Shown here: positions 1 to 64,000 of the stretch, one piece after another | How the letters are laid out: every line of letters starts with the position of its first letter | Position numbering within the stretch: position 1 is the first letter of the stretch | Origin: an uncultured Paracoccaceae bacterium | GTDB lineage: Bacteria; Pseudomonadota; Alphaproteobacteria; Rhodobacterales; Rhodobacteraceae | DNA length: 64,000 nt | NCBI GenBank assembly: GCA_947488175.1 | Contig: CANKYO010000004.1 | Location: 310,001-374,000 of the forward strand | Direction of reading: 5' to 3' | Notes under the pieces: generated by a model | Databases searched by the model: none | What the model was told of the DNA's origin: nothing | What the model saw: only the letters and a program-made list of their open reading frames with translations | Made by a program: the position numbers and the translations under genes

Positions 1-1295
1 CCCTCGCCATCGGCCATGGCGACGGTGAGATGTTCGTGGGCTCCGACGCCATCGCACTGGCCCCCATGACCGACCGGATCACCTATCTGGAGGAAGGCGA
101 CTGGGCCGTCGTCACCCGCACATCTGTCGAAATCCGCGACCGCGAAGGTAACATTGCCAACCGCGCGCTGAAGGTGATCCAGATCGACACCGCCCAGGTC
201 GACAAGGCGGGTTATAAACACTTCATGGCCAAGGAAATCGCCGAACAGCCGACCGTGCTGCAAGGCGCGCTGGCCCATTACATCAACGCCGATGGCACCG
301 CCGTCACCCTGCCCGACCCCGGACTCGACTTCACGAAAATCGAACGTTTGACCATGGTCGCCTGCGGCACCGCGTTCTACGCCTGCCTCGTGGCGAAATA
401 CTGGTTCGAACAGATCGCAGGTATTCCGGTCGAGGTCGATGTCGCCTCAGAATTCCGCTACCGCGAACCGCCGGTGACGAAGGGCACTGTCGCCCTTTTC
501 GTCAGCCAGTCGGGAGAGACCGCCGACACGCTCGCCGCCCTGCGCTATATGGATGGCAAGGCCGACAAGATCGTGTCGGTCGTCAACGTCCCCGAAAGCT
601 CCATCGCACGCGAAAGCGACCTGCCCTTGCCGATCCTCGCAGGGACCGAAATCGGTGTTGCCTCGACCAAGGCCTTCACCTGCCAGCTGACCACGCTCGC
701 CATTCTGGTCCTGCACGCGGCACATGTGCGCGGCCGGATCAGCGATGCAGAACTCGCCGATAAACTCTCCGCCCTGCGCGCGATGCCCGGCATTCTGAAC
801 CTCGCCTTGGGGATTGAAGAGAAGTCCAGCAGCGTCTCGCGCAAACTGGCCGAAGCACGCGACATCCTGTTCCTGGGGCGCGGCGCGATGTACCCGCTTG
901 CTCTCGAAGGGGCGCTAAAACTCAAGGAAATCAGCTATATACACGCCGAAGCTTACGCATCCGGCGAACTCAAACACGGGCCCATCGCGCTGGTCGACAA
1001 ACACGTCCCCGTCATTGTTATGGCCCCCCGCGACGCGCTGTTCGACAAAACGGTGTCGAACATGCAAGAGGTCATGGCACGCGGCGGCAAGGTCCTCCTC
1101 ATCACCGACCGGCAAGGCGCGAAAGAAGCTGGCGACGGCGTCTGGGACACCATCCTGATGCCCGAAATCGACCCCTTCCTCGCCCCGATCCTCTACGCGA
1201 TCCCAGCCCAGCTACTGGCCTATCATACGGCCATCGCCAAAGGCACGGATGTGGACCAACCCCGCAACCTCGCCAAATCGGTGACGGTCGAGTGA
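1..1295 (+). CDS. glmS: Glucosamine-fructose-6-phosphate aminotransferase, 3' part
   Basis: Cytoplasmic enzyme making glucosamine-6-phosphate from fructose-6-phosphate and glutamine, the first step to UDP-GlcNAc for peptidoglycan and LPS. The window opens inside the gene; the first complete codon is at 3, and about 431 of the usual ~606 residues remain. Visible are the end of the glutaminase domain (GHGDGEMFVGSDA) and both SIS isomerase domains, with the sugar-phosphate loops ACGTAFYA, SQSGETADT, GVASTKAFT and ELKHGPIAL. The C-terminus ends in the conserved NLAKSVTVE. The catalytic N-terminal cysteine lies outside the window. The stop TGA overlaps the GTG start of the next gene (GTGA), so the two are probably co-translated. 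Confidence 0.97.
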   Translation, partial: LAIGHGDGEMFVGSDAIALAPMTDRITYLEEGDWAVVTRTSVEIRDREGNIANRALKVIQIDTAQVDKAGYKHFMAKEIAEQPTVLQGALAHYINADGTAVTLPDPGLDFTKIERLTMVACGTAFYACLVAKYWFEQIAGIPVEVDVASEFRYREPPVTKGTVALFVSQSGETADTLAALRYMDGKADKIVSVVNVPESSIARESDLPLPILAGTEIGVASTKAFTCQLTTLAILVLHAAHVRGRISDAELADKLSALRAMPGILNLALGIEEKSSSVSRKLAEARDILFLGRGAMYPLALEGALKLKEISYIHAEAYASGELKHGPIALVDKHVPVIVMAPRDALFDKTVSNMQEVMARGGKVLLITDRQGAKEAGDGVWDTILMPEIDPFLAPILYAIPAQLLAYHTAIAKGTDVDQPRNLAKSVTVE

Positions 1296-1972
1296 CGCCA
1301 AAACAGGCCACCGCCCTGCTCCGCGCCGCGGGCGACCCGGCGAAAGCGGCCGAGATGCACCGCTACCACAAGGTCGATCGGCCCTATCTCGGCGTCGCCA
1401 ATCCGCAGATCGACGCCCTGGTCAAGGAATGGCGGGCAGCAACTGACCTCGACACGCGGCTGGCGTTGGCGCACGGCCTGTGGAAAGGTAACTCGCATGA
1501 AGGGCGCATCGCTGCCGCAAAACTGTTGACCCAAGCGCGGATCAGGCCCGACGACACCGGCGCATGGGACCTCATCACCTCATGGGTGCCCGACTTTGAC
1601 GCATGGGCGGTGGCCGATCACGCCAGCATCGCCGGGCAAAAACGGCTGGTCGCAGATCCGACCCGTCTGGACACAGTCGAGACTTGGACAACATCAGACC
1701 ACATGTGGACCCGGCGGGCCGCCCTCGTCATGACGCTCCCCTGGACCAAACAGAACCACCCCAAACCGGATGAACTCGCCACCCGCGACCGCATCCTCGG
1801 CTGGGCGGCCTCCTATGTGACCGACCACGATTGGTTCATCCAGAAAGCCATCGCCTGGTGGCTACGCGAACTCTCAAAACACGACCCGGCACGGGTGCGC
1901 ACCTTTCTGGACATCTATGCAGACGCCATGAAACCCTTCGCCGCAAAAGAGGCGGGACGGAAGCTCCCGTAA
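1292..1972 (+). CDS. AlkD-like DNA alkylation repair protein (HEAT-like repeats)
   Basis: 226 residues, GTG start overlapping the glmS stop by 4 bp. The sequence resembles the DNA alkylation repair family (AlkD/AlkC, COG4912), an all-helical HEAT-like fold that removes alkylated bases. Supporting stretches are YLGVANPQID near the start, LWKGNSHEGRIAAAKLL, WDLITSWVPDFDAWAVADH, WTRRAALVMTLPW and DWFIQKAIAWWLRELSKHDP, which follow the AlkD pattern including the conserved tryptophans and aspartate. Position behind glmS looks like simple operon packing with no functional link. Family assignment is firm; glycosylase activity is inferred. Confidence 0.85.
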   Translation: MTPKQATALLRAAGDPAKAAEMHRYHKVDRPYLGVANPQIDALVKEWRAATDLDTRLALAHGLWKGNSHEGRIAAAKLLTQARIRPDDTGAWDLITSWVPDFDAWAVADHASIAGQKRLVADPTRLDTVETWTTSDHMWTRRAALVMTLPWTKQNHPKPDELATRDRILGWAASYVTDHDWFIQKAIAWWLRELSKHDPARVRTFLDIYADAMKPFAAKEAGRKLP

Positions 1973-1994
1973 GATGGGTCTTGACCCATCCTAC
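1969..1994. repeat. Small palindrome, copy 1 (GATGGGT...ACCCATC)
   Basis: Inverted repeat with 11-bp arms GTAAGATGGGT and ACCCATCCTAC, one mismatch and a 4-base loop. It overlaps the stop codon of the AlkD-like gene and reaches the stop codon of the convergent lipoprotein gene at 1991. A second hairpin with the same core lies at 22604-22625. It could act as a bidirectional terminator without a long T tract, or be a dispersed palindromic repeat. Confidence 0.6.
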
Positions 1995-2473
1995 CTTGCA
2001 AAAACCGCGATCTCCGGCAGCCCCGTCAGCGGCGCATCCAGCAGCCGCATCGCCGCCAGACTGATCTGGCTTCCCGACCCGGCAGCACCGCCAGACGGGC
2101 GCAACTCGATATTGATCGACTTGCCCTGATACTCCACGCGGCCCTCGGTCAGCGTCGTGACCAACGGTGTCTTCAGCCAAATGCCCGGCTCGGTCGGCGG
2201 GCCCAGTGACGCGATCGTTGTGCCCAAACTCTGCTCGGCACTTGATACCTCCACCGCCGTGGCCTCGGCCCGGTCCTCGTCTGTCGTGGTGTCAAACTGT
2301 TCCACCGTTGTGGCATTGGTTGGCGGTGGCGGTGGCGGCGTAGGGTCCAGCGTCGGGGCCGGAACTGCAGCTTCGACAGGGCTACCCCCAGAGGTGCCAA
2401 ACAGACCTTGCATGGATGGCGACGCGCAACCAGCAAGCGCAAAAAGCGGGAGGATCAAAAGGGCGTTTTTCAT
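1991..2473 (-). CDS. Small proline-rich lipoprotein of unknown function
   Basis: 160 residues if started at the ATG at 2473; an in-frame start 33 codons upstream would add a segment with no signal peptide. The N-terminus MKNALLILPLFALAGC is a classical lipoprotein signal with Cys16 as the lipidated residue. A low-complexity Pro/Thr/Ala stretch follows, including a run of prolines, then a compact C-terminal domain of about 90 residues beginning VEQFDTTT. It is divergent from moaA, with 86 bp between starts. I recall similar proteins being labelled 'D-galactarate dehydratase' in this order, but nothing here resembles that enzyme. Probably envelope-anchored; role unknown. Confidence 0.75.
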   Translation of the reverse strand: MKNALLILPLFALAGCASPSMQGLFGTSGGSPVEAAVPAPTLDPTPPPPPPTNATTVEQFDTTTDEDRAEATAVEVSSAEQSLGTTIASLGPPTEPGIWLKTPLVTTLTEGRVEYQGKSINIELRPSGGAAGSGSQISLAAMRLLDAPLTGLPEIAVFAR

Positions 2474-2559
2474 AAACCAGACGTTATGTGCGACCGCGCT
2501 GTCATTCAATAGCAGCCTTGCCGCTTGCGCAGCCGCGCGCCCATCCTTAACGTGGCCGC

Positions 2560-3564
2560 ATGACTGCCCCATTGATTGATCCCTTCGCCCGCGCCATCGA
2601 ATATCTGCGCGTCTCGGTCACAGACCGCTGCGATTTCCGCTGCGTCTATTGCATGTCCGAAAACATGACGTTCCTGCCGAAAAAGGAACTGCTGACGCTG
2701 GAAGAGTTGGACAGGATGTGTTCCGCCTTCATCCGGCTTGGGGTGAAAAAGCTGCGGATCACCGGGGGCGAACCGCTGGTGCGGCGCGATATCATGACAT
2801 TCTTCCGCGCCATGTCGCGACATCTGGACAGCGGCGCGCTGCGCGAACTGACGCTCACCACCAATGGCAGCCAACTTGAAAAATTCGCCGACGATCTTTT
2901 TGCGGCAGGCGTGCGGCGCATCAACGTCTCACTCGACACCCTGAACGAGGCAAAATTCGCCCAGATTACCCGCTGGGGCCGCCTGCCACAGGTCCTGCGC
3001 GGGATCGACGCGGCACAAAAAGCCGGGCTGCGGGTCAAGATCAACACCGTCGCCCTGCAAGGCTTCAATGAGGATGAGCTGTTCGATCTGACCGATTGGT
3101 GCGCCTCCCGCGACATCGACCTGACATTCATCGAGGTCATGCCAATGGGCGATCTCGGCAACGAGGATCGGCTGGGCCAGTACTGGTCCCTCAAGGACCT
3201 GCGGGCGCGGCTGGAAACCCGGTCCCCCCTCACCGATCTGCCTGAAAATACCGGCGGCCCGGCCCGCTATGTGCGCATGGACAGCACCGGGCAGAAAGTC
3301 GGCTTCATCACCCCGCTGTCCCATAATTTCTGCGAAAGCTGCAACCGCGTGCGGATCACCTGCACCGGGGAAATCTACACCTGTCTGGGTCAGGAAGGGC
3401 ATTCCGACCTGCGCGGCCCCTTACGCGCGTCAGAGGCCGACGCCGAACTCGAAACCGCCATCCGGGCCGCCATCGCGCTCAAACCCAAAGGGCACGATTT
3501 CGACTATTCGCGCCAGCAGGTCGACGGGCAAGTCAGCAGGCATATGTCGCATACCGGCGGCTAG
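2560..3564 (+). CDS. moaA: GTP 3',8-cyclase MoaA (molybdenum cofactor step 1)
   Basis: Radical-SAM enzyme that converts GTP to 3',8-cyclo-GTP, the first committed step of molybdopterin synthesis. 334 residues, full length. The SAM cluster motif CDFRCVYC gives Cys24, Cys28 and Cys31; [14 protein letters not shown] is the SAM-binding segment; the second [4Fe-4S] site is in [19 protein letters not shown]; the chain ends in the functionally important Gly-Gly. The window also encodes an enzyme that needs this cofactor (formate dehydrogenase at 52978-55863), although the two loci are about 50 kb apart. Confidence 0.97.
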
Positions 3565-3575
3565 CCCCGCGAAGC

Positions 3576-4769
3576 TTAATCCGACGGGATGGGCAAAACA
3601 TAAGCAGATCCGGCCCGAGGACCCTGGCGATCATCCATGCTGATCGCAATCGCCAGTTGATCAGATGCAAGGGCAGTCGATACGTCATAAGGCGACCCTT
3701 CCGCCGCTTGATTAATGAGGGTATGGCGCTCCACAAGGTCGCCGGTGTCGAGTGCGAAGATCAGCACCTCGGCCTTGAAGGTGCCGCTGCCCTGCCCGCC
3801 GCCGAAATAGGCGCTGACAACCGCATGATCACGGCTCAGGCTGATCCCTTCTCCAAAGCAGATAAAACCCTCTGCGCCCTCAGGATGAACAAAGACCCGA
3901 CGCTGCTCACCCGTTTGGACATCAAAGAGATAGGCCGCACCACCAGGATGGTCATCATCACCACAGGCACCGATCAGCAGGTTCTCACCTGCTAGCGCGA
4001 TTTCTTCCCCGAAATTGTCATAACCGGCTGGTGTCGGGTTTGGGATCGTCCGCAACAGATCACCCGACGTGGTATCAAAGACAAAGACAGCACCAACCTG
4101 TCCGTCCAAACGGGCAGAGATGACAGCCAGACCATCGGCGACAGCAACCGCATCGCCAAAACCTGCATCGCTTGAATCATCAGGCATCTCAAAAGTCTGC
4201 AAATGTGCTCCGCTTTCAACATTAAACAAAAACGCCTGACCTGCCGATCCAGATTTTGGCGCGCCAATCAGCGCATGGGTATCAGACAGCGCGACAGCAT
4301 TGCCAAAATTGGTCGATCCATCATCCACCGGGTTGGTAAATTTGTGCAGCCTGTCACCAGTCGCATTGTCGAAAACATATGCCGCCCCGGCAAAGCTTTC
4401 GAATACGCCAGCCGGATCATCGCCATAACCACCAACAAGGCTCAACCCATTGGCCGCAGCAACCGAAAAACCGATCAACCCGATCGGACCCGACGCTTCA
4501 CCTTCCAGGACGTGAACCAAATCACCAGTTGCGCCGTCGAAAAGATAGGCAAGGCCCGTTTCAACGCCTTCTTCATCACGCGCAAGCGGAGCACCGACAA
4601 GAACCTGATCGCCTGCAATGGCCACAGACCGGCCAAATTCACCACCACCGCGTTCATCAAAGAACGGGTTGTCGATCATCAGCATTTCGTCGGATTGACC
4701 CAGCACCGGGCCACTCAATATTAGGCAAGCTGCGCTCGCCAAAACCGTCAATCGACATAGCGACATCAT
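3576..4769 (-). CDS. Exported FG-GAP beta-propeller protein with seven repeats
   Basis: 397 residues with an N-terminal signal peptide (hydrophobic residues about 6-24, likely cleavage near VLGQS). Seven FG-GAP/integrin-like repeats can be counted from their cores: FGRSVAIAG (45), FSVAAANG (101), FGNAVALSD (155), FGDAVAVAD (204), FGEEIALAG (253), FGEGISLSR (305) and a degenerate STALASD (364). Each is followed by a hydrophobic strand such as VLVGAP or ALIGAP. Seven blades fit one closed propeller. The protein should sit in the periplasm or be secreted; ligand unknown. It is the last gene of a leftward run, 44 bp after the M20 amidohydrolase, and appears less GC-rich than its neighbours. Confidence 0.85.
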   Translation of the reverse strand: MMSLCRLTVLASAACLILSGPVLGQSDEMLMIDNPFFDERGGGEFGRSVAIAGDQVLVGAPLARDEEGVETGLAYLFDGATGDLVHVLEGEASGPIGLIGFSVAAANGLSLVGGYGDDPAGVFESFAGAAYVFDNATGDRLHKFTNPVDDGSTNFGNAVALSDTHALIGAPKSGSAGQAFLFNVESGAHLQTFEMPDDSSDAGFGDAVAVADGLAVISARLDGQVGAVFVFDTTSGDLLRTIPNPTPAGYDNFGEEIALAGENLLIGACGDDDHPGGAAYLFDVQTGEQRRVFVHPEGAEGFICFGEGISLSRDHAVVSAYFGGGQGSGTFKAEVLIFALDTGDLVERHTLINQAAEGSPYDVSTALASDQLAIAISMDDRQGPRAGSAYVLPIPSD

Positions 4770-4813
4770 GTATACTTCTCTTCAAGACATAAAAGTGCAG
4801 GGACGTATCTGCC

Positions 4814-5980
4814 CTAGTTCGCCGCAGGCATCCGCTGCTCCACAATCTCGGCCCACCACGAACATCCCGCCGGGATTGCCTCATCATTGAAATCATATTC
4901 CGGGTGATGCACTGACGCCGTGTCACCGTTGCCGACCAGAATATAGGCCCCCGGGCGTTCTTCCAGCATAAACGCGAAATCCTCGCCGCCCATGACCAGC
5001 GGGGCATATTCGCAATCGCCAGACACCGACTTTGCGACATCGGCGGCAAAGGCCGTCTGGTCCTCATGGTTCACCATGCAGGGATAGCCGCGATAATAGG
5101 TCACCTCTGCAGTCGCCCCAAAACTGGCAGCAACCCCGGCGCAAATGGCCTTCAGACGATCCTCCGCCAGATCGCGCATCTCTGGTGACATGGTACGCAC
5201 TGTGCCTTTCATATCGACCCGTTGGGCAATCACGTTGAACGCTTTTGAGGACGATTCAATCGACGTGACCGACACCACGATCTGATCGACCGGGTCGGCA
5301 TTGCGGCTGGCGATGGATTGCAGCGCGGTGATCACATGGGCTGCGACAAGGGTCGAATCGACGGTCTCATGCGGCTTGGCGGCATGGCCCCCCTTGCCCT
5401 CAATCGTGATGTCGAACTGATCGGTCGCGGCAAAAAACGCACCGGGACGGATGGCGAATGTGCCCGCCGGGCGCCCCGGCCAGTTATGCATGCCGTACAC
5501 TTCCTGAATGCCAAACCGCTCCATCATGCCGTCTTCGCACATCTCGCGACCGCCGCCGCCGCCCTCTTCGGCCGGCTGAAAGATCACGACAACCTTGCCA
5601 TCGAAATTCCGGGTCTCGGCCAGATATTTCGCAGCCCCCAGCAACATTGCGGTATGCCCGTCATGGCCGCAGGCATGCATGGCGCCATCCACCTTGGATT
5701 TGTAATCCAGACCGGTCTGTTCATGGATCGGCAGGGCATCCATATCCGCGCGCAGGCCAATCACCTTGCCCGAACTGTCCGACTTGCCATTGATCACACC
5801 CACAACACCGGTCCGGCCAATCCCGGTGACAATCTCGTCACAGCCGAACTCCTTCAGCTTGTCCGCCACAATGGCCGAGGTGCGGTGCGTCTCGAACAGG
5901 ATCTCGGGATTTTCATGCAGGTCACGTCGCCATGCGGTGATTTCGGGCAGCAGTTCAGCAAAGCGGTTTTTGACGGGCAT
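4814..5980 (-). CDS. M20-family amidohydrolase (hippurate hydrolase type)
   Basis: 388 residues. Metal-dependent amidohydrolase of the M20D group (hippurate/N-acyl-amino-acid hydrolases, IAA-amino acid hydrolases), releasing an amino acid from its N-acyl group. Metal-binding motifs visible: GLRADMDALP, HACGHDGHT, QPAEEGGGGGREM, MHNWPGRPAG and near the C-terminus MGGEDFAFM. The substrate cannot be read from sequence. Neighbours upstream are a DAO-family oxidase and an ArgE-type deacylase, with a peptide-type ABC importer divergent, so a role in using peptides or acylated amino acids is a reasonable inference. Confidence 0.92.
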   Translation of the reverse strand: MPVKNRFAELLPEITAWRRDLHENPEILFETHRTSAIVADKLKEFGCDEIVTGIGRTGVVGVINGKSDSSGKVIGLRADMDALPIHEQTGLDYKSKVDGAMHACGHDGHTAMLLGAAKYLAETRNFDGKVVVIFQPAEEGGGGGREMCEDGMMERFGIQEVYGMHNWPGRPAGTFAIRPGAFFAATDQFDITIEGKGGHAAKPHETVDSTLVAAHVITALQSIASRNADPVDQIVVSVTSIESSSKAFNVIAQRVDMKGTVRTMSPEMRDLAEDRLKAICAGVAASFGATAEVTYYRGYPCMVNHEDQTAFAADVAKSVSGDCEYAPLVMGGEDFAFMLEERPGAYILVGNGDTASVHHPEYDFNDEAIPAGCSWWAEIVEQRMPAAN

Positions 5981-6037
5981 GGCATCCTCTGGGGTTTGAT
6001 TGGTCTAGGCCCAACATAGACCAGTTTGCGCGCGTTG

Positions 6038-7378
6038 CTAGAGGCTGGGACCTGACACCAGCCGACTACCATCCGAAAAGCGCGACAACCGAAACCGGGT
6101 CAGGTCATGGCCCGGCTGCTGCCCGGTGGCCAGCCGGGCCGCGATGCGCCCCATCGCAGGCCCGATGCCAAACCCGTGTCCGCTCATCCCCGTGCAGATC
6201 GTCAGACCCGGCAGCGCGTCGCAGCGATCCACCACAGGAACCACATCCGGCATGGTATCGATCATCCCCGCCCAGGCGGTCCTGATCGTCGTCGGTCCCA
6301 GATCGGGAAAGGTGGCGCTGAACCCACGCGCCAGTTCCGCGACCTTGGCCGCGCGCGGGGTCGGGTTCAGGATGCGCATCCGCTCAAACGGGCTGACGGC
6401 GTCGCCAGACCATCGTCGTGGCGTCCCCCATGCATCGGGATAGCCTTGCGGCGCGGCAGGCAGAATGCGGGTGCCCAACGGATCCCTGATCAGTTGCGGA
6501 ACAAACCTGCGAAACGCACGCAGGGCATCGGGACCCACGAACAATTCATGATAATCAGCCGCCGCCAGCGTATAGCCGCCATCGCTGCGGCGTCGCCAGG
6601 CCAGCGTGCGGTCCACGGCACCGCCAGCATAGATATCCGGCATCGGTTCGGTCTGCGCCACCGTCGCCCTGACCGAAAGCTGCGGAATGCTGACACCATG
6701 ACGGCGCAGCAACAGCGATGACCACGCACCACCTGCCAGCACCACAGCCCCGGCGCGAATCCGGCCCTTTTCGGTGATCACACCTGTCACCCGCCCGGCC
6801 TCGATATCCAGCAGGCGCACCGCGCAACCCTCCACGATCACGGCCCCTGCCTGCTCCGCTGCTCTGGCGCAGGCTGGGACGGCCACCCATGGTTCGGCGC
6901 GCATATCGGTGGGTGTATATAACGCACCGGCCCAGCGCGCCACGGCGGCAGGCATCATCGCAGTGACCTCGGACGCCGACACAATCCGACTGGTCAGCTG
7001 ATAAGCCGCGGCATCGTCAAGCCACCGCTGATACCCGGCCAGATCGTCCTGGCTGTTCGCCAGATACAGCGTGCCGGTTTGCTTCAGCCCGATATCACCG
7101 GCGTCGCTGGCAATCGCGGGCCACATCCGCAGCGCCTCAAGAACAATGGGCAATTCAGCCAGATCGCGGCCTTGCGCGCGAATCCACCCCCAATTGCGCG
7201 ACGATTGTTCGCCAGCAATGCGGCCCTTTTCCAGTAGCACCACGCGGCTGCCTGATCTGGCCAGTTCCCAGGCGGTCATCACACCAATAATACCGCCGCC
7301 AATCACCACCACATCGGTCGACGCAGGCAGATCAGGCGTGAAGGCCGCCGGTTGCCCGGCATGGATCGGAAACATCAC
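6038..7378 (-). CDS. FAD-dependent oxidoreductase, DAO family
   Basis: 446 residues counted from the GTG at 7378; an ATG follows at 7375. The GTG start overlaps the preceding gene's TGA (GTGA), the ATG start by 1 base, so coupling is expected either way. Rossmann FAD motif VVVIGGGIIGVMTAWELARSG at about residues 24-44, then EKGRIAGEQSSRNWGW, which in this family includes the flavin loop, and a C-terminal GMSGHGFGIGPAMGR. This is the D-amino-acid/glycine/sarcosine oxidase superfamily, which oxidises amines to imines. Substrate unknown; lying between two deacylases, it may oxidise the amine or amino acid they release. Confidence 0.9.
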   Translation of the reverse strand: MMFPIHAGQPAAFTPDLPASTDVVVIGGGIIGVMTAWELARSGSRVVLLEKGRIAGEQSSRNWGWIRAQGRDLAELPIVLEALRMWPAIASDAGDIGLKQTGTLYLANSQDDLAGYQRWLDDAAAYQLTSRIVSASEVTAMMPAAVARWAGALYTPTDMRAEPWVAVPACARAAEQAGAVIVEGCAVRLLDIEAGRVTGVITEKGRIRAGAVVLAGGAWSSLLLRRHGVSIPQLSVRATVAQTEPMPDIYAGGAVDRTLAWRRRSDGGYTLAAADYHELFVGPDALRAFRRFVPQLIRDPLGTRILPAAPQGYPDAWGTPRRWSGDAVSPFERMRILNPTPRAAKVAELARGFSATFPDLGPTTIRTAWAGMIDTMPDVVPVVDRCDALPGLTICTGMSGHGFGIGPAMGRIAARLATGQQPGHDLTRFRLSRFSDGSRLVSGPSL

Positions 7379-8535
7379 TCTGCCAGCATATCCACCAGTC
7401 TGCCAATAAACGCCTCGCCCTGCCGGAACTGATCGACGGTGATGAATTCATTGGGCTGATGGGCTTGGGCGATATCACCCGGGCCGCAGATGACAGCGGA
7501 ATAGCCGCGTTCCTGAAACTGCCCGGCCTCAGTGCCATAGCTGACAACATTGCTGGCATTATCACCGGTCAGGCGGCGGATCATGGCCTCGGCCTTGCCA
7601 TCTTCTTCCGGGCGCAGGCCGGGGACGCTGAAATACTGTTCTGCGGTGATGCCCGCCTCAGGACGGACGGCTTTCATCTCCGCCTCGATTTCGGCCACCT
7701 TATCCATGAAACGGGCCTGCCATGCACCGATATCCTCACCGGGGACGATGCGGAAATCGAAACCGAAATGGCAATCCTTGGCGGTGATGTTGTGGGCGGT
7801 GCCGCCGCTGATCGTGCCAATATGCAAGGTCGTGTAGGGCGGCACAAAATCAGCGGCCAGGTCAGATGGGGTCTTGGCCGCGTTCTCCGCATTCACCTCA
7901 TTGGCCCAGTTGATCAGCTTGGCGGCCATCATGATCGCGCTGACACCCTGCGGCGCCAGTGACGAATGCACCTCGAAGCCGCGAAAATGCATCTTGTAGC
8001 CGATGCCACCCTTATGGCCGGTCACCACCTTCATCATCGACGGCTCACCCACCAGCACGGTGTCGGCGCGGGGCAAGCCGTGGCTGACCATGTGGTCAAT
8101 CATCGGCGGGGCGCCGGTGCAGCCGACTTCTTCATCATAACTCAGCGCGATCTGCAGCGGGCGCTTGATGCCACGTTCAAGGGCCAGCGGCACCGCCGAC
8201 AGGGCCAGCGCATCAAAACCTTTCATGTCGCAAGTGCCGCGCCCGTACAGTTTGCCCTGACGTTCGGTCACCGTGAACGGATCGGTATCCCAGGCCTGCC
8301 CATCGACGGGAACCACATCGGTATGGCCCGAAAGAACAACACCGCCATCCACCTCCGGCCCGATATGGGCATAAAGGGCCGCCTTCGTGCCATCCTCATT
8401 CGGAACCCGGGTCGATGCGACGCCAAAGCCGGACAAATAATCCTCAACAAAATCAATCAGATCAAGATTGCTGTCCCGACTGACGGTCGGAAACCCCACC
8501 AGACGATCCATCAGGTCACGGGCAGTCAGCGTCAT
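7375..8535 (-). CDS. argE: Acetylornithine deacetylase / M20 deacylase
   Basis: 386 residues from the ATG at 8535, chosen because GGGAA precedes it at good spacing; a start 13 codons upstream lacks this. M20A family zinc enzyme: LSGHTDVVPVDGQAWDTDPF (first ligand), YGRGTCDMKGFDA (bridging Asp), LALSYDEEVGCTG (catalytic and metal Glu) and CGPGDIAQAHQPNE (last His). The sequence matches the ArgE type that hydrolyses N-acetylornithine in arginine synthesis. However, in this setting (oxidase, second M20 enzyme, divergent peptide importer) it may be a catabolic N-acyl amino acid deacylase, so the symbol is family-level. Confidence 0.85.
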   Translation of the reverse strand: MTLTARDLMDRLVGFPTVSRDSNLDLIDFVEDYLSGFGVASTRVPNEDGTKAALYAHIGPEVDGGVVLSGHTDVVPVDGQAWDTDPFTVTERQGKLYGRGTCDMKGFDALALSAVPLALERGIKRPLQIALSYDEEVGCTGAPPMIDHMVSHGLPRADTVLVGEPSMMKVVTGHKGGIGYKMHFRGFEVHSSLAPQGVSAIMMAAKLINWANEVNAENAAKTPSDLAADFVPPYTTLHIGTISGGTAHNITAKDCHFGFDFRIVPGEDIGAWQARFMDKVAEIEAEMKAVRPEAGITAEQYFSVPGLRPEEDGKAEAMIRRLTGDNASNVVSYGTEAGQFQERGYSAVICGPGDIAQAHQPNEFITVDQFRQGEAFIGRLVDMLAE

Positions 8536-8745
8536 TATGTTCCCTTTCGTGCTATAAATGCAGCCAAACGCCACATGCGGCTGCGCAACAGTCCCGCATC
8601 GACAGTCTTGCGGCTAACCGCACCGATCGTAAACAGGAATCGGGTTGCGGGTTCCGAAATTGATGCTACCGTTCGCCCAATTGCTGCGCAAAAGCATAAA
8701 GCTGCAGCTAACAACAAGAAACGTGAACCACCTGGGAGGTTCTAT
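8536..8745. promoter_or_regulatory. Divergent intergenic region between deacylase and ABC importer operons
   Basis: 210 bp separate the leftward argE-like start from the rightward ATPase start. Any promoter for both runs must lie here. The rightward gene has a strong ribosome binding site (GGAGGT at 8735-8740). I see no convincing -35/-10 pair or operator palindrome by eye. Confidence 0.5.
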
Positions 8746-9750
8746 ATGCCCGATGGGGCGCTGCCTGTTCTGGATGTCCGGGACCTCAAAACTGTGTTCA
8801 AAACGCGCGCGGGCGAAGTGCACGCGGTTAATGATGTCAGCTTTGATTTGAAACCGGGTGAGTTGCTTGGCGTTGTCGGCGAAAGCGGCTCCGGCAAATC
8901 GGTCACCATGATGTCGCTCTTGGGCCTGCTGCCCTCACCACCCGCCGATATCCGGGGTGGCACCGTCAGCTTTGACGGCAAGGACCTGCTGAAAGTCGAT
9001 GCCGAAACCCTGCGGTCTGTGCGGGGCGGCAAGATCGGTTTCGTGTTTCAGGACCCGATGACATCGCTGAACCCGGTTTACAACGTTGGGCTGCAGATCA
9101 TGGAGCCGCTGCGCAAGCATATGGGGCTCAACAAACGTGATGCCGCAAATCGCGCGCAGGAACTCCTTGAACTGGTCGGTATCCCAGACGCCAAGCGCCG
9201 CCTGCAGGACTACCCGCACCAGTTTTCCGGCGGCATGCGCCAGCGCGTCATGATCGCCATCGCACTTGCCTGCGATCCGCAGGTGCTGATCGCGGATGAA
9301 CCCACAACAGCGCTCGACGTGACCATTCAGGCGCAAATCCTTGAATTGATGAAGGAATTGCGCAGCAAACTTGGCATGGCCGTAATCTGGATCACCCATG
9401 ATCTGGGGGTGATCGCAGGCATCGCTGACCGTGTGATGGTGATGTATGGTGGACAGGTCGTTGAACACGCCCCGGTCAAGGAACTCTTCGGCAATCCGCA
9501 GCACCCCTATACCCGCGCCCTGCTCAAGACGATCCCCACAATCCATGGCGAACGGGCCGCCCGTCTGACCGTGATCGAAGGACAACCGCCCCTGATGGTT
9601 GGACCACCCTACGCTTGCCCGTTCCGCGAACGCTGCGATGTGGCGTTCGACCGGTGCGAGCGTGAAAACCCACCACGTTATGATGTGGGCCACGGGCATG
9701 ATGCGGCCTGCTTCTTTGACGCGCGCACGGGGGCACCACGCGATGCTTGA
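8746..9750 (+). CDS. Peptide-type ABC transporter ATPase, first (DppD/OppD-like)
   Basis: 334 residues from the ATG at 8746; the open frame runs 260 codons further upstream, but GGAGGT lies 5 bases before this ATG and the ABC domain begins at once. Cytoplasmic ATPase energising import. Walker A GESGSGKS (45-52), signature FSGGMRQR, Walker [12 protein letters not shown] and switch His in WITHDLG. The C-terminus has the oligopeptide/dipeptide extension with a Cys-containing [14 protein letters not shown], which in DppD/DppF relatives binds an Fe-S cluster. First gene of a five-gene importer operon (two ATPases, binding protein, two permeases). Confidence 0.94.
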
Positions 9751-10750
9751 CCAGACCACCAAACCCTTGGTCAGCGTGCGCGACCTGAAAATGCATTTCC
9801 CGATCTATGCTGGCCTGTTCCGCCGGCGCGTGGGCGAGGTGAAGGCCGTCGATGGTGTCAGCTTTGACGTGATGGAAGGCGAAACCCTAGGGCTAGTCGG
9901 CGAATCCGGCTGCGGCAAATCCACCTGCGGGCGGGCCGTACTGCGGCTTTACGATATCACCTCCGGGTCGATCACCATCGACGACCGCGAAATCGGCAGC
10001 ACACCGCAGCCGCAATTGCGCAGCATGCGCCCCACCATGCAGATGGTGTTCCAGGACCCCCAGGCATCACTCAACCCGCGCATGACGGTCGAGGCAATCA
10101 TCAAGGAACCGCTCGACGAACACACCAAACTGACCGAGGCGGAAAAGCGCGAAAAGGTCGGCGAACTGATGGATGCGGTCGGGCTGAACCGCAAATTCGC
10201 CAAACGCTACCCACACGCCTTTTCCGGCGGGCAGCGGCAGCGGATCGGGATCGCCCGCGCGCTGGCGCTCAACCCGAAATTCATCGTCTGCGACGAACCG
10301 ATCGCGGCACTGGACGTCTCCATTCAGGCGCAGGTGGTCAACCTGCTCGAAGACCTGCAGGAACAGTTCGGTCTGACCTATCTCTTTATCAGCCATGACC
10401 TGTCCATGGTCCGGCACATCGCCACCCGCGTGGCAGTCATGTATCTGGGCAAGGTGGTCGAACTCGCCCCGCGTGAGGCGCTGTATGCCGACCCGCTGCA
10501 CCCTTACACAAAGGCGCTGCTGTCAGCGGTCCCCGAACCCGACCCCAGCCTTGCCGCCACGACCGAACGCATCATTCTGCAAGGCGACGTGCCCTCCCCC
10601 TCCAACCCGCCGCAAGGCTGCAATTTCTGCACCCGCTGCCCGTCGGTGATGGATATCTGCAAACAGATCGACCCCGAATACCGGGAGGTGCGACCGGGCC
10701 GTTTCACGGCCTGCCACCTCTTTAACGAAGAAAACGACACTGCGGGCTGA
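9743..10750 (+). CDS. Peptide-type ABC transporter ATPase, second (DppF/OppF-like)
   Basis: 335 residues from the ATG at 9743, which overlaps the end of the upstream ATPase gene by 8 bp; earlier in-frame Met codons would overlap by more than 100 bp. Walker [11 protein letters not shown]-loop in [15 protein letters not shown], signature [10 protein letters not shown], Walker [11 protein letters not shown], switch LFISHDLS. The C-terminal extension again holds cysteines (CNFCTRC...CK), the pattern of Fe-S-binding oligopeptide ATPases. It should pair as a heterodimer with the preceding subunit. Confidence 0.94.
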
Positions 10751-10810
10751 ACCGCAGGTCCCGAGGCCAAGAGCACACACAACGTGAAGACCAACAAGGA
10801 GAGAAACAAA

Positions 10811-12538
10811 ATGAAACTCAAAACAGCCCTGATGGGTGCTGCGGCCTGTGTCGCCCTTGCGCCGATGGCTTTTGCCGACGCGCATGAAGGCGAACGCGCG
10901 CGCGACGGCGAACTCAAAATCATCTATTGGCAGGCGCCATCCATTCTGAACCCCTACCTGTCCGGCGGAACCAAGGAAATCGAGGCGGCCAGCCTCGTGA
11001 TCGAACCGTTGGGTCGCTATAACGAAACCGGCGCGCCGGTTCCTTTCCTGGCGCAGGAAATCCCGACCGTGGCCAATGGCGGGGTCAGCGAGGATCTGAC
11101 ACAGATCACCTGGAAGCTAAAAGAAGGCCTGGTCTGGTCCGATGGCACGCCCGTCACCTCGGCTGATGTGAAATTCACTGCCGATTACTGCATGGACCCC
11201 GAAGGCGGCTGCGCGCAGCTGGCCAAATTCGATGGCGTCGAAAATGTCGAGATTGTCGATGACCTGACGGTCACCGTCACCTTCGACAAGCCGACCCCGA
11301 ACCCCTATGGCCCGTTCATGGGTGGTCAGTCACCCATCATTCAGGCAGCCCAGTTTGCCGAATGCACAGGCGCGCGTGCGCCCGAATGCACCGATGCCAA
11401 CTTCATGCCAATCGGGACCGGCCCTTTCGTTGTGACCGAATTCCGGACCAATGACGTCTGGACCGGTGTGGCGAATGAAAACTACCGCGATCCAAACAAG
11501 CCCGCCTTTGCGTCACTGACCTTCAAAGGTGGCGGCGATGCGACAGCAGCCGGTCGTTCGGTTCTGGAAACCGGCGAATTTGATTACGCCTGGAACCTGC
11601 AGCTGGCCCCCGATGTGATCGCCTCCATGGCAGAGGCTGGCGTCGGCACACCTGTATCGGCCTTTGGTACACTGGTTGAGCGTCTGGAAATGAACCTGAC
11701 CAACCCATCACCTGATCTGGCCGAAGGCGAACGCTCCACGGTTGCACACCCGCATCCGTTCCTGAGCGATGAAGCGGTGCGCCGGGCCTTGTCCATGGCC
11801 ATCGACCGCGAATTGCTGGTTGAGGTCGGATATGGTCAGGCAGGCCGCCCAACCTGTAACCTGGTGCCAGGGCCGGAGATCTATGCCTCCGACAACACTG
11901 GCTGCCTGACGCAGGATATCGACGGTGCCAAGGCCCTGCTCGACGAAGCGGGCTGGGTCGACAGCAACGGTGACGGCATCCGCGAAAAGGATGGCGTGGA
12001 ACTGCGTATCCTCTACCAGACTTCGACCAACGCTGTGCGTCAGGACTTCCAGGCCCTGATCAAGGAATGGTGGAGCGAGATCGGTGTCGAAACCGAACTG
12101 CGCAACATCGACGCCTCTGTGTTCTTCGGGGGTGACCCAGGCTCGCCTGACACGTTCCAGAAGTTCTATGCAGATGTCGAAATGTACGCCAACAACTTCG
12201 ACGGCACCGATCCACAGCCTTATCTGGCCATGTATCGCTGCGGCAACGAACCCAAGCCTGACAGTCAGTGGCAGGGCGAAAACATCAACCGGTTCTGCGA
12301 TCCGGCATATGACGCCCTGATTGATGAACTGGCCCAGACGGCTGATATCGCACAGCGCGCCGAACTGGCCAAACAGATGAATGACATGCTGACCAAAGAC
12401 AGCATGACAATCGTCCCGCTGGTCGATCGTGGCCGTGTGTCGGCACATGCCAACAGCCTGGGCGGTGTGATCCTGAACACCTGGGATTCCGAGCTGTGGA
12501 ATGTCTCCGATTGGTATCGCATCGGCGATAACCGCTAA
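10811..12538 (+). CDS. Periplasmic solute-binding protein, family 5 (DppA/OppA type)
   Basis: 575 residues from the ATG at 10811, preceded by AAGGAG. Sec signal peptide MKLKTALMGAAACVALAPMAFA, with the mature protein starting near DAHEG. Typical SBP_bac_5 features: KLKEGLVWSDGTPVTSADV, IGTGPFVV, RRALSMAIDRELLV and LLDEAGWVDSNGDGIREKDG. Binds peptides or similar solutes in the periplasm and delivers them to the two permeases. Several Cys pairs in the mature protein (MDPEGGCAQ, FAECTGARAPECT, RPTCNL and GCLTQD) could form disulfides. A strong hairpin follows the stop codon. Confidence 0.94.
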   Translation: MKLKTALMGAAACVALAPMAFADAHEGERARDGELKIIYWQAPSILNPYLSGGTKEIEAASLVIEPLGRYNETGAPVPFLAQEIPTVANGGVSEDLTQITWKLKEGLVWSDGTPVTSADVKFTADYCMDPEGGCAQLAKFDGVENVEIVDDLTVTVTFDKPTPNPYGPFMGGQSPIIQAAQFAECTGARAPECTDANFMPIGTGPFVVTEFRTNDVWTGVANENYRDPNKPAFASLTFKGGGDATAAGRSVLETGEFDYAWNLQLAPDVIASMAEAGVGTPVSAFGTLVERLEMNLTNPSPDLAEGERSTVAHPHPFLSDEAVRRALSMAIDRELLVEVGYGQAGRPTCNLVPGPEIYASDNTGCLTQDIDGAKALLDEAGWVDSNGDGIREKDGVELRILYQTSTNAVRQDFQALIKEWWSEIGVETELRNIDASVFFGGDPGSPDTFQKFYADVEMYANNFDGTDPQPYLAMYRCGNEPKPDSQWQGENINRFCDPAYDALIDELAQTADIAQRAELAKQMNDMLTKDSMTIVPLVDRGRVSAHANSLGGVILNTWDSELWNVSDWYRIGDNR

Positions 12539-12548
12539 GCAAGAAACA

Positions 12549-12576
12549 CCCGTCCCGGGCATCGCCCCGGGACGGG
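12549..12576 (+). terminator. Intercistronic hairpin after the binding-protein gene
   Basis: Perfect 11-bp stem CCCGTCCCGGG / CCCGGGACGGG with a 6-base loop, starting 10 bases after the stop codon. No T-run follows and the next gene in the operon starts 38 bp later. It is best read as an mRNA-stabilising or attenuating element that raises binding-protein output relative to the permeases. Confidence 0.75.
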
Positions 12577-12614
12577 CACTCTTCAACCGCAAAGCTATTA
12601 ACCAAGGCGTCGCA

Positions 12615-13622
12615 ATGCTGACCTATACCCTTCGCAGATTGCTCGTGTCGATCCCGACGCTTTTGTTCATTGCTTTTGTCATCTTCATGCTGCTGGAACT
12701 CGCCCCGGGCGATCCGATGGCCAGCATGCCGCTCACAATCCCGCCTGACGTGCGGCAACAAATGCGTGAAGCACTTGGGCTGGGCGAGCCGTGGTACATC
12801 CGCTTTCCACTCTGGCTGAACCAGTTTTTCATCGTCGAACCACAATACTGGATCGACAACGCTTTCGGCACCAATTTCGCCGATGGGGCGCAGCGGATCA
12901 TCAGCTTCCAGTCCCGCAGCCCGGTTTTTGACACCATCGCCGAACGTCTGCCCCAGACACTGTGGGTCGTGGGCATGTCCTATGTCGTCGGGGTACTGAT
13001 CGCCTTGCCCATCGGGATCATCAGCGCCTACCGGCAATATTCCGTCTTCGATCAGGCGGGGACGTTCATCAGCATGATCGGCTTTTCGGTCCCGCCCTTC
13101 TTTTCCGGCGTTCTGCTGATTGTGATCTTTTCAGTGCAACTCAAATGGCTGCCCTCGATCTACGACACGACCCATGTAGTCGAAGACTGGGCCAGTTTCA
13201 AAATCCAGCTGCAGCAGATGGTCATGCCGGTCATGGTGCTGGCCCTGCAGACCACTGCTCAGGTCAGCCGGTACATGCGGGCCTCCATGCTGGACAATCT
13301 GGGGCAGGATTACGTGCGCACGGCGCGGGCCAAGGGCATGTCGGAAAGCGTCGTGGTGCTGAAACATGTGCTGCGCAATTCCATGATCCCTGTGGTTACC
13401 GTCATCGCGCTTGGCATTCCCTCGATCTTCGGCGGGGCGATCATCACCGAACAGATCTTCAAGGTGAACGGGCTGGGGCAACTTCTGATTATCGCACTGC
13501 AAGGGTCCGACATCCCAATGGTGATGACGATCACCTTCCTGCTTGCGATCCTGATCGTGCTGATGAACCTGATTGCCGATATCCTCTACGGCATTCTGGA
13601 CCCGAGGATCCGCTATGACTGA
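12615..13622 (+). CDS. ABC transporter permease (DppB/OppB-like)
   Basis: 335 residues from the ATG at 12615, where the membrane domain begins directly (MLTYTLRRLLVSIPTLLFIAF). Inner-membrane channel subunit with about six transmembrane helices. The EAA loop that docks the ATPase is visible as YVRTARAKGMSESVVVLKH, preceded by QVSRYMRASMLDNLGQD. The C-terminus ADILYGILDPRIRYD is the family signature. Overlaps the next permease gene by 8 bp. Confidence 0.94.
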   Translation: MLTYTLRRLLVSIPTLLFIAFVIFMLLELAPGDPMASMPLTIPPDVRQQMREALGLGEPWYIRFPLWLNQFFIVEPQYWIDNAFGTNFADGAQRIISFQSRSPVFDTIAERLPQTLWVVGMSYVVGVLIALPIGIISAYRQYSVFDQAGTFISMIGFSVPPFFSGVLLIVIFSVQLKWLPSIYDTTHVVEDWASFKIQLQQMVMPVMVLALQTTAQVSRYMRASMLDNLGQDYVRTARAKGMSESVVVLKHVLRNSMIPVVTVIALGIPSIFGGAIITEQIFKVNGLGQLLIIALQGSDIPMVMTITFLLAILIVLMNLIADILYGILDPRIRYD

Positions 13623-14613
13623 TCGCGCGCCCCAAGCCTCTGCCGACAACCTGCTGCCATCCGGCGATCCGGTCGCACCCCCCAAACTCAAGGTCGACAA
13701 GCCGCGCAACCAATGGCTCGATGTCTGGGACCAGTTCAAAACCCACAAAGGGGCCGTCTTCGGACTGGTCTTTCTGACCTTCATCACGCTTTTCGTCACC
13801 GTGGGCCCGCTGATCTGGGATGTGGACCCGGGCAAGCTGGATATCCGTAACAAGGATGTACGGCCGATCTATATGGGCCTCTTCGACAGCAGCGCCAAGG
13901 TCAGCTGGGGCAACCCCATGGGCACCGACAATCTGGGCCGGGATATCATGGCCAATATCATGCAAGGCGGTCGGATTTCGCTCGCCGTCGGTTGGACGGC
14001 AATGGTCCTGGCCTTGCTGCTAGGCACCACCATCGGCGTGCTGGCAGGGTATTTCCGCAGGCTCGACGGGCTTCTGATGCGCTTCACCGATCTGGTGCTC
14101 GCCCTGCCGCTGCTGCCCCTGCTGCTGGTGATGATGCTCTTGTTCCGCGATCCGCTGCGGGCGGCATTCGGACCGGAAAACGGCATCTTCATCCTGATCG
14201 TGACAGGCATCGGCATCACATCCTGGATGCAGACCGCCCGCATCGTGCGCGGTGACGTAATCGCGTTGAAAGAACGGGAATTCGTTCTGGCCGCGCGCTC
14301 CATCGGCACACCCGCGCGGCGGATGATCACGCGGCACCTGCTGCCTAACGTACTGTCACCCATCATGGTCTCGGCCACGCTGGGGCTCGCCACCGCCATT
14401 ATCACCGAAAGCGCGCTGTCCTTCCTCGGGCTTGGCTTTCCGTCCGATTTCCCCACGTGGGGCAAGATCCTGTTCGACAGCGTTGACCGGATGACGGCCT
14501 TCCCCGAACGGGTCATCTGGCCGGGGCTGGCGATCTCGCTGACGGTGCTGTCGGTCAACTATATCGGTGACGGGCTGCGCGACGCGCTCGACCCACGCAT
14601 TCGGGGACTATGA
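13615..14613 (+). CDS. ABC transporter permease (DppC/OppC-like)
   Basis: 332 residues from the ATG at 13615. A cytoplasmic N-terminal tail of about 50 residues precedes the first membrane helix (FGLVFLTFITLFVTVGPLI), as in OppC. MGTDNLGRDIMANIMQGGRISLAVG is the family hallmark, and the EAA loop reads EFVLAARSIGTPARRMITRH. It ends YIGDGLRDALDPRIRGL. Completes the importer as two ATPases, two permeases and one binding protein. Its substrate is probably a peptide or a peptide-like compound; sequence alone cannot fix it. Confidence 0.94.
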   Translation: MTDRAPQASADNLLPSGDPVAPPKLKVDKPRNQWLDVWDQFKTHKGAVFGLVFLTFITLFVTVGPLIWDVDPGKLDIRNKDVRPIYMGLFDSSAKVSWGNPMGTDNLGRDIMANIMQGGRISLAVGWTAMVLALLLGTTIGVLAGYFRRLDGLLMRFTDLVLALPLLPLLLVMMLLFRDPLRAAFGPENGIFILIVTGIGITSWMQTARIVRGDVIALKEREFVLAARSIGTPARRMITRHLLPNVLSPIMVSATLGLATAIITESALSFLGLGFPSDFPTWGKILFDSVDRMTAFPERVIWPGLAISLTVLSVNYIGDGLRDALDPRIRGL

Positions 14614-14664
14614 CGGAACCATCTCGTCTCTCATGCTTTAGTGTCCCACGGCAAAGGGGACCCC

Positions 14665-16029
14665 ATGGCGGAAAATACTCGTGATCTGACCAAGGGCCCG
14701 GTGTGGCAAGCGCTGGCGCTGATGTCAGCCCCCATGGTCATCGGTATCCTTGCGGTACTCAGCGTCGGGCTGGCCGATGCCTATTTCCTTGGGCAATTGG
14801 GCGGCGCACCACTGGCAGCCGTTGGGTTCATCTACCCCGTGACCGCAGCCGTGACATCCCTGTCGATCGGCCTGTCGGCGGGGGCCAACGCACTGGTCAG
14901 CCAGGCCATTGGCGCAGGCGATGATGATGCCAAGGCGGCGCGTCTGGCCTTCCATGCCGTCAGCATCGCGGTCGTCCTGTCCCTGATTGGCGCAGCCGCC
15001 TTCTTTTTCACCTTCCCACCGCTCTTCAAACTGCTCGGGGCGAACGAAGCCGTCATGGCCGAGATTGCGCTGTTCATGCCATGGTGGTGCGCGTCATTCC
15101 CCTTTCTGGTCCTCATGATGCTGGTCAATGCGATTTTCCGGTCGCATGGCGACAGCAACGTGTCCGCCACACTCATGGTCATCTCTGCTGTGATCAATGT
15201 GGGGCTGGACCCGATACTGATCTTCGGTTTCGGCCCGATCCCGCAAATGGGGACCGAAGGGGCAGCACTGGCGACCTTCATCGCGCGGGCCTCCATCGCC
15301 GGTGTCGCACTTGCCTATGCACTGCATCAGAGCATGCTCTATTTCTGTGCAAACCCGCTCAAGGGGTTGGGACAATCCGCCTGGCGGCTCGCCAAAATCG
15401 GCGGGCCCGCGGCCTTTTCCAACGCGATCAACCCCGCCGGTATGGCCGCGGTAACCGCAGCCGTCGCCACAGTGGGCGAAGCGGCAGTCGGCGGCTTTGG
15501 TGCCGCAACGCGCGTGCAACAAATCGCATTGGTGCCAATGCTGGCGCTGTCGTCGGGGATTGGACCCGTGATCGGACAAAACTGGGGCGCAGAACAGAAA
15601 GACCGGGCCGCACAGGCACTGCAAGCGGCCTTCGCCTTTTGTCTGGGGTACGGCGTTGTCGTGGGGCTGTTATTGGCCATTTTCGCCCAACAGATCGCGT
15701 CACTATTGGCGGCAGATCCCGATGCAGCAGGCTATGCCGCGACCTATATGCGGATCGTCGGCTGGTCGCTCTTCGGCTACGGGTTTGTGGTCGTGGCAAA
15801 CGCGGCCATGAACGCGCGGGACAAGGCCGTCTGGTCCATGAGCCTCAGCCTCGGCCGGATATTCCTGATCTACCTGCCCGGCGCGTGGCTGGGTGTCACG
15901 CTGCTCAGCTTCACGGGCATCACTTTTGCGGCTTTTGCAGCCAACGTGTTGGCTGCTGTCGCTGCTGTGGGTGCTGCCTATTACACAGGATTGCTCCGCC
16001 CCAACGCATTGCGGCAGACCTTTAGCTGA
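14665..16029 (+). CDS. MATE-family multidrug/cation antiporter
   Basis: 454 residues from the ATG at 14665, preceded by AAAGGGGA; an in-frame GTG 8 codons upstream is less likely. Polytopic inner-membrane exporter of the MatE family (NorM/DinF type) driven by Na+ or H+. Twelve hydrophobic segments can be followed in two halves, beginning VWQALALMSAPMVIGILAVLSVGLADAYFLGQLG, with INAIFRSHGDS-like and INPAGMAAVTAAVATVG repeats characteristic of the family. It starts 51 bp after the peptide importer operon on the same strand and could be co-transcribed. Substrate unknown. Confidence 0.92.
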   Translation: MAENTRDLTKGPVWQALALMSAPMVIGILAVLSVGLADAYFLGQLGGAPLAAVGFIYPVTAAVTSLSIGLSAGANALVSQAIGAGDDDAKAARLAFHAVSIAVVLSLIGAAAFFFTFPPLFKLLGANEAVMAEIALFMPWWCASFPFLVLMMLVNAIFRSHGDSNVSATLMVISAVINVGLDPILIFGFGPIPQMGTEGAALATFIARASIAGVALAYALHQSMLYFCANPLKGLGQSAWRLAKIGGPAAFSNAINPAGMAAVTAAVATVGEAAVGGFGAATRVQQIALVPMLALSSGIGPVIGQNWGAEQKDRAAQALQAAFAFCLGYGVVVGLLLAIFAQQIASLLAADPDAAGYAATYMRIVGWSLFGYGFVVVANAAMNARDKAVWSMSLSLGRIFLIYLPGAWLGVTLLSFTGITFAAFAANVLAAVAAVGAAYYTGLLRPNALRQTFS

Positions 16030-16038
16030 CGGGACGCA

Positions 16039-16809
16039 TCAGTCCACCGCACCAAAGGTGCCAACCAACGCTGTCGTGCCAGTGGTCAGCCGGAATGTGC
16101 CAGCAGCCTGGTCTCCGTTTGCACCATAGATCGCACCCGTCAGGACGCCACCCGTTGCGTCCGCACCGGTGATATCACCTGACAATTGACCGGCAGCTTC
16201 TGACCCGTCCACAACGGCATAGCTGGCAGCCGGGTTGGATGCGTTGATGCCACTCAGCGTTGCATCAAATGAATTCGCCGCAAAGTCGGCCTCCAGCGTG
16301 ATAGATCCCGTCGCTCCCTGCTCTGCCGCGTTGATGGCGAATGCCGCACCGTTATATGTGGCCGAACCCGTCGGCAGGTTTGCCGTGGCGGTCTCAAAGC
16401 CGTCCACAAAGATGCCCAGCCGCGCGCCGCCAAGCGCTGGTGGCGGCAAGTCGACGGTAAAGACATAAAGTACATCGCGCGTAATTGGTCCCCCGGTCAG
16501 ACGGGTGCCAATCAACCCCGTTTGCCCAAGCGGACCTTCAAACCTGCCATCGCTACCGGCCAGCAACGCAGTTGTCTCGCCATCCACAACCATCGTGGCG
16601 GCCAATGCTGAATCAATACGCACAGTGCCTGTCGCCTCGGACACGGCACCAAAACGCATGGACACACCTTCACCGCCCGACGCGCGACCGACAAGTGAAC
16701 TTTGCGTAAAGTTGCTGTCAGTCACAGTGATGCCAGTGGTGGGTCCAGATTCGCCGGACATGCAAGCACTGGTCAGGCCAAATGCCAGAACCGCGATCAT
16801 TCTTTTCAT
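16039..16809 (-). CDS. Lipoprotein with TbpB-like beta-barrel domain
   Basis: 256 residues from the ATG at 16809; an in-frame start 32 codons upstream lies before the signal peptide. N-terminus MKRMIAVLAFGLTSAC is a lipoprotein signal with Cys16 lipidated. The rest is Gly/Ala/Thr-rich alternating beta sequence. The C-terminal motif GGVLTGAIYGANGDQAAGTFRL resembles the closing strands of transferrin-binding-protein-B-like barrels (pattern G-x-[FI]-YG-x-N-x-x-x-x-GGTF). Such lipoproteins include Slam-exported surface proteins and factor-H-binding relatives. No Slam or TonB receptor gene is nearby. The fold assignment is a family-level inference. Convergent with the MATE gene, 9 bp apart. Confidence 0.65.
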   Translation of the reverse strand: MKRMIAVLAFGLTSACMSGESGPTTGITVTDSNFTQSSLVGRASGGEGVSMRFGAVSEATGTVRIDSALAATMVVDGETTALLAGSDGRFEGPLGQTGLIGTRLTGGPITRDVLYVFTVDLPPPALGGARLGIFVDGFETATANLPTGSATYNGAAFAINAAEQGATGSITLEADFAANSFDATLSGINASNPAASYAVVDGSEAAGQLSGDITGADATGGVLTGAIYGANGDQAAGTFRLTTGTTALVGTFGAVD

Positions 16810-16936
16810 ATCAAATATCCCCAAAAAGTTGACGTTCATTTGATGTACAACCATGACCAGATTGCGACAGGCAGGCGTCAACTTTTGGAAGTGATCAATG
16901 TCCATGCCATCGGCCCGGACATAGCGCTACGTCATT

Positions 16937-18247
16937 TCATTCCATGCTTTTGCGAATGCGGTTGACCATGAACCAGACCAATAACAAAACAAGGGGCGTG
17001 ACACCCGCTGCCAGCAACGCCTTGCTCACCCCCAGCTTTTCAACCGGCCCAACAACATACAGAACCAGATTGACGGCATAATAGCTGATCGCCACAACCG
17101 ACAACCCTTCCACCGTGCGCTGCAACCGCAGTTGCAGATCTGCGCGCTTGTCCATGCTGGTCAAAAGCTCCTGATTTTGCGCCGACCGTTCCACATCCAC
17201 CCGTGTCCGCAGCAGATCGCCAGCGCGTAGCGCACGTTCCGACATGGCCTGCAACCGGCGCTCGGTCGATTTGACGGTACGCATCGCCGGATCAAACCGA
17301 CGCATCATGAACTCACCAAAGGTCTGCCTGCCGCCAAAACGTTCTTCGCGCAGCACCGCGATGCGCTGGTTCACAATCGTCTCATAAGCCCCTGTCGCGC
17401 CAAAGCGAAAGGACGATTGCGCCACGGTATTCTCCAACTCTGCCGAGACCTCCAGCAGGCTTTGCAACACATCGGCCGGGTTCGCCACGGGCCCGCACAT
17501 ATCGCCCAGCAGCTTGCTCAGCGTCGTATCCACCTTGGCCATCTGCGGGCCAAGCGACCGCGCGCGCGACAAGCCCAGCATCGACATCGCCTTATAGGTC
17601 TCGATCTCGCACAGGCGCTGTACAACCCGGCCGACACGGCGCTCGCCCACATGCGGGCGGGCGAACACGGCAAAACGCATATGGCCTGCGTGATCAATCC
17701 GGAAATCACCGGCAACCACCAGATCATCCTCCAGCACACGGCTGATGGCGAGGCTTTCGGGCACCATCCAGTCCTTGACCTTGTCGGCAATCCCTTCATC
17801 GCCATCGGCCACCTCAACCCGGATCAGGGCAGAGGTCACGCGGGTGCCCGGCGCGGTGGCCAGCCAATCCTCGGGAAATATGGCAAAGGTGGCGGCATCA
17901 AAGGGCCGGTCGGCCACCCCTTCCCCGAAAATCGTATAGGTCACAAATTCCGTATGGCTTTCCCATTTCAGCGTGTGCTTGCCGATCTCGCCGAAATAAT
18001 GCGTTGCATCAGGCGCGGGATGCTTTGCCCCGAACCGGTCCAGCAGATCAATCAGGTGTGCACGATCCGCGGCCCTGTCGCGCCCGGCGGCGTTGCTGGC
18101 CGGCTTTATTGCCAGATAGGCGGCCCGGCTTGGTGCCGGGACCGATGGAAAGGGCCGCGCATGCAGCTCATTGGCCATGGCATAACGCAGCGGATGGTCG
18201 GCAATCGGGGGCATTTGGGGCGCCTTTGCAACTGTCTTTGGTTGCAA
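16937..18247 (-). CDS. DUF3422 family membrane-anchored protein
   Basis: 436 residues; a second ATG at codon 12 is an equally possible start. N-terminal signature HPLRYAMANELHARPFP is typical of DUF3422 (COG4949). The soluble part continues with GEIGKHTLKWESHTEFVTYT. The C-terminus carries two transmembrane helices, VVAISYYAVNLVLYVVGPVE and LLAAGVTPLVLLLVWFMVNR, preceded by a helical segment (LQRTVEGLS). Predicted to be anchored in the inner membrane by its tail with a large cytoplasmic domain. Function is not known. Confidence 0.88.
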   Translation of the reverse strand: MQPKTVAKAPQMPPIADHPLRYAMANELHARPFPSVPAPSRAAYLAIKPASNAAGRDRAADRAHLIDLLDRFGAKHPAPDATHYFGEIGKHTLKWESHTEFVTYTIFGEGVADRPFDAATFAIFPEDWLATAPGTRVTSALIRVEVADGDEGIADKVKDWMVPESLAISRVLEDDLVVAGDFRIDHAGHMRFAVFARPHVGERRVGRVVQRLCEIETYKAMSMLGLSRARSLGPQMAKVDTTLSKLLGDMCGPVANPADVLQSLLEVSAELENTVAQSSFRFGATGAYETIVNQRIAVLREERFGGRQTFGEFMMRRFDPAMRTVKSTERRLQAMSERALRAGDLLRTRVDVERSAQNQELLTSMDKRADLQLRLQRTVEGLSVVAISYYAVNLVLYVVGPVEKLGVSKALLAAGVTPLVLLLVWFMVNRIRKSME

Positions 18248-18301
18248 CCTAGCGGGGTTTCGCGCCCTGTAAACAAAAAACTGTGTATTTATAAAGCGTT
18301 A

Positions 18302-18330
18302 GCGGCGCACAACAGTATACCGTGCGCCGC
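18302..18330 (-). terminator. Hairpin terminator downstream of ornithine decarboxylase
   Basis: Perfect 9-bp GC-rich stem GCGGCGCAC / GTGCGCCGC with an 11-base loop, 8 bases past the odc stop. Read on the minus strand it is followed by TAACGCTTTATAAATA, only moderately T-rich. Confidence 0.7.
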
Positions 18331-18338
18331 AAAAAGCC

Positions 18339-19511
18339 TTAGATGACAACCACATCCAGTGGCGGGAAGCCGTTGAAACAGACCGTAGAATAGGTCGATG
18401 TGTAAGCGCCGGTATTGCGGATCAGCACCCGGTCACCCGATTTCAGCGTCTGCGGCAGCAGCACGGGGCGCTTTTCATACAGCACATCAACACTGTCACA
18501 GCTCGGGCCGGCCAGAATGCACGGTCCCATCGGGTCGCCATCACGGGCGGTCTCGAACTGATAGCGGATCGCCTCGCCCTCGGTTTCGGCCAAACCAGAA
18601 AAACGACCGATATCCAGATAGACCCAGCGGTGCATATCGCGGTCCGACTTGCGGCTGACCAGCATCACCTCGGCCACGATCACACCCGCCTCAGCCACCA
18701 TGCCACGGCCCGGCTCTGCCATGATGGTCGGCACATTGGGGAACCGGGCTTCGACCATAGCAATCACTTCAGCGGCATAAGCCGTCGGCGCATCGATATC
18801 TTCGCCATAGAAGGCCGGGAAACCACCACCGATATTCAACAGGCTCAACTGATGACCCGCGTCAATCGCCGCAGCCCAGATGCCTGCCATCTCATCCAGC
18901 GTCGGCGCCCACATGGCCGCATGGCGGGTCTGGCTACCCACATGGAACGAAAACCCAACCGGGTTCAGACCCAGTGCCTTGGCATAATCCAGCAGACGCA
19001 GCGCAGTGTCGCGGTCGCACCCAAACTTGCGGGTCAGCGGCCAGTCACCGGGCGATACCTCGACAATCAGGCGGATATAAACGGACGCACCAGGCGCGTT
19101 GTCAGCGATCTTTTCCAGTTCTTCCTCGGCGTCGGCGGCAAACAGGGTGATCCCCTGATCCCACGCCCAGGCAATGTCAGAGGCACGCTTGATCGTGTTG
19201 CCAAACGACACTTCGGATGGGTCCGCACCCTCTTCCAGGCACAGCGCGATTTCCGCCTTGGATGCGGCATCAAAATGCGACCCCAGATCAACCAGACGGG
19301 CAATCACCTGACGGGCGGGGTTGGCTTTAACGGCGTAGTGGATATCGGCGCGGCCCAAACCGGCGCGCAGCGCACGGTACTGTGCCTCAACCAGATCAAG
19401 GTCCATGACCAATGTGGGCTTGTCAAAGCTGCGATTAGCAACAAAACCGTCCAGACGGGATGGGCGTGCGACAGGGAATGACGGCGCGTCGGCCGCGAAA
19501 TGTACAGTCAT
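18339..19511 (-). CDS. odc: Ornithine/lysine decarboxylase (fold type III, PLP)
   Basis: 390 residues from the ATG at 19511. An ATG two codons earlier is possible, but GGAG sits only 1 base before that one and 6 bases before 19511. Converts ornithine (possibly also lysine) to putrescine for polyamine synthesis. PLP lysine is Lys62 in HYAVKANP; substrate-side motifs include GSHFDAASKAEI, SFGNTIKR and NIGGGFPAFYGED; the catalytic cysteine is in GPSCDSVD. This is the small eukaryotic-type enzyme usual in alphaproteobacteria. The 246-bp upstream region is unusually long for this window and may carry a leader. Confidence 0.93.
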   Translation of the reverse strand: MTVHFAADAPSFPVARPSRLDGFVANRSFDKPTLVMDLDLVEAQYRALRAGLGRADIHYAVKANPARQVIARLVDLGSHFDAASKAEIALCLEEGADPSEVSFGNTIKRASDIAWAWDQGITLFAADAEEELEKIADNAPGASVYIRLIVEVSPGDWPLTRKFGCDRDTALRLLDYAKALGLNPVGFSFHVGSQTRHAAMWAPTLDEMAGIWAAAIDAGHQLSLLNIGGGFPAFYGEDIDAPTAYAAEVIAMVEARFPNVPTIMAEPGRGMVAEAGVIVAEVMLVSRKSDRDMHRWVYLDIGRFSGLAETEGEAIRYQFETARDGDPMGPCILAGPSCDSVDVLYEKRPVLLPQTLKSGDRVLIRNTGAYTSTYSTVCFNGFPPLDVVVI

Positions 19512-19757
19512 GGTCATCTCCAGTAGACCCGGCCATGACGGATTCACACCGCCCCAGACCGCTCAGTTCCAAAAGAGACGTTACCGTCGCTACGTAAACA
19601 CGTGTGCGTTGACTGCTACTCGGCCAGAGGCGCGTGCGTTGGCGTCTATAACCGCGCATTTGGGGCAAGTTGGGATTCGGATCAAGAGGGAAAATGCATC
19701 GCATTGAAAATTCATAACTGCATGGACGACAACGCATAACTCGGGCTAGTCAGGCCC
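19512..19757. promoter_or_regulatory. Long divergent leader region of odc and rluE
   Basis: 246 bp between the leftward odc start and the rightward rluE start. The odc-proximal part is GC-rich and could fold; the rluE-proximal part is AT-richer (19690-19745). Ornithine decarboxylase genes of alphaproteobacteria are known to carry a structured 'speF' leader RNA. I could not verify its consensus here. Confidence 0.4.
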
Positions 19758-20300
19758 ATGGCCCGCATGATCCTGTTCAACAAACCTTTCGGCGTCCTGT
19801 CGCAGTTCACAGACGCGCGAAGCCCGTCACCACGGCCCACCCTGTCGGCCTATATCGACGTGCCCGGCGTCTACCCCGCAGGCCGATTGGACCGGGATAG
19901 CGAGGGGCTGCTGGTCCTGACCGATGACGGTAAATTGCAGGCCAAAATCGCAGACCCCAAACACAAGCTGACCAAAACCTACCTTGTGCAAGTCGAAGGG
20001 GCGCCAACTGACGCCGACCTCCAGCCACTCCGCGACGGGATAACGCTGAAAGACGGCCCGACACGCCCCGCCAAGGTCCGGCTAATCGACCCACCTACCC
20101 TTTGGGAGCGTGACCCACCCGTCCGCTTCCGCAAATCCGTCCCGGATACGTGGATCGAGATCACAATCAGCGAAGGCCGCAATCGGCAGGTCCGCCGGAT
20201 GACCGCCCATATCGGCTTTCCCACATTGCGGCTGGTGCGCTGGCGGGTCGGATCATGGACATTGGACGGCTTGCCTCACGGCACATGGCGCGATGCATGA
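19758..20300 (+). CDS. rluE: 23S rRNA pseudouridine synthase, RluE type
   Basis: 180 residues, no S4 domain, which fits the short RluE/RsuA-family enzyme. Isomerises uridine in rRNA (U2457 of 23S in E. coli). The catalytic aspartate is Asp45 in [19 protein letters not shown]. Other family motifs are [15 protein letters not shown] at the start, [23 protein letters not shown] and [15 protein letters not shown]. Stands alone with no clear operon partner. Confidence 0.93.
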
Positions 20301-20393
20301 CTGCGCCAGATTGTCCTTTTGACATTTCTGACTAAAATAATCAGATAAAGCGCATCAAAGACCTACCGCGCTTCGATCAAGACACAGGATACC

Positions 20394-20639
20394 ATGGCCA
20401 AAACACCCAACCCCTGCATCGATGTCTGCAAATACAAGCGGCAGGGCCATTGCATCGGGTGCGGCATGACCAAGGCGCAGAAGTCGCTCTACAAATCGCT
20501 CAAGAAACCCGGTCACAAGGCCGCGTTCGTGGACATGCTGATCAAACAGCAGGATGCGCTCGGCAAATATGCCCATTGGCGCAATGCCTATGCGAAAAAA
20601 TGCGCCAAGAAAGGCGCATCTCTTCCAACAGGCCTCTGA
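20394..20639 (+). CDS. DUF1289 family small cysteine-rich protein
   Basis: 81 residues. The N-terminal half has the DUF1289 cysteine pattern C-x3-C-x7-C-x2-C (NPCIDVCKYKRQGHCIGCGMT), a probable small metal or Fe-S site. The C-terminal half is very basic (Lys/Arg-rich, YAKKCAKKGAS). AGGA precedes the ATG. Usual length for the family is 60-90 residues. Function unknown. Convergent with the Dps gene, stop codons 2 bp apart. Confidence 0.88.
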   Translation: MAKTPNPCIDVCKYKRQGHCIGCGMTKAQKSLYKSLKKPGHKAAFVDMLIKQQDALGKYAHWRNAYAKKCAKKGASLPTGL

Positions 20640-20641
20640 CA

Positions 20642-21112
20642 CTAAGTCAGGTGCGACCGCAGCATCCAGGCGAATTTCTCGTGCGTTTGGCCACGCGCAA
20701 TGCACAGATCCTCGGTCAGCGTATCACCATGCTCTGCGGCCAGCTCGCCCGCTGCGGCCAGTGTCGCGGCCAGGGTTTCCTGTGCCACCTGCATCGCCTT
20801 GATCATGGTCTTGTCGTCAGTCTTGCCATCATGTTCGGCCACCTTGGACCGCTTCAGCATTCCGGCCAGCATCCCCTCGGCATGGGCATCCAGCGCCTTG
20901 ATCCGCTCCGCCAGATCATCCTGGGCCACAAAATGGTCCTCATAGATCTCCTGAAACAGCGCATGCAGCGGGCCAAATGCCATACCGGTCACGTTCCAGT
21001 GGAAATTCTGCGCCAGCATGGTGGTGACAGCGGTTTCCGCCACGCATTGGTTCAAGGCTTCGGCAATGGCGCCCTGTGCCGACGGGCTCAGATCAGATGC
21101 AGTCTGGGTCAT
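20642..21112 (-). CDS. dps: Dps-family ferritin-like DNA-protection protein
   Basis: 156 residues from the ATG at 21112 (AGGAGAGGG upstream); a start 18 codons earlier gives a non-family N-terminus. Forms a 12-subunit iron-storing shell that protects DNA from Fenton chemistry. The ferroxidase residues at subunit interfaces are visible in NFHWNVTGMAFGPLHALFQEIYEDH and DDLAERIKALDAHAEG. The C-terminal helix ends THEKFAWMLRSHL. The N-terminal tail is short and not Lys-rich, so strong DNA binding is uncertain. Confidence 0.93.
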   Translation of the reverse strand: MTQTASDLSPSAQGAIAEALNQCVAETAVTTMLAQNFHWNVTGMAFGPLHALFQEIYEDHFVAQDDLAERIKALDAHAEGMLAGMLKRSKVAEHDGKTDDKTMIKAMQVAQETLAATLAAAGELAAEHGDTLTEDLCIARGQTHEKFAWMLRSHLT

Positions 21113-21175
21113 GGATGTCCCTCTCCTGTTGTATGAATTTGGCTGGCGGCGGCTGGCTTGCCCCAAGGTAACAAA

Positions 21176-21538
21176 TCAGGCGGCGGCGTGAAGATGCTGC
21201 GCCGCCTTGCAGAACAAAAAATGCATCGCGGATGCCTTTTCCCGCGACATTCGGCTGAGCAAGGCAAAGCGATAGCGATCCGTATCGCCCTGCCGGATTG
21301 CATCAAAGATATTATCCAACCACGCTTCGTCAAATGAACGCTCGACCGCGCCCGGCTCATAAAACCGCAAGCGGCGGCCAATGGCAGTGGGCAGCGCATC
21401 AATCAATGCTGTCATGGGGTCATCCGTACTGCCCCGCGCCAGACGGGCACGCCTGCCCGCCTTGCGCAACACGGCGTTTGGCTGCGGCACGGGGGCATCA
21501 GGCAAAGAAACAGTACGGGCAAGTGCAGTGTGCGACAT
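21176..21538 (-). CDS. Hypothetical protein, 120 residues
   Basis: Not recognised. The first ~45 residues are basic and probably flexible (RKAGRRARLARG). The rest looks like a compact helical domain (FDEAWLDNIFDAIRQGDTDRYRFALLSRMSREKASAMHFLFCKAA) rich in Arg, Met and aromatic residues. The start is preceded by AGGA. Codon use fits the genome, which argues for a real gene. It is downstream of an unshared promoter and 63 bp before dps on the same strand, so they could be co-transcribed. Confidence 0.6.
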   Translation of the reverse strand: MSHTALARTVSLPDAPVPQPNAVLRKAGRRARLARGSTDDPMTALIDALPTAIGRRLRFYEPGAVERSFDEAWLDNIFDAIRQGDTDRYRFALLSRMSREKASAMHFLFCKAAQHLHAAA

Positions 21539-21708
21539 CAGCGAATCCTATTTCCGACCAATATAGTCAGATTTGAACCCCTGCCAAGAGAAATGCACAC
21601 ACAGGCAAGCGGCACCCGATCGCCCGGCAATCGTGATTTGCCAATTGATGTGCCCCCGATATTGTCACCTCGGGTGACGCTGCGTCACCGCGCATTGGAG
21701 GATGCAAG

Positions 21709-22596
21709 ATGAACCGGATGACCGCCAAGGATTTCGATCAGGAACTGCTCGACCTTTATGACTTCTACGCACATGGCAAGATCACCAAACGGGAATTTCT
21801 GGACCGCGCGGGCAAATTCGCCGTGGGCGGGGTGACCGCCGCCGCCTTGCTGACAATGCTCAGCCCCGATTATGCGCTGGCCCAGCAGGTCTCGTTCAAC
21901 GACCCTGATATTGTGCCCGAATACATCACCTACCCCTCGCCCAACGGCCATGGTGAGGTCCGCGGCTATCTGGTCAAACCTGCCAATGCCACCGGCCCCC
22001 TGCCCGCCGTCCTCGTTGTCCACGAAAACCGCGGACTCAACCCGTATATCGAAGATGTCGCCCGCCGTGTGGCCAAGGCCGGTTTCATGGCCCTGGCCCC
22101 GGACGGGCTGACATCCGTGGGCGGCTACCCCGGCAATGACGCCGAAGGGCGCGATTTGCAGCGCACCGTGGATGGAACCAAGCTGATGAACGACTTCTTC
22201 GCCGGGTTCGAACATCTGCTGGCCCGCGATGACAGCACCGGAAAGGTGGGCGCGGTAGGCTTTTGCTATGGCGGCGGGGTCTGCAACGCGCTGGCGGTGG
22301 TCTATCCGGAAATGGCAGCCTCGGTTCCGTTCTACGGACGACAGGCCGCCGCGGCGGACGTGCCGAAAATCGAGGCGCCGCTCCTGTTGCATTTCGCCGC
22401 CCTTGACGACCGGATCAACGCAGGCTGGCCAGATTACGAGGCCGCGCTGATCGCCAATGACAAGGTGTTCGAGGCGCATATCTACCCGGACGTGAACCAC
22501 GGGTTCCACAATGACAGCACGCCGCGCTATGACGAAGCCGCGGCAGAACTGGCCTGGGAACGGACAATCGCCTGGTTCAACACCTATCTGGTCTGA
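21709..22596 (+). CDS. Exported dienelactone hydrolase family protein
   Basis: 295 residues. Alpha/beta hydrolase of the dienelactone hydrolase family (YghX-like). The nucleophile is a cysteine in [15 protein letters not shown]; the Asp is in [12 protein letters not shown] and the His in DVNHGFHND. The N-terminus is long: about 25 helical residues, then [22 protein letters not shown], which resembles a Lys-Arg variant of a Tat signal. ALAQQ follows as a likely cleavage site, so the protein is probably periplasmic. Substrate unknown. RBS GGAGGATGCAAG precedes the ATG. Confidence 0.9.
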
Positions 22597-22603
22597 CCCC
22601 GCA

Positions 22604-22625
22604 GGATGGGTGATTTCACCCATCC
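22604..22625 (+). repeat. Small palindrome, copy 2 (terminator-like hairpin)
   Basis: Perfect 10-bp stem GGATGGGTGA / TCACCCATCC with a 2-base loop, 7 bases after the dienelactone hydrolase stop. It shares the GATGGGT/ACCCATC core with the palindrome at 1969-1994. No T-run follows. Confidence 0.6.
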
Positions 22626-22710
22626 CACACCTCCCCCATTGACCAATGTCAACCGCGCCCCGGCGCGGCACCGCTATCATGCGGCCATCGCAACCAATTG
22701 ATGGAGACGC

Positions 22711-23046
22711 ATGATGACTGATGCCCAGACACCCGACAAAGAAACCGTGGTTGAAGAAATCAAGGTCGACGGCAAGAACCTCGTCGACCGGGTCAAGGAA
22801 TTCGCCAAGCAAGGCAATGTGCGGCGCATGCGGATCATCGCGGATGACGGTGACGTGTTTCTCGACACCCCGCTCAATATCGGCCTTGTGGTCGGCGGGG
22901 TGGTGACACTCGCAGCCCCGTGGCTTGCCATCCTCGGTGCCATCGCGGCGCTTGTGTCACATGTCAAGATCGAGGTGGAGCGTGACGCTGACACGTCTGA
23001 AACCACCACCGATGGGGAAACCAAGACACCGGAACCAACCGCCTGA
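22711..23046 (+). CDS. DUF4342 domain protein
   Basis: 111 residues; starts ATG-ATG, so the start is uncertain by one codon (GGAG upstream). EEIKVDGKNLVDRVKEFAKQGN followed by VRRMRIIADDGDVFLDTPL and a hydrophobic segment (LVVGGVVTLAAPWLAILGAIAALVSHV) matches DUF4342. In many bacteria that domain is paired with UBA/EF-Ts-like helices. The tail is Thr/Glu-rich and probably disordered. Likely membrane-associated through the single long hydrophobic stretch. Function unknown. Confidence 0.85.
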   Translation: MMTDAQTPDKETVVEEIKVDGKNLVDRVKEFAKQGNVRRMRIIADDGDVFLDTPLNIGLVVGGVVTLAAPWLAILGAIAALVSHVKIEVERDADTSETTTDGETKTPEPTA

Positions 23047-24108
23047 TCAGGCGACCGGGATCAGTTCCGACTGATCCCGGATGATCCGGTCAATCTCGGC
23101 CCGCGCAAATTCCGCCAGGATGGCCTGATCATCCCGCGCCTGCCCCGGCGGCAGATCCAGATCGCCCAGCACGATGATATTCTCGTCATTCACCAGATTG
23201 GCGGGGCCGGTATAGTTGTAACTGCCAACAATGGTCAGCGCGTCGTCAATCACCATCAGCTTGTGATGGATCTTGCGCACACCCGTGCCGGTCTTGTTGC
23301 GATGCAGGGTAACATCACCCTCGACCAGCGTATCCTTTGACGCCCATTTCTGGTTTGCCTGCCTGCGGTCCAGCACCCCCTGCACCGCCAACCCCTTCTG
23401 GCGGGCATTCACCAGCGCATCGTCGATCCCGGATGACTGGGCAAAGGTGAAAACCGCAAAATCAATCCGGGTCTCGGCCTTGATCATCTGCTTGATGAAT
23501 TCCATCTCCGGCGCGTGGTCGGGCGCAAAAAGCGGCTTGGTCCGCACACCACTGACAAAATGCCCTTCCAGCGGCTTGCGCGGCGTCTCAAGGCTGCGCT
23601 TGCCGAAAATACCTTTGCGCATCTGGGCAAACTCGCGGCGGTATTCGCGGGCGACCTCCACATCATCCAGGATCACAATATGGTTGAGGTTCTTGGACAC
23701 CCCGGTCGTGGTAAAATTGGTCGACCCGGTCAGCAGGGCGGACCTGTCGCGCACAATAAATTTCTGGTGAAAAATGGCCGGATTGTAATCCGCCTTGGCA
23801 TCCACCCCCACCCGCAGGATCAGGGTCAGCAACTCGCGGTTCAACTCCTGCAGACCCAACCCGTCGCCCTCGGGTGTCTTGCGTTCGCGCAGGTAATCCT
23901 GCTCCAGAATGACCCGCACATGCACACCCCGCCTGCGTGCGGCAATCAGCGCATCAGCAATCGGGCGGTGGTCCAATTCCTGCACCGACACCAGCAACTC
24001 ATCCTCGGCAGCATTGATGAAATCAATGATCGGGGCCTCAAGATCATCCGGCGCGCCAAGCGCCGCAGGCCCCATGAACAGCGTAATCGCGCCAACGGAA
24101 ACGGGCAT
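23047..24108 (-). CDS. Phospholipase D-like protein with two HKD motifs
   Basis: 353 residues from the ATG at 24108, which has a strong GGAGGT RBS; upstream in-frame codons are not needed. Two phosphodiesterase motifs, HQKFIVRD...LTGSTNF and HHKLMVID...IVGSYNY, the paired HxKx4D arrangement of phospholipase D, cardiolipin synthase and Nuc-type nucleases. There is no signal peptide or transmembrane helix, so it is cytosolic, and the overall look is closer to nuclease/backbone-hydrolase members than to cardiolipin synthases. Substrate (lipid or nucleic acid) not decidable. Its upstream region holds a phased CCGAC array. Confidence 0.85.
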   Translation of the reverse strand: MPVSVGAITLFMGPAALGAPDDLEAPIIDFINAAEDELLVSVQELDHRPIADALIAARRRGVHVRVILEQDYLRERKTPEGDGLGLQELNRELLTLILRVGVDAKADYNPAIFHQKFIVRDRSALLTGSTNFTTTGVSKNLNHIVILDDVEVAREYRREFAQMRKGIFGKRSLETPRKPLEGHFVSGVRTKPLFAPDHAPEMEFIKQMIKAETRIDFAVFTFAQSSGIDDALVNARQKGLAVQGVLDRRQANQKWASKDTLVEGDVTLHRNKTGTGVRKIHHKLMVIDDALTIVGSYNYTGPANLVNDENIIVLGDLDLPPGQARDDQAILAEFARAEIDRIIRDQSELIPVA

Positions 24109-24252
24109 CAAAATACCTCCATACTCAAAATATGGGGGCAAGCGTGGCAGCGACGCGCGATTCGAACAAGTGCGGTGCATTCACCTGATGGCAAGGGTCA
24201 CGGCGCTACAACGCCAATACGTTAACAAGACCTATCGTCAACGCGCGAAGGG

Positions 24253-24296
24253 GTCCGACGTTTTGCCGACGCAAGTCCGACGCATCGCCGACAGTC
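24253..24296. repeat. Tandem 22-bp repeat; CCGAC every 11 bp
   Basis: Two direct copies of a 22-bp unit share GTCCGACG and GCCGAC at the same offsets. As a result the pentamer CCGAC starts at 24255, 24266, 24277 and 24288, exactly 11 bp apart, alternately preceded by T and G. Placement about 145 bp upstream of the PLD-like start suits a regulator-binding array. Confidence 0.6.
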
Positions 24297-24354
24297 AAAT
24301 CTTAGCGTAAGTGACTGATAACATGGCGCGTTTCAGGATGTCGCAACCAAACAA

Positions 24355-24385
24355 GAAAAAACCGCCCGCTGGTAAGGCGGGCGGT
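24355..24385 (-). terminator. Rho-independent terminator of pntAB
   Basis: On the minus strand a perfect 9-bp stem ACCGCCCGC / GCGGGCGGT with a 7-base loop is followed directly by six T residues. It lies 23 bases after the pntB stop. Confidence 0.9.
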
Positions 24386-24408
24386 CCATTTACCAGCTGT
24401 CAACCGGC

Positions 24409-25926
24409 TCAGTCGATCTTGGGCAGCAGCGTATCAAGGCTCGCCTTGGCATCGCCATAGAACATCCGCGTGTTGTCCTTGAAAAACAGCGGGTTCTCGA
24501 TGCCTGAATACCCCGTGCCCTGCCCGCGCTTGGATACGAACACCTGCTTGGCTTTCCAGCATTCCAGCACCGGCATGCCGGCGATAGGGCTGTTGGGGTC
24601 GTCCTGTGCGGCCGGGTTCACGATGTCATTGGACCCGATGACAATGGCAACATCCGTATTCGGGAAATCATCATTGATCTCGTCCATCTCCATCACGATG
24701 TCATAAGGCACCTTGGCCTCGGCCAGCAGCACGTTCATATGGCCCGGCAAACGGCCCGCCACAGGGTGAATGGCAAAGCGCACAGTCTTGCCCTTGGCTC
24801 GCAGCTTCTTGACCAGTTCGGCCACAGCCGTCTGCGCCTGTGCCACAGCCATCCCGTAGCCGGGAATGATGATGATGCTGTCAGCCTCGTTCAGGGCCGT
24901 AGCAACGCCATCAGCATCAATCGCCACCTGCTCACCTTCCACAGCCATCTGCTCACCGGCAGGGCCGCCAAAGCCTCCCAGGATGACACTGACAAAGGAC
25001 CGGTTCATCGCCTTGCACATGATATAAGACAGGATGGCACCAGACGACCCGACCAAGGCACCGACAACGATCAACAGATCATTGCCAAGGCTGAACCCGA
25101 TCGCCGCCGCCGCCCAGCCGGAATAGCTGTTCAGCATCGACACAACGACAGGCATATCCGCCCCGCCAATGCCCATGATCAGGTGATAACCGATGAAGAG
25201 GCCCGCCAGCGTCAGCAGGACCAGCGCCCAGGACCCGCCACCGGTCAGATAGACAAAGAGCAGCAGCACCGACAAAGCCGCCGCAGCCGCATTCAGCAAA
25301 TGCCCGCCCGGCAGTTTCTTGGCACTTGTGTCCACCTGAAACGGCAGCTTCGAAGACGAACCCGCCAGCTTGGCATAGGCAATCACCGACCCGGTGAATG
25401 TGACCGCACCAATCCAGATGCCGAGCACCAATTCAACACGAAGAATACCAATCTCGACACTCGACTTCTTGGCGATCAGCTGACCAAAGGCGCTCAGCCC
25501 GTCATAGGCCTCTTTCGGCAGCCCAATCGCCGTGATGCCATCATCGCCCACAACACCCAAAACCTGACCGTTGGCCTCATAAATCCCGCCGATATAATTG
25601 ATCATGATATCGGCGTTGAAGCCCACAAAGACGGCAGCCAGACCCACCAGTGAGTGCATGATCGCCACAAGCTCCGGCATCTGGGTCATCTCGACCTTTG
25701 TGGCCAGTTGATACCCCACAGCCGCGCCCAACGCGATCAGGATGATCGAAACAATCCCCAGACCGGACCCAGGCCCGATCAGCGTGGCAAAGACCGCAAT
25801 CGCCATCCCGACGATGCCATACCAGACCGCGCGCTTGGCGCTTTCCTGCCCCGACAGACCGCCCAGCGACAAGATGAAAAGAATACCCGCGACAACATAG
25901 GCCGCAATCGTGAATGCATTTTCCAT
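24409..25926 (-). CDS. pntB: NAD(P) transhydrogenase subunit beta
   Basis: 505 residues, start preceded by GAGGAAC. With PntA it forms the proton-translocating transhydrogenase that uses the proton gradient to make NADPH from NADH. The N-terminal part holds a run of transmembrane helices ([19 protein letters not shown], then several more to about residue 290). The C-terminal NADP-binding domain III has the [10 protein letters not shown] dinucleotide loop and [20 protein letters not shown], with [24 protein letters not shown] near the end. It is 13 bp after pntA in one operon, ending in a strong terminator. Confidence 0.97.
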
Positions 25927-25939
25927 TGCCCTGTTCCTC

Positions 25940-27520
25940 TCAAGATTTCTGGAACATGGCGAGCATGCGCCGTGTCACAAGGAAGCCACCGAAGATATTG
26001 ATCGCCGCCATGAATATGCCAAGCGCGGCCAATATGGTGATCAGCACGCTGGTCGATCCAATCTGGATCAGCGCACCCAGGATGATGATCGACGAAATCG
26101 CATTGGTCACGGCCATCAGCGGTGTGTGCAGCGAATGGGCGACATTCCAGATCACTTGGAAGCCGACAAAGACCGCCAGCACAAAGACGATGAAATGCTG
26201 CATGAAGCTCGCTGGCATCCCCGGGATCATCCCGATGCCAAGGATCAGTGCGGCCCCAACGGCCAGCAGCGTCACCTGATTGCGGGTTTCCGCCTTGAAC
26301 GCCGCCACTTCCTGCGCCCGCTTTTCCTCTGCCGTCAGCTCCTTGGGCAGGGCCTTTTTCGGCTGTGCCGCAATCGCGGCCACCTTGGGCGGCGGCGGCG
26401 GGAACGTGATCTCACCCTTGTGGGTGGCTGTCGCGCCCCGGATCACGTCATCATCCATATTGTGGTTGGCCACACCGTCTTTTTCCGGTGTCAGATCCGT
26501 CATCATATGGCGAATATTGGTGGCATACAGGGTCGAGGATTGCGCCGCCATCCGGCTGGGGAAATCGGTGTAACCGATGATCGTCACACCGTTGTCTGTG
26601 ACGATCTTTTCATCCTTCACAGTCAGCTTGCAGTTCCCGCCGCGTTCAGCCGCAAGGTCCACAATGACCGAACCGGGCTTCATGCTCTCGACCATATCCT
26701 TGGTCCAAAGCTCCGGCGCGTCACGGCCCGGGATCAGCGCCGTCGTGATCACGATATCCATATCCGGCGCGATCTCGCGGAACTTCGCCAACTGGGCCGC
26801 CGCGAATTCCGGCGAAGACACAGCGGCATAACCCCCTGTCGCGGACCCGTCCTGCTGTTCCTCTTCAAAATCGAGGAACACAAACTCCGCCCCCATCGAT
26901 TCAACCTGTTCGGCCACTTCGGGGCGCACGTCGAACGCATAGGTAATCGCACCCAGCGACGTGGCGGTCCCGATCGCAGCAAGCCCCGCAACACCGGCCC
27001 CAACAACCAGCACCTTGGCAGGCGGCACCTTACCGGCGGCAGTCACCTGACCGGTGAAGAAGCGGCCAAAATTGTTGCCCGCTTCGATCACCGCGCGATA
27101 ACCCGCGATATTCGCCATGGACGACAGCGCGTCCATCTTCTGCGCCCGGCTGATGCGCGGCACCATATCCATCGCGATGACGGTGGCGCCTTTCTTGTTG
27201 GCCGCCTCCATCAGCTTTTCGTTCTGGGCCGGGTAGAAGAAGGAAATCAGCGTCTGGCCTTCGCGCAAGCGCTTGACCTCGGCATCTTCGGGGGGACGCA
27301 CCTTGGCGATGATGTCAGCAGCCTTGTAAAGGGCCGCGGCAGTTTTCACGACCTCGACGCCGGCCTCTTTATAGGTGTCGTCGGAAAAGCCAGCCTTGAG
27401 GCCAGCACCCGTTTCGATCACGCAATCATAACCCAGCTTCTGCAGATCCCTGGCCGAGGCCGGGGTCATCGCGACCCGATCCTCGCCCGCAATAATCTCT
27501 TTTGGTGTGCCGATTTTCAC
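25940..27520 (-). CDS. pntA: NAD(P) transhydrogenase subunit alpha
   Basis: 526 residues, GTG start with GGGGGA upstream. The N-terminal two thirds is the NAD(H)-binding domain I related to alanine dehydrogenase: [53 protein letters not shown] and [17 protein letters not shown]. An Ala/Pro/Lys linker (near [19 protein letters not shown]) joins it to a C-terminal membrane domain with about four helices. This is the fused alphaproteobacterial/E. coli form, not the split PntAA/PntAB of Rhodospirillum. First gene of the pntAB operon; the 105-bp upstream gap must hold the promoter. Confidence 0.97.
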
Positions 27521-27626
27521 GGACCATCCCCCGTATTTGTGCTTGCAGTCCCCGATGGATTATAGCGCGCCATAATATTTCACAAGGGAGGGGCCGTAGC
27601 GTTCTTTTATTGTCAGACGCTAACAG

Positions 27627-28076
27627 TCACACCCAACGCCGCGTCTTTTCGCAGTAGCGGGCAAATTCAGCCCGGAATTTGCGGCGCAACCGGTCCTCTT
27701 CGGGGATGATAAAGCGCTGGGTGATCGTGAACATGAAAAGCGGGACCAGAATCAGGGCAATCGGCGCATCCCAGTGCAGGGCCAACCCCGCCAGAATCAG
27801 CGTATCGCCCAGATAGATCGGATTGCGGCTGCGCTTGAAAATCCCGCTGGTGACCAGATGGCTCGCCTCCTGATGCGGGATCACGGTCGTCTGGCGCTTG
27901 CGCATCTCGGCGATGGCCAGCAGCAGCAGCACAAGACCACCGCCCACCAGCAGTCCACCCAGCAGATCGAGGATCGGGCCACCAACACGCAACCACAAAG
28001 GCTGCACATCCGCAACAACCCAAGTCATCGCAACGGCCAGCAACAGCCAGACAGGGGGAATATCGATCCATTTCAT
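27627..28076 (-). CDS. Isoprenylcysteine methyltransferase-like membrane protein
   Basis: 149 residues if started at the ATG at 28076; ATG 28082 and GTG 28091 are also in frame, with no good RBS for any. Four hydrophobic segments and the ICMT/PEMT family tail: TSGIFKRSRNPIYLGDTLILAG, then FIIPEEDRLRRKFRAEFARYCEKTRRW, where the EE and the Arg-Tyr-Trp pattern mark the SAM-dependent site. In bacteria such proteins methylate diverse lipids or small molecules; the substrate is unknown. It stands alone after the pntAB operon on the same strand. Confidence 0.85.
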   Translation of the reverse strand: MKWIDIPPVWLLLAVAMTWVVADVQPLWLRVGGPILDLLGGLLVGGGLVLLLLAIAEMRKRQTTVIPHQEASHLVTSGIFKRSRNPIYLGDTLILAGLALHWDAPIALILVPLFMFTITQRFIIPEEDRLRRKFRAEFARYCEKTRRWV

Positions 28077-28251
28077 AGTCATCTGTCGCACATTAGATGA
28101 CTATGACCTCCACGTCATCCACCGACGCGATACAGGCAAACCGACGCTGATAGAGAGGGTCTGGTTAAGCTATAGGGTTGTTTTGCTGTGGTGTAGCTAA
28201 CGTCGGGTTTGACCTATTGCAAAGATCTATATGACCTGACACTTTTCAACC

Positions 28252-28770
28252 ATGAGGTCTGACCCCAAGCTCGACTACCCATTGTTCTTGATCGAAATTG
28301 ACCGCTCTCATGAGTTCACGGGGTACAAAGTAGTAAGAAACCGCTTTGACTTCATCGCATTTGGCAGGGTTCCAAATTCCGATAAATACTCAGACGGATA
28401 TCTCTTCGATTGCGCAGGTCGCCGCTATACCTATGAGGGAGCAGCAGGATGGCCAAGATTCAGTCCCGGGCTGTGCAAAATCCTCGATAGCCTGATTCTC
28501 CCAGGTCTTATTTCTAAGGTCGCGGAGATAGCGATCTATTTTGGGCCCCAACCAGTTTCAGTAGACGAAACCGATCTGGATGGCTTCAAGTCAACGGTCA
28601 TATCATCCATTGAGGAATACGAGCGCAAACCACAGCACCAACTCAGAATGGTAATTGCGAGTAAAGGTAGCTTTCGCGAGGTCATTAAGGGGATCGAGTG
28701 GTGGATTTATCACGGCGGTATCCGTGATCCAGACGGTCATACTGACGCTAGTCCTGAGTATCGCCCCTGA
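28252..28770 (+). CDS. Orphan hypothetical protein in a low-GC patch
   Basis: 172 residues, not recognised. Composition differs from neighbours: visibly more A/T at third positions and codons such as AGA, AGG, ATA and TTA that are rare elsewhere in the window. Readable segments are YPLFLIEIDRSHEFTGYKVV, FIAFGRVPNSDKYSDGYLFDC and WWIYHGGIRDPDGH, with many aromatic and charged residues, no signal peptide and no membrane helix. There is no clear RBS before the ATG. It looks like a soluble domain, possibly from a mobile or toxin-immunity type gene pool, but no family is claimed. Likely recently acquired. Confidence 0.6.
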   Translation: MRSDPKLDYPLFLIEIDRSHEFTGYKVVRNRFDFIAFGRVPNSDKYSDGYLFDCAGRRYTYEGAAGWPRFSPGLCKILDSLILPGLISKVAEIAIYFGPQPVSVDETDLDGFKSTVISSIEEYERKPQHQLRMVIASKGSFREVIKGIEWWIYHGGIRDPDGHTDASPEYRP

Positions 28771-29044
28771 AGTGTCATCAAACTATCATCTTGTTCGCAA
28801 ATCAAAAGCTGTCATTGGAGCACGAGCAGCGAACGTCGCAAAGTCCCGCTAAACTGACCTCCAAGGCAGAAAGGCGCGACGTCTGCGTCAGTAAGCCTTC
28901 ACCGGACTAATTGATCAATTTCCACCAAATGCGCAGCCTACAATCAAAGGCTTACAATGCTCCTGCCGACGTCAGGTCAGAACACCACGCCCCTTGCCGA
29001 TCCCGCCCGCCCCTGTAGCATCATCGCAAACGGAGGAGGCTTTC
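28771..29044. other. Low-GC to high-GC transition without a gene
   Basis: 274 bp. The first ~190 bases share the AT-rich composition of the orphan gene; after about 28965 GC rises again to the genome level. No tRNA, integrase remnant or clear direct repeat marking the edges was seen. The last bases hold the GGAGGAGG ribosome binding site of the next gene. Confidence 0.5.
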
Positions 29045-29803
29045 ATGGAACATGCAGGAAAACACGCGCTCGTCACCGGCGGCGGCACCGGGATCGGCAA
29101 AGGCATCGCCATCGCGCTGGCCGAGGCCGGGGCCGAGGTCACGATCACCGGTCGCAGGGCTGATAGGCTGGAAGAGGTCGCGGCGCTCAACCCGCGCCTG
29201 CACGCCCTCGTCATGGATGTGGCTGATGAGGCATCGGTGCGGGATGGCGTTGCTCAGGCCGCAGCAAGTCGAGGCCCTGTGCAGATCTGCATCGCCAATG
29301 CGGGCATCGCCGAAGGCAAACCCTTTGGCGACACCACACTCGCCGATTGGCGCCGCACCATGTCCACCAATCTCGACGGTGTGTTTCTGACGCTGCAGGC
29401 CGCACTGGCGACGCTCGGCCCCAACGATACGGGCCGCATGATCGTCATCAGCTCCATCGCCGGGGTCCGGGGCCTGAAAAACGCCATCCCCTATACCGCC
29501 AGCAAACACGCCGTTATCGGGTTGATCCATGGGCTGTCAGAGGAATACATGAAGCGCCCCATCACCTTCAACGCGCTCTGCCCAGGCTATGTCGACACCG
29601 ATATCGTGCGCAACCAGCTCCCCGGCCTGATGAAACGGTTCGGCGTCGATGAACAAGGCGCGATCGATGCGATTGCCAAGGGCAACCGCAGCCGCAAACT
29701 GCTCGCGGTTGATGAAACCACATCAGCGCTGATGTGGCTTTGTTCTGACGGGGCGCGGAGCTTCAACGGACAAACAGTCGAAATTTCCGGCGGTCAGGTC
29801 TGA
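29045..29803 (+). CDS. Short-chain dehydrogenase/reductase
   Basis: 252 residues from the ATG at 29045 (GGAGGAGG upstream); in-frame codons before it are not family sequence. NAD(P)-dependent oxidoreductase with the TGGGTGIGKGIA cofactor loop, CIANAGIAEG (NAG motif), catalytic Ser in VISSIAGVRG and the YTASKHA (YxxxK) dyad, then LCPGYVDTDIV and C-terminal FNGQTVEISGGQV. It resembles 3-hydroxybutyrate or 3-oxoacyl reductase relatives, but the substrate is not set. Followed by the DUF1304 gene after 21 bp. Confidence 0.92.
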   Translation: MEHAGKHALVTGGGTGIGKGIAIALAEAGAEVTITGRRADRLEEVAALNPRLHALVMDVADEASVRDGVAQAAASRGPVQICIANAGIAEGKPFGDTTLADWRRTMSTNLDGVFLTLQAALATLGPNDTGRMIVISSIAGVRGLKNAIPYTASKHAVIGLIHGLSEEYMKRPITFNALCPGYVDTDIVRNQLPGLMKRFGVDEQGAIDAIAKGNRSRKLLAVDETTSALMWLCSDGARSFNGQTVEISGGQV

Positions 29804-29824
29804 CCCCGCATAAGGATATGCACC

Positions 29825-30178
29825 ATGATTGCCACGATCCTCATTCTACTCGTTGCGTTGATCCATGCCTATTTTCTGGTGCTCGAGATGTTCCGGTGGG
29901 AGGCCCCGCGCACCCGCAAGGTTTTCGGGACAACACCGGAATTTGCCGCCGAAAGCCGGGTGATGGCCGCCAATCAGGGGCTCTATAACGGCTTTTTATC
30001 GGCAGGGTTGATCTATGGTTTTTGGCTGGGTCAAGCGGGCGCGCCGCTGATCAGCTTTGTGCTGGTCTGTGTGGTCATCGCGGGCATCTACGGCGCGATA
30101 ACGGCGACAAAGGCTGCTTTTGTGGCCCAGACCATCCCCGCTGCATTGGCGTTAGGCGCTTTCTGGCTCGGGCTCTGA
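29825..30178 (+). CDS. DUF1304 membrane protein
   Basis: 117 residues. Four hydrophobic segments; the DUF1304 signature is VLEMFRWEAPRTRKVFGTTPEFAAESRVMAANQGLYNGFLSAGL. Predicted inner-membrane protein of unknown function, usual length for the family. It directly follows the SDR gene and overlaps the convergent YihY-type gene by 27 bp. Confidence 0.9.
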   Translation: MIATILILLVALIHAYFLVLEMFRWEAPRTRKVFGTTPEFAAESRVMAANQGLYNGFLSAGLIYGFWLGQAGAPLISFVLVCVVIAGIYGAITATKAAFVAQTIPAALALGAFWLGL

Positions 30179-31057
30179 CACGGTATCCTTGCCTTCATCC
30201 AGAAACGACGTGTCCCCCTTTTCCGGAGGCACGTCATAGCCATGCACCTGCACATTCAGCGCGGCACCCAGCAGTATCAGATAGGCGCTGACATAAAGCC
30301 ACAAAAGCAGACCGATCACCGCCCCGATTGATCCGTAAACCTCGTTATAACTGGCAAAGTTGGTCAGGTAGTAGGACAGCCCGACAGACGCCGCGACCCA
30401 CAGCACCACGACCACAAACGCCCCGACAGTAAACCAGCGCCCGCGGCTGCCAATGCGGGCCGGACCAAAGCGATACAGCAAACTGAGCGCCAGTAACAGC
30501 ACGCCCAGCGCAATCAGCCAGCGCGCGGCCTCCAACAACCATGCGGTTGACGCCGCCAGCGGCAGGAACGCCAAGACGATCGGCAGGACGATCACCACGA
30601 CCATCGCGACAAGCCCGAGGGCGACCAGTGCAACGGTCAACATAAAAGCAACAGCCATCTGCCAAATGCCATTGCGCATTCGCTGCCCCGCGATAGCGTT
30701 TAGCCCGCCAATCAATGCGCCGACGCCCGCCCGACAGGACCAAAGTGCCAGCGTAATCGACACCAGCGTGGCCCATCCCAACGTTTCAGGTCTGGCGGTA
30801 ATCAGACCGTTTACCTGTGCCGCCAGCAGGCTGAAGGCGTCAGGCGGGATGATCCCCTCCATCAACAACAATTGTTCGGAAATCGCGACTGGATCCGCCA
30901 CTAGTCCGAAAATCGCGATCAGGGCGGCAATCCCCGGAAAAATGCCAAACATCCCGAAAAACGCCACACCTGCCGCGATCAGGCCGATATGCTTGTCGCT
31001 GGCCGTATTCCAGACAGCAACCAGAATGCGCCATATCTTTAGGCTGAATTGTATCAC
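30152..31057 (-). CDS. YihY/BrkB-family inner-membrane protein
   Basis: 301 residues. About six transmembrane helices with the YihY (formerly ribonuclease BN) pattern: IGLIAAGVAFFGMFGIFPGIAALIAIFGL, WATLVSITLALWSCRAGVGALIGGLNAI and FASYNEVYGSIGAVIGLLLWLYVSAYLILLGAALN. The old nuclease assignment is not supported for this family; transport or envelope roles have been suggested. The C-terminal tail is acidic. The 130 bp upstream hold its promoter and that of the divergent kinase gene. Confidence 0.9.
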   Translation of the reverse strand: MIQFSLKIWRILVAVWNTASDKHIGLIAAGVAFFGMFGIFPGIAALIAIFGLVADPVAISEQLLLMEGIIPPDAFSLLAAQVNGLITARPETLGWATLVSITLALWSCRAGVGALIGGLNAIAGQRMRNGIWQMAVAFMLTVALVALGLVAMVVVIVLPIVLAFLPLAASTAWLLEAARWLIALGVLLLALSLLYRFGPARIGSRGRWFTVGAFVVVVLWVAASVGLSYYLTNFASYNEVYGSIGAVIGLLLWLYVSAYLILLGAALNVQVHGYDVPPEKGDTSFLDEGKDTVSEPEPESA

Positions 31058-31187
31058 GCCGTCCCCTCAGGTTTTCATGGCTCAAGCGGTTAGATAGAGC
31101 AGTGTCGCACCAGATGCCACTTTTCAGGGCATTTGAGGTCACAGTGTCGGCAGGAATCGTCACTGCGTGTGAAAAATAGGTCGCCCA

Positions 31188-31904
31188 ATGGCTGACTTCG
31201 CGTTAACCTCGGGCAAAACAGGGCAAAGCCCGAAACTGGCAGGCAATATTTTGAATACGTTAACTGAACACGTCAACACGTTGGCGGAGCATCTGTTTGA
31301 GCGCCAGGCGCCACGCACGCTGGTCGCCGTAACCGGGGCCCCGGGCTCAGGCAAATCCACATTGGCGACTGAACTGGCGCGCCGCCTGAATGTCAGGAAA
31401 CGCCAGACGGTCGTGGTGCCGATGGACGGGTTTCATCTGGACAACGCCGTGCTCGAGGACCGCGACCTGCGCCCCCGCAAAGGCGCGCCCGAAACCTTTG
31501 ACGCGCCCGGTTTCATCCGGCTGGTGCGTGCGCTGAAATCCGGGGAAGAGGTTTTTGCCCCCATCTTCGACCGCACCCGCGACATCGCCATCGGCGGGGC
31601 CATCGCCGTGCCGCCAGAGGCCGAATTCGTGATCGTCGAAGGCAACTACCTGATGTTTGATGAAACCCCGTGGTCGGAACTGGCCCCGCTTTGGGACGTC
31701 ACAGCGCGTCTTGACGTGCCCATGCCGGAACTGCGCGCGCGGTTGATCCACCGCTGGCTTAGCCTGAACCATTCGCGCGCCGTGGCCACCCGCCGGGCCG
31801 AAGGCAATGACATCCCCAACGCCCAGCGCGTTGTCGATCACGCCCTGCCCTGCGACTTTACATTTGACGGCCAACCCCATCCTGCGCCAAACCTGCCCGC
31901 ATAA
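31188..31904 (+). CDS. P-loop nucleoside/sugar kinase (YggC/FrcK-like)
   Basis: 238 residues. Uridine-kinase/phosphoribulokinase superfamily: Walker A GAPGSGKSTLA near residue 50, then PMDGFHLDNAVLEDRDLRPRKGAPETFD, FDRTRDIA, FVIVEGNYLMFDETPW and RLIHRWLSL. The protein resembles YggC and the FrcK kinases found with sugar transport genes. The substrate is unknown. The true start may be a few codons downstream, since the first 45 residues are poorly conserved-looking and no strong RBS precedes the ATG. Followed by phosphoglucomutase after 15 bp, suggesting a sugar-phosphate context. Confidence 0.8.
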   Translation: MADFALTSGKTGQSPKLAGNILNTLTEHVNTLAEHLFERQAPRTLVAVTGAPGSGKSTLATELARRLNVRKRQTVVVPMDGFHLDNAVLEDRDLRPRKGAPETFDAPGFIRLVRALKSGEEVFAPIFDRTRDIAIGGAIAVPPEAEFVIVEGNYLMFDETPWSELAPLWDVTARLDVPMPELRARLIHRWLSLNHSRAVATRRAEGNDIPNAQRVVDHALPCDFTFDGQPHPAPNLPA

Positions 31905-31919
31905 TTTGCGAGGCATTTG

Positions 31920-33548
31920 ATGATCCATACCGTTCAGACCGCCCCGATTGCGGGCCAGAAGGCAGGCACATCCGGGCTGCGGCGTCAAACCCGCGATTTC
32001 ATGGGGCCCCATTTTCTGGAAAACTATGTCCAGTCCATCCTGAACGGGATCGGCGGGGCCAACGGCAAAACCTTTGTGATTGGCGGCGACGGGCGATACT
32101 TCAACGCCGAGGCTATTCAGGTAATCCTGCGCATGGCCGCCGCGAATGGGGCCAATGCAGTGATCGTCGGACAAAACGGGCTGCTGTCCACCCCCGCTGC
32201 CTCTCACCTGATCCGGCTGAACGGCACCGATGGCGGTTTCATCCTGTCGGCCAGCCACAACCCCGGCGGGATCGATGCTGACTTTGGCCTGAAATTCAAC
32301 ATGTCCAACGGTGGCCCCGCGACCGAAGCGGTGACGGATGCAATCTTTGCCCAGACACAAAGCCTGCAATCCTATCAGATGCTGGATGCGCACGATGTAG
32401 ACCTCGCCACACTTGGTGAGACGCAATTGGGCGATATGAAAGTGACTGTTGTCGATCCTGTCACCGACTATGCGGCTCTGATGCAGACGCTGTTTGATTT
32501 CGATGCGATCCGCGGCTTGTTCGCAGGTGGCTTCCGCATGGTGTTCGACGCGATGCACGCCGTTACAGGCCCTTATGCGAAACATGTGCTGCAGAACCTG
32601 CTAGGCGCGCCCGAGGGCACCGTCATCAACGGCACCCCCCTGCCCGATTTCAACGGCGGTCACCCGGACCCCAACCCGATCTGGGCGCATGAGTTGATGG
32701 GCATCATGACCAGCGCCGACGCCCCCGATTTCGGCGCCGCCAGTGACGGCGACGGCGACCGGAACATGATCGTTGGGCGCGGCGCCTACGTGACACCCTC
32801 TGACAGCCTTGCGCTCATCGCGGCACACACGAACCTCGCCCCCGGTTATGCGGACGGACTGGCCGGTGTGGCCCGCTCCATGCCAACCTCAGCCGCTGTT
32901 GACAGGGTGGCGGCTACCAAGGGCATCGCCTGTTTCGAAACGCCGACGGGATGGAAATTCTTCGGCAGCCTTCTGGACGCCGGCAAGGTCAGCTTGTGCG
33001 GCGAAGAAAGCGCCGGCACCGGATCAGACCATGTGCGTGAAAAGGATGGGCTCTGGGCCGTGCTGATGTGGCTCAACATTATCGCGGCCACCGGGAAATC
33101 CGTTTCCGCGTTGATGGAAGATCACTGGCAAACCTATGGCCGCAACTATTACTCGCGCCACGATTACGAGGCGGTCGACAGCGATATCGCCAACACGCTG
33201 GTCGCGGATTTGCGGGCGAAACTGCCGGAATTGGCCGGACAAACCCTTGCCGGGCTGACCGTCGTCCAGGCTGACGAATTCGCATATGACGATCCGGTCG
33301 ATGGCAGCCATACCGCCGGTCAGGGTATCAGGGTCATGTTCGAAAGCGGCGCGCGGGTTGTGCTAAGGCTCTCTGGGACCGGCACCCAGGGCGCGACGAT
33401 CCGGGTCTATCTGGAGCGGCTGGAAACCAACCCCGACCTGTTGCAACAAGAGGCCGAGAATGCGCTTGCCGATGTGATCAAAGCCGCTGACCTGATCACC
33501 GAAATCAGTACGCGCACCGGGCGCACAAGCCCCGACGTCAAAACCTGA
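31920..33548 (+). CDS. pgm: Alpha-D-glucose phosphate-specific phosphoglucomutase
   Basis: 542 residues from the ATG at 31920 (GAGG upstream; a TTG just before is less likely). Interconverts glucose-1-phosphate and glucose-6-phosphate. Phosphoserine is Ser112 in LSASHNPGG; the Mg2+ loop is SDGDGDRN; the sugar loop is CGEESAGTGSDHVREKDG; the phosphate loop near the C-terminus is LRLSGTGTQGATIRVYLE. Full length for the Agrobacterium/eukaryote-like enzyme. Its stop codon is the outer end of a perfect palindrome shared with the convergent TRAP operon. Confidence 0.96.
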   Translation: MIHTVQTAPIAGQKAGTSGLRRQTRDFMGPHFLENYVQSILNGIGGANGKTFVIGGDGRYFNAEAIQVILRMAAANGANAVIVGQNGLLSTPAASHLIRLNGTDGGFILSASHNPGGIDADFGLKFNMSNGGPATEAVTDAIFAQTQSLQSYQMLDAHDVDLATLGETQLGDMKVTVVDPVTDYAALMQTLFDFDAIRGLFAGGFRMVFDAMHAVTGPYAKHVLQNLLGAPEGTVINGTPLPDFNGGHPDPNPIWAHELMGIMTSADAPDFGAASDGDGDRNMIVGRGAYVTPSDSLALIAAHTNLAPGYADGLAGVARSMPTSAAVDRVAATKGIACFETPTGWKFFGSLLDAGKVSLCGEESAGTGSDHVREKDGLWAVLMWLNIIAATGKSVSALMEDHWQTYGRNYYSRHDYEAVDSDIANTLVADLRAKLPELAGQTLAGLTVVQADEFAYDDPVDGSHTAGQGIRVMFESGARVVLRLSGTGTQGATIRVYLERLETNPDLLQQEAENALADVIKAADLITEISTRTGRTSPDVKT

Positions 33549-33582
33549 GCCGCCAGAATTTTGCAAAAATTCTGGCGGCTCA
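33546..33582. terminator. Bidirectional terminator carrying both stop codons
   Basis: Perfect 17-bp inverted repeat around a 3-base loop, with arms at 33546-33562 and 33566-33582. The left arm begins with the TGA stop of pgm; the right arm, read on the other strand, begins with the TGA stop of dctM. The inner end of each arm is TTTT/AAAA, so stems end close to an A/T core without a classical downstream T tract. Confidence 0.8.
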
Positions 33583-34890
33583 GATCAGGATCAGCGTGAT
33601 CACCGGGAACAGCATCAGGATCACGACCCGCACGATATCTGAGCCCACAAAGAAAAGCACTGATTTATAGGTCGCCACCATCGGCGTTTCCTTATCCATG
33701 TTGTTGATAATGAACAGGTTCATCCCCACCGGCGGGGTGATCAATCCAACCTCGACCACGATCAGCACCAGAATACCGAACCAGATCGCAACCTCTTCGG
33801 TCGTCATCCCGAAATCCAGCGTCTGGATCACCGGCCAGAAAATCGGGATTGTCAGCAGGATCATCGACAGGCTGTCCATCAGACAGCCCAGCACCAGATA
33901 GAAGATCAGGATCATCACCATCACGGTCCACGGGCTGAACCCCTGCGCCGTCACCCAGCCCGATAGCTCCTGTGGGACCTGCGTGAGCGCCAGAAACCCG
34001 TTATAGAACCCCGCCCCAAGCACGATGAAAAAGATCATGCCGGTGCCTGTCGCTGTCTGCAGAATACTGTCGCGGAATACAGCCCAGTTCAGCGACCGTG
34101 AAAACAGCGCAATCAACCCGGTCCCCATCGCGCCAACAGCCGCCCCTTCGGTCGGCGTGAACCAGCCGTTATAGATACCACCCACAACCAGACCAAACAC
34201 GATCAACACCGGCCAGACCGCCAGCAGCGCCTTGAACCGCTGGCCATAGGGCAGCCGCGGGTGCGTGCCTGCCTGATCGGGAAAAAGCCGCACATAGATC
34301 GCGATGGTCAGCATGTAACCAAGCGCGGCCAGAATGCCGGGGATGAACGCGGCGGCGAACAGCTTGGCGATATTCTGTTCGGTCAGGATCGCATAGATCA
34401 CAAGGATCACCGATGGCGGGATCAGAATGCCCAGCGTGCCACCGGCAGCCAGTGTCGCCGTCGAAAACCCGCCGGAATAGCCATATTTCTTCAACTCCGG
34501 CAGGGCGACCCGGCTCATCGTGGCGGCGGTGGCCAAAGACGATCCGCAAATCGCCCCGAACCCGGCACAGGCACCGACAGCCGCCATGGCCATGCCGCCC
34601 TTGCGATGGCCCAGCCATGCCTCAGCCGCCTTGAACAGCGCCCGCGACATGCCAGACAGTGTGGCGAACTGGCCCATCAGCAAAAACATCGGGATGATCG
34701 ACAGGCTGTAGCTGGAAAAGGTCGAATAGACCTCTGACTTCAGCTTGGCCATGAAAACGACCGTCGTGTCGGTCGCCAGCCAGATACCACCAATCCCGCA
34801 GATCAGCATCGCCAGTCCAATGGGCGCGCGCAGGAAAATCAGACCCAGCAGAACCGGAAACGACAGATAACCAAGGGCAAGATCGCTCAT
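33580..34890 (-). CDS. dctM: TRAP transporter large permease
   Basis: 436 residues from the ATG at 34890, which overlaps the dctQ stop by 4 bp; 31 more in-frame codons upstream are read-through of dctQ sequence. About twelve transmembrane helices in the DctM pattern: FLLMGQFATLSGMSRALFKAAEAWLGHRKGG, AICGSSLATAATMSRVALPE, AGGTLGILIPPSVILVIYA and GLITPPVGMNLFIIN. It carries out Na+-coupled import of the ligand delivered by DctP. Substrate not inferred beyond carboxylate-type solutes typical of the family. Confidence 0.95.
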   Translation of the reverse strand: MSDLALGYLSFPVLLGLIFLRAPIGLAMLICGIGGIWLATDTTVVFMAKLKSEVYSTFSSYSLSIIPMFLLMGQFATLSGMSRALFKAAEAWLGHRKGGMAMAAVGACAGFGAICGSSLATAATMSRVALPELKKYGYSGGFSTATLAAGGTLGILIPPSVILVIYAILTEQNIAKLFAAAFIPGILAALGYMLTIAIYVRLFPDQAGTHPRLPYGQRFKALLAVWPVLIVFGLVVGGIYNGWFTPTEGAAVGAMGTGLIALFSRSLNWAVFRDSILQTATGTGMIFFIVLGAGFYNGFLALTQVPQELSGWVTAQGFSPWTVMVMILIFYLVLGCLMDSLSMILLTIPIFWPVIQTLDFGMTTEEVAIWFGILVLIVVEVGLITPPVGMNLFIINNMDKETPMVATYKSVLFFVGSDIVRVVILMLFPVITLILI

Positions 34891-35426
34891 CCCTTGCGCG
34901 CCCCGGTCAGGCGCAGGACCGCGCAATAGATGCTGACGATACTGGCGGTGATTGCGGCGGCAAAACTGGCCGCATAGGCCCACCAGATCGGGAACTGGAT
35001 CAGGTAAGTTGTTTCGCCATAACGGATTTTGTCTTGCATGCCCACAAACAGCCGCCAGGTGATCAGGATAATGGCGGCGGCCATCACAACGCTCCAGAAC
35101 ATGGCAAGCGTATTGTTGGCCCGCGTCCCCATCCCATTGGTAAAGATGTCCACCGTAGCATGAGAGCCGGTCAACTGGGTCAGCGGTAGAAACGCGAAAA
35201 TGGCAAAGGCGATGCCGGCCTCGACCAGTTCAAAATCACCCGTCACCGGCCCGACACCAAGATCCAGAAGCCATCGCCCGACGCCGCCAAGAAACCCGGT
35301 ATGTGACAGCGCATTCGCCTCGCGCCCCAACACACTGGCACAGACAACCAATACCAGCAGGCACAGCACGATGCCGCCCAAAAGCGCCATCAGACGGGCC
35401 AGCCGTTCGATCCATAAATGCAGCAC
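34887..35426 (-). CDS. dctQ: TRAP transporter small permease
   Basis: 179 residues if started at the GTG at 35426. I prefer it because GGAG lies 6 bases upstream and the first membrane helix follows directly. An in-frame ATG at 35507 would place the start inside dctP and run the reading frame through the intercistronic hairpin. Four transmembrane helices (LMALLGGIVLCLLVLVVCASVLG, FELVEAGIAFAIFAFLPLTQLTGSHATVDIF and two more) match DctQ. Partner of dctM. Confidence 0.88.
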   Translation of the reverse strand: MLHLWIERLARLMALLGGIVLCLLVLVVCASVLGREANALSHTGFLGGVGRWLLDLGVGPVTGDFELVEAGIAFAIFAFLPLTQLTGSHATVDIFTNGMGTRANNTLAMFWSVVMAAAIILITWRLFVGMQDKIRYGETTYLIQFPIWWAYAASFAAAITASIVSIYCAVLRLTGARKG

Positions 35427-35446
35427 GCGGGTCTCCGGACACAATA

Positions 35447-35473
35447 CGGCCCCCGGTATGTACCCGGGGGCCG
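35447..35473 (-). terminator. Intercistronic hairpin after dctP
   Basis: Perfect 10-bp stem CGGCCCCCGG / CCGGGGGCCG with a 7-base loop. It begins 8 bases after the dctP stop and ends about 11 bases before the dctQ ribosome binding site. No T-run. Likely protects dctP mRNA or attenuates the permease genes. Confidence 0.75.
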
Positions 35474-35481
35474 CGATTGGT

Positions 35482-36513
35482 TTAGTTGCTGGCGCTATGT
35501 TTGGCAATCAGCGCGGTCGCGGCCTCGTAAAGGCCGGTGCCATCAATGCCGGCGGCATCAGCCTCCGCGATCCAGTTGTCGATGGTGGGTTGGGCCGCCT
35601 CTTTCCATGCGGCAACCTGTTCATCACTCAACGTGATGATGTTGTTGCCCGCATCCTCGGCCAGCTTGCGGCCCGGCGCGTCATATTCCTGCATTGTCCG
35701 GCCCGCAAAGGCCGAAAACTCCAGACCGGAATTGGCATCAATCACCGCCTTCAGATCATCGGGCAGCCCGTCATAGGCGGCATTATTCATCGCAAAGATA
35801 AACGCCGTTGTATAAAGCGCCTCACCCGGAAATTCCGTATGGTTGTTGACCAGCTCCTGCACTTTCAGGGCCGGGACAACCTCCCACGGGATGACGGCGC
35901 CGTCGATCACGCCTTTGGACAGCGATTCAGGCACGGCAGGCACGGGCATGCCCACGGATGTGGCCCCCAGCCCGGTAAACAGTGTTGTGGTGGTGCGTGT
36001 TGGCGCACGCAGCTTCAGACCGTTCAGGTCGGCCACATCTGTGATCGGGCGGCTGGTATGCATCACACCGGGGCCATGCACCCACAAACCCAGCGGCTTG
36101 AACGCCGCAAATTCGGTGTCCATCATTCGCTCTTCGGCCAATTCCCAATAGGCCCGGCTTGTCGCCTCGGCATCAGGCGAGATGAAGGGCAGTTCGAACA
36201 CTTCGACCTGCGGGAAACGGCCGGGCGTGTAACCTGCCACGGTCCAGATGATATCGGCCACCCCGTCAATGGCCTGGTCGATCAGCTGTGGCGGCGTGCC
36301 ACCCAGTTGCATCGCTGGAAACCGGTCGATCTTGATGCGGCCATCGCTGTCGGCCTCGACCTTATCGGCCCAGACATCCAGAATATGCGCAGGGACGTTG
36401 GCCTGTGCCGGCAGGAATTGATGCAGGCGCAGTGTGACCTCTTGCGCGGCGGCGCTGGTGCCCAGCAAGGCAGCCGTCATCAGGCCGAGCATGGTGCGGC
36501 GTGTCGTTTTCAT
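35482..36513 (-). CDS. dctP: TRAP transporter solute-binding protein
   Basis: 343 residues from the ATG at 36513 (GGGAGGAT upstream). Signal peptide MKTTRRTMLGLMTAALLGTSAAAQ; the RRTM could also allow Tat export. DctP-family motifs: VTLRLHQFLPAQANVPAHILDVWADKVE, GRIKIDRFPAMQLGG, DLNGLKLRAPTRTTT (substrate arginine region) and GVIDGAVIPWEVVPALKV. Binds the ligand in the periplasm; the ligand is unknown. First gene of dctPQM; the neighbouring FAH-family hydrolase gene lies upstream on the same strand and may belong to the same unit. Confidence 0.94.
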   Translation of the reverse strand: MKTTRRTMLGLMTAALLGTSAAAQEVTLRLHQFLPAQANVPAHILDVWADKVEADSDGRIKIDRFPAMQLGGTPPQLIDQAIDGVADIIWTVAGYTPGRFPQVEVFELPFISPDAEATSRAYWELAEERMMDTEFAAFKPLGLWVHGPGVMHTSRPITDVADLNGLKLRAPTRTTTTLFTGLGATSVGMPVPAVPESLSKGVIDGAVIPWEVVPALKVQELVNNHTEFPGEALYTTAFIFAMNNAAYDGLPDDLKAVIDANSGLEFSAFAGRTMQEYDAPGRKLAEDAGNNIITLSDEQVAAWKEAAQPTIDNWIAEADAAGIDGTGLYEAATALIAKHSASN

Positions 36514-36580
36514 GGTGATCCTCCCTCGATCATGAACTGCCGCGATAGTGGGACGAAGCGCACAGCAGGTGCAAGTCACT

Positions 36581-37267
36581 TTAGGCGATGGTCGTGGCAA
36601 CTGGGTCCAGATCGCCGATTGTGCCATAAAGTCGGTCACCCCGCACAACAGGTCCGACACCCGCAGGTGTGCCCGTCATGATCAGATCGCCGGGACCCAG
36701 TGTGTAAAGCGTGGAAAGATCGGCGATGATTTCGGGAACGGACCAGACCATATCGGACAGATGCGCCTCTTGCGTGACCAGATCATTGACCGTCAACTGA
36801 ATACGCAGGCCACCCAACGGGCCCACATTCGATTTCGGCGTGATCGGCGCAATGATGGCCGCATTTTCGAAATCCTTGCCGGTGTCCCACGGCCGGCGCT
36901 TTTCCTTGGCCTGCGCCTGCAAATCACGGCGGGTCATATCCAGGCCGCAGGCATAGCCCAGAACAGCGTCCATCGCGTTATCCTTTGACACCTCACGCGC
37001 CACAGCCCCGATGGCGACAACCAGTTCCATCTCATGATGCAGGTCGGACGTGCGCGGCGGATAGGGCATCTTTTGCCCTGACAGCAGCACCGCATGGGCC
37101 GATTTCGTGAAATAGAACGGGGCCTCGCGATCCACCTCGTGCCCCATTTCGGCGGCGTGGGCGGCATAGTTGCGGCCCACACAGAAAATGCGCGCAACAG
37201 GAAATCCATCACGCCCTTTGACAGGGATGACAGGCGTGGGGCGCGGCGGGAAAATGGTGTTGGTCAT
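36581..37267 (-). CDS. Fumarylacetoacetate hydrolase family protein
   Basis: 228 residues from the ATG at 37267 (GAGAGAG upstream). Acylpyruvase/hydrolase of the FAH superfamily, YcgM-like: IFCVGRNYAAHAAEMGHE, metal-binding DLHHEMELVVAIG (the E-x-E pair), GLDMTRRDLQAQAKEKRRPWDTGKDF and GDLIMTGTPAGVGPV. Acts on small dicarbonyl acids such as acylpyruvates or is an oxaloacetate tautomerase/decarboxylase. The gene sits 67 bp before dctP on the same strand, so the TRAP system may import a precursor acid. Confidence 0.92.
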   Translation of the reverse strand: MTNTIFPPRPTPVIPVKGRDGFPVARIFCVGRNYAAHAAEMGHEVDREAPFYFTKSAHAVLLSGQKMPYPPRTSDLHHEMELVVAIGAVAREVSKDNAMDAVLGYACGLDMTRRDLQAQAKEKRRPWDTGKDFENAAIIAPITPKSNVGPLGGLRIQLTVNDLVTQEAHLSDMVWSVPEIIADLSTLYTLGPGDLIMTGTPAGVGPVVRGDRLYGTIGDLDPVATTIA

Positions 37268-37382
37268 GCGCGCTCTCTCATTGTTGAGTTGTCGGATGGC
37301 GGGCGATGGCATATCTATGGTCAACCCGGGTATACTGCGGGCAAATAACAGGCAAACCCTTTTGGATTGCAAGGATATTCAC

Positions 37383-38012
37383 GTGCCCGACGCGTTACCG
37401 CCACTGGACGATCTGGTCGCTTGCCCGCAATGCGACACGCTGCATCAGGCAACCGATCTGCCTGATAATGCACGCGCCTATTGCCAGCGCTGCGGGATTG
37501 TTCTGATGACGTCGCAACCGGCAGCTATTGCGCGTATCCTCAGTCTCGCGCTGACCGCCTTCATTATGATGATCGCGGCAATCAGCTTCCCATTTCTGAC
37601 GCTGGATGCGGGTGGGCTGCACAATGCGACCTCGGTGATCGACGCGGTTCTGGCCTTTGACGAAGGGCTGGCAATTCCGCTGGCCATCGCGGTCGCATTT
37701 TTCATCGTGGGAATCCCACTGATCCGGCTCGGCGCGTTGATTTATGCGCTTGGGCCGCTGGTGCGCGAACAGCCCATTAGGGTGGGCGCGCGCAAGGCCT
37801 TTGGACTGGCCGAAACATTGCGCCCCTGGAGCATGGCCGAGATTTTCATCGTCGGTGTGACCGTGGCGCTGATCAAGGTGGCTGGCATGGCCGCCGTGAC
37901 AATCGGCCCGGCCTTCTGGGCATTTGCGGGCGTGGTGGTTATCACCGTTCTCAAAGATCAACTGATTTGCAGGTATTCAATTTGGGAAGCGCTGGAACAG
38001 AAGGCGGGCTGA
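37383..38012 (+). CDS. pqiA: PqiA-like membrane protein, first half
   Basis: 209 residues from the GTG at 37383, with AAGGA 7 bases before it; the open frame extends upstream into the divergent FAH gene. A zinc-ribbon-like head (CPQCDTLH...CQRCG) is followed by about four transmembrane helices. Corresponds to one of the two homologous halves of E. coli PqiA, the inner-membrane part of the Pqi lipid-trafficking system. Overlaps the second half-gene. Confidence 0.87.
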   Translation: MPDALPPLDDLVACPQCDTLHQATDLPDNARAYCQRCGIVLMTSQPAAIARILSLALTAFIMMIAAISFPFLTLDAGGLHNATSVIDAVLAFDEGLAIPLAIAVAFFIVGIPLIRLGALIYALGPLVREQPIRVGARKAFGLAETLRPWSMAEIFIVGVTVALIKVAGMAAVTIGPAFWAFAGVVVITVLKDQLICRYSIWEALEQKAG

Positions 38013-38614
38013 TCACCGCCCGCGACGCCGGTCTGGTCGCCTGCCAGCGCTGCGGGCAGGTCCATGCCCAAGATGCGCTTTATTGCAAACGCTGCGATGG
38101 GCGGTTGCAAAGCCGGGACACCGAAAGCCTGCAACGGGTCTGGGCGTGGCTGTTTGCCGGGATGATTGCCTATATCCCGGCCAATATCTATCCGATGCTG
38201 CTGACCTCTACCCTGGTTGAACGCAGCGAAAGCACGATCATCGGCGGGGTTGTCGAGTTGGTCGAGTATGGCTCAATCGGCATAGCTATCATCGTTTTTG
38301 TCGCCTCGGTCGTCATTCCGATCGGGAAATTCCTGGCGATCGGCTATCTGGCGATCAGCGTCCAACGCGGATCGCAGGATAATCAGCATCAACGCCACAA
38401 GGCTTATGAAGTGGTTGAATTCATTGGGCGCTGGTCAATGATTGACGTGTTTGTCGTTGCAATCCTGTCGGCATTGGTGCAACTCAACACGATTGCCACA
38501 ATCAATCCGGGCATTGCCGCCGTCAGCTTTGCTCTTTCGGTCATTTTCACCATGCTGTCGGCACAAAGCTTTGATTCCCGCATGATCTGGGACGTAAACA
38601 GGACCGCAGAATGA
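37967..38614 (+). CDS. pqiA: PqiA-like membrane protein, second half
   Basis: 215 residues counted from the TTG at 37967. The start is uncertain; another TTG at 37982 would also give the domain, and both overlap the previous gene. Zinc-ribbon-like CQRCGQVH...CKRCDG precedes four transmembrane helices, with NIYPMLLTSTLV and GRWSMIDVFVVAILSALVQL typical of PqiA/YebS. In E. coli the two halves are one ~417-residue chain; here they are separate overlapping genes. Overlaps pqiB by 4 bp. Confidence 0.85.
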   Translation: MQVFNLGSAGTEGGLITARDAGLVACQRCGQVHAQDALYCKRCDGRLQSRDTESLQRVWAWLFAGMIAYIPANIYPMLLTSTLVERSESTIIGGVVELVEYGSIGIAIIVFVASVVIPIGKFLAIGYLAISVQRGSQDNQHQRHKAYEVVEFIGRWSMIDVFVVAILSALVQLNTIATINPGIAAVSFALSVIFTMLSAQSFDSRMIWDVNRTAE

Positions 38615-40704
38615 CTGATACCCCAGCCCCACGGCCTGCCCCGCTTGACGTGCGGCCCGTCAAACAGCCGATGTGGAAACGGCTGTCGCTGGTCTGGCTG
38701 GTCCCGATAGCGGCCTTGTCGATATCGCTTTGGGCCGCTTGGCAAAATTATCAGGATCGCGGCACGCTGATCACCATCAGCTTTGAAAACGCATCCGGGA
38801 TTACAGCCGGTGAAACGGTGATCAAGTATCGCGACGTGACCGTGGGCGAAGTGGAAGATGTCGAATTCGCCGATGGCCTGACTGACGTGCTGGTTCATGC
38901 GCGCATCGACAAAACCGTCGCCCCCTATCTGGATGACGACGCGGTTTTCTGGGTGGTGCGCCCGGATGTGTCGGTACGCGGGATCACGGGGTTGGAGACT
39001 GTGCTGTCCGGCGTGTATATCGAAGGCAATTGGGACACTGATCCCGATGTGGCCCAATACGAATTCGTCGGCAATGAAGAGGCGATCCTGACCCGGGCCG
39101 GCCAGCGCGGCACATCCGTGGTATTGCGCACCGGCGATGGCGGGTCGATCACAGCGGGCGCACCGGTCCTGCACAAGGGTTTGCAGGTGGGTTATCTGGA
39201 ACAGCCTGAACTGTCCTTTGACGGCAATCAGGTCGTCGTCTCGGCTTTTATCGAAAGCCCATATGACAGGCGCATTACTTCCAGCACGCGGTTCTGGGAT
39301 ACATCCGGGTTCAGCGTGTCCTTCGGGGCCGGTGGCGTATCGCTCGACGTCAGCTCCATCGCCTCGCTAATCGAAGGTGGCATCGCCTTTGACACGGTTG
39401 TCTCTGGCGGTCAGGCGATCCGCGACGGGCAGACATTTGACATATACCCTGACGAACAATCGGCCCGCGACAGCCTGTTTACAGACCCCAACGCCGCATC
39501 ACTTCAGGTTGCGGTCCTTTTTGAACAATCGGTGACGGGTCTGACCAAGGGATCAGAAGTACGGTTTCAGGGTATCCAGATCGGTGAAGTTGACCAGCTG
39601 AACGCCATCGTTGTGGGCGAAGGTGCAAGCGCGCAGGTCCGGCTTCAGGCAGTGCTCGACATCCAGCCATCGCGCCTGGGGATGAGCCCAGAGTCGACCC
39701 CGGAGGATGCGCTGGCGCTCCTGTCCGATTTTGTGGCCCGCGGTTTGCGCGCCCGGATGGTGACAGGCAATATCCTGTCCGGCACGCTGGTCGTCGAACT
39801 GGTCCAGATCGAGGATGCGCTGCCAGCCATCGTCACCCAGGCCTCTGGCCAGTATCCGGTTATTCCCACGACCGACTCCCAGATTTCTGATGTGGCGGCG
39901 ACGGCAGAAGGCGTGCTGCAACGCATCAACGACCTGCCGGTTGAGGAGTTGATGCAAGGTGCCATCGACATGATGGATAGTATTGAGCGTGTCGCCAATG
40001 ACGAAAGCACGCGCGCCGCACCGGCATCGCTGGTTGCGCTACTCGATGAAGCGCGCGCGCTTGTGGCATCCGATGATGTGCAGGCCGTGCCCGGCGATCT
40101 GCGCAAGGTGATCAATGATATCGACGCCATCGTCACCAGCACCGCAGAGGCTGACATCGTTGCAGACCTAGATGCGGCCATTCAGACCACGGCGGCAGCC
40201 GCAGCCAATATCGAACTGGCCACCGAAAACCTGCCCGAACTGATCACACAGATCGAGGCACTGACCGCCAAGGCCAACGCGCTGGCCATCGAAGATCTGG
40301 TGAAAACAGCGACCGATACGCTGGCCTCCATCGACCGTCTGGTCGGTAGCGAGGATGCAGCCGCCCTGCCCGCATCGCTGAACGGTGCGCTGGATGAAAT
40401 GCGCGGCTTTCTGGAAGAGGTGCGCGAAGGCGGGGCCATTGAAAACGTCAACGCAGCACTGGCGTCGGCCAATGAGGCCGCACAGGCAATTGAACAATCG
40501 GTCAGCGGACTGCCCGCCCTGTCCGAGCGCGCTAACCAACTGGTGGCCGAAACCCGCGCTGTGGTGAACAGCTACAGCGAACGGTCGCGGTTCAGCGCCG
40601 AGACGCTGGCGACATTGCGCGACATCCAGACGGCGGCGGACGCCGTATCGGCGCTTGCCCGCGCGATCCAGCGCAACCCCAATTCATTGCTCACAGGACG
40701 GTAG
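38611..40704 (+). CDS. pqiB: PqiB-like MCE-domain intermembrane transport protein
   Basis: 697 residues, longer than E. coli PqiB (~546). One N-terminal transmembrane helix (LSLVWLVPIAALSISLWAAW, about 26-45) and then three MCE/MlaD domains, starting near ITISFENASGITAGETVIKYR, VVLRTGDGGSITAGAPVLHKG and LQVAVLFEQSVTGLTKGSEVRF. The last ~270 residues are Ala/Glu/Leu-rich helical repeats (LPELITQIEALTAKANALAI and similar) that should form the coiled-coil needle or tube. It is expected to carry lipids across the periplasm between the two membranes. Four-gene unit with pqiA halves and pqiC. Confidence 0.93.
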   Translation: MTDTPAPRPAPLDVRPVKQPMWKRLSLVWLVPIAALSISLWAAWQNYQDRGTLITISFENASGITAGETVIKYRDVTVGEVEDVEFADGLTDVLVHARIDKTVAPYLDDDAVFWVVRPDVSVRGITGLETVLSGVYIEGNWDTDPDVAQYEFVGNEEAILTRAGQRGTSVVLRTGDGGSITAGAPVLHKGLQVGYLEQPELSFDGNQVVVSAFIESPYDRRITSSTRFWDTSGFSVSFGAGGVSLDVSSIASLIEGGIAFDTVVSGGQAIRDGQTFDIYPDEQSARDSLFTDPNAASLQVAVLFEQSVTGLTKGSEVRFQGIQIGEVDQLNAIVVGEGASAQVRLQAVLDIQPSRLGMSPESTPEDALALLSDFVARGLRARMVTGNILSGTLVVELVQIEDALPAIVTQASGQYPVIPTTDSQISDVAATAEGVLQRINDLPVEELMQGAIDMMDSIERVANDESTRAAPASLVALLDEARALVASDDVQAVPGDLRKVINDIDAIVTSTAEADIVADLDAAIQTTAAAAANIELATENLPELITQIEALTAKANALAIEDLVKTATDTLASIDRLVGSEDAAALPASLNGALDEMRGFLEEVREGGAIENVNAALASANEAAQAIEQSVSGLPALSERANQLVAETRAVVNSYSERSRFSAETLATLRDIQTAADAVSALARAIQRNPNSLLTGR

Positions 40705-40707
40705 CCC

Positions 40708-41265
40708 ATGTTGAAACGCTTGATGATCGTTGCCGCCCTTGGCCTTGCTGCTTGCGCACCGCCTCCGGAACGGCTGGCGATGGCGCCGCTGACATCTGAT
40801 CTGGAACTGCGCCCGCTGGTCAGCAGTGTCATGGTGCGCCCTGTGACCTTGCCCACCTACGCAGCGCTGGAAGAAATCGCTTTTGAAACGCCGAACGGCC
40901 TGATCGCCAGCAACGCCGATATCCTCTGGGCCGATGATCAGCAGCGCGCCGTCACGCTGACAGTCACCCGCAATCTGGCGGATATCCTGAACACCAATGT
41001 AGTTCCTGAACCATGGCCCTTTGTCGGCCTGCCTGATGTCGCCGTTGACGTGCAGGTTGAACGGATACTGGCCGGGGCGGACGGGAATTTTCAACTGACC
41101 GGGCAGTTCTATGTGGGCGGTGACGGCATTGATTTCCGCAACAGCAGTCAGGCCTTCGCCATTGCAAAACCCATGGCTGATCAAAGCCTTGGCAGCATCG
41201 CCGCAGCCCAGGCCGCGGCATTGCTGGATTTGTCAGAACAGATCGCCCGGACGCTAGGGCGCTAG
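40708..41265 (+). CDS. pqiC: PqiC-like lipoprotein (ABC-type auxiliary)
   Basis: 185 residues. Lipoprotein signal MLKRLMIVAALGLAAC with Cys16 lipidated, then the PqiC/LptE-like domain: LRPLVSSVMVRPVTLPTYAA, ADILWADDQQRAVTLTVTRNLADIL and VDVQVERILAG. In E. coli PqiC sits in the outer membrane and docks the PqiB tube. Three bases after pqiB. The 3' end overlaps the convergent oxidoreductase gene by 12 bp. Confidence 0.9.
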   Translation: MLKRLMIVAALGLAACAPPPERLAMAPLTSDLELRPLVSSVMVRPVTLPTYAALEEIAFETPNGLIASNADILWADDQQRAVTLTVTRNLADILNTNVVPEPWPFVGLPDVAVDVQVERILAGADGNFQLTGQFYVGGDGIDFRNSSQAFAIAKPMADQSLGSIAAAQAAALLDLSEQIARTLGR

Positions 41266-42393
41266 TTTCACCCAAGCCCCGTCGCGCTTGGACGACCGCA
41301 CACAGGCATCGACAAACTGCATCCCCGCCATACCGTCCGCGATCCCGGGATAGGTGACATCGGCAGGCACATCATTGCCGTCGCGGTGCGCCTCAATCGC
41401 ATCTGCCGCCTCGCGATAGATCGTGGCGAACCCTTCCAGATACCCCTCAGGATGGCCCGCCGGGATGCGGGTCACACGTTCGGCTGCATCCAGCGCGCCC
41501 TTACCGCCACGAGTCAGCAGGCGCTTTGGCTCACCATATGGCGTGAACCACATCTGATTGGGGTTTTCCTGCCGCCATTCGATCCCGCCCTTGTCGCCAT
41601 AAACGCGCAGACCCAGACCGTTTTCATTGCCGGGGGCGACCTGTGAACACCACAACATCCCCCGCGCGCCGCCCTTGTAGCGCAGCATCACATGAGCGTT
41701 GTCATCTAGCTGACGACCCGAGACAAAAGACTGCAGATCAGCACAGAGGCTTTCGACCTCCAGCCCGGTCACAAACCCGGCAAGGTTAAAGGCATGGGTG
41801 CCGATATCCCCAGTCGACCCACCAGCACCAGACCGGGCCGGGTCAACGCGCCAGGCGGCCTGCTTGAAATCCTCCGGCTCGGTCAGCCAATCCTGTGCAT
41901 ACTCCACCTGCACCACCCGGATCGTGCCCAGATCGCCATTGGCCACCATCTGGCGGGCCTGCCGCATCATCGGATAACCGGTGTAATTGTGGGTCAGCAC
42001 AAACAGTGCATCGCTGTCCGCCACGGCCTTCGCCATCTTCTTGGCGTCCGCCATGGTCGATGTCAGCGGCTTGTCGCAGATCACGTGAATGCCGCGTTTC
42101 AGAAATTCGCGGGCAGCGGCGTAATGGACATGGTTCGGGGTCACAATCGCCACCGCCTCGATCCCGTCTTTCAGCCGCGCCTCGCGGATCGCCATCGACT
42201 TGAAATCATCATATGTCCGCGCGGGCTCAAGACCCAGCGCCTGCCCCGAGGCTTGCGCCTTTTCCGGGGTCGATGACAGCGCACCGGCCACCAGTTGAAA
42301 CCGTCCATCAATCCGCGATGCAATACGGTGCACCGCACCGATAAACGCATCATTGCCGCCGCCCACCATGCCAAGTCGAATAGGTCGCGTCAT
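41254..42393 (-). CDS. Gfo/Idh/MocA family oxidoreductase
   Basis: 379 residues from the ATG at 42393; a TTG two codons earlier is unlikely. NAD(P)-dependent sugar or inositol-type dehydrogenase: Rossmann loop LGMVGGGNDAFIGAVH, IVTPNHVHYAAA, then CDKPLTSTMADA in the place of the usual EKP motif, and GSTGDIGTHAFNLAGFVTG in the C-terminal substrate domain. Substrate unknown. It starts 2 bp after the stop of the TIM-barrel isomerase gene, so the two should act on the same sugar. Confidence 0.93.
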   Translation of the reverse strand: MTRPIRLGMVGGGNDAFIGAVHRIASRIDGRFQLVAGALSSTPEKAQASGQALGLEPARTYDDFKSMAIREARLKDGIEAVAIVTPNHVHYAAAREFLKRGIHVICDKPLTSTMADAKKMAKAVADSDALFVLTHNYTGYPMMRQARQMVANGDLGTIRVVQVEYAQDWLTEPEDFKQAAWRVDPARSGAGGSTGDIGTHAFNLAGFVTGLEVESLCADLQSFVSGRQLDDNAHVMLRYKGGARGMLWCSQVAPGNENGLGLRVYGDKGGIEWRQENPNQMWFTPYGEPKRLLTRGGKGALDAAERVTRIPAGHPEGYLEGFATIYREAADAIEAHRDGNDVPADVTYPGIADGMAGMQFVDACVRSSKRDGAWVKLAP

Positions 42394-42395
42394 CT

Positions 42396-43448
42396 TCAAA
42401 TCCCCAGCATCTTGCGGTTGGTTGCGTCGTCCACATCGCCGCCTGCGAAGTCATCAAACGCACGTGCGGTCACCCGAATGATGTGATCCTTGACGAATTG
42501 CGCGCCCTCCCGCGCGCCGTCCTCAGGGTGCTTCAGGCAGCATTCCCATTCGACCACGGCCCAACCACTGAAATCATTGGCTGCCATCTTGGAAAAGATT
42601 GCCGCGAAATCAACCTGCCCGTCGCCCAGCGACCGGAACCGCCCCGACCGGTTGACCCATGACTGATAACCGCCATAGACACCCTGCCGCCCGGTCGGAT
42701 TGAATTCGGCATCCTTGACGTGGAACATCTTGATCCGGTCTTTGTAGATGTCGATATTGTCCAGATAATCAAGGCATTGCAGGACGTAGTGGGATGGATC
42801 GTAAAGCATATTGCAGCGGGCGTGCCCATTCAGACGTTCCAGAAACATCTCGAACGTCACACCATCATGCAGGTCCTCACCGGGGTGAATTTCATAGCAG
42901 ACGTCCACCCCGCAATCCTCTGCATGGTCCAGAATAGGACGCCAACGGGACGCAAGTTCATCAAACGCCGCTTCAACCAGGCCGGCAGGGCGCTGCGGCC
43001 ACGGGTAGATGTAAGGCCATGCCAGGGCACCTGAAAAGGTCGCCATTTCAGTCAGGCCCATGTTCTTTGACGCGCTCAATGCCAGCTTGACCTGATCCAC
43101 CGCCCAGGCCTGTCGGGCTGCGGGGTTGCCCTGAACCTCGGGTGCAGCAAAGCCGTCGAAAGCGGTATCATAGGCCGGGTTTACGGCAACCAATTGCCCT
43201 TGCAGATGCGTTGATAACTCGGTGACCGTAATGCCGTTCTCTGCCGCTTGACCTTTAAATTCATCGCAATAATCCTGCGACGATGCCGCCTTTTGCAGAT
43301 CAAACAACCGGCCATCCCAACTGGGCACCTGCACCCCTTTGTAACCGCAATCGGCGGCCCATTTCGTGATGGCATCCCACGAGTTGAAAGGTGCCTCATC
43401 GCCAGCGAACTGCGCCAGAAACAGCGCCGGCCCTTTGATGGTTTTCAT
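42396..43448 (-). CDS. Sugar phosphate isomerase/epimerase (TIM barrel)
   Basis: 350 residues, RBS GGGAGGA. Xylose-isomerase-like TIM barrel (AP endonuclease family 2 fold): WAADCGYKGVQVPSWD, GVDVCYEIHPGEDLHDG, NMLYDPSHYVLQCLDYLDNI, KMFHVKDAEFNPTGRQG and SGWAVVEWECC. These supply the metal-binding Glu, Asp, His and Glu residues. Coupled to the downstream Gfo/Idh gene. Such pairs handle inositols, ketosugars or 3-keto glycosides; no sugar transporter is adjacent. Confidence 0.9.
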   Translation of the reverse strand: MKTIKGPALFLAQFAGDEAPFNSWDAITKWAADCGYKGVQVPSWDGRLFDLQKAASSQDYCDEFKGQAAENGITVTELSTHLQGQLVAVNPAYDTAFDGFAAPEVQGNPAARQAWAVDQVKLALSASKNMGLTEMATFSGALAWPYIYPWPQRPAGLVEAAFDELASRWRPILDHAEDCGVDVCYEIHPGEDLHDGVTFEMFLERLNGHARCNMLYDPSHYVLQCLDYLDNIDIYKDRIKMFHVKDAEFNPTGRQGVYGGYQSWVNRSGRFRSLGDGQVDFAAIFSKMAANDFSGWAVVEWECCLKHPEDGAREGAQFVKDHIIRVTARAFDDFAGGDVDDATNRKMLGI

Positions 43449-43543
43449 GCTGTGTCCTCCCGTTGTGATGGATTTTCTATAACGATTTAGGGTTTAGTGC
43501 TAGCCCGTTTGACGACCCCCGCAAAATCTGCGCATCGTGGCCC

Positions 43544-44521
43544 ATGCTGATCGACAACCTGCAATATGCCAATTGGTCCGAAACAATCTTTCGCCAGATG
43601 CGCGCGGGCGGTGTCGACGCCGTTCATGCCACTATCGCCTATCACGAGAATTTCCGCGAAACCGTGCTGAATATTGAAAAGTGGAACCGGGATTTCGAAC
43701 GGTTCCCTGATCTGATCATGCAGGCACGCAGTGCGGCGGATGTTGACACAGCCAAGGCCACGGGGCGGACGGCCATCATATTCGGGGCACAAAACCCCAG
43801 CCCGATTGAAGATGACATCGGGCTGGTGGAAATCCTGCACACGCTTGGTCTGCGTTTTATGCAGCTCAGCTACAACAACCAGTCACTGCTTGCGACCGGC
43901 TGTTATGAGGCCGACGACCCCGGCATCACCCGCATGGGCCGTCAGGTCATTGCGGAAATGAACCGGGTGGGAATGGTCGTGGATATGAGCCACAGCGCGG
44001 ACCGGTCCACGATAGAGGCCGCCGAGATTTCGACGCGGCCCATCGCAATCACCCACGCCAACCCGCATGTCTGGCACCCGGCGTTGCGCAACAAGCATGA
44101 TGAGGTGATCCGGGCGGTGACCGAAAACGGTGGCATGTTCGGCTTTTCGATTTACCCGCACCATTTACGGGGCGGTCCTGACTGCACCCTTCAGGATTTC
44201 TGCGAGATGATCGCCCGAACAGCCGAAAAATTCGGCACGGCGCATCTCGGGCTGGGCACCGATTTGTGTCAGGATCAGCCGGACAGCGTGGTGGAATGGA
44301 TGCGTGTCGGGCGGTGGACCAAGCAGATCGACTATGGCGAAGGATCTGCAAACAATCCCGGCTTTCCGCCCATGCCCGGTTGGTTCAAGGACAATCGGGA
44401 TTTCGGCAATATCGCGGCCGGTCTGCGCGCCACGGGCATGGATGAAGCCGAGGTGGCCGGTATCATGGGCGGCAACTGGTATCGGTTCTACCGTGACAGT
44501 TTTGGGCCAGCGTCAGTTTGA
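43544..44521 (+). CDS. M19 'membrane dipeptidase' homologue with altered metal site
   Basis: 325 residues, no signal peptide. The renal dipeptidase (M19) TIM-barrel fold is clear: VDMSHSADRSTIEAA, PIAITHANPHVWHP and LGLGTDLCQD align with the second-metal His, His and catalytic Asp regions. The N-terminal HxD ligand motif (DGHxD in the family) is replaced by IDNLQYANW, the bridging Glu by Gln in FGAQNPSPIEDD, and the LTH histidine by LSY. The binuclear site of true dipeptidases is therefore probably not formed, and the reaction may differ. Divergent from the sugar isomerase; the 3' end overlaps the phytochrome gene by 9 bp. Confidence 0.85.
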   Translation: MLIDNLQYANWSETIFRQMRAGGVDAVHATIAYHENFRETVLNIEKWNRDFERFPDLIMQARSAADVDTAKATGRTAIIFGAQNPSPIEDDIGLVEILHTLGLRFMQLSYNNQSLLATGCYEADDPGITRMGRQVIAEMNRVGMVVDMSHSADRSTIEAAEISTRPIAITHANPHVWHPALRNKHDEVIRAVTENGGMFGFSIYPHHLRGGPDCTLQDFCEMIARTAEKFGTAHLGLGTDLCQDQPDSVVEWMRVGRWTKQIDYGEGSANNPGFPPMPGWFKDNRDFGNIAAGLRATGMDEAEVAGIMGGNWYRFYRDSFGPASV

Positions 44522-47077
44522 ATCTGTGGCAATAGCCTTGCGTAACTCGGCCTCATCATAAGGTTTGGTGAGGATCGGAATATCTGCATATTTTTCCGCC
44601 ATATCAGGGACTTTGCCGTAACCGCTCGCAAAGACAAACGGCACCTCCTTCTCCAGCAGCTTGTCAGCAACGGGAAACGACGTTTCGGCACCCAGGTTGA
44701 TATCGAGTACCACGAAATCAAAATCGGCCTGTGTCAACGCCTCCAACGCCTCTGCGACGCCCGGAACGATGGTCGTCTCTTCTACACCAATCCGTTGTAG
44801 CAGGGTTTCCGCATCCAGACCGATGATGATGTTGTCTTCGACGATCAGGACTCGGTCGGGTGGCGCTGATAATGGGGTTTGCTCTGGCGATGCGGGTGCA
44901 ACGACATCATCCTCGTCCGTCACAAAGCTGTCGACCGTGTTGGCTGGCAATACAAAGCTGGCCTCGACCCCCGTCAGTGTAAAACGCAGATCGGCTTCTC
45001 CTTTCAACTCGAACGGGATCGACCGTTCGATAATCGTCGTCCCGAACCCGCGCCGCTCTGGCGCACTGACGGCTGGTCCGCCGGTTTCAACCCATGTCAG
45101 ACCCAGCCCGTCATCGGATGTCTGCGCAAGATTGATCGCGACCTTGCCGTGCTCTGCTGCCAACGCCCCGTATTTGACCGAGTTGGTCATCATCTCATGC
45201 ACGACAAGGGCCATGGTTGTATGCGCGTTCGGCACCAGCATCACATCCGGACCGGTGATTGTCAGCCGATCCATGCGGTCATTCAGGTAGGCCGCCGCCT
45301 CCGTCTCGATCAACGCGCGCAGTGACGCGGGTTGCCATTTTTCGCGGGTGATCTGATCGTGCGCCATGGCGAGCGCATGGATGCGCCCACCGATCACTTT
45401 TGTGAAAGAACTGACATCATTATGGCCTGCCCCGCTCTGGCTGACGACGCCCTTGATCAGGTTCAGGGTATTGCGCACCCGGTGGTTCAGTTCTGCAATC
45501 AGCAGTTCCTGCTTTTCCTGGGCCTTTGCGCGTTCGTGCAGATTGGCATCAGCCATGCGCAACACGACCTCCATCAGCGTGACCCGCAGCGCTTCTGCCG
45601 ATCTGATTTGCGCCGGTGTCCATTCGGCACAATGGTTGCGCACGGTTTCCTGCCAGGCCTCAAAGCTTTTGCGCGGCGTCAGTCGGGGGCCAAACCTGCC
45701 CTGCACCAAATTTTTGACGGGTTTGCCAGCCCACACGACGGATTTCGCGATTTCACGGCGAAACAGCACGATAAAATCACGCGGCGCACGGGAAACCGGC
45801 AGAACGAGCATACCAGCCGCCTTGTTGACATAGGCCAGCGCGTCCGAAAAATGATCGCTCAGGCACTGGGTTGCATACACCTTGCCTGCAGCCGTTGTGT
45901 TCAAGAACGGCATCAGTTCCAAAAAGGCATCCTTGCCCGGCGTTTCGCCGGTGCTTTGATAGGTGCCATCAATCCAGCCGACAGCCCCGTCATGCGGGAT
46001 CACGTCCTGAATGGTGCTGACGATGGTGGCGAAGTTATTGGCGACAGAGGTATCGCCGGCCAATTGCACCATGATCTGGTCATGCAGCATTTGCGACCGG
46101 ATCATATCCCGCCGCTCGATATCGGATTGCAACTGATCCAGCGTATAGGAAAACAGCAGACCAAAAAGCTCGGCCGCAGATCGCACAGCGTAGGAATGCA
46201 CTTTTGGCGTCCGGTGATGGCAAGCAATCAGCCCCCATAATTCACCGCGTACCACGATTGAGATCGACATAGACGCGCCAACCCCCATATTGCGCAGATA
46301 TTCCAGGTGAATGGGCGAAACCGCACGCGTGCTACTCAGGCTCAGATCCAGCGGCGCGCCCTCGGGGTTGAGTGTCGGTGCGATCTCAACCCCGGTGTCG
46401 GTCACATCTGCAATGACACGCAACGGATTACGTATGAACAGTTTTCTGACCTGTTGGGGGATGTCCGATGCGGGATAGGCCAAACCCAGATAGGCCTCCA
46501 TGCCGGGTTCCTTCACCTCGGCGATAACCTTGCCACTGCCATTTGCCGAAAACTGATAGACCATCACACGGTCCATTCCGGTCAGCATCTTCACCTGCCG
46601 GGCAGCCATCTGGCACAGTTGCGCCATGGTCGCGCATTGCGACATCCGGGCAATCATGGGGCGTACATAGCCGCCCAGATCGGCCTCCTCACCATTGGCA
46701 CTATGCTCGAACTCAAGCACCAGATTACGCCCGGACCGGTGTATCGCAATGTCGCAAACCGGGCCATCCCGGGCCGTCTGGATCGCAAACAAGCGATCGA
46801 CCATATCGTCAGATGCCACCAGCCGCAGTCGCGACTGAATGGCGTCAATGGTCTGTTCGGTCAGGACATCCCGGATCGGGCAACCGATCACATTCTTTGC
46901 CGGCAGACCAAGCATGCGGCACAGATTGCCGGATGCATGATTGATCATCCAATCCTCGGTCACAGACATCAACGCGCCAAAGGACTGGATCCTGCCGGGG
47001 ATATGGACCGGTTCACGGTCACAATTGTTGATGCCAAGCGTCGCCTCATCGACCGCCGGATTATTGTCAGGCGGCAT
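44513..47077 (-). CDS. bphP: Bacteriophytochrome HWE histidine kinase with C-terminal receiver
   Basis: 854 residues from the ATG at 47077. Red/far-red photosensor kinase. Domains: PAS with biliverdin-binding Cys19 in NNCDREPVHIPG; GAF (about 145-310) with PASDIP at 202-207; PHY (about 330-505) with the tongue motif PRKSF at 468-472; an HWE/HisKA_2-type kinase (about 515-715) with phospho-His532 in ELNHRVRN, HEMMTNSVKYGALA and the TWVE motif; and a receiver (741-850) with acidic pair Glu747/Asp748, phospho-Asp792 in LDINLG and Lys838. No DNA-binding output domain. The start overlaps the upstream heme oxygenase gene by 11 bp. Confidence 0.95.
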   Translation of the reverse strand: MPPDNNPAVDEATLGINNCDREPVHIPGRIQSFGALMSVTEDWMINHASGNLCRMLGLPAKNVIGCPIRDVLTEQTIDAIQSRLRLVASDDMVDRLFAIQTARDGPVCDIAIHRSGRNLVLEFEHSANGEEADLGGYVRPMIARMSQCATMAQLCQMAARQVKMLTGMDRVMVYQFSANGSGKVIAEVKEPGMEAYLGLAYPASDIPQQVRKLFIRNPLRVIADVTDTGVEIAPTLNPEGAPLDLSLSSTRAVSPIHLEYLRNMGVGASMSISIVVRGELWGLIACHHRTPKVHSYAVRSAAELFGLLFSYTLDQLQSDIERRDMIRSQMLHDQIMVQLAGDTSVANNFATIVSTIQDVIPHDGAVGWIDGTYQSTGETPGKDAFLELMPFLNTTAAGKVYATQCLSDHFSDALAYVNKAAGMLVLPVSRAPRDFIVLFRREIAKSVVWAGKPVKNLVQGRFGPRLTPRKSFEAWQETVRNHCAEWTPAQIRSAEALRVTLMEVVLRMADANLHERAKAQEKQELLIAELNHRVRNTLNLIKGVVSQSGAGHNDVSSFTKVIGGRIHALAMAHDQITREKWQPASLRALIETEAAAYLNDRMDRLTITGPDVMLVPNAHTTMALVVHEMMTNSVKYGALAAEHGKVAINLAQTSDDGLGLTWVETGGPAVSAPERRGFGTTIIERSIPFELKGEADLRFTLTGVEASFVLPANTVDSFVTDEDDVVAPASPEQTPLSAPPDRVLIVEDNIIIGLDAETLLQRIGVEETTIVPGVAEALEALTQADFDFVVLDINLGAETSFPVADKLLEKEVPFVFASGYGKVPDMAEKYADIPILTKPYDEAELRKAIATDSN

Positions 47078-47618
47078 TGGCACGTCCCCCGTTCTTTGCG
47101 GCCACCAGACTGTCGTAAAACAGTCCAAAGGTGCGGTCTGCATCCGCAGCAAGCAGTTTCAAATCATTTGCCGGATCGGTCAGCGCCTCGATATCGTCGA
47201 GGAAGCGTAACCAACCCGTTTTCAGCTCATCGCAGGACAGATAGGCCCCAGCAGCCCGGACCTGCGGATCCCGCGACAAGGACCAGCGCCGTCGCAGTAT
47301 TCGTTTGCCGAAATGCGAACCGCAAACAACGTACGCTACGCCAAGCGGGTGAATGGGGTCACGCAGACCGATCATTGGCCGGGGTAACCCCGGTACATCC
47401 ATGACATCCAGATCCTGGTTCAGCGTTGTCAAAACGCGGCGCAAGATGGAACTGACCCAATTATCCGCCGGCAGGGCGGGCAAAAGCGCACGATAGGCCA
47501 ACTGATGGGTGCGCAGAAAGGTGATGTATGATGCGCGATGGGCCAGCGACAAGGTACTGACGGCCTGATCAACACGCTGGTGCGCCGCGGCCGTGTGCTG
47601 TTTGAGTTTTGTTCGCAT
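47067..47618 (-). CDS. bphO: Biliverdin-forming heme oxygenase
   Basis: 183 residues from the ATG at 47618 (AGGAAGGA upstream). Heme oxygenase fold: N-terminal KLKQHTAAAHQRVDQ gives His13 as the likely proximal heme ligand, YITFLRTHQLAYRALLPAL follows, and the distal-helix region with LGVAYVVCGSHFGKRIL has the Gly-rich kink of the family. Opens heme to biliverdin, the chromophore of the phytochrome encoded immediately downstream with an 11-bp overlap. The pair therefore supplies and uses its own pigment. Confidence 0.9.
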   Translation of the reverse strand: MRTKLKQHTAAAHQRVDQAVSTLSLAHRASYITFLRTHQLAYRALLPALPADNWVSSILRRVLTTLNQDLDVMDVPGLPRPMIGLRDPIHPLGVAYVVCGSHFGKRILRRRWSLSRDPQVRAAGAYLSCDELKTGWLRFLDDIEALTDPANDLKLLAADADRTFGLFYDSLVAAKNGGRANAA

Positions 47619-47871
47619 CGGTCCTTCCTGTCGCCGTAACGGGCATTTGGTGGTCAGAAACACGTTGCGCGCACCGCGCCAGCGTCAGCACTTTGTTCAA
47701 GCGCGATCAAGACACGGATTCACAGTCACTCACCCACGCAAGAAGGATCGGGCGAAGTGGTTAACAATTTGTTTACGAATACTCAGAGTACACCAAATAC
47801 AACCATAGCGCGATCCCGCAAAACAAGGGGAAATGGCATTGCGTCAATGGGCCGAATAGGGAACACTCTGC

Positions 47872-47893
47872 CAAAGCGGCAAAGTTCGCTTTG
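47872..47893 (+). promoter_or_regulatory. Inverted repeat in front of tctC
   Basis: Arms CAAAGCG and CGCTTTG, 8 bases apart, ending 7 bases before the GGGAGG ribosome binding site of tctC. It could be an operator or a small hairpin covering the leader. The whole 292-bp region from 47619 to 47910 lacks a gene and holds promoters for bphO (left) and tctC (right); its middle is AT-rich (47758-47780). Confidence 0.45.
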
Positions 47894-47910
47894 TACTCTG
47901 GGAGGATTTT

Positions 47911-48897
47911 ATGAGACCAATATCAATGACACGCCGGGCCATCCTTGCCGCGGCGGCGGCGACGCTTTCGTTTGGATCGATGGCACAGGCTGACGGGCAT
48001 CAGGTCGTCGACAGCATCCACTTTCTGATCCCCGGTGGCGCAGGTGGCGGCTGGGATGGCACCGCACGCGGCACAGGCGAGGCGCTGACAAATTCCGGAC
48101 TGGTCGGACAGACCAGCTATGAAAACATGTCTGGCGGGGGTGGCGGTAAGGCCATCGGCTATCTGATCGAAAACGCCGAAAGCAACCATGGGACGCTCAT
48201 GGTCAACTCGACCCCGATCGTGATCCGGTCGCTGACGGGTGTATTTCCGCAGAACTTCCGGGACCTGACACTGGTCGCCGGAACCATCGGCGACTATGCG
48301 ACCATCGTGGTGGGCAAAGACAGCCCGATCAACTCGATGAATGACTTCATCGCGGCCTATAAAGCGGATTCCAGTGGCACTGCTATCGGTGGTGGCTCCG
48401 TCCCCGGCGGCATGGATCACCTTGTCGCCGCCATGGTGATGAAGGCCGCGGGCGAAGATCCGACAGCGGTGAAATATATTCCCTATGATGCCGGTGGCGA
48501 TGCTATGGCGGCGCTGCTGTCCGGGGAAATCACGGCACTCAGCACCGGCTTTTCCGAAGCCATCGACTTGGCAAATGCTGGAGAAGTGAAAATCATCGGC
48601 GTCACAGCGCCTGAAAGGGTGGCAACCTTTCCCGATGCCCAGACCATGAAAGAACAGGGTATCGATACCGAGTTTGTCAACTGGCGTGGCTTCTTTGCGG
48701 CCCCCGGCCTGCCAGAGGACAAGCTGGCCATGTATCAGGACGCGCTGGCCAAGATGTATGACACCGCCGAATGGGAAGAGGTCCGCGCCCGGAACGGATG
48801 GGTCAACATCCACAATAACGGCGACGACTTCCTGAGCTTTCTTGAAAATCAGGAACAGGTCATGGGTGATCTGATGCGCGAACTGGGCTTCCTCTAA
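47911..48897 (+). CDS. tctC: Tripartite tricarboxylate transporter binding protein
   Basis: 328 residues, strong RBS GGGAGG. Signal peptide with a possible Tat character (MTRRAILAAAAATLSFGSMAQA). TctC-family pattern: IHFLIPGGAGGGWDGTARG near the ligand pocket, SPINSMNDFIAAYKAD, GGGSVPGGMDHLVAAMVMKAAG and IIGVTAPERVATFPDAQTMKEQG. Binds a carboxylate or related solute in the periplasm; ligand unknown. First gene of tctCBA, followed by a hairpin. Confidence 0.94.
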   Translation: MRPISMTRRAILAAAAATLSFGSMAQADGHQVVDSIHFLIPGGAGGGWDGTARGTGEALTNSGLVGQTSYENMSGGGGGKAIGYLIENAESNHGTLMVNSTPIVIRSLTGVFPQNFRDLTLVAGTIGDYATIVVGKDSPINSMNDFIAAYKADSSGTAIGGGSVPGGMDHLVAAMVMKAAGEDPTAVKYIPYDAGGDAMAALLSGEITALSTGFSEAIDLANAGEVKIIGVTAPERVATFPDAQTMKEQGIDTEFVNWRGFFAAPGLPEDKLAMYQDALAKMYDTAEWEEVRARNGWVNIHNNGDDFLSFLENQEQVMGDLMRELGFL

Positions 48898-48910
48898 AGC
48901 CAAAACACCT

Positions 48911-48934
48911 GTCTGGCGGGATCGCTCGCCAGAC
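48911..48934 (+). terminator. Intercistronic hairpin after tctC
   Basis: Perfect 8-bp stem GTCTGGCG / CGCCAGAC, 8-base loop that can extend the stem by G-C and G-T pairs. It starts 13 bases after the tctC stop, with tctB 23 bp further on. No T-run. Confidence 0.75.
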
Positions 48935-48957
48935 AATCCGAATACCGGGGGGACAAG

Positions 48958-49446
48958 ATGGCACTCGACCGCTGGATCGCATTGATCCTGTTACTGATCT
49001 GTATGGCCTATGCCTACACCGCGTTCTTCACCATGGACGCCTCGCTCGCCCCATTCATGCGGAACACACCGATCTGGCCATCAACCTTTCCCAAGGTGCT
49101 GTCAGTCATGGCAATGATCGCCTGCGTGATCATTCTGCTGGGTTTTGAGGAAAGCCTGAGCGGTCCAAAGGACGGCGATATCGATTATCGACGCCTGACG
49201 GATTACAAGTTGGGGCAAGCCGTGATCCTGTTGGGTCTGATGGTCGCCTATGCCCTGCTTCTGCGACCCTTCGGATTTTTGGGGTCAACCTTCGGCTTTA
49301 TCATCGCTGGCTCGATGATCCTTGGCGAACGACGCCTGCATATCCTGATCCCTGTCGCCCTGATCGCGGCGGGCAGCATCTGGTATCTGGTGCAAGAGGT
49401 GCTTGGCATCTTCCTGCGCCCCCTGCCCTTCTTTATGGGGGTCTAG
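48958..49446 (+). CDS. tctB: Tripartite tricarboxylate transporter small subunit
   Basis: 162 residues with four transmembrane helices (WIALILLLICMAYAYTAFF, VLSVMAMIACVIILLGF, LGQAVILLGLMVAYALLLRPFGFLGSTFGFIIAGSMILGERR and a last one). The TctB pattern of a small four-helix membrane subunit is clear and the gene lies between tctC and tctA, 3 bp before the latter. Confidence 0.92.
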   Translation: MALDRWIALILLLICMAYAYTAFFTMDASLAPFMRNTPIWPSTFPKVLSVMAMIACVIILLGFEESLSGPKDGDIDYRRLTDYKLGQAVILLGLMVAYALLLRPFGFLGSTFGFIIAGSMILGERRLHILIPVALIAAGSIWYLVQEVLGIFLRPLPFFMGV

Positions 49447-49449
49447 GAC

Positions 49450-50967
49450 ATGCTCGAAGGCTTGATGATCGGGCTGGAAACGGCTTTTTCTGTTAAAAAC
49501 ATTCTGATGGTCATCGGTGGCTGCCTGATCGGGACGTTCATTGGCATGTTGCCCGGTCTGGGGCCGATGTCGATCATCGCCATCATGATCCCCGTTGCGA
49601 TTTCCATTGGTGACGCCTCGGCGGCGCTGATCCTGCTGGCAGGTGTCTATTACGGGGCAATCTTTGGGGGATCGACATCGTCGATCCTGATCAATGCGCC
49701 CGGCGTGGCGTCGACCGTTGCGACCAGTTTCGATGGCTACCCGCTGGCCCGGCAGGGCAAGGCGGGCAAGGCACTGACTGTCGCTGCGATATCGTCGTTC
49801 ATCGGCGGCACAGTCGGGGCCATTTTGCTGATGATCTTTGCGCCAGCGCTTGCCTCTGTCGCTTTGCTTTTCCATTCCGCCGAGTATTTCGCCCTGATGG
49901 TTGTCGGCCTGTCGGCCATCGCTGCCTTTGCCGGCAGCGGCCAGATTGGCAAGGCAATCCTGATGACGGTCCTTGGTCTGATGCTGGCCACCGTCGGCGA
50001 AGGCGCGCTGTTCAACATGCCGCGCTTCACGATGGGACTGATGGACCTGCAATCCGGTCTTGGCTTCATCACGCTCGCCATGGCCATGTTCGCCCTGCCC
50101 GAGGCGATTTATCTGGTGCTGGACCCGAGCCGGTCCAACACCGAAAGCGGCAATAACGAAATCAAGGACCTGCGGATCACAAAGGCAGAGGCGCGCAGCA
50201 TCGCGCCTGTCGTCGGGCGGCAATCTATCCAGGGCTTCCTGATCGGGGTCCTGCCCGGTGCAGGGGCAACGATTGCATCGTTCCTGGGCTACGCCGTTGA
50301 ACGCAACATCGCCTCGAAGGAAGATCAGGAACAATTCGGCAAGGGCAGCCTGAAAGGCCTCGCCGCCCCCGAAAGCGCCAATAACGCCGCCTGCACGGGC
50401 TCCTTTGTGCCGCTGCTCACGCTCGGCATTCCCGGTTCGGGCACCACGGCTATCCTGCTTGGTGCGCTCATCGCGCTTAATGTCTCGCCCGGTCCGCGCC
50501 TGATGATTGATGAGCCGCAGATTTTCTGGGCTGTCATCATCTCCATGTATCTGGGTAACCTGATCCTGTTGGTGCTGAACCTGCCGCTGATCCCTTACAT
50601 CGCCAAAATCCTCGCCGTGCCGCGCACCTTCCTGATCCCGTTCATTCTGTTTTTCACGCTGATGGGGGCCTATATCGGGCAGAACAACGCGACCGAGTTG
50701 CTGATCCTGGTCGGCCTGGGGGTTTGTGCGACCATCCTGCGCTTCGCCGATTATCCGCTGGCGCCGCTGCTGATCGGCTTCATTCTGGGGCCGATGCTGG
50801 AAAACAACTTTTCGCGGTCGATGCAGCTTTATGACGGCGTCAGCTTCATCTACGAACGGCCGATGACGATGGGGCTCTTGATCTTTGCGGCCATCCTGAT
50901 CCTGTTGCCCAGCTACCGGGCACGACGCGCACGGTTGCGGGCAGAAGGCGTGGCTGACGGCGATTAA
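49450..50967 (+). CDS. tctA: Tripartite tricarboxylate transporter large permease
   Basis: 505 residues, about eleven to twelve transmembrane helices. TctA hallmarks: GTFIGMLPGLGPMSIIAIMIP, AGVYYGAIFGGSTSSILINAPG, FDGYPLARQGKAGKAL and the repeated GVLPGAGATIASFLGYAVE, with ESANNAACTGSFVPLLTLGIPGSGTTAILLGAL. Carries the solute across the inner membrane. Convergent with the formate dehydrogenase operon, 3 bp between stop codons. Confidence 0.95.
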   Translation: MLEGLMIGLETAFSVKNILMVIGGCLIGTFIGMLPGLGPMSIIAIMIPVAISIGDASAALILLAGVYYGAIFGGSTSSILINAPGVASTVATSFDGYPLARQGKAGKALTVAAISSFIGGTVGAILLMIFAPALASVALLFHSAEYFALMVVGLSAIAAFAGSGQIGKAILMTVLGLMLATVGEGALFNMPRFTMGLMDLQSGLGFITLAMAMFALPEAIYLVLDPSRSNTESGNNEIKDLRITKAEARSIAPVVGRQSIQGFLIGVLPGAGATIASFLGYAVERNIASKEDQEQFGKGSLKGLAAPESANNAACTGSFVPLLTLGIPGSGTTAILLGALIALNVSPGPRLMIDEPQIFWAVIISMYLGNLILLVLNLPLIPYIAKILAVPRTFLIPFILFFTLMGAYIGQNNATELLILVGLGVCATILRFADYPLAPLLIGFILGPMLENNFSRSMQLYDGVSFIYERPMTMGLLIFAAILILLPSYRARRARLRAEGVADGD

Positions 50968-50970
50968 GGC

Positions 50971-51099
50971 TTAATCCAGCCGCACATTCTGTTCCGACAC
51001 GGCAGCCTGTTCGGCTGAGAAGTCGAGCCAGTTCAGAATCTGATTGGACCCAACCGTGATCACCACGAGGGCGACGAGCGATATCAGGAATGCACGCAT
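50971..51099 (-). CDS. 42-residue membrane peptide at the end of the fdh operon
   Basis: Encodes 42 residues: a single transmembrane helix (residues about 3-24, MRAFLISLVALVVITVGSNQI) and a short acidic/polar tail. The ATG at 51099 is 1 bp after the stop of the cytochrome b subunit gene (TGACATG), so translation is almost certainly coupled. Too short for usual gene callers. Location suggests a small accessory subunit of the membrane-bound dehydrogenase, comparable to small peptides in other respiratory complexes; this role is inference. Confidence 0.7.
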   Translation of the reverse strand: MRAFLISLVALVVITVGSNQILNWLDFSAEQAAVSEQNVRLD

Positions 51100-51100
51100 G

Positions 51101-52282
51101 TCAGGCGCTCCCCTCTTTGCGTTCGGCGGCCACAACCTCATCCACCCAAAGGCTGTGATGCTCGCGCGCCCATTGTTCCTCGACCTCGCCTGATCCCATG
51201 GCGTCGAACGCGCCTTCCATCCCCACAGAGCCAATATAGATATGTGCAAAGATGATGGCCATCAGCACGAAGCTGACGACAGCGTGCCACAGCTGGGCAT
51301 ATTGCATTTCTTCATGTGGAGCGAGCTCGGTGGGTAGCGCCTCCATCCCAAGTAATCCCGGCAGACCAATCGCGTTGATTTTTGAAAATGTGGCGGCAAA
51401 CATGTTCAGTTCGAACGGGAACAGCAGCGCCAACCCGGACGCCGAGATGGATCCGCCCAGCAGGATCACCGACCAGAAAATCAGTTTCTGCCCGGCGTTG
51501 AATTTTTTAGCCGGCGGATGCCCCCCGCCAAAGAGGCCACCACCCTTTAGCAGCCATTTGATGTCAGTCCGGTCCGGCAGGTTATGAACCACCCACATCA
51601 CGAAAATGATCACCAGAGCGAGCATGAAAGCCCAGGAAATGTTGTTGTGAACCCATTTGCTGAACTCGGCGATTGTTGAAAACGCGTCATGGCCAAAGGC
51701 CGGGATCAGCACCTTGCGCCCAAAGAGTGAAATCAGGCCGGTGATCCCCAGAATGATAAATGATGTGGCCAGCAACCAGTGGCCGAACCGTTCGAACGCC
51801 TTGAACCGCGTGATCGTCCGACCTGTTCTTTCACCATCAATACGCACCCTGCCCCGAAACAGGTAAAACAAGGCCAGCGCAATCAGGGTGCCGCCCAGCA
51901 GCCATGCGCCATATTGCAGCAATGGCCCTTCGCGGAATTGCCACCACCAGACACCGCGATCCTGGATCAATGTCGTCACCGCAGGCCCCCGCGCCTGTGT
52001 CGTGATGTCGGCACTGTCATAGCGATAGGCCCGCCACAGATCAGCATCAGATGCACCGCCGCGCGTGCCAAGCTGTTCGCTGGTCGGCGCCGCCGCGTCA
52101 GGATCACCGGTCACCGAACTGCGGAATTCGTCATCAATCGCAAGGCCTTCCTGCCTGCGCAGAATATCCTCAAGCGTTTGCGCACCGCCGGTTTCAGCGC
52201 GCGGATCAGGGGTTGCCTCTTGCGCTGCGGCAGCGGTTGTCAGGCTGCATAGCAGGGCGAATATGGCAATCAGACGTAGCAT
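51101..52282 (-). CDS. fdhC: Formate dehydrogenase gamma subunit, cytochrome b
   Basis: 393 residues, longer than E. coli FdnI (217). A signal peptide (MLRLIAIFALLCSLTTAAAAQ) and a ~110-residue periplasmic segment come first. A membrane part follows, with four core helices preceded by an extra one (GAWLLGGTLIALALFYLFRG). Heme-ligand histidines are expected in FERFGHWLLATSF, VHNNISWAFM, VVHNLPD and QLWHAVVSF. Passes electrons from the Fe-S subunit to quinone. The long N-terminal extension is the form usual in alphaproteobacteria. Followed by the 42-residue gene. Confidence 0.93.
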   Translation of the reverse strand: MLRLIAIFALLCSLTTAAAAQEATPDPRAETGGAQTLEDILRRQEGLAIDDEFRSSVTGDPDAAAPTSEQLGTRGGASDADLWRAYRYDSADITTQARGPAVTTLIQDRGVWWWQFREGPLLQYGAWLLGGTLIALALFYLFRGRVRIDGERTGRTITRFKAFERFGHWLLATSFIILGITGLISLFGRKVLIPAFGHDAFSTIAEFSKWVHNNISWAFMLALVIIFVMWVVHNLPDRTDIKWLLKGGGLFGGGHPPAKKFNAGQKLIFWSVILLGGSISASGLALLFPFELNMFAATFSKINAIGLPGLLGMEALPTELAPHEEMQYAQLWHAVVSFVLMAIIFAHIYIGSVGMEGAFDAMGSGEVEEQWAREHHSLWVDEVVAAERKEGSA

Positions 52283-52314
52283 TGGCGCAGTCCTTGCTGT
52301 CGATAAGGTTCAAG

Positions 52315-52341
52315 GGGGGCCGCCCGCGTCAGGCAGCCCCC
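52315..52341 (-). other. Intercistronic hairpin between fdhB and fdhC
   Basis: GC-rich inverted repeat, 10-bp stem with one G-T pair on the transcript, arms GGGGGCTGCC and GGCGGCCCCC on the minus strand with a 7-base loop. It lies in the 83-bp gap after fdhB. A smaller GGGCGG/CCGCCC hairpin (52360-52375) has the fdhB stop codon in its loop. Confidence 0.6.
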
Positions 52342-52365
52342 GCTACTATGGTACAAAGCGGGCGG

Positions 52366-52962
52366 TCAGCCGCCCTTTTGATCATAGGCTGTGCCCCAGC
52401 CCCATGCACCGGACCCGAACCCGCGCGCCACCACACGTTCGCGGTAGATATTGGAAACGGTATCGCCGTCGCCGGCCAGCAGCGCCTTGGTCGCGCACAT
52501 TTCGGCACAGATCGGCAATTTGCCTTCGGCAATCCGGTTACGCCCGTATTTGGCGAATTCGGCAGTCGAATGGTTTTCCTCCGGACCACCGGCGCAGAAG
52601 GTACATTTGTCCATCTTGCCCCGTGATCCGAAATTACCGGCCTGCGGGAACTGCGGCGCGCCGAACGGGCACGCATAAAAGCAGTAACCACAGCCGATAC
52701 ACAGATCCTTGGAGTGCAGCACGACACCATCAGCGGTTTGGTAGAAACAATCTACCGGGCAGACGGCCATACAAGGCGCGTCCGAACAATGCATGCAAGC
52801 GACCGAGATCGACCGTTCACCCGGTTTGCCATCATTGATGGTGACAACCTTGCGGCGGTTGATGCCCCACGGCACTTCATGTTCGTTCTTACACGCGGTG
52901 ACGCAGGCGTTGCATTCGATGCAGCGTTCAGCGTCGACGAGGAATTTTGCTCTAGCGGCCAT
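52366..52962 (-). CDS. fdhB: Formate dehydrogenase beta subunit, four [4Fe-4S]
   Basis: 198 residues. Ferredoxin-like electron-transfer subunit. Cluster motifs in order: [11 protein letters not shown] (from Cys14), [24 protein letters not shown], and the C-terminal CTFC...CAEMC set. Unlike E. coli FdnH it has no C-terminal membrane anchor and is about 100 residues shorter. It should be carried to the periplasm with the Tat-exported catalytic subunit, 15 bp upstream. Confidence 0.95.
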
Positions 52963-52977
52963 TTTTCATGTCCTCCC

Positions 52978-55863
52978 TTATGCTGCCCAGATTTTGCAAA
53001 GAGTCGCTTTGGTCTCTTGCATCTGGGTTACGCTGTCATAGCCATAGGTCTGTGCGGTGTTGGTGGATTCCCCCAATACATAAGGGTCCGCGCCTTCGGG
53101 GTATTTGTCCCGCTGATCGACACCTTCGAACTGTCCACCAAAGTGGAACGGCATGAAGGCCACACCTTCGCCGACCCTCTCGGTCACCATCGCCATCACC
53201 TTGACCTTGCCGCCTTCTGGGCCTTCAACCCAGACTTGGGCGCCGTCACGGACGTTCAGGTTGTTGGCGTCACGGGTGTTGATCTCGACGAACATGTCCT
53301 GCTGCAATTCGGCCAGCCAGGGGTTCGAACGGGTCTCATCACCGCCCCCTTCATATTCAACCAGACGACCCGATGTCAGAATGATCGGATACTCCTGGCT
53401 GAAATCGTTCTTCTGGATGGAGGCATACATGGTCGGCACCCGCCAGAACGTCTTGTCCTCGTAGGTCGGGTAGTCGGCCACAAGATCGCGGCGGTTGGAA
53501 TAGAGCGGCTCGCGGTGGACCGGCACAGGGTCGGGGAAGGTCCACACGACCGCCCGGGCCTTGGCGTTGCCGAAGGGGGCGCAGCCATGCTTGATCGCGA
53601 CCCGCTGGATGCCGCCTGACAGGTCGGTCTTCCAGTTCGTGTTCGGTCCGGCCACCGCATCAATCGCGGCGCGTTCCTCGGCAGTCAGGTCACCGTCCCA
53701 ACCCAGATCCATCAGCATCTGCATGGTGAATTCCGGATACCCATCCTGAATCTCGGCACCGGGGTTCGACACACCTTCGGCCAGCAGATTGTCACCGTCG
53801 CGTTCCACGCCAAACCGGGCACGAAATGTCAGGCCACCTTCGGCCACCGGAAGCGACATATCGTAAAGGTTCGCTGTACCGGGATGGTTCATTTCCGGGG
53901 TGCCCCAGCTTGGCCATGGCAACCCATAATAATCACCATCGGCAGGACCACCAATCGCACGCAGTGACGTTTTGTCGAACGTGTGCTGATAGGCCATGTG
54001 GGTTTTCAGACGCTCCGGGCTTTGGCCGGTATATCCGATGGTCCACATGCCGCGGTTAAACTCGCGGGTGATATCCTCGATATTCGGCTCACCCCCTTCA
54101 TCAATCGCGATGTTGCGGAAGATTTGGTCATGGAACCCGAATTTTTCGGCAAATCGCGCCATGATCGTGTGATCCGGCAGCGATTCAAACAGCGGCTCCA
54201 TGATCTTGTCGCGCCATTGCAGCGACCGGTTTGAAGCCGTCACCGATCCGCGTGTTTCGAACTGCGTGGTGGCCGGTAGCAGATAGACACCATCGGTTCG
54301 ATCATGCAGCACCGCAGAGACGGTCGGGAACGGATCAACCACGACAAGCATGTCGAGCTTCTCCATCGCCGTCTTCATCTCTTTCATGCGGGTCTGAGAG
54401 TTCGGGGCATGGCCCCAAAGCACCATCGCCCGCGTGTTATCCGGCTGTTCGAGGTTTTCAGGGTCTTCCAATACCCCATCAATCCAGCGACTGACCGGTA
54501 TCCCCTTGAGGTTCATGATCGACGTATCGCCATATGTCGCGTCCGAGAACCGACCCTTGAGGTAATCCAGATCCTCTTCCCAGACCCGCGCCCAATGGGC
54601 CCATGATCCTTCGGACAGGCCATAATAGCCGGGCAGCGTATCAGCCAGAACGCCAAGGTCCGTGGCGCCCTGCACATTGTCGTGGCCGCGGAAGATGTTG
54701 GTGCCGCCACCAGCGGTGCCCATATTGCCCAGCGCGAGCTGCAAGACGCAGTAAGCACGGGTGTTGTTGTTACCATTGGTGTGCTGTGTGCCACCCATGC
54801 ACCAGATCACGGTGCCGGGACGGTTATTGGCCAGAGTACGGGCCACACGCTCCAACTGGGAACCGGGTGTTCCGGTCACACGCTCCACCTCATCTGGTGT
54901 CCAGCGGGCCACTTCGTCCTTGATCTGATCCATGCCCCAGACGCGGGTGCGGATAAACTCCTGATCTTCCCATCCGTTTTCAAAGATGTGCCACAGGATA
55001 CCCCAAACCAACGCTACATCGGTCCCGGGGCGGAACCGCACATACTCATCAGCATGGGCGGCGGTCCGGGTGAACCGCGGGTCACACACGATCAGCGGCG
55101 CGTTGTTCTGTTCCTTTGCCTTCAGCATGTGCAGCAGGGACACCGGGTGTGCCTCAGCCGGATTGCCACCGATCAGAAAAATCGCCTTGGAGTTATGGAT
55201 GTCGTTGTAGCTGTTGGTCATGGCGCCGTAGCCCCATGTGTTTGCGACCCCTGCCACGGTGGTGGAGTGGCAAATCCGGGCCTGGTGGTCCACGTTATTG
55301 GTGCCCCAATAGGCAGCAAACTTGCGGAACAGATAGGCCTGTTCGTTGTTATGCTTGGCCGAACCCAGCCAATAGACGCTGTCAGGGCCGCTTTCTTCGC
55401 GGATTTTCAGCATGCCGTCGCCGATCTCGTCGATCGCCTGCTCCCACGAGATGCGGACCCATTCGCCACCCTCTTTCTTCATCGGGTATTTCAGGCGGCG
55501 CTCGCCATGGGCGTGTTCGCGGACGGCAGCACCTTTGGCGCAATGGGCACCAAGGTTGAACGGACTGTCCCAACCCGGCTCCTGCCCGGTCCAGACACCA
55601 TTATCGACCTCGGCGAGGACCGTGCAACCCACCGAACAATGCGTGCAGACCGATTTGATCGTCTCAATGGCACCCGCTGCGGCAGACTGGGCGGTTGCTT
55701 GGGTCACGGTGCCGCCAGTTGCGGCAATGGCTGTCAGACCACCAATGGCCAGACCCGACCCGCGCAGAAATCCGCGGCGGTCGACGCCTGTTCCGGATGT
55801 ATTTGTGGTAATTTTTGCTCTGCCAGAGCGGCGCGTATAGCCGTTCGTCTTCTTCCTGAGCAT
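52978..55863 (-). CDS. fdhA: Formate dehydrogenase catalytic subunit, Tat-exported, Cys type
   Basis: 961 residues from the ATG at 55863 (GGGAGGA upstream). Oxidises formate to CO2 with a Mo/W-bis(pterin guanine dinucleotide) cofactor. Tat signal DRRGFLRGSGLAIGG with Arg29-Arg30; one [4Fe-4S] cluster from Cys73, Cys76, Cys80 and Cys108; metal ligand Cys198 followed by His199 in ARICHSTTVAG, where E. coli FdnG has selenocysteine-His. The codon is TGC. Molybdopterin motifs IFLIGGNPAEAHP and ATTQFETRGSVTASNRSLQWR are present. A tungstate transporter is encoded 7 kb away, so tungsten use is plausible. Confidence 0.95.
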   Translation of the reverse strand: MLRKKTNGYTRRSGRAKITTNTSGTGVDRRGFLRGSGLAIGGLTAIAATGGTVTQATAQSAAAGAIETIKSVCTHCSVGCTVLAEVDNGVWTGQEPGWDSPFNLGAHCAKGAAVREHAHGERRLKYPMKKEGGEWVRISWEQAIDEIGDGMLKIREESGPDSVYWLGSAKHNNEQAYLFRKFAAYWGTNNVDHQARICHSTTVAGVANTWGYGAMTNSYNDIHNSKAIFLIGGNPAEAHPVSLLHMLKAKEQNNAPLIVCDPRFTRTAAHADEYVRFRPGTDVALVWGILWHIFENGWEDQEFIRTRVWGMDQIKDEVARWTPDEVERVTGTPGSQLERVARTLANNRPGTVIWCMGGTQHTNGNNNTRAYCVLQLALGNMGTAGGGTNIFRGHDNVQGATDLGVLADTLPGYYGLSEGSWAHWARVWEEDLDYLKGRFSDATYGDTSIMNLKGIPVSRWIDGVLEDPENLEQPDNTRAMVLWGHAPNSQTRMKEMKTAMEKLDMLVVVDPFPTVSAVLHDRTDGVYLLPATTQFETRGSVTASNRSLQWRDKIMEPLFESLPDHTIMARFAEKFGFHDQIFRNIAIDEGGEPNIEDITREFNRGMWTIGYTGQSPERLKTHMAYQHTFDKTSLRAIGGPADGDYYGLPWPSWGTPEMNHPGTANLYDMSLPVAEGGLTFRARFGVERDGDNLLAEGVSNPGAEIQDGYPEFTMQMLMDLGWDGDLTAEERAAIDAVAGPNTNWKTDLSGGIQRVAIKHGCAPFGNAKARAVVWTFPDPVPVHREPLYSNRRDLVADYPTYEDKTFWRVPTMYASIQKNDFSQEYPIILTSGRLVEYEGGGDETRSNPWLAELQQDMFVEINTRDANNLNVRDGAQVWVEGPEGGKVKVMAMVTERVGEGVAFMPFHFGGQFEGVDQRDKYPEGADPYVLGESTNTAQTYGYDSVTQMQETKATLCKIWAA

Positions 55864-55966
55864 CTTCTTCCTCCCTTTGCCGTAACGACCACGGGTCGCT
55901 GGCATTGCTGGCTATGGCTGGCTCCGCCCGGTATGCGTTTCAAGACGTCCGGGTGGATCGGCTATT

Positions 55967-56155
55967 CTAGAAACGGGCGCTTTGCAGATAGGCGCGCGTA
56001 TGTGCGGTATCCTGCATCGTATCGGATGACAGATCGACGGGATCCGCGGCGGCTTGCGTAGCGCCCCCCGCGGCAATGGCGGCCGCAGCAGGTGCTGCAG
56101 TTCCGGCCAGTTTCAGAAATCCCCGGCGGCTTGTGCCTTCGTCTTTTTCACTCAT
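55967..56155 (-). CDS. Small Tat-signal protein of formate dehydrogenase operons
   Basis: 62 residues from the ATG at 56155. Almost the whole chain is a Tat signal (SRRGFLKLAGTAAPAAAAIAAGG) followed by about 25 residues ending ARAYLQ-like sequence. It matches the short 'formate dehydrogenase region Tat-target' proteins found just upstream of fdhA (TIGR02811 as I recall it). It lies 103 bp before fdhA. Possible roles are a subunit, an assembly factor or an export escort; none is established to my knowledge. Confidence 0.85.
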   Translation of the reverse strand: MSEKDEGTSRRGFLKLAGTAAPAAAAIAAGGATQAAADPVDLSSDTMQDTAHTRAYLQSARF

Positions 56156-56210
56156 TGGGATGTCTCCCCTTCCTTTTGTGACGCGCATCCGCGCCAGTTT
56201 GGCAGACCCG

Positions 56211-56819
56211 TCAGCCTGCGGTCATGCGATAAGCCTCGCGTTCGATATCCATAAATGCGGCCCCTACTGCGCCGACAGACGCATAAAGGACCGATGTTTT
56301 CGCCGCCTGCAGGTCATTGAAAAAATGACCTGCCCAGGTGCCGATATGTGTGTTGAAGAAATCGCGTTGCCGCTGCAGCGTCGCCGGTTCACCAAAGCGT
56401 CCGACGATCATGCCCGCCATCATTTCCATAAGCGATGCTATGTTGTCCTCGGGTTCAAACACGTTGCTCGCCCGGGTCATCCCCATCGCGGCCATGTCCC
56501 CGCGCAGCTTTGCCAGCGGCTTTTCGTTCAGAAACCCGGTCATGTAATAGCTGGCATAGGGCAACAACTCACCCCGGCCAAGCCCGATGAACAGGGCGTT
56601 GAATTCAGATACAACCGCCTTGGGTTTGGTCACTTTTGCAACCCGCGCCAGACCCGCGATGGCCTGACCAAGCGGTGTGTCGTCCCCGCTCAGCCCGGCT
56701 GTCTGATCCAGCAGCATCTGGTCGGGTGGGGCCGACAGGATCAGCCCAAGGTAGTTGTAAAGATCGGCCCGCAGGCGATCCTCTTCAGCGACTTCGACGG
56801 TGGAGGCCGCGACATTCAT
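56211..56819 (-). CDS. TorD/DmsD-family assembly chaperone
   Basis: 202 residues. Redox-enzyme maturation protein of the TorD family: all-helical, with RADLYNYLGLILSAPPDQMLL at the start, FNALFIGLGRGELLPYASYYMTGFLNEKPLAKLRGDM and the E-P-x-D-N segment (EPEDNIASLMEMMAGM) diagnostic of the family. It binds the Tat signal of the catalytic subunit until the cofactor is inserted. The start overlaps the upstream DUF3306 gene by 4 bp. Confidence 0.9.
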   Translation of the reverse strand: MNVAASTVEVAEEDRLRADLYNYLGLILSAPPDQMLLDQTAGLSGDDTPLGQAIAGLARVAKVTKPKAVVSEFNALFIGLGRGELLPYASYYMTGFLNEKPLAKLRGDMAAMGMTRASNVFEPEDNIASLMEMMAGMIVGRFGEPATLQRQRDFFNTHIGTWAGHFFNDLQAAKTSVLYASVGAVGAAFMDIEREAYRMTAG

Positions 56820-57388
56820 GCGTGCTCACCCTCGAACTGGAATGCCATGCGGCGGGGCCTGTAGGGTTCCGCCTCACTCTCGTCCGCCTCGTCAGATAGG
56901 GGTTCATCAATGACCGGTTCGCTTTCGACTGTTGCGACCACAATCTCTTCTTCGTCTTCTGGTGCGGCGTCATCCTCCTCAACGACGCCATTCTCCTGAC
57001 GCTCCATTTCAAGGACATGCGCCATCAGCCCCTTGCCCACCTGATAGGTCGTCTTGATCGGGTCGTTCCCAAAGCTGCCGGTCAGATAATCCTCATCATA
57101 ATCATTCAACCCGTCCACGCAGGCGAGGACCGGGTTGCTTCGCCACAATTGCCGCAAGGCTTTCTTGCGCAAATGCTCCGGCACGGCCTTGGACATGAAC
57201 GCCGCAAAATCATCGCCCATCTTCAGGTTCTCTGGATCGGGCAAATCAAGCTCGGCCAGAATTTCGGCATCAGTCTTGTCAGCCTGCGCTTCCCTGTGGG
57301 CCATATCTTCTTGCAAAACGCGCTCGGCCTCAGCCTCGGCAGCCACTGCCGCGCGGCGACGCGACCAAAGAGAACCGGCCTGGGTCAA
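56816..57388 (-). CDS. DUF3306 family protein
   Basis: 190 residues. DUF3306 is read from WSRRRAAVAAE, LPDPENLKMGDDFAAFMSKAVPEHLRKKALRQLWRSNPVLACVDGLNDYDEDY. The last ~70 residues are very acidic (VVEEDDAAPEDEEEIV and more) and probably disordered, ending in a basic RPRRMAF. Found with DUF3305 next to formate dehydrogenases; no biochemical role known. Overlaps both neighbours by 4 bp, so it is translated together with the DUF3305 protein and the chaperone. Confidence 0.85.
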   Translation of the reverse strand: MTQAGSLWSRRRAAVAAEAEAERVLQEDMAHREAQADKTDAEILAELDLPDPENLKMGDDFAAFMSKAVPEHLRKKALRQLWRSNPVLACVDGLNDYDEDYLTGSFGNDPIKTTYQVGKGLMAHVLEMERQENGVVEEDDAAPEDEEEIVVATVESEPVIDEPLSDEADESEAEPYRPRRMAFQFEGEHA

Positions 57389-57990
57389 TTCAGCACCTCC
57401 TTGCGGCGCGGTGCGCGATAAACATCCGAGGTCTGCGAAATGCGCGGGTCACCAATGCCATCGTCGACACGATCCACCCGCGCATTCTTGCGCTTGCGTT
57501 TGACGAAAGGCTCTTCCACGTGATGCTGCGCAATAAAGCTGCCGACCCAGGCGATCATACCTTCGGACATTGGTATCCGCTCCACCAGTTCTTCGGACGA
57601 ATCGCAATAATCCTGCGCGTCATAGGGCGAACATGTCACCAGGGCGACCCGCCAAGGCATCTCGCCCCCGTTTTCCGCTGGCCGCAAAACGACGTAGACG
57701 GATGGCGTGCGGGCCTGCAGTTCATGAACGTAAGCCTCGGTATCCGAAACATACAAATCCAGCGAAACGGTGGCTGCGTGATATTCGGTAACATCGCCGT
57801 CATGGCGCAACAGCTTCCAGTCGGCAGGGCCAGCGCCCGGCAAGATGCCCGTCGCCTGCCATGTCCATTTTACCCAACGCGACACGCCGGGCGATTTTCG
57901 GACGACAACACCAACCGGAATGGTCTGTGCATCAGGAAAGACGAACGACAATGCTGATCCCTTGAGAAGTTCCCTGCCGTCATGCTGCAT
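57385..57990 (-). CDS. DUF3305 family protein
   Basis: 201 residues; the ATG at 57990 lacks a strong RBS. DUF3305 core: IPVGVVVRKSPGVSRWVKWTWQATGILPG, YHAATVSLDLYVSDTEAYVHELQ, PSVYVVLRP and VTCSPYDAQDYCDSSEELVERIPM. A very basic C-terminus (RKRKNARVDRVDD) contrasts with the acidic tail of its DUF3306 partner, so the two could pair through their tails (inference). First gene of the leftward formate dehydrogenase unit. Confidence 0.85.
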   Translation of the reverse strand: MQHDGRELLKGSALSFVFPDAQTIPVGVVVRKSPGVSRWVKWTWQATGILPGAGPADWKLLRHDGDVTEYHAATVSLDLYVSDTEAYVHELQARTPSVYVVLRPAENGGEMPWRVALVTCSPYDAQDYCDSSEELVERIPMSEGMIAWVGSFIAQHHVEEPFVKRKRKNARVDRVDDGIGDPRISQTSDVYRAPRRKEVLN

Positions 57991-58188
57991 GAAGAGCCCG
58001 CGTTTCTAAAGCGATTTTTGCATCATGTTGATCACAAATGATGGCCGCCACTCTAACGCGTTGTTTTCAATGCCAAAAATGACATACGACTTTAGTAATA
58101 GTGGACCTGCCATGCGCCCATGCATCAAAAGCGGTTTACGCCAGCCTGATTTCCTGACTAGCTAACCGCTGATCCAGCGGGGGACCTG
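57991..58188. promoter_or_regulatory. Divergent fdh control region
   Basis: 198 bp between the DUF3305 start (left) and the Fe-S protein start (right), AT-richer than the rest of the window. A nested symmetric site lies at 58021-58043: outer arms CATCAT and ATGATG around the palindrome TGATCA. The rightward gene has a GGGGGA ribosome binding site. All fdh expression in both directions must be set here. Confidence 0.6.
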
Positions 58189-60132
58189 ATGACCAAAACA
58201 CTACTCATTTGCGACTGCCTTGGATCGCAAACCATTGATCCCGAAGCCATAAACACAATCGGGGTCACCTGCTCGCGGCTGCATACATCCCTATGTCAGG
58301 ACCAGATCGGCCTCGCCGCAGAGGCGATGAGCAAAGGCGAGGTCATGATCGCCTGCCAACAACAGGCGCGCGTCTTTGCTGATCTGGCCGAAGATATAGA
58401 CGCCCCGATACCCGATTTCGTGGACATCCGCGACCGCGCCGGCTGGACCGATGACAACGCCGCGACAGGCCCCAAAATGGCCGCGCTGGTGGCCGAAGCC
58501 GCCCTACCCGATGCGACCCCCAAAACAATCGATGTCATATCCGAAGGCACCTGCCTTATTCTGGGACCATCTGAGACCGCTTTCGCAGCGGCAGAAAAGC
58601 TCGCCGACATACTCTCTGTCACGGTTCTGCTGCAAACTGGTGATGACATGCCCGTCACTGACCGCTTCGACATCGTGGTGGGCCAGTTGAAACAGGCGCG
58701 TGGTAGCCTTGGCCGGTTCGATCTGTCGATTGACGCCTTTCAGCAGCCCATACCGGGCGGTCGTGGTCCCCAAACGCTGACTGATCCGCGGGACGGGGCG
58801 GCATCGAACTGCGATGTCATCCTCGATCTGACGGGCGCGACCCCGTTGTTCCCTGCCCCTGAAAAGCGCGATGGCTATTTGCGGGCCGATCCGAAAAGCC
58901 AACCGGCTGTTGCTGATGCAATCCTGCAAGCCAGCCAATTGGTCGGCACGTTCGAAAAACCTCTCTACGTCCGGCTCGAACCCAGCTTGTGCGCCCATTC
59001 ACGCGCCGAAAAACCCGCCTGTTCCAACTGCCTCAACCTATGCCCGACCAGCGCCATCAGTTCGGCAGGCGAACATGTGAGCATCGACCCAATGATCTGC
59101 GCGGGCTGCGGATCCTGCGCCGCCGCCTGCCCTTCGGGTGCGATCAGTTATGATGCGCCACCGGTCGATCACATCTTTCGGCAGATCAACACCCTCGCCA
59201 GCGCCTATCGCAAGGCCGGCGGCACCGACCCGCATCTGCTGGTTCATGACGATCACGGGGCCGAAATGATCGGCCTTGCCGGCCGGCATGGGCGCGGCCT
59301 GCCCGCCCATGTCATCCCGCTTCAGGTGGATGCGCTCAACGCCTTTGGTCATGCCGAAATGCTCGCCGGGCTTGCCAGCGGTTTTGGCCGGGTTGATATC
59401 CTGCTGGGTCCCAAAACCGAACGCGACGGGCTGACGGCTCAAACCGCCCTCGCAAATGCGATCCATGACAAGGTGGCTCTGCTCGACATCGCTGATCCTG
59501 ACGCTTTGTCGGACCATCTGTTTGACGCACCGCGCGAAACCATCAATGCCGACCCTATCCTGCCCATGGGCACAAGGCGGCAAATCACCCGTCTGGCCGC
59601 CAAGACACTGCAACCCGACACCGAAGTGATCACGCTGCCAGACAACGCGCCCTATGGGGCCGTGCTGGTGGACACTGACGCCTGCACACTATGCCTTGCC
59701 TGTGTCTCACTCTGCCCGTCGGGCGCGCTGATGGACAACGAAGACCTCCCGCAACTGCGGTTTCAGGAAGACGCCTGCCTGCAATGCGGGCTATGCACGA
59801 ATATCTGCCCCGAAAAGGCAATCACCCTGCAACCACAGTTGAACCTGACCGACAGCGCCCTGTCGCAGACCGTGCTGAACGAAGAAGAACCGTTTGCCTG
59901 CATCGAATGCGGCAGCCTGTTCGGGGTCAAATCCACGGTTGAAAAGATCATGGAAAAACTAGCCGGCAACCACAGTATGTTCGGCAACGATACCGCAACA
60001 AAGATGATCCAGATGTGCGAAAACTGTCGGATCAACGCGCAGTTTCATGCCGAAAACAATCCCTTTGCCGCAGGCGAACGGCCACGCCCCCGGACAACGG
60101 ATGACTATCTGTCAAAACGCAAGGACCATTAA
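58189..60132 (+). CDS. Large multi-[4Fe-4S] cytosolic protein
   Basis: 647 residues. Four ferredoxin-type cluster motifs: CSNCLNLCP (278-285, with Cys268 nearby), CAGCGSCAAACP (304-315), CTLCLACVSLCP (499-510) and CLQCGLCTNICP (530-541). Two further CxxC pairs follow near the C-terminus (Cys571/574 and Cys610/613), spaced like a zinc or Fe-S ribbon. The N-terminal ~260 residues carry scattered cysteines (8, 10, 28, 36, 56) and no clear motif. No signal peptide, no membrane helix. It heads an operon with DUF6494 and Mrp, divergent from fdh. Electron carrier or cofactor-assembly factor are both possible. Confidence 0.88.
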   Translation: MTKTLLICDCLGSQTIDPEAINTIGVTCSRLHTSLCQDQIGLAAEAMSKGEVMIACQQQARVFADLAEDIDAPIPDFVDIRDRAGWTDDNAATGPKMAALVAEAALPDATPKTIDVISEGTCLILGPSETAFAAAEKLADILSVTVLLQTGDDMPVTDRFDIVVGQLKQARGSLGRFDLSIDAFQQPIPGGRGPQTLTDPRDGAASNCDVILDLTGATPLFPAPEKRDGYLRADPKSQPAVADAILQASQLVGTFEKPLYVRLEPSLCAHSRAEKPACSNCLNLCPTSAISSAGEHVSIDPMICAGCGSCAAACPSGAISYDAPPVDHIFRQINTLASAYRKAGGTDPHLLVHDDHGAEMIGLAGRHGRGLPAHVIPLQVDALNAFGHAEMLAGLASGFGRVDILLGPKTERDGLTAQTALANAIHDKVALLDIADPDALSDHLFDAPRETINADPILPMGTRRQITRLAAKTLQPDTEVITLPDNAPYGAVLVDTDACTLCLACVSLCPSGALMDNEDLPQLRFQEDACLQCGLCTNICPEKAITLQPQLNLTDSALSQTVLNEEEPFACIECGSLFGVKSTVEKIMEKLAGNHSMFGNDTATKMIQMCENCRINAQFHAENNPFAAGERPRPRTTDDYLSKRKDH

Positions 60133-60172
60133 GCGGCAAGGTCCAAAACAAACTACAAACAGGGAGACGACA

Positions 60173-60367
60173 ATGAGCGACGATTTCAACATGTCGATGC
60201 GCAAATTCCTCAAGCAGGTCGGCGTGACATCGCAGCAGGCCATTGAAGAGGCGATGCGCAACGCCGGTGACACCAGCGGTCGCAAGTTCGAGGCCAAGGT
60301 TGTATTGACCGTCGATGGTCTCGATCTGGAACATACCGTGACCGGCACGATCGAGGGACAATCCTAA
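60173..60367 (+). CDS. DUF6494 family small protein
   Basis: 64 residues from the ATG at 60173 (GGGAG upstream); the frame is open for 42 more codons upstream, which belong to the overlapping end of the Fe-S gene. Sequence SMRKFLKQVGVTSQQAIEEAMR followed by a beta-rich half (FEAKVVLTVDGLDLEHTVTG). I assign DUF6494 from memory of small proteins in this context. It is immediately followed by the Mrp gene with no gap. Function unknown. Confidence 0.7.
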   Translation: MSDDFNMSMRKFLKQVGVTSQQAIEEAMRNAGDTSGRKFEAKVVLTVDGLDLEHTVTGTIEGQS

Positions 60368-61429
60368 GTGGCCATTTCACGCGACGACGTCCTTGGCGTC
60401 CTGAAGTCACTGATTGACCCGATCAGTGGCAGTTCCCTTTCTGAAGCGGGATTGGTGAAGGCCTTGACCGTCGAAGACGGTGCTGTGCGCTTTGTCATGG
60501 ATGTCAGCGGCAGCCATGCAGACGCCTATGCCAAACTGAAAGACGCGGCCGAGGCGCAGATCAAATCGCTTGGCGCCGATCAGGTCTCGATCGTCATGAC
60601 GGCCCATAGCACGCCTAAGGCGCCGCCGGATCTGAAATCCGGCAGACCTGTCCAATCCGGCCCTGAAAAGATCCCCGGCGTGGATCGGATCATCGCCGTG
60701 GCGTCCGGCAAGGGCGGCGTCGGCAAATCAACCGTTGCGGCAAACATCGCCTGCGCGCTTGCTGCAGAGGGTCGGCGTGTCGGGCTACTGGATGCGGATG
60801 TTTACGGCCCATCCCAACCTCGGATGCTGGGCGTGTCCGGCCGCCCGGCCTCGCCTGATGGCAAGACCATTCTGCCCATGCGCAATTTCGGGGTTACCAT
60901 GATGTCCATCGGTCTGATGACCAATGATGATCAGGCGGTTGTCTGGCGTGGCCCGATGCTGATGGGCGCCTTGCAGCAGATGCTGACGCAGGTGCAATGG
61001 GGCGCGCTGGATGTGCTGATCGTGGACCTGCCGCCAGGCACCGGCGATGTGCAGATGACACTCGCGCAAAAGGCGCATGTGGACGGTGCGATCATCGTCT
61101 CGACCCCGCAGGACGTGGCCCTGATCGACGCCCGCAAGGGCATTGATATGTTCAACCAGTTGGGCACACCCATCCTCGGGATGATCGAAAACATGTCGAC
61201 GCATATCTGTTCAAATTGCGGGCACGAAGAACATGTGTTCGGCCATGGCGGTGTTGCGGCAGAGGCGGCCAAGCTGGGCGTACCATTGCTCGCCGAAATC
61301 CCGCTGCATCTGGATATCCGGCTGGCTGCTGATGGCGGGGCGCCCATCGTCGTCTCGAAACCCGACAGCCCGCAGGCCACAGGTTTCCGGGAGGTCGCGA
61401 AAGCACTGGTATCCGCTGGCAAAGCATGA
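60368..61429 (+). CDS. mrp: Mrp/NBP35-family ATPase, Fe-S carrier
   Basis: 353 residues, GTG start directly after the DUF6494 stop. An N-terminal MIP18/DUF59-like domain (DDVLGVLKSLIDPISGSSLSEAGLV) precedes the P-loop domain: deviant Walker A SGKGGVGKSTVAANIA, DADVYGPSQPRML, MSIGLM, IVDLPPGTGDVQMTLAQ and CSNCGH, the CxxC that bridges a [4Fe-4S] cluster between two monomers. Delivers Fe-S clusters to apo-proteins. Placement with fdh genes suggests dedicated supply to the dehydrogenase or its multi-cluster partner. Overlaps the next gene by 4 bp. Confidence 0.94.
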   Translation: MAISRDDVLGVLKSLIDPISGSSLSEAGLVKALTVEDGAVRFVMDVSGSHADAYAKLKDAAEAQIKSLGADQVSIVMTAHSTPKAPPDLKSGRPVQSGPEKIPGVDRIIAVASGKGGVGKSTVAANIACALAAEGRRVGLLDADVYGPSQPRMLGVSGRPASPDGKTILPMRNFGVTMMSIGLMTNDDQAVVWRGPMLMGALQQMLTQVQWGALDVLIVDLPPGTGDVQMTLAQKAHVDGAIIVSTPQDVALIDARKGIDMFNQLGTPILGMIENMSTHICSNCGHEEHVFGHGGVAAEAAKLGVPLLAEIPLHLDIRLAADGGAPIVVSKPDSPQATGFREVAKALVSAGKA

Positions 61430-62130
61430 CCGCACCCGTCTTTCCACCCTTGTTTTCCGCACAGGACTCAGCCGGGCAGGATCCGTTCGCACAAGCCTGC
61501 GCCGCCGCGACCGCTGGCTGCGATGCCGGTCTGGTTGTCTATGATCTGGGGTCCGATGAATTGCGCGCGGCCATCGTGCTGGCACCTGAAGTCCCCCTAG
61601 CCGCAGCCGCAATCATGTTGCCCGTCTGCGGCGTCGGATTCCAGAACGCACTGGGGGCCATCGGCCCGCCAGAGGTCAGCGTGCATCTGGGCTGGGACGG
61701 TGCGATCTATGTGAACGGGGGCCGATGCGGCGCCCTGCAAATGGCCGCATCCCACGCTGACCCGGCAGCAGAACCCGACTGGCTGGTCATCGGCCTGACC
61801 CTGCAACTCTGGCCCAAATCCGACGACATGGGCCTGACCCCGGACGAAACCGCGCTTTACGCCGAAGGCTGTGCAGAGGTTGACGCGGTCACTCTTCTGG
61901 AAGCATGGGTGCGTCACACACTGGTCGGCATCAACACATGGTCCGACGATGGCACCCAAACCCTGTTGCGTGAATGGAACGGGCTGGCGCATGGCAAAGG
62001 CAAGGCGATCACAGTAGGAAACCAGACCGGCACCTTCCTCGGCGTTGACGAAAACCTTGGCTTGCTATTGAAAACCGACAACGAAACCGTTCTGATCCCG
62101 CTCACCGACCTGTTAGAGAGGCCCGCATGA
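61426..62130 (+). CDS. Biotin/lipoate-ligase-fold protein with DUF4444 domain
   Basis: 234 residues. N-terminal ~140 residues resemble the biotin/lipoate protein ligase fold (FPPLFSAQDSAGQDPF, VLAPEVPLAAAAIMLPVCGVGF, SVHLGWDGAIYVNGGRCGAL, DWLVIGLTLQLWP). A C-terminal DUF4444/SH3-like part (LLREWNGLAHGKGKAITVG, GTFLGVDENLGLLLKTDN) follows. The Arg/Gly-rich ATP-binding loop of active ligases is not visible, so it may be a non-catalytic homologue. 4-bp overlaps with both neighbours place it firmly in the fdh-linked operon. Confidence 0.75.
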   Translation: MTAPVFPPLFSAQDSAGQDPFAQACAAATAGCDAGLVVYDLGSDELRAAIVLAPEVPLAAAAIMLPVCGVGFQNALGAIGPPEVSVHLGWDGAIYVNGGRCGALQMAASHADPAAEPDWLVIGLTLQLWPKSDDMGLTPDETALYAEGCAEVDAVTLLEAWVRHTLVGINTWSDDGTQTLLREWNGLAHGKGKAITVGNQTGTFLGVDENLGLLLKTDNETVLIPLTDLLERPA

Positions 62131-62618
62131 AACTCGCCCGCGCCATTCATTTCGACGACAGCGACACGCGCGTCTTTCACAACCCGGCCCGCACCGGGGA
62201 ATGGTGCATTTCAGGCGGGTTTGAGTTTTCCAACTGGACCGAAGGTGACCTGACCGGCAAGGCCCGTCAGGCGTTTTCCAACGGCTGGATGGGCTGCGAA
62301 ACCTTTGGGCGGGTCAGCTTTGCCGCCGTGACCCAGATTGAACCGGTCGAACGGGACAGGCTGGCCGATGGGCTGGCGCGGCATTTTGTGGACATCTATG
62401 GCGCGCCATCAATCGACGCCGCGCGCGGTGTCGCACTCGAAGAATTGTCGCAGATGATGGAGCTTTGCGAAGACCACGCACCCAATACCCTGCTGACCGT
62501 CGCGCGGGAATTGACCGAAGCCGGGGTCAGGGAAAGCTACCGCGTGATCGAAGCGCAGGACGCGGGCCTTGAACAATTCGCGATCCACGGTTCATTGGAC
62601 GAACCGCACCAGCACTAG
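62127..62618 (+). CDS. DUF6505 family protein
   Basis: 163 residues, start overlapping the previous stop by 4 bp. MKLARAIHFDDSDTRVFHNPA, WCISGGFEFSNWTEGDLTGKARQAFSNGWMGCETFGRVSF and ELCEDHAPNTLLTVARELTEAGV are readable; I assign DUF6505 from its context and appearance. Cytosolic, Trp- and Cys-containing, ends in His-rich EPHQH. Last gene of the rightward operon; its stop overlaps the convergent tupA stop by 4 bp. Function unknown. Confidence 0.7.
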   Translation: MKLARAIHFDDSDTRVFHNPARTGEWCISGGFEFSNWTEGDLTGKARQAFSNGWMGCETFGRVSFAAVTQIEPVERDRLADGLARHFVDIYGAPSIDAARGVALEELSQMMELCEDHAPNTLLTVARELTEAGVRESYRVIEAQDAGLEQFAIHGSLDEPHQH

Positions 62619-63415
62619 GGTTGGGCATTGAACACAAACAGCGCCTCGCCATTGATCTCATAGCCATTGATCAGCTCTGCGGCGGTTTCGCCTGTTAGCC
62701 AGTCTTCCAGTTGCAGGGCCAGATCATTGCGCACGCTGGGGTGCTTTTCAGGGTTCACGGGCAGATAGGCATACTGATTGAAAAGCGCCGGATCACCGGC
62801 AAAAAGCAGCGCCAGATCGCCCTTGTTGCCAAAATTCAACCAGCTTGCCCTGTCGGCCAGAATGTAGGCATTGATCCCCGACGCCGTGTTCAGGGCAGCC
62901 CCCATACCCGCCCCCACGGACAGATAGGACGGACCGAAGCCATCAACCGGTAACCCGGCCGCGGCCCAAAGCTGCAACTCCGCCTTATGAGTGCCGCTGT
63001 CATCGCCCCGGCTGACAAAAGGGCCACCCTGCTCGGCAATCCGTCGCATCGCGTCAACCGCGCTATCCGCGTCGGCAATCGCCGACGGATCGTCGGCAGG
63101 ACCTATCAGGACGAAATCATTAAACATGATCTTGCGACGGTGGGTGCCGTACCCATCCGAAACAAATGCCTCTTCCGCCGCTTTGGAATGCACAAGGATC
63201 GCATCCACATCACCCGCCTCACCCAAACGCAGCGCCTGCCCTGTGCCGACCACCAGCAACTGCACCTCAATGCCGGTATCCGCCTTGATGGCAGGCAACA
63301 GAACATCCGCAAGGCCCGAATTCTCGAATGATGTGGTTACCGCCAACCTGATCTCATCCGCTGCCAACGGCATGGCCAGAAACCCGGTCAGGACGAGGGA
63401 AATGAGATGCCTCAT
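62615..63415 (-). CDS. tupA: Tungstate ABC transporter binding protein
   Basis: 266 residues with a signal peptide (MRHLISLVLTGFLAMPLAA). Tungstate-type anion-binding protein: LAVTTSFENSGLADVLLPA (TTS-like oxyanion loop), VGTGQALRLGEAGDVDAILVHS, GYGTHRRKIMFNDFVLIGP, FVSRGDDSGTHKAE and YILADRASWLNF follow the TupA/WtpA-like pattern, distinct from ModA. Captures WO4(2-) with very high affinity in known members. Follows the ATPase gene with a 4-bp overlap. Proximity to formate dehydrogenase suggests it feeds that enzyme's cofactor. Confidence 0.9.
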   Translation of the reverse strand: MRHLISLVLTGFLAMPLAADEIRLAVTTSFENSGLADVLLPAIKADTGIEVQLLVVGTGQALRLGEAGDVDAILVHSKAAEEAFVSDGYGTHRRKIMFNDFVLIGPADDPSAIADADSAVDAMRRIAEQGGPFVSRGDDSGTHKAELQLWAAAGLPVDGFGPSYLSVGAGMGAALNTASGINAYILADRASWLNFGNKGDLALLFAGDPALFNQYAYLPVNPEKHPSVRNDLALQLEDWLTGETAAELINGYEINGEALFVFNAQP

Positions 63416-64000
63416 GTCACGATGTCTCCATTCAGAAATGCTTGAAGTTCCGGTGTTCCGGGCGTGGCAAGAACGTCCGACGCAGCGCCCTTTTCATGCA
63501 CCTTGCCTGCAATCATGAAAATCACATCCTGCGCCAGACGGCGCGCCTGCCCCATATCATGGGTCGACATGATGATGCGCGTGCCGGCCGCAGCGGTTTC
63601 CTGCAGCAGCGCCTCAATCTCGCGGGTGGCGTGGCCATCCAGATTGGCGCACGGCTCATCCAGAAACAGCACGTCCGGATCGCGGATCAACGCCCGCGCA
63701 ATGGCCAGTTTCTGGCGTTCGCCACCTGACAGTCGGCTCGCCCGCGTATTACGAATATCGCTCAGACCAATCCGATCCAGCCATGCGGTCGCAGCAACCT
63801 CAATTTCAGCCTTCGCAACACCGATCAGTTGCAACGGATAGCGCAGGTTATCGGCGACGCTGCGGCGCAGCACGATGGGCGACTGAAACACATAGGCCTG
63901 ACGGCCCTGATCATTCTGCGCCCAGTCCGCTGCCCCCGCGCTCAACCGTTCGATCCCGTGCATGACGCGCAGCAATGTGGTCTTGCCTGACCCGTTGGGA
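63412..64000 (-). CDS. tupC: Tungstate ABC transporter ATPase, 3' part
   Basis: The window ends inside the gene, leaving about 195 codons of the C-terminal part. Walker A PNGSGKTTLLRVM is cut by the window edge; Q-loop QSPIVLRRSVADNLRYPL, signature RLSGGERQKLAIARAL, Walker B VLFLDEPCANLD and switch STHDMGQARRL are complete. Matches tungstate/molybdate importer ATPases of the TupC type, short and without the ModC regulatory domain. The permease gene (tupB) should lie beyond the window, so the order here would be tupB-tupC-tupA. Confidence 0.9.
   Translation of the reverse strand, partial: PNGSGKTTLLRVMHGIERLSAGAADWAQNDQGRQAYVFQSPIVLRRSVADNLRYPLQLIGVAKAEIEVAATAWLDRIGLSDIRNTRASRLSGGERQKLAIARALIRDPDVLFLDEPCANLDGHATREIEALLQETAAAGTRIIMSTHDMGQARRLAQDVIFMIAGKVHEKGAASDVLATPGTPELQAFLNGDIVT

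Follow-up and report, generated by a model that had tools for sequence, protein, structure and literature searches.

A conserved branch of peptidase family M19 with an altered metal site, and the genes that accompany it

The window analysed here is a stretch of 64,000 nucleotides from contig CANKYO010000004.1 of an uncultured Paracoccaceae bacterium. It carries a gene of the M19 dipeptidase fold in which several residues of the metal site appear to be replaced. The question is whether the product is still a dipeptidase and, if not, in which pathway it might take part. The gene is the following:

43544..44521, plus strand: gene of the M19-fold protein, an intact open reading frame of 325 aa, recognized by Pfam, AlphaFold2 model and structure match

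The M19 protein and its metal site

The protein belongs to peptidase family M19 by both profile and barrel fold. It matched PF01244 (Peptidase_M19) with an E value of 1.1e-74 and 252 bits against a cut-off of 26, as the sole PF01244 match in its genome, and its AlphaFold2 model (pLDDT 90, pTM 0.90) aligned with 17 M19 entries at Z 34-45, the following group being at 17.5. The best structural match was 2I5G (Z 45.2, 315 residues, 35% identity) and canonical dipeptidases came next with Z 34-37, so the fold is retained, as a preliminary description of this DNA had claimed. No signal peptide is apparent in the protein, whose first predicted strand starts at residue 3, so it is probably cytosolic. 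The dN/dS against five relatives was about 0.04-0.11, with saturated dS, and together with the open frame this rules out a pseudogene.

The positions of interest in the metal site are:

43559..43567, plus strand: codons of L6-Q7-Y8, standing where strand 1 ends and canonical enzymes have HxD (position inferred from alignment end points)
43790..43792, plus strand: codon of Q83, at the position of the bridging Glu
43871..43873, plus strand: codon of Y110, at the position of the LTH histidine
43991..43993, plus strand: codon of H150, a kept ligand of the second metal
44054..44056, plus strand: codon of H171, a kept ligand of the second metal
44261..44263, plus strand: codon of D240, the kept Asp of strand 8

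The preliminary description had stated that the N-terminal HxD is absent, that the bridging Glu is Gln and the LTH histidine Tyr, and that the other His and Asp positions remain. Alignment with human renal dipeptidase and bacterial M19 enzymes, which it had recommended, brought out the same three changes. Canonical-looking M19 proteins of related genomes have the motif series FDGHND..MEG..SH..THS..GSD, and that of the window protein is IDNLQYA..GAQN..LSYNN..DMSH..ITHA..GTD. At the N-terminus, IDNLQYA stands against FDGHND in two canonical M19 proteins of related genomes, and no His occurs in the first 27 residues, H28 being the first. In the structural alignment the first residue of the model is set against residue 15 of human renal dipeptidase; as the tool gives end points only, L6 and Y8 would fall on the positions of His20 and Asp22 if the alignment is ungapped, two residues which, in number and role, we take to be ligands of the human enzyme.

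In the phmmer alignment with 3id7 of Streptomyces coelicolor, GAQN paired with GAEG, LSYNN with LTHND, DMSH with DLSH and ITHA with FSHS, and GTDL of the window protein paired with GSDF of GliJ (5lx0). Among the features of an M19 dipeptidase, the HxD, the bridging Glu and the LTH His were therefore not found, and the two histidines of the second metal and the strand-8 Asp, presumably the general base, were present. Human renal dipeptidase (1ITQ), Sco3058 (3ID7) and GliJ (5LWZ) share with the window protein the fold (Z 35-37), the SH and TH histidines and the strand-8 Asp, but they have the three elements which it lacks. The LTH histidine is not universal, because the canonical-looking relative in locus L079 has Trp at this position.

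A conserved subfamily and its sister branch

Q83, Y110, H150, H171 and D240 were identical in all 112 relatives of a first set. In a larger set, made up of 132 different sequences sharing 50% identity or more, these five residues and also N111 and R182 were invariant, and L6 differed once. L6, Q83, Y110, H150, H171 and D240 were also kept in 14 of 15 more distant relatives, the exception (L172) having Glu at position 83 and being an outlier in the tree. A chance substitution in one genome is ruled out by this conservation. The window protein also carries the atypical pattern of 2I5G: IDxL, E35, QN at 83-84, YNxQ at 110-113, SH, H171 and D240. The alignments and the tree show, at the level of sequence, that the window protein is a member of a distinct, conserved M19 subfamily, throughout which other residues occupy the places of HxD, bridging Glu and LTH His, with the two later histidines and the strand-8 Asp invariant. 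A distinct subfamily had been proposed in advance; the further suggestion that it has another metal content or reaction would fit these replacements.

Two unusual copies were seen among the relatives. The one in L172 (G299:C13, 6872-7861) has the motifs DSHAG, IEGAD and VYNRNN, so that the Glu is kept and the Asp of HxD is not, and it adjoins an aldehyde dehydrogenase 52% like that of the operon described below. The M19 copy of Neorhizobium galegae (L124:11374-12332) spans two frames, and looks broken or misread there.

Residues that might substitute for the lost ligands were found near strand 2, and two of them are adjacent:

43643..43648, plus strand: codons of H34-E35, which follow predicted strand 2 directly and may be substitute ligands or catalytic residues

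E35 was invariant in all 147 rows, near and distant, and H28, H34 and H207 in the 132 rows of the nearer subclade but not in the distant rows. In the AlphaFold2 model strand 2 is residues 26-33, and H34 and E35 come directly after it, beside strand 1 where HxD was lost, which makes them candidates for a rebuilt site. An ordinary M19 dipeptidase with metal ligands supplied from other positions would have the same fold and could use these residues, with E35, H28 and H34 in or just after the predicted strand. We consider this improbable: a dipeptidase would not be expected to have Gln and Tyr at positions 83 and 110 or the betaine-type neighbourhood described below, and loci L079 and L058 carry canonical-looking M19 genes besides their members of the branch.

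Close homologues are named "membrane dipeptidase" or "dipeptidase", just as had been predicted; these labels were seen on plasmid-borne relatives, some with the GO term proteolysis. Where annotation was looked at, the name "dipeptidase" is very likely wrong for this branch. NCBIfam gave no name for the M19 protein or for the two partner proteins, c1 and the DUF3726 protein, introduced below.

2I5G, an "amidohydrolase" of Pseudomonas aeruginosa which we take to be PA5396, is similar to the window protein over the whole length and shares the pattern IDxL, GxQN, YNxQ, SH, SH, GTD, but it groups with the distant rows without H28, H34 and H207. Genes of this sister branch precede a DUF5943 gene and a gene for a DgcA-like Oxidored_FMN protein (L163 tested), whereas c1 and DUF3726 genes accompany the window branch. 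In Vibrio natriegens a cluster pepD_hp_dgcAB_fixAB is described, of which the first two genes are also in P. aeruginosa (PMC12093977). There pepD, predicted to be a dipeptidase, stands among genes of betaine degradation, but the window gene does not adjoin dgcAB. PP_0308, a "dipeptidase", is tabulated with dgcA in the RoxR regulon in another paper (PMC10963909). The position of the sister branch in a dimethylglycine demethylase operon, as seen in L163 and described in PMC12093977, is an independent link to N-methylated compounds. Because 2I5G has been solved since 2006 and "pepD" has been noticed near dgcAB, the branch is not categorically new. We found no paper that describes the altered M19 site or the pairing with c1 and DUF3726, and a subscription paper may do so. 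The subfamily is already known to structure (2I5G, 2006); what is new is its gene company.

Gene company of the M19 branch

Genomic partners of close homologues, which the preliminary description had wished to see, were surveyed in 111 loci as first collected. The M19 gene was called in 105 of them, and in 54 of these it had three called genes to either side; the calls were our own codon-score calls, by which some genes were missed or merged. Within three genes of M19 in the 54 loci, we found c1, a protein of about 550 aa, in 45, an aldehyde dehydrogenase in 26, an Ldh_2 protein in 18 and a LysR regulator in 17. The loci divided into 23 with aldehyde dehydrogenase and c1, 22 with c1 only, three with aldehyde dehydrogenase only and six with neither. 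Usually the M19 and c1 genes adjoin each other and a DUF3726 gene, often with aldehyde dehydrogenase, Ldh_2, LysR and betaine transporters. A BCCT or ProXWV-type betaine transporter was within six genes of M19 in 17 of the 54 loci: 16 of the 26 with aldehyde dehydrogenase and one of the 28 without.

The full set was found in Ruegeria sp. TM1040 in the order LysR, aldehyde dehydrogenase, M19, BCCT, c1, DUF3726, Ldh; sarcosine oxidase genes lie upstream of it at a distance of two genes. In Aminobacter it is accompanied by glycine betaine ABC genes, and in Sinorhizobium c1, a second ORF and M19 stand in a different order ahead of ABC transporter genes. The order aldehyde dehydrogenase, M19, BCCT, c1 was present in all five more distant proteobacterial loci (L154-L158), the M19 position in L156 being taken from a sequence match in a gap between called genes; LysR precedes the aldehyde dehydrogenase in four of them, and the fifth ends at a contig end. 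The aldehyde dehydrogenase of the operon is nearest to 2,5-dioxovalerate dehydrogenases. In a haloarchaeon, Natrinema versiforme, plasmid pNVE500 (L122) carries an aldehyde dehydrogenase, c1, an Ldh_2-like half protein and BCCT. No M19 gene was found there within 19.6 kb, so c1 does not need M19 everywhere.

No Pfam or NCBIfam match was obtained for c1. Its AlphaFold2 model (pLDDT 87, pTM 0.89) had no match in the PDB at E of 0.001 or below with Foldseek (best 0.4), and a second structure comparison gave Z of 5.5 at most, which does not by itself show a new fold. The proteins at the DUF3726 position in L154 (11551-12315) and L122 (10671-11621) score to the N-terminal part of Ldh_2, and for a distant-locus DUF3726 protein this match had an E value of 1e-9 and 38.5 bits, just under the Pfam cut-off of 38.8. 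By these scores it looks like a half-length relative of Ldh_2, and the Ldh_2 family may include DUF3726 as a truncated branch. In L052 (989-3286) a single open frame spans c1 and DUF3726, either as a natural fusion or through a sequencing error; a joint alignment of the two on this fusion was dropped because the DUF3726 rows were wrongly spread.

Co-occurrence was determined in 292 genomes of the window's order, with E below 1e-100 for the M19 branch and up to 1e-20 for c1. Both were present in 160 genomes, M19 alone in none, c1 alone in three and neither in 129. In the three c1-alone genomes, c1 lies near a contig end (G050) or its match is weak (G124 and G274). The counted genomes are related (one family among the rows listed), so a Fisher p value overstates their independence. 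M19 and c1 occur together even when they are not linked, which is the case in the window's genome and its genus.

At the window's own locus, M19 is flanked by the TIM-barrel gene below and by a phytochrome kinase gene, and does not stand before DUF5943/DgcA:

41254..42399, minus strand: Gfo/Idh/MocA oxidoreductase, adjoining the TIM-barrel gene, also in related loci
42396..43448, minus strand: AP_endonuc_2-type TIM barrel with weak IolE similarity, divergent neighbour of the M19 gene

The bacteriophytochrome (44513-47152, minus strand) has PAS_2, GAF and PHY domains, an HWE histidine kinase and a C-terminal receiver domain. Upstream of its gene and overlapping it, an ORF of 198 aa (47067-47663, minus strand) had no Pfam match at E 0.001, and in our reading resembles a divergent heme oxygenase.

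L044 and L053 have Gfo/Idh, TIM barrel and LysR in one direction, then aldehyde dehydrogenase and M19 in the other, with one extra gene call in L053; in the window and L032, Gfo/Idh and the TIM barrel are followed directly by M19. In a genus sample of 21 genomes, 14 had a match to the aldehyde dehydrogenase with E of at most 1e-100, and the window's genome and G130 had M19 and c1 with no aldehyde dehydrogenase at E 1e-100. From this order and these counts, LysR and the aldehyde dehydrogenase were probably lost at the window locus, while purifying selection continued to act on M19. Contig C4 of the window's genome carries M19, and C8 carries c1 with DUF3726 (148495-150659).

Possible function of the branch

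The explanation to which we give an even chance, on the residues and gene company together, is that the M19 protein is a cytosolic hydrolase with a one-metal or rebuilt site, a non-dipeptidase branch of M19 that would act in betaine breakdown in one pathway with c1. One metal could be bound at the retained H150/H171 site with assistance from either Q83 or E35/H34, and D240 might activate water as the base. The substrate of the M19 protein would be an intermediate formed when betaines or N-methylated heterocycles are broken down, in which it would hydrolyze a C-N bond (amide, formamide, lactam) or a lactone bond. The same pathway may also employ c1 and the Ldh_2-like half protein DUF3726; in loci with an aldehyde dehydrogenase this enzyme would oxidize a semialdehyde, and an Ldh_2 enzyme, if there is one, would reduce an imine. 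The window's genome would then keep only M19, c1 and DUF3726, at two places. NagA of E. coli and D-aminoacylase are mononuclear amidohydrolases of the same superfamily with one metal at the two-His site, but they are of other families, with Glu or Cys as third ligand, where the window protein has Gln. Against the betaine reading, 28 of the 54 loci have no aldehyde dehydrogenase and 37 no betaine transporter within six genes. Another objection is that Gln makes a weak bridging ligand, and metal may therefore be absent from the site.

Another reading is that M19 is no longer a hydrolase: it would be a metal-free or weak one-metal structural or regulatory subunit together with c1 and DUF3726, or would catalyze a non-hydrolytic step such as isomerization or decarboxylation. 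The loss of three site residues and the strict co-occurrence with c1 speak for it, and a DUF3726 partner which itself looks like a half-length Ldh_2 relative suggests an unusual assembly. But E35, Q83, Y110, N111, H150, H171, R182 and D240, at or near strand ends, are invariant, as would be expected of an active site more than of a scaffold, and we regard this reading as rather unlikely, at about one chance in four.

As a special case, and an attractive one, the hydrolase reading could be narrowed to one compound. Homarine (N-methylpicolinate) may be degraded by a route analogous to the trigonelline pathway, and homABCDER is a homarine operon in Ruegeria. The aldehyde-dehydrogenase operon might be a homarine operon, of which the window gene was kept after loss of other parts: ring opening would give an N-formyl-N-methyl semialdehyde, the dehydrogenase would oxidize it, M19 would remove the formyl group, and an Ldh_2-type imine reduction would yield N-methylglutamate. 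By this analogy the content of LysR, aldehyde dehydrogenase, M19, c1, DUF3726, Ldh_2 and BCCT would suit the route. A 2026 paper states, with reference to Ferrer-Gonzalez et al. 2026, that Mgd takes part in homarine catabolism (PMC13390433), and none of the papers that we read names the operon. In the window's genome the best aldehyde dehydrogenase is about 35% identical, hence not a close one, and the best Ldh_2 only 42%; there is no separate GXGXG subunit, as only the GltB copy has GXGXG. It means that an MgdB-like subunit, and so Mgd, is absent. We consider the homarine route doubtful, though somewhat less so than a non-hydrolytic role.

The window protein thus represents a known fold in a variant form that is real, conserved and very probably mislabelled, and its functional link is useful and testable. 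The dipeptidase label misleads metabolic reconstruction of marine bacteria, since 160 of the 292 genomes sampled in the order carry the protein, and the strict pairing with c1 makes its function testable and allows c1, DUF3726 and the M19 branch to be placed in one pathway. More tentatively, with a chance of roughly one in three, M19, c1 and the DUF3726/Ldh_2-half protein may form a widespread, unrecognized module, with a one-metal or metal-free M19 site new to the family and c1 as an enzyme family without a characterized member. If this is true, the three-protein module would carry out a new step in the breakdown of betaines or N-methyl heterocycles.
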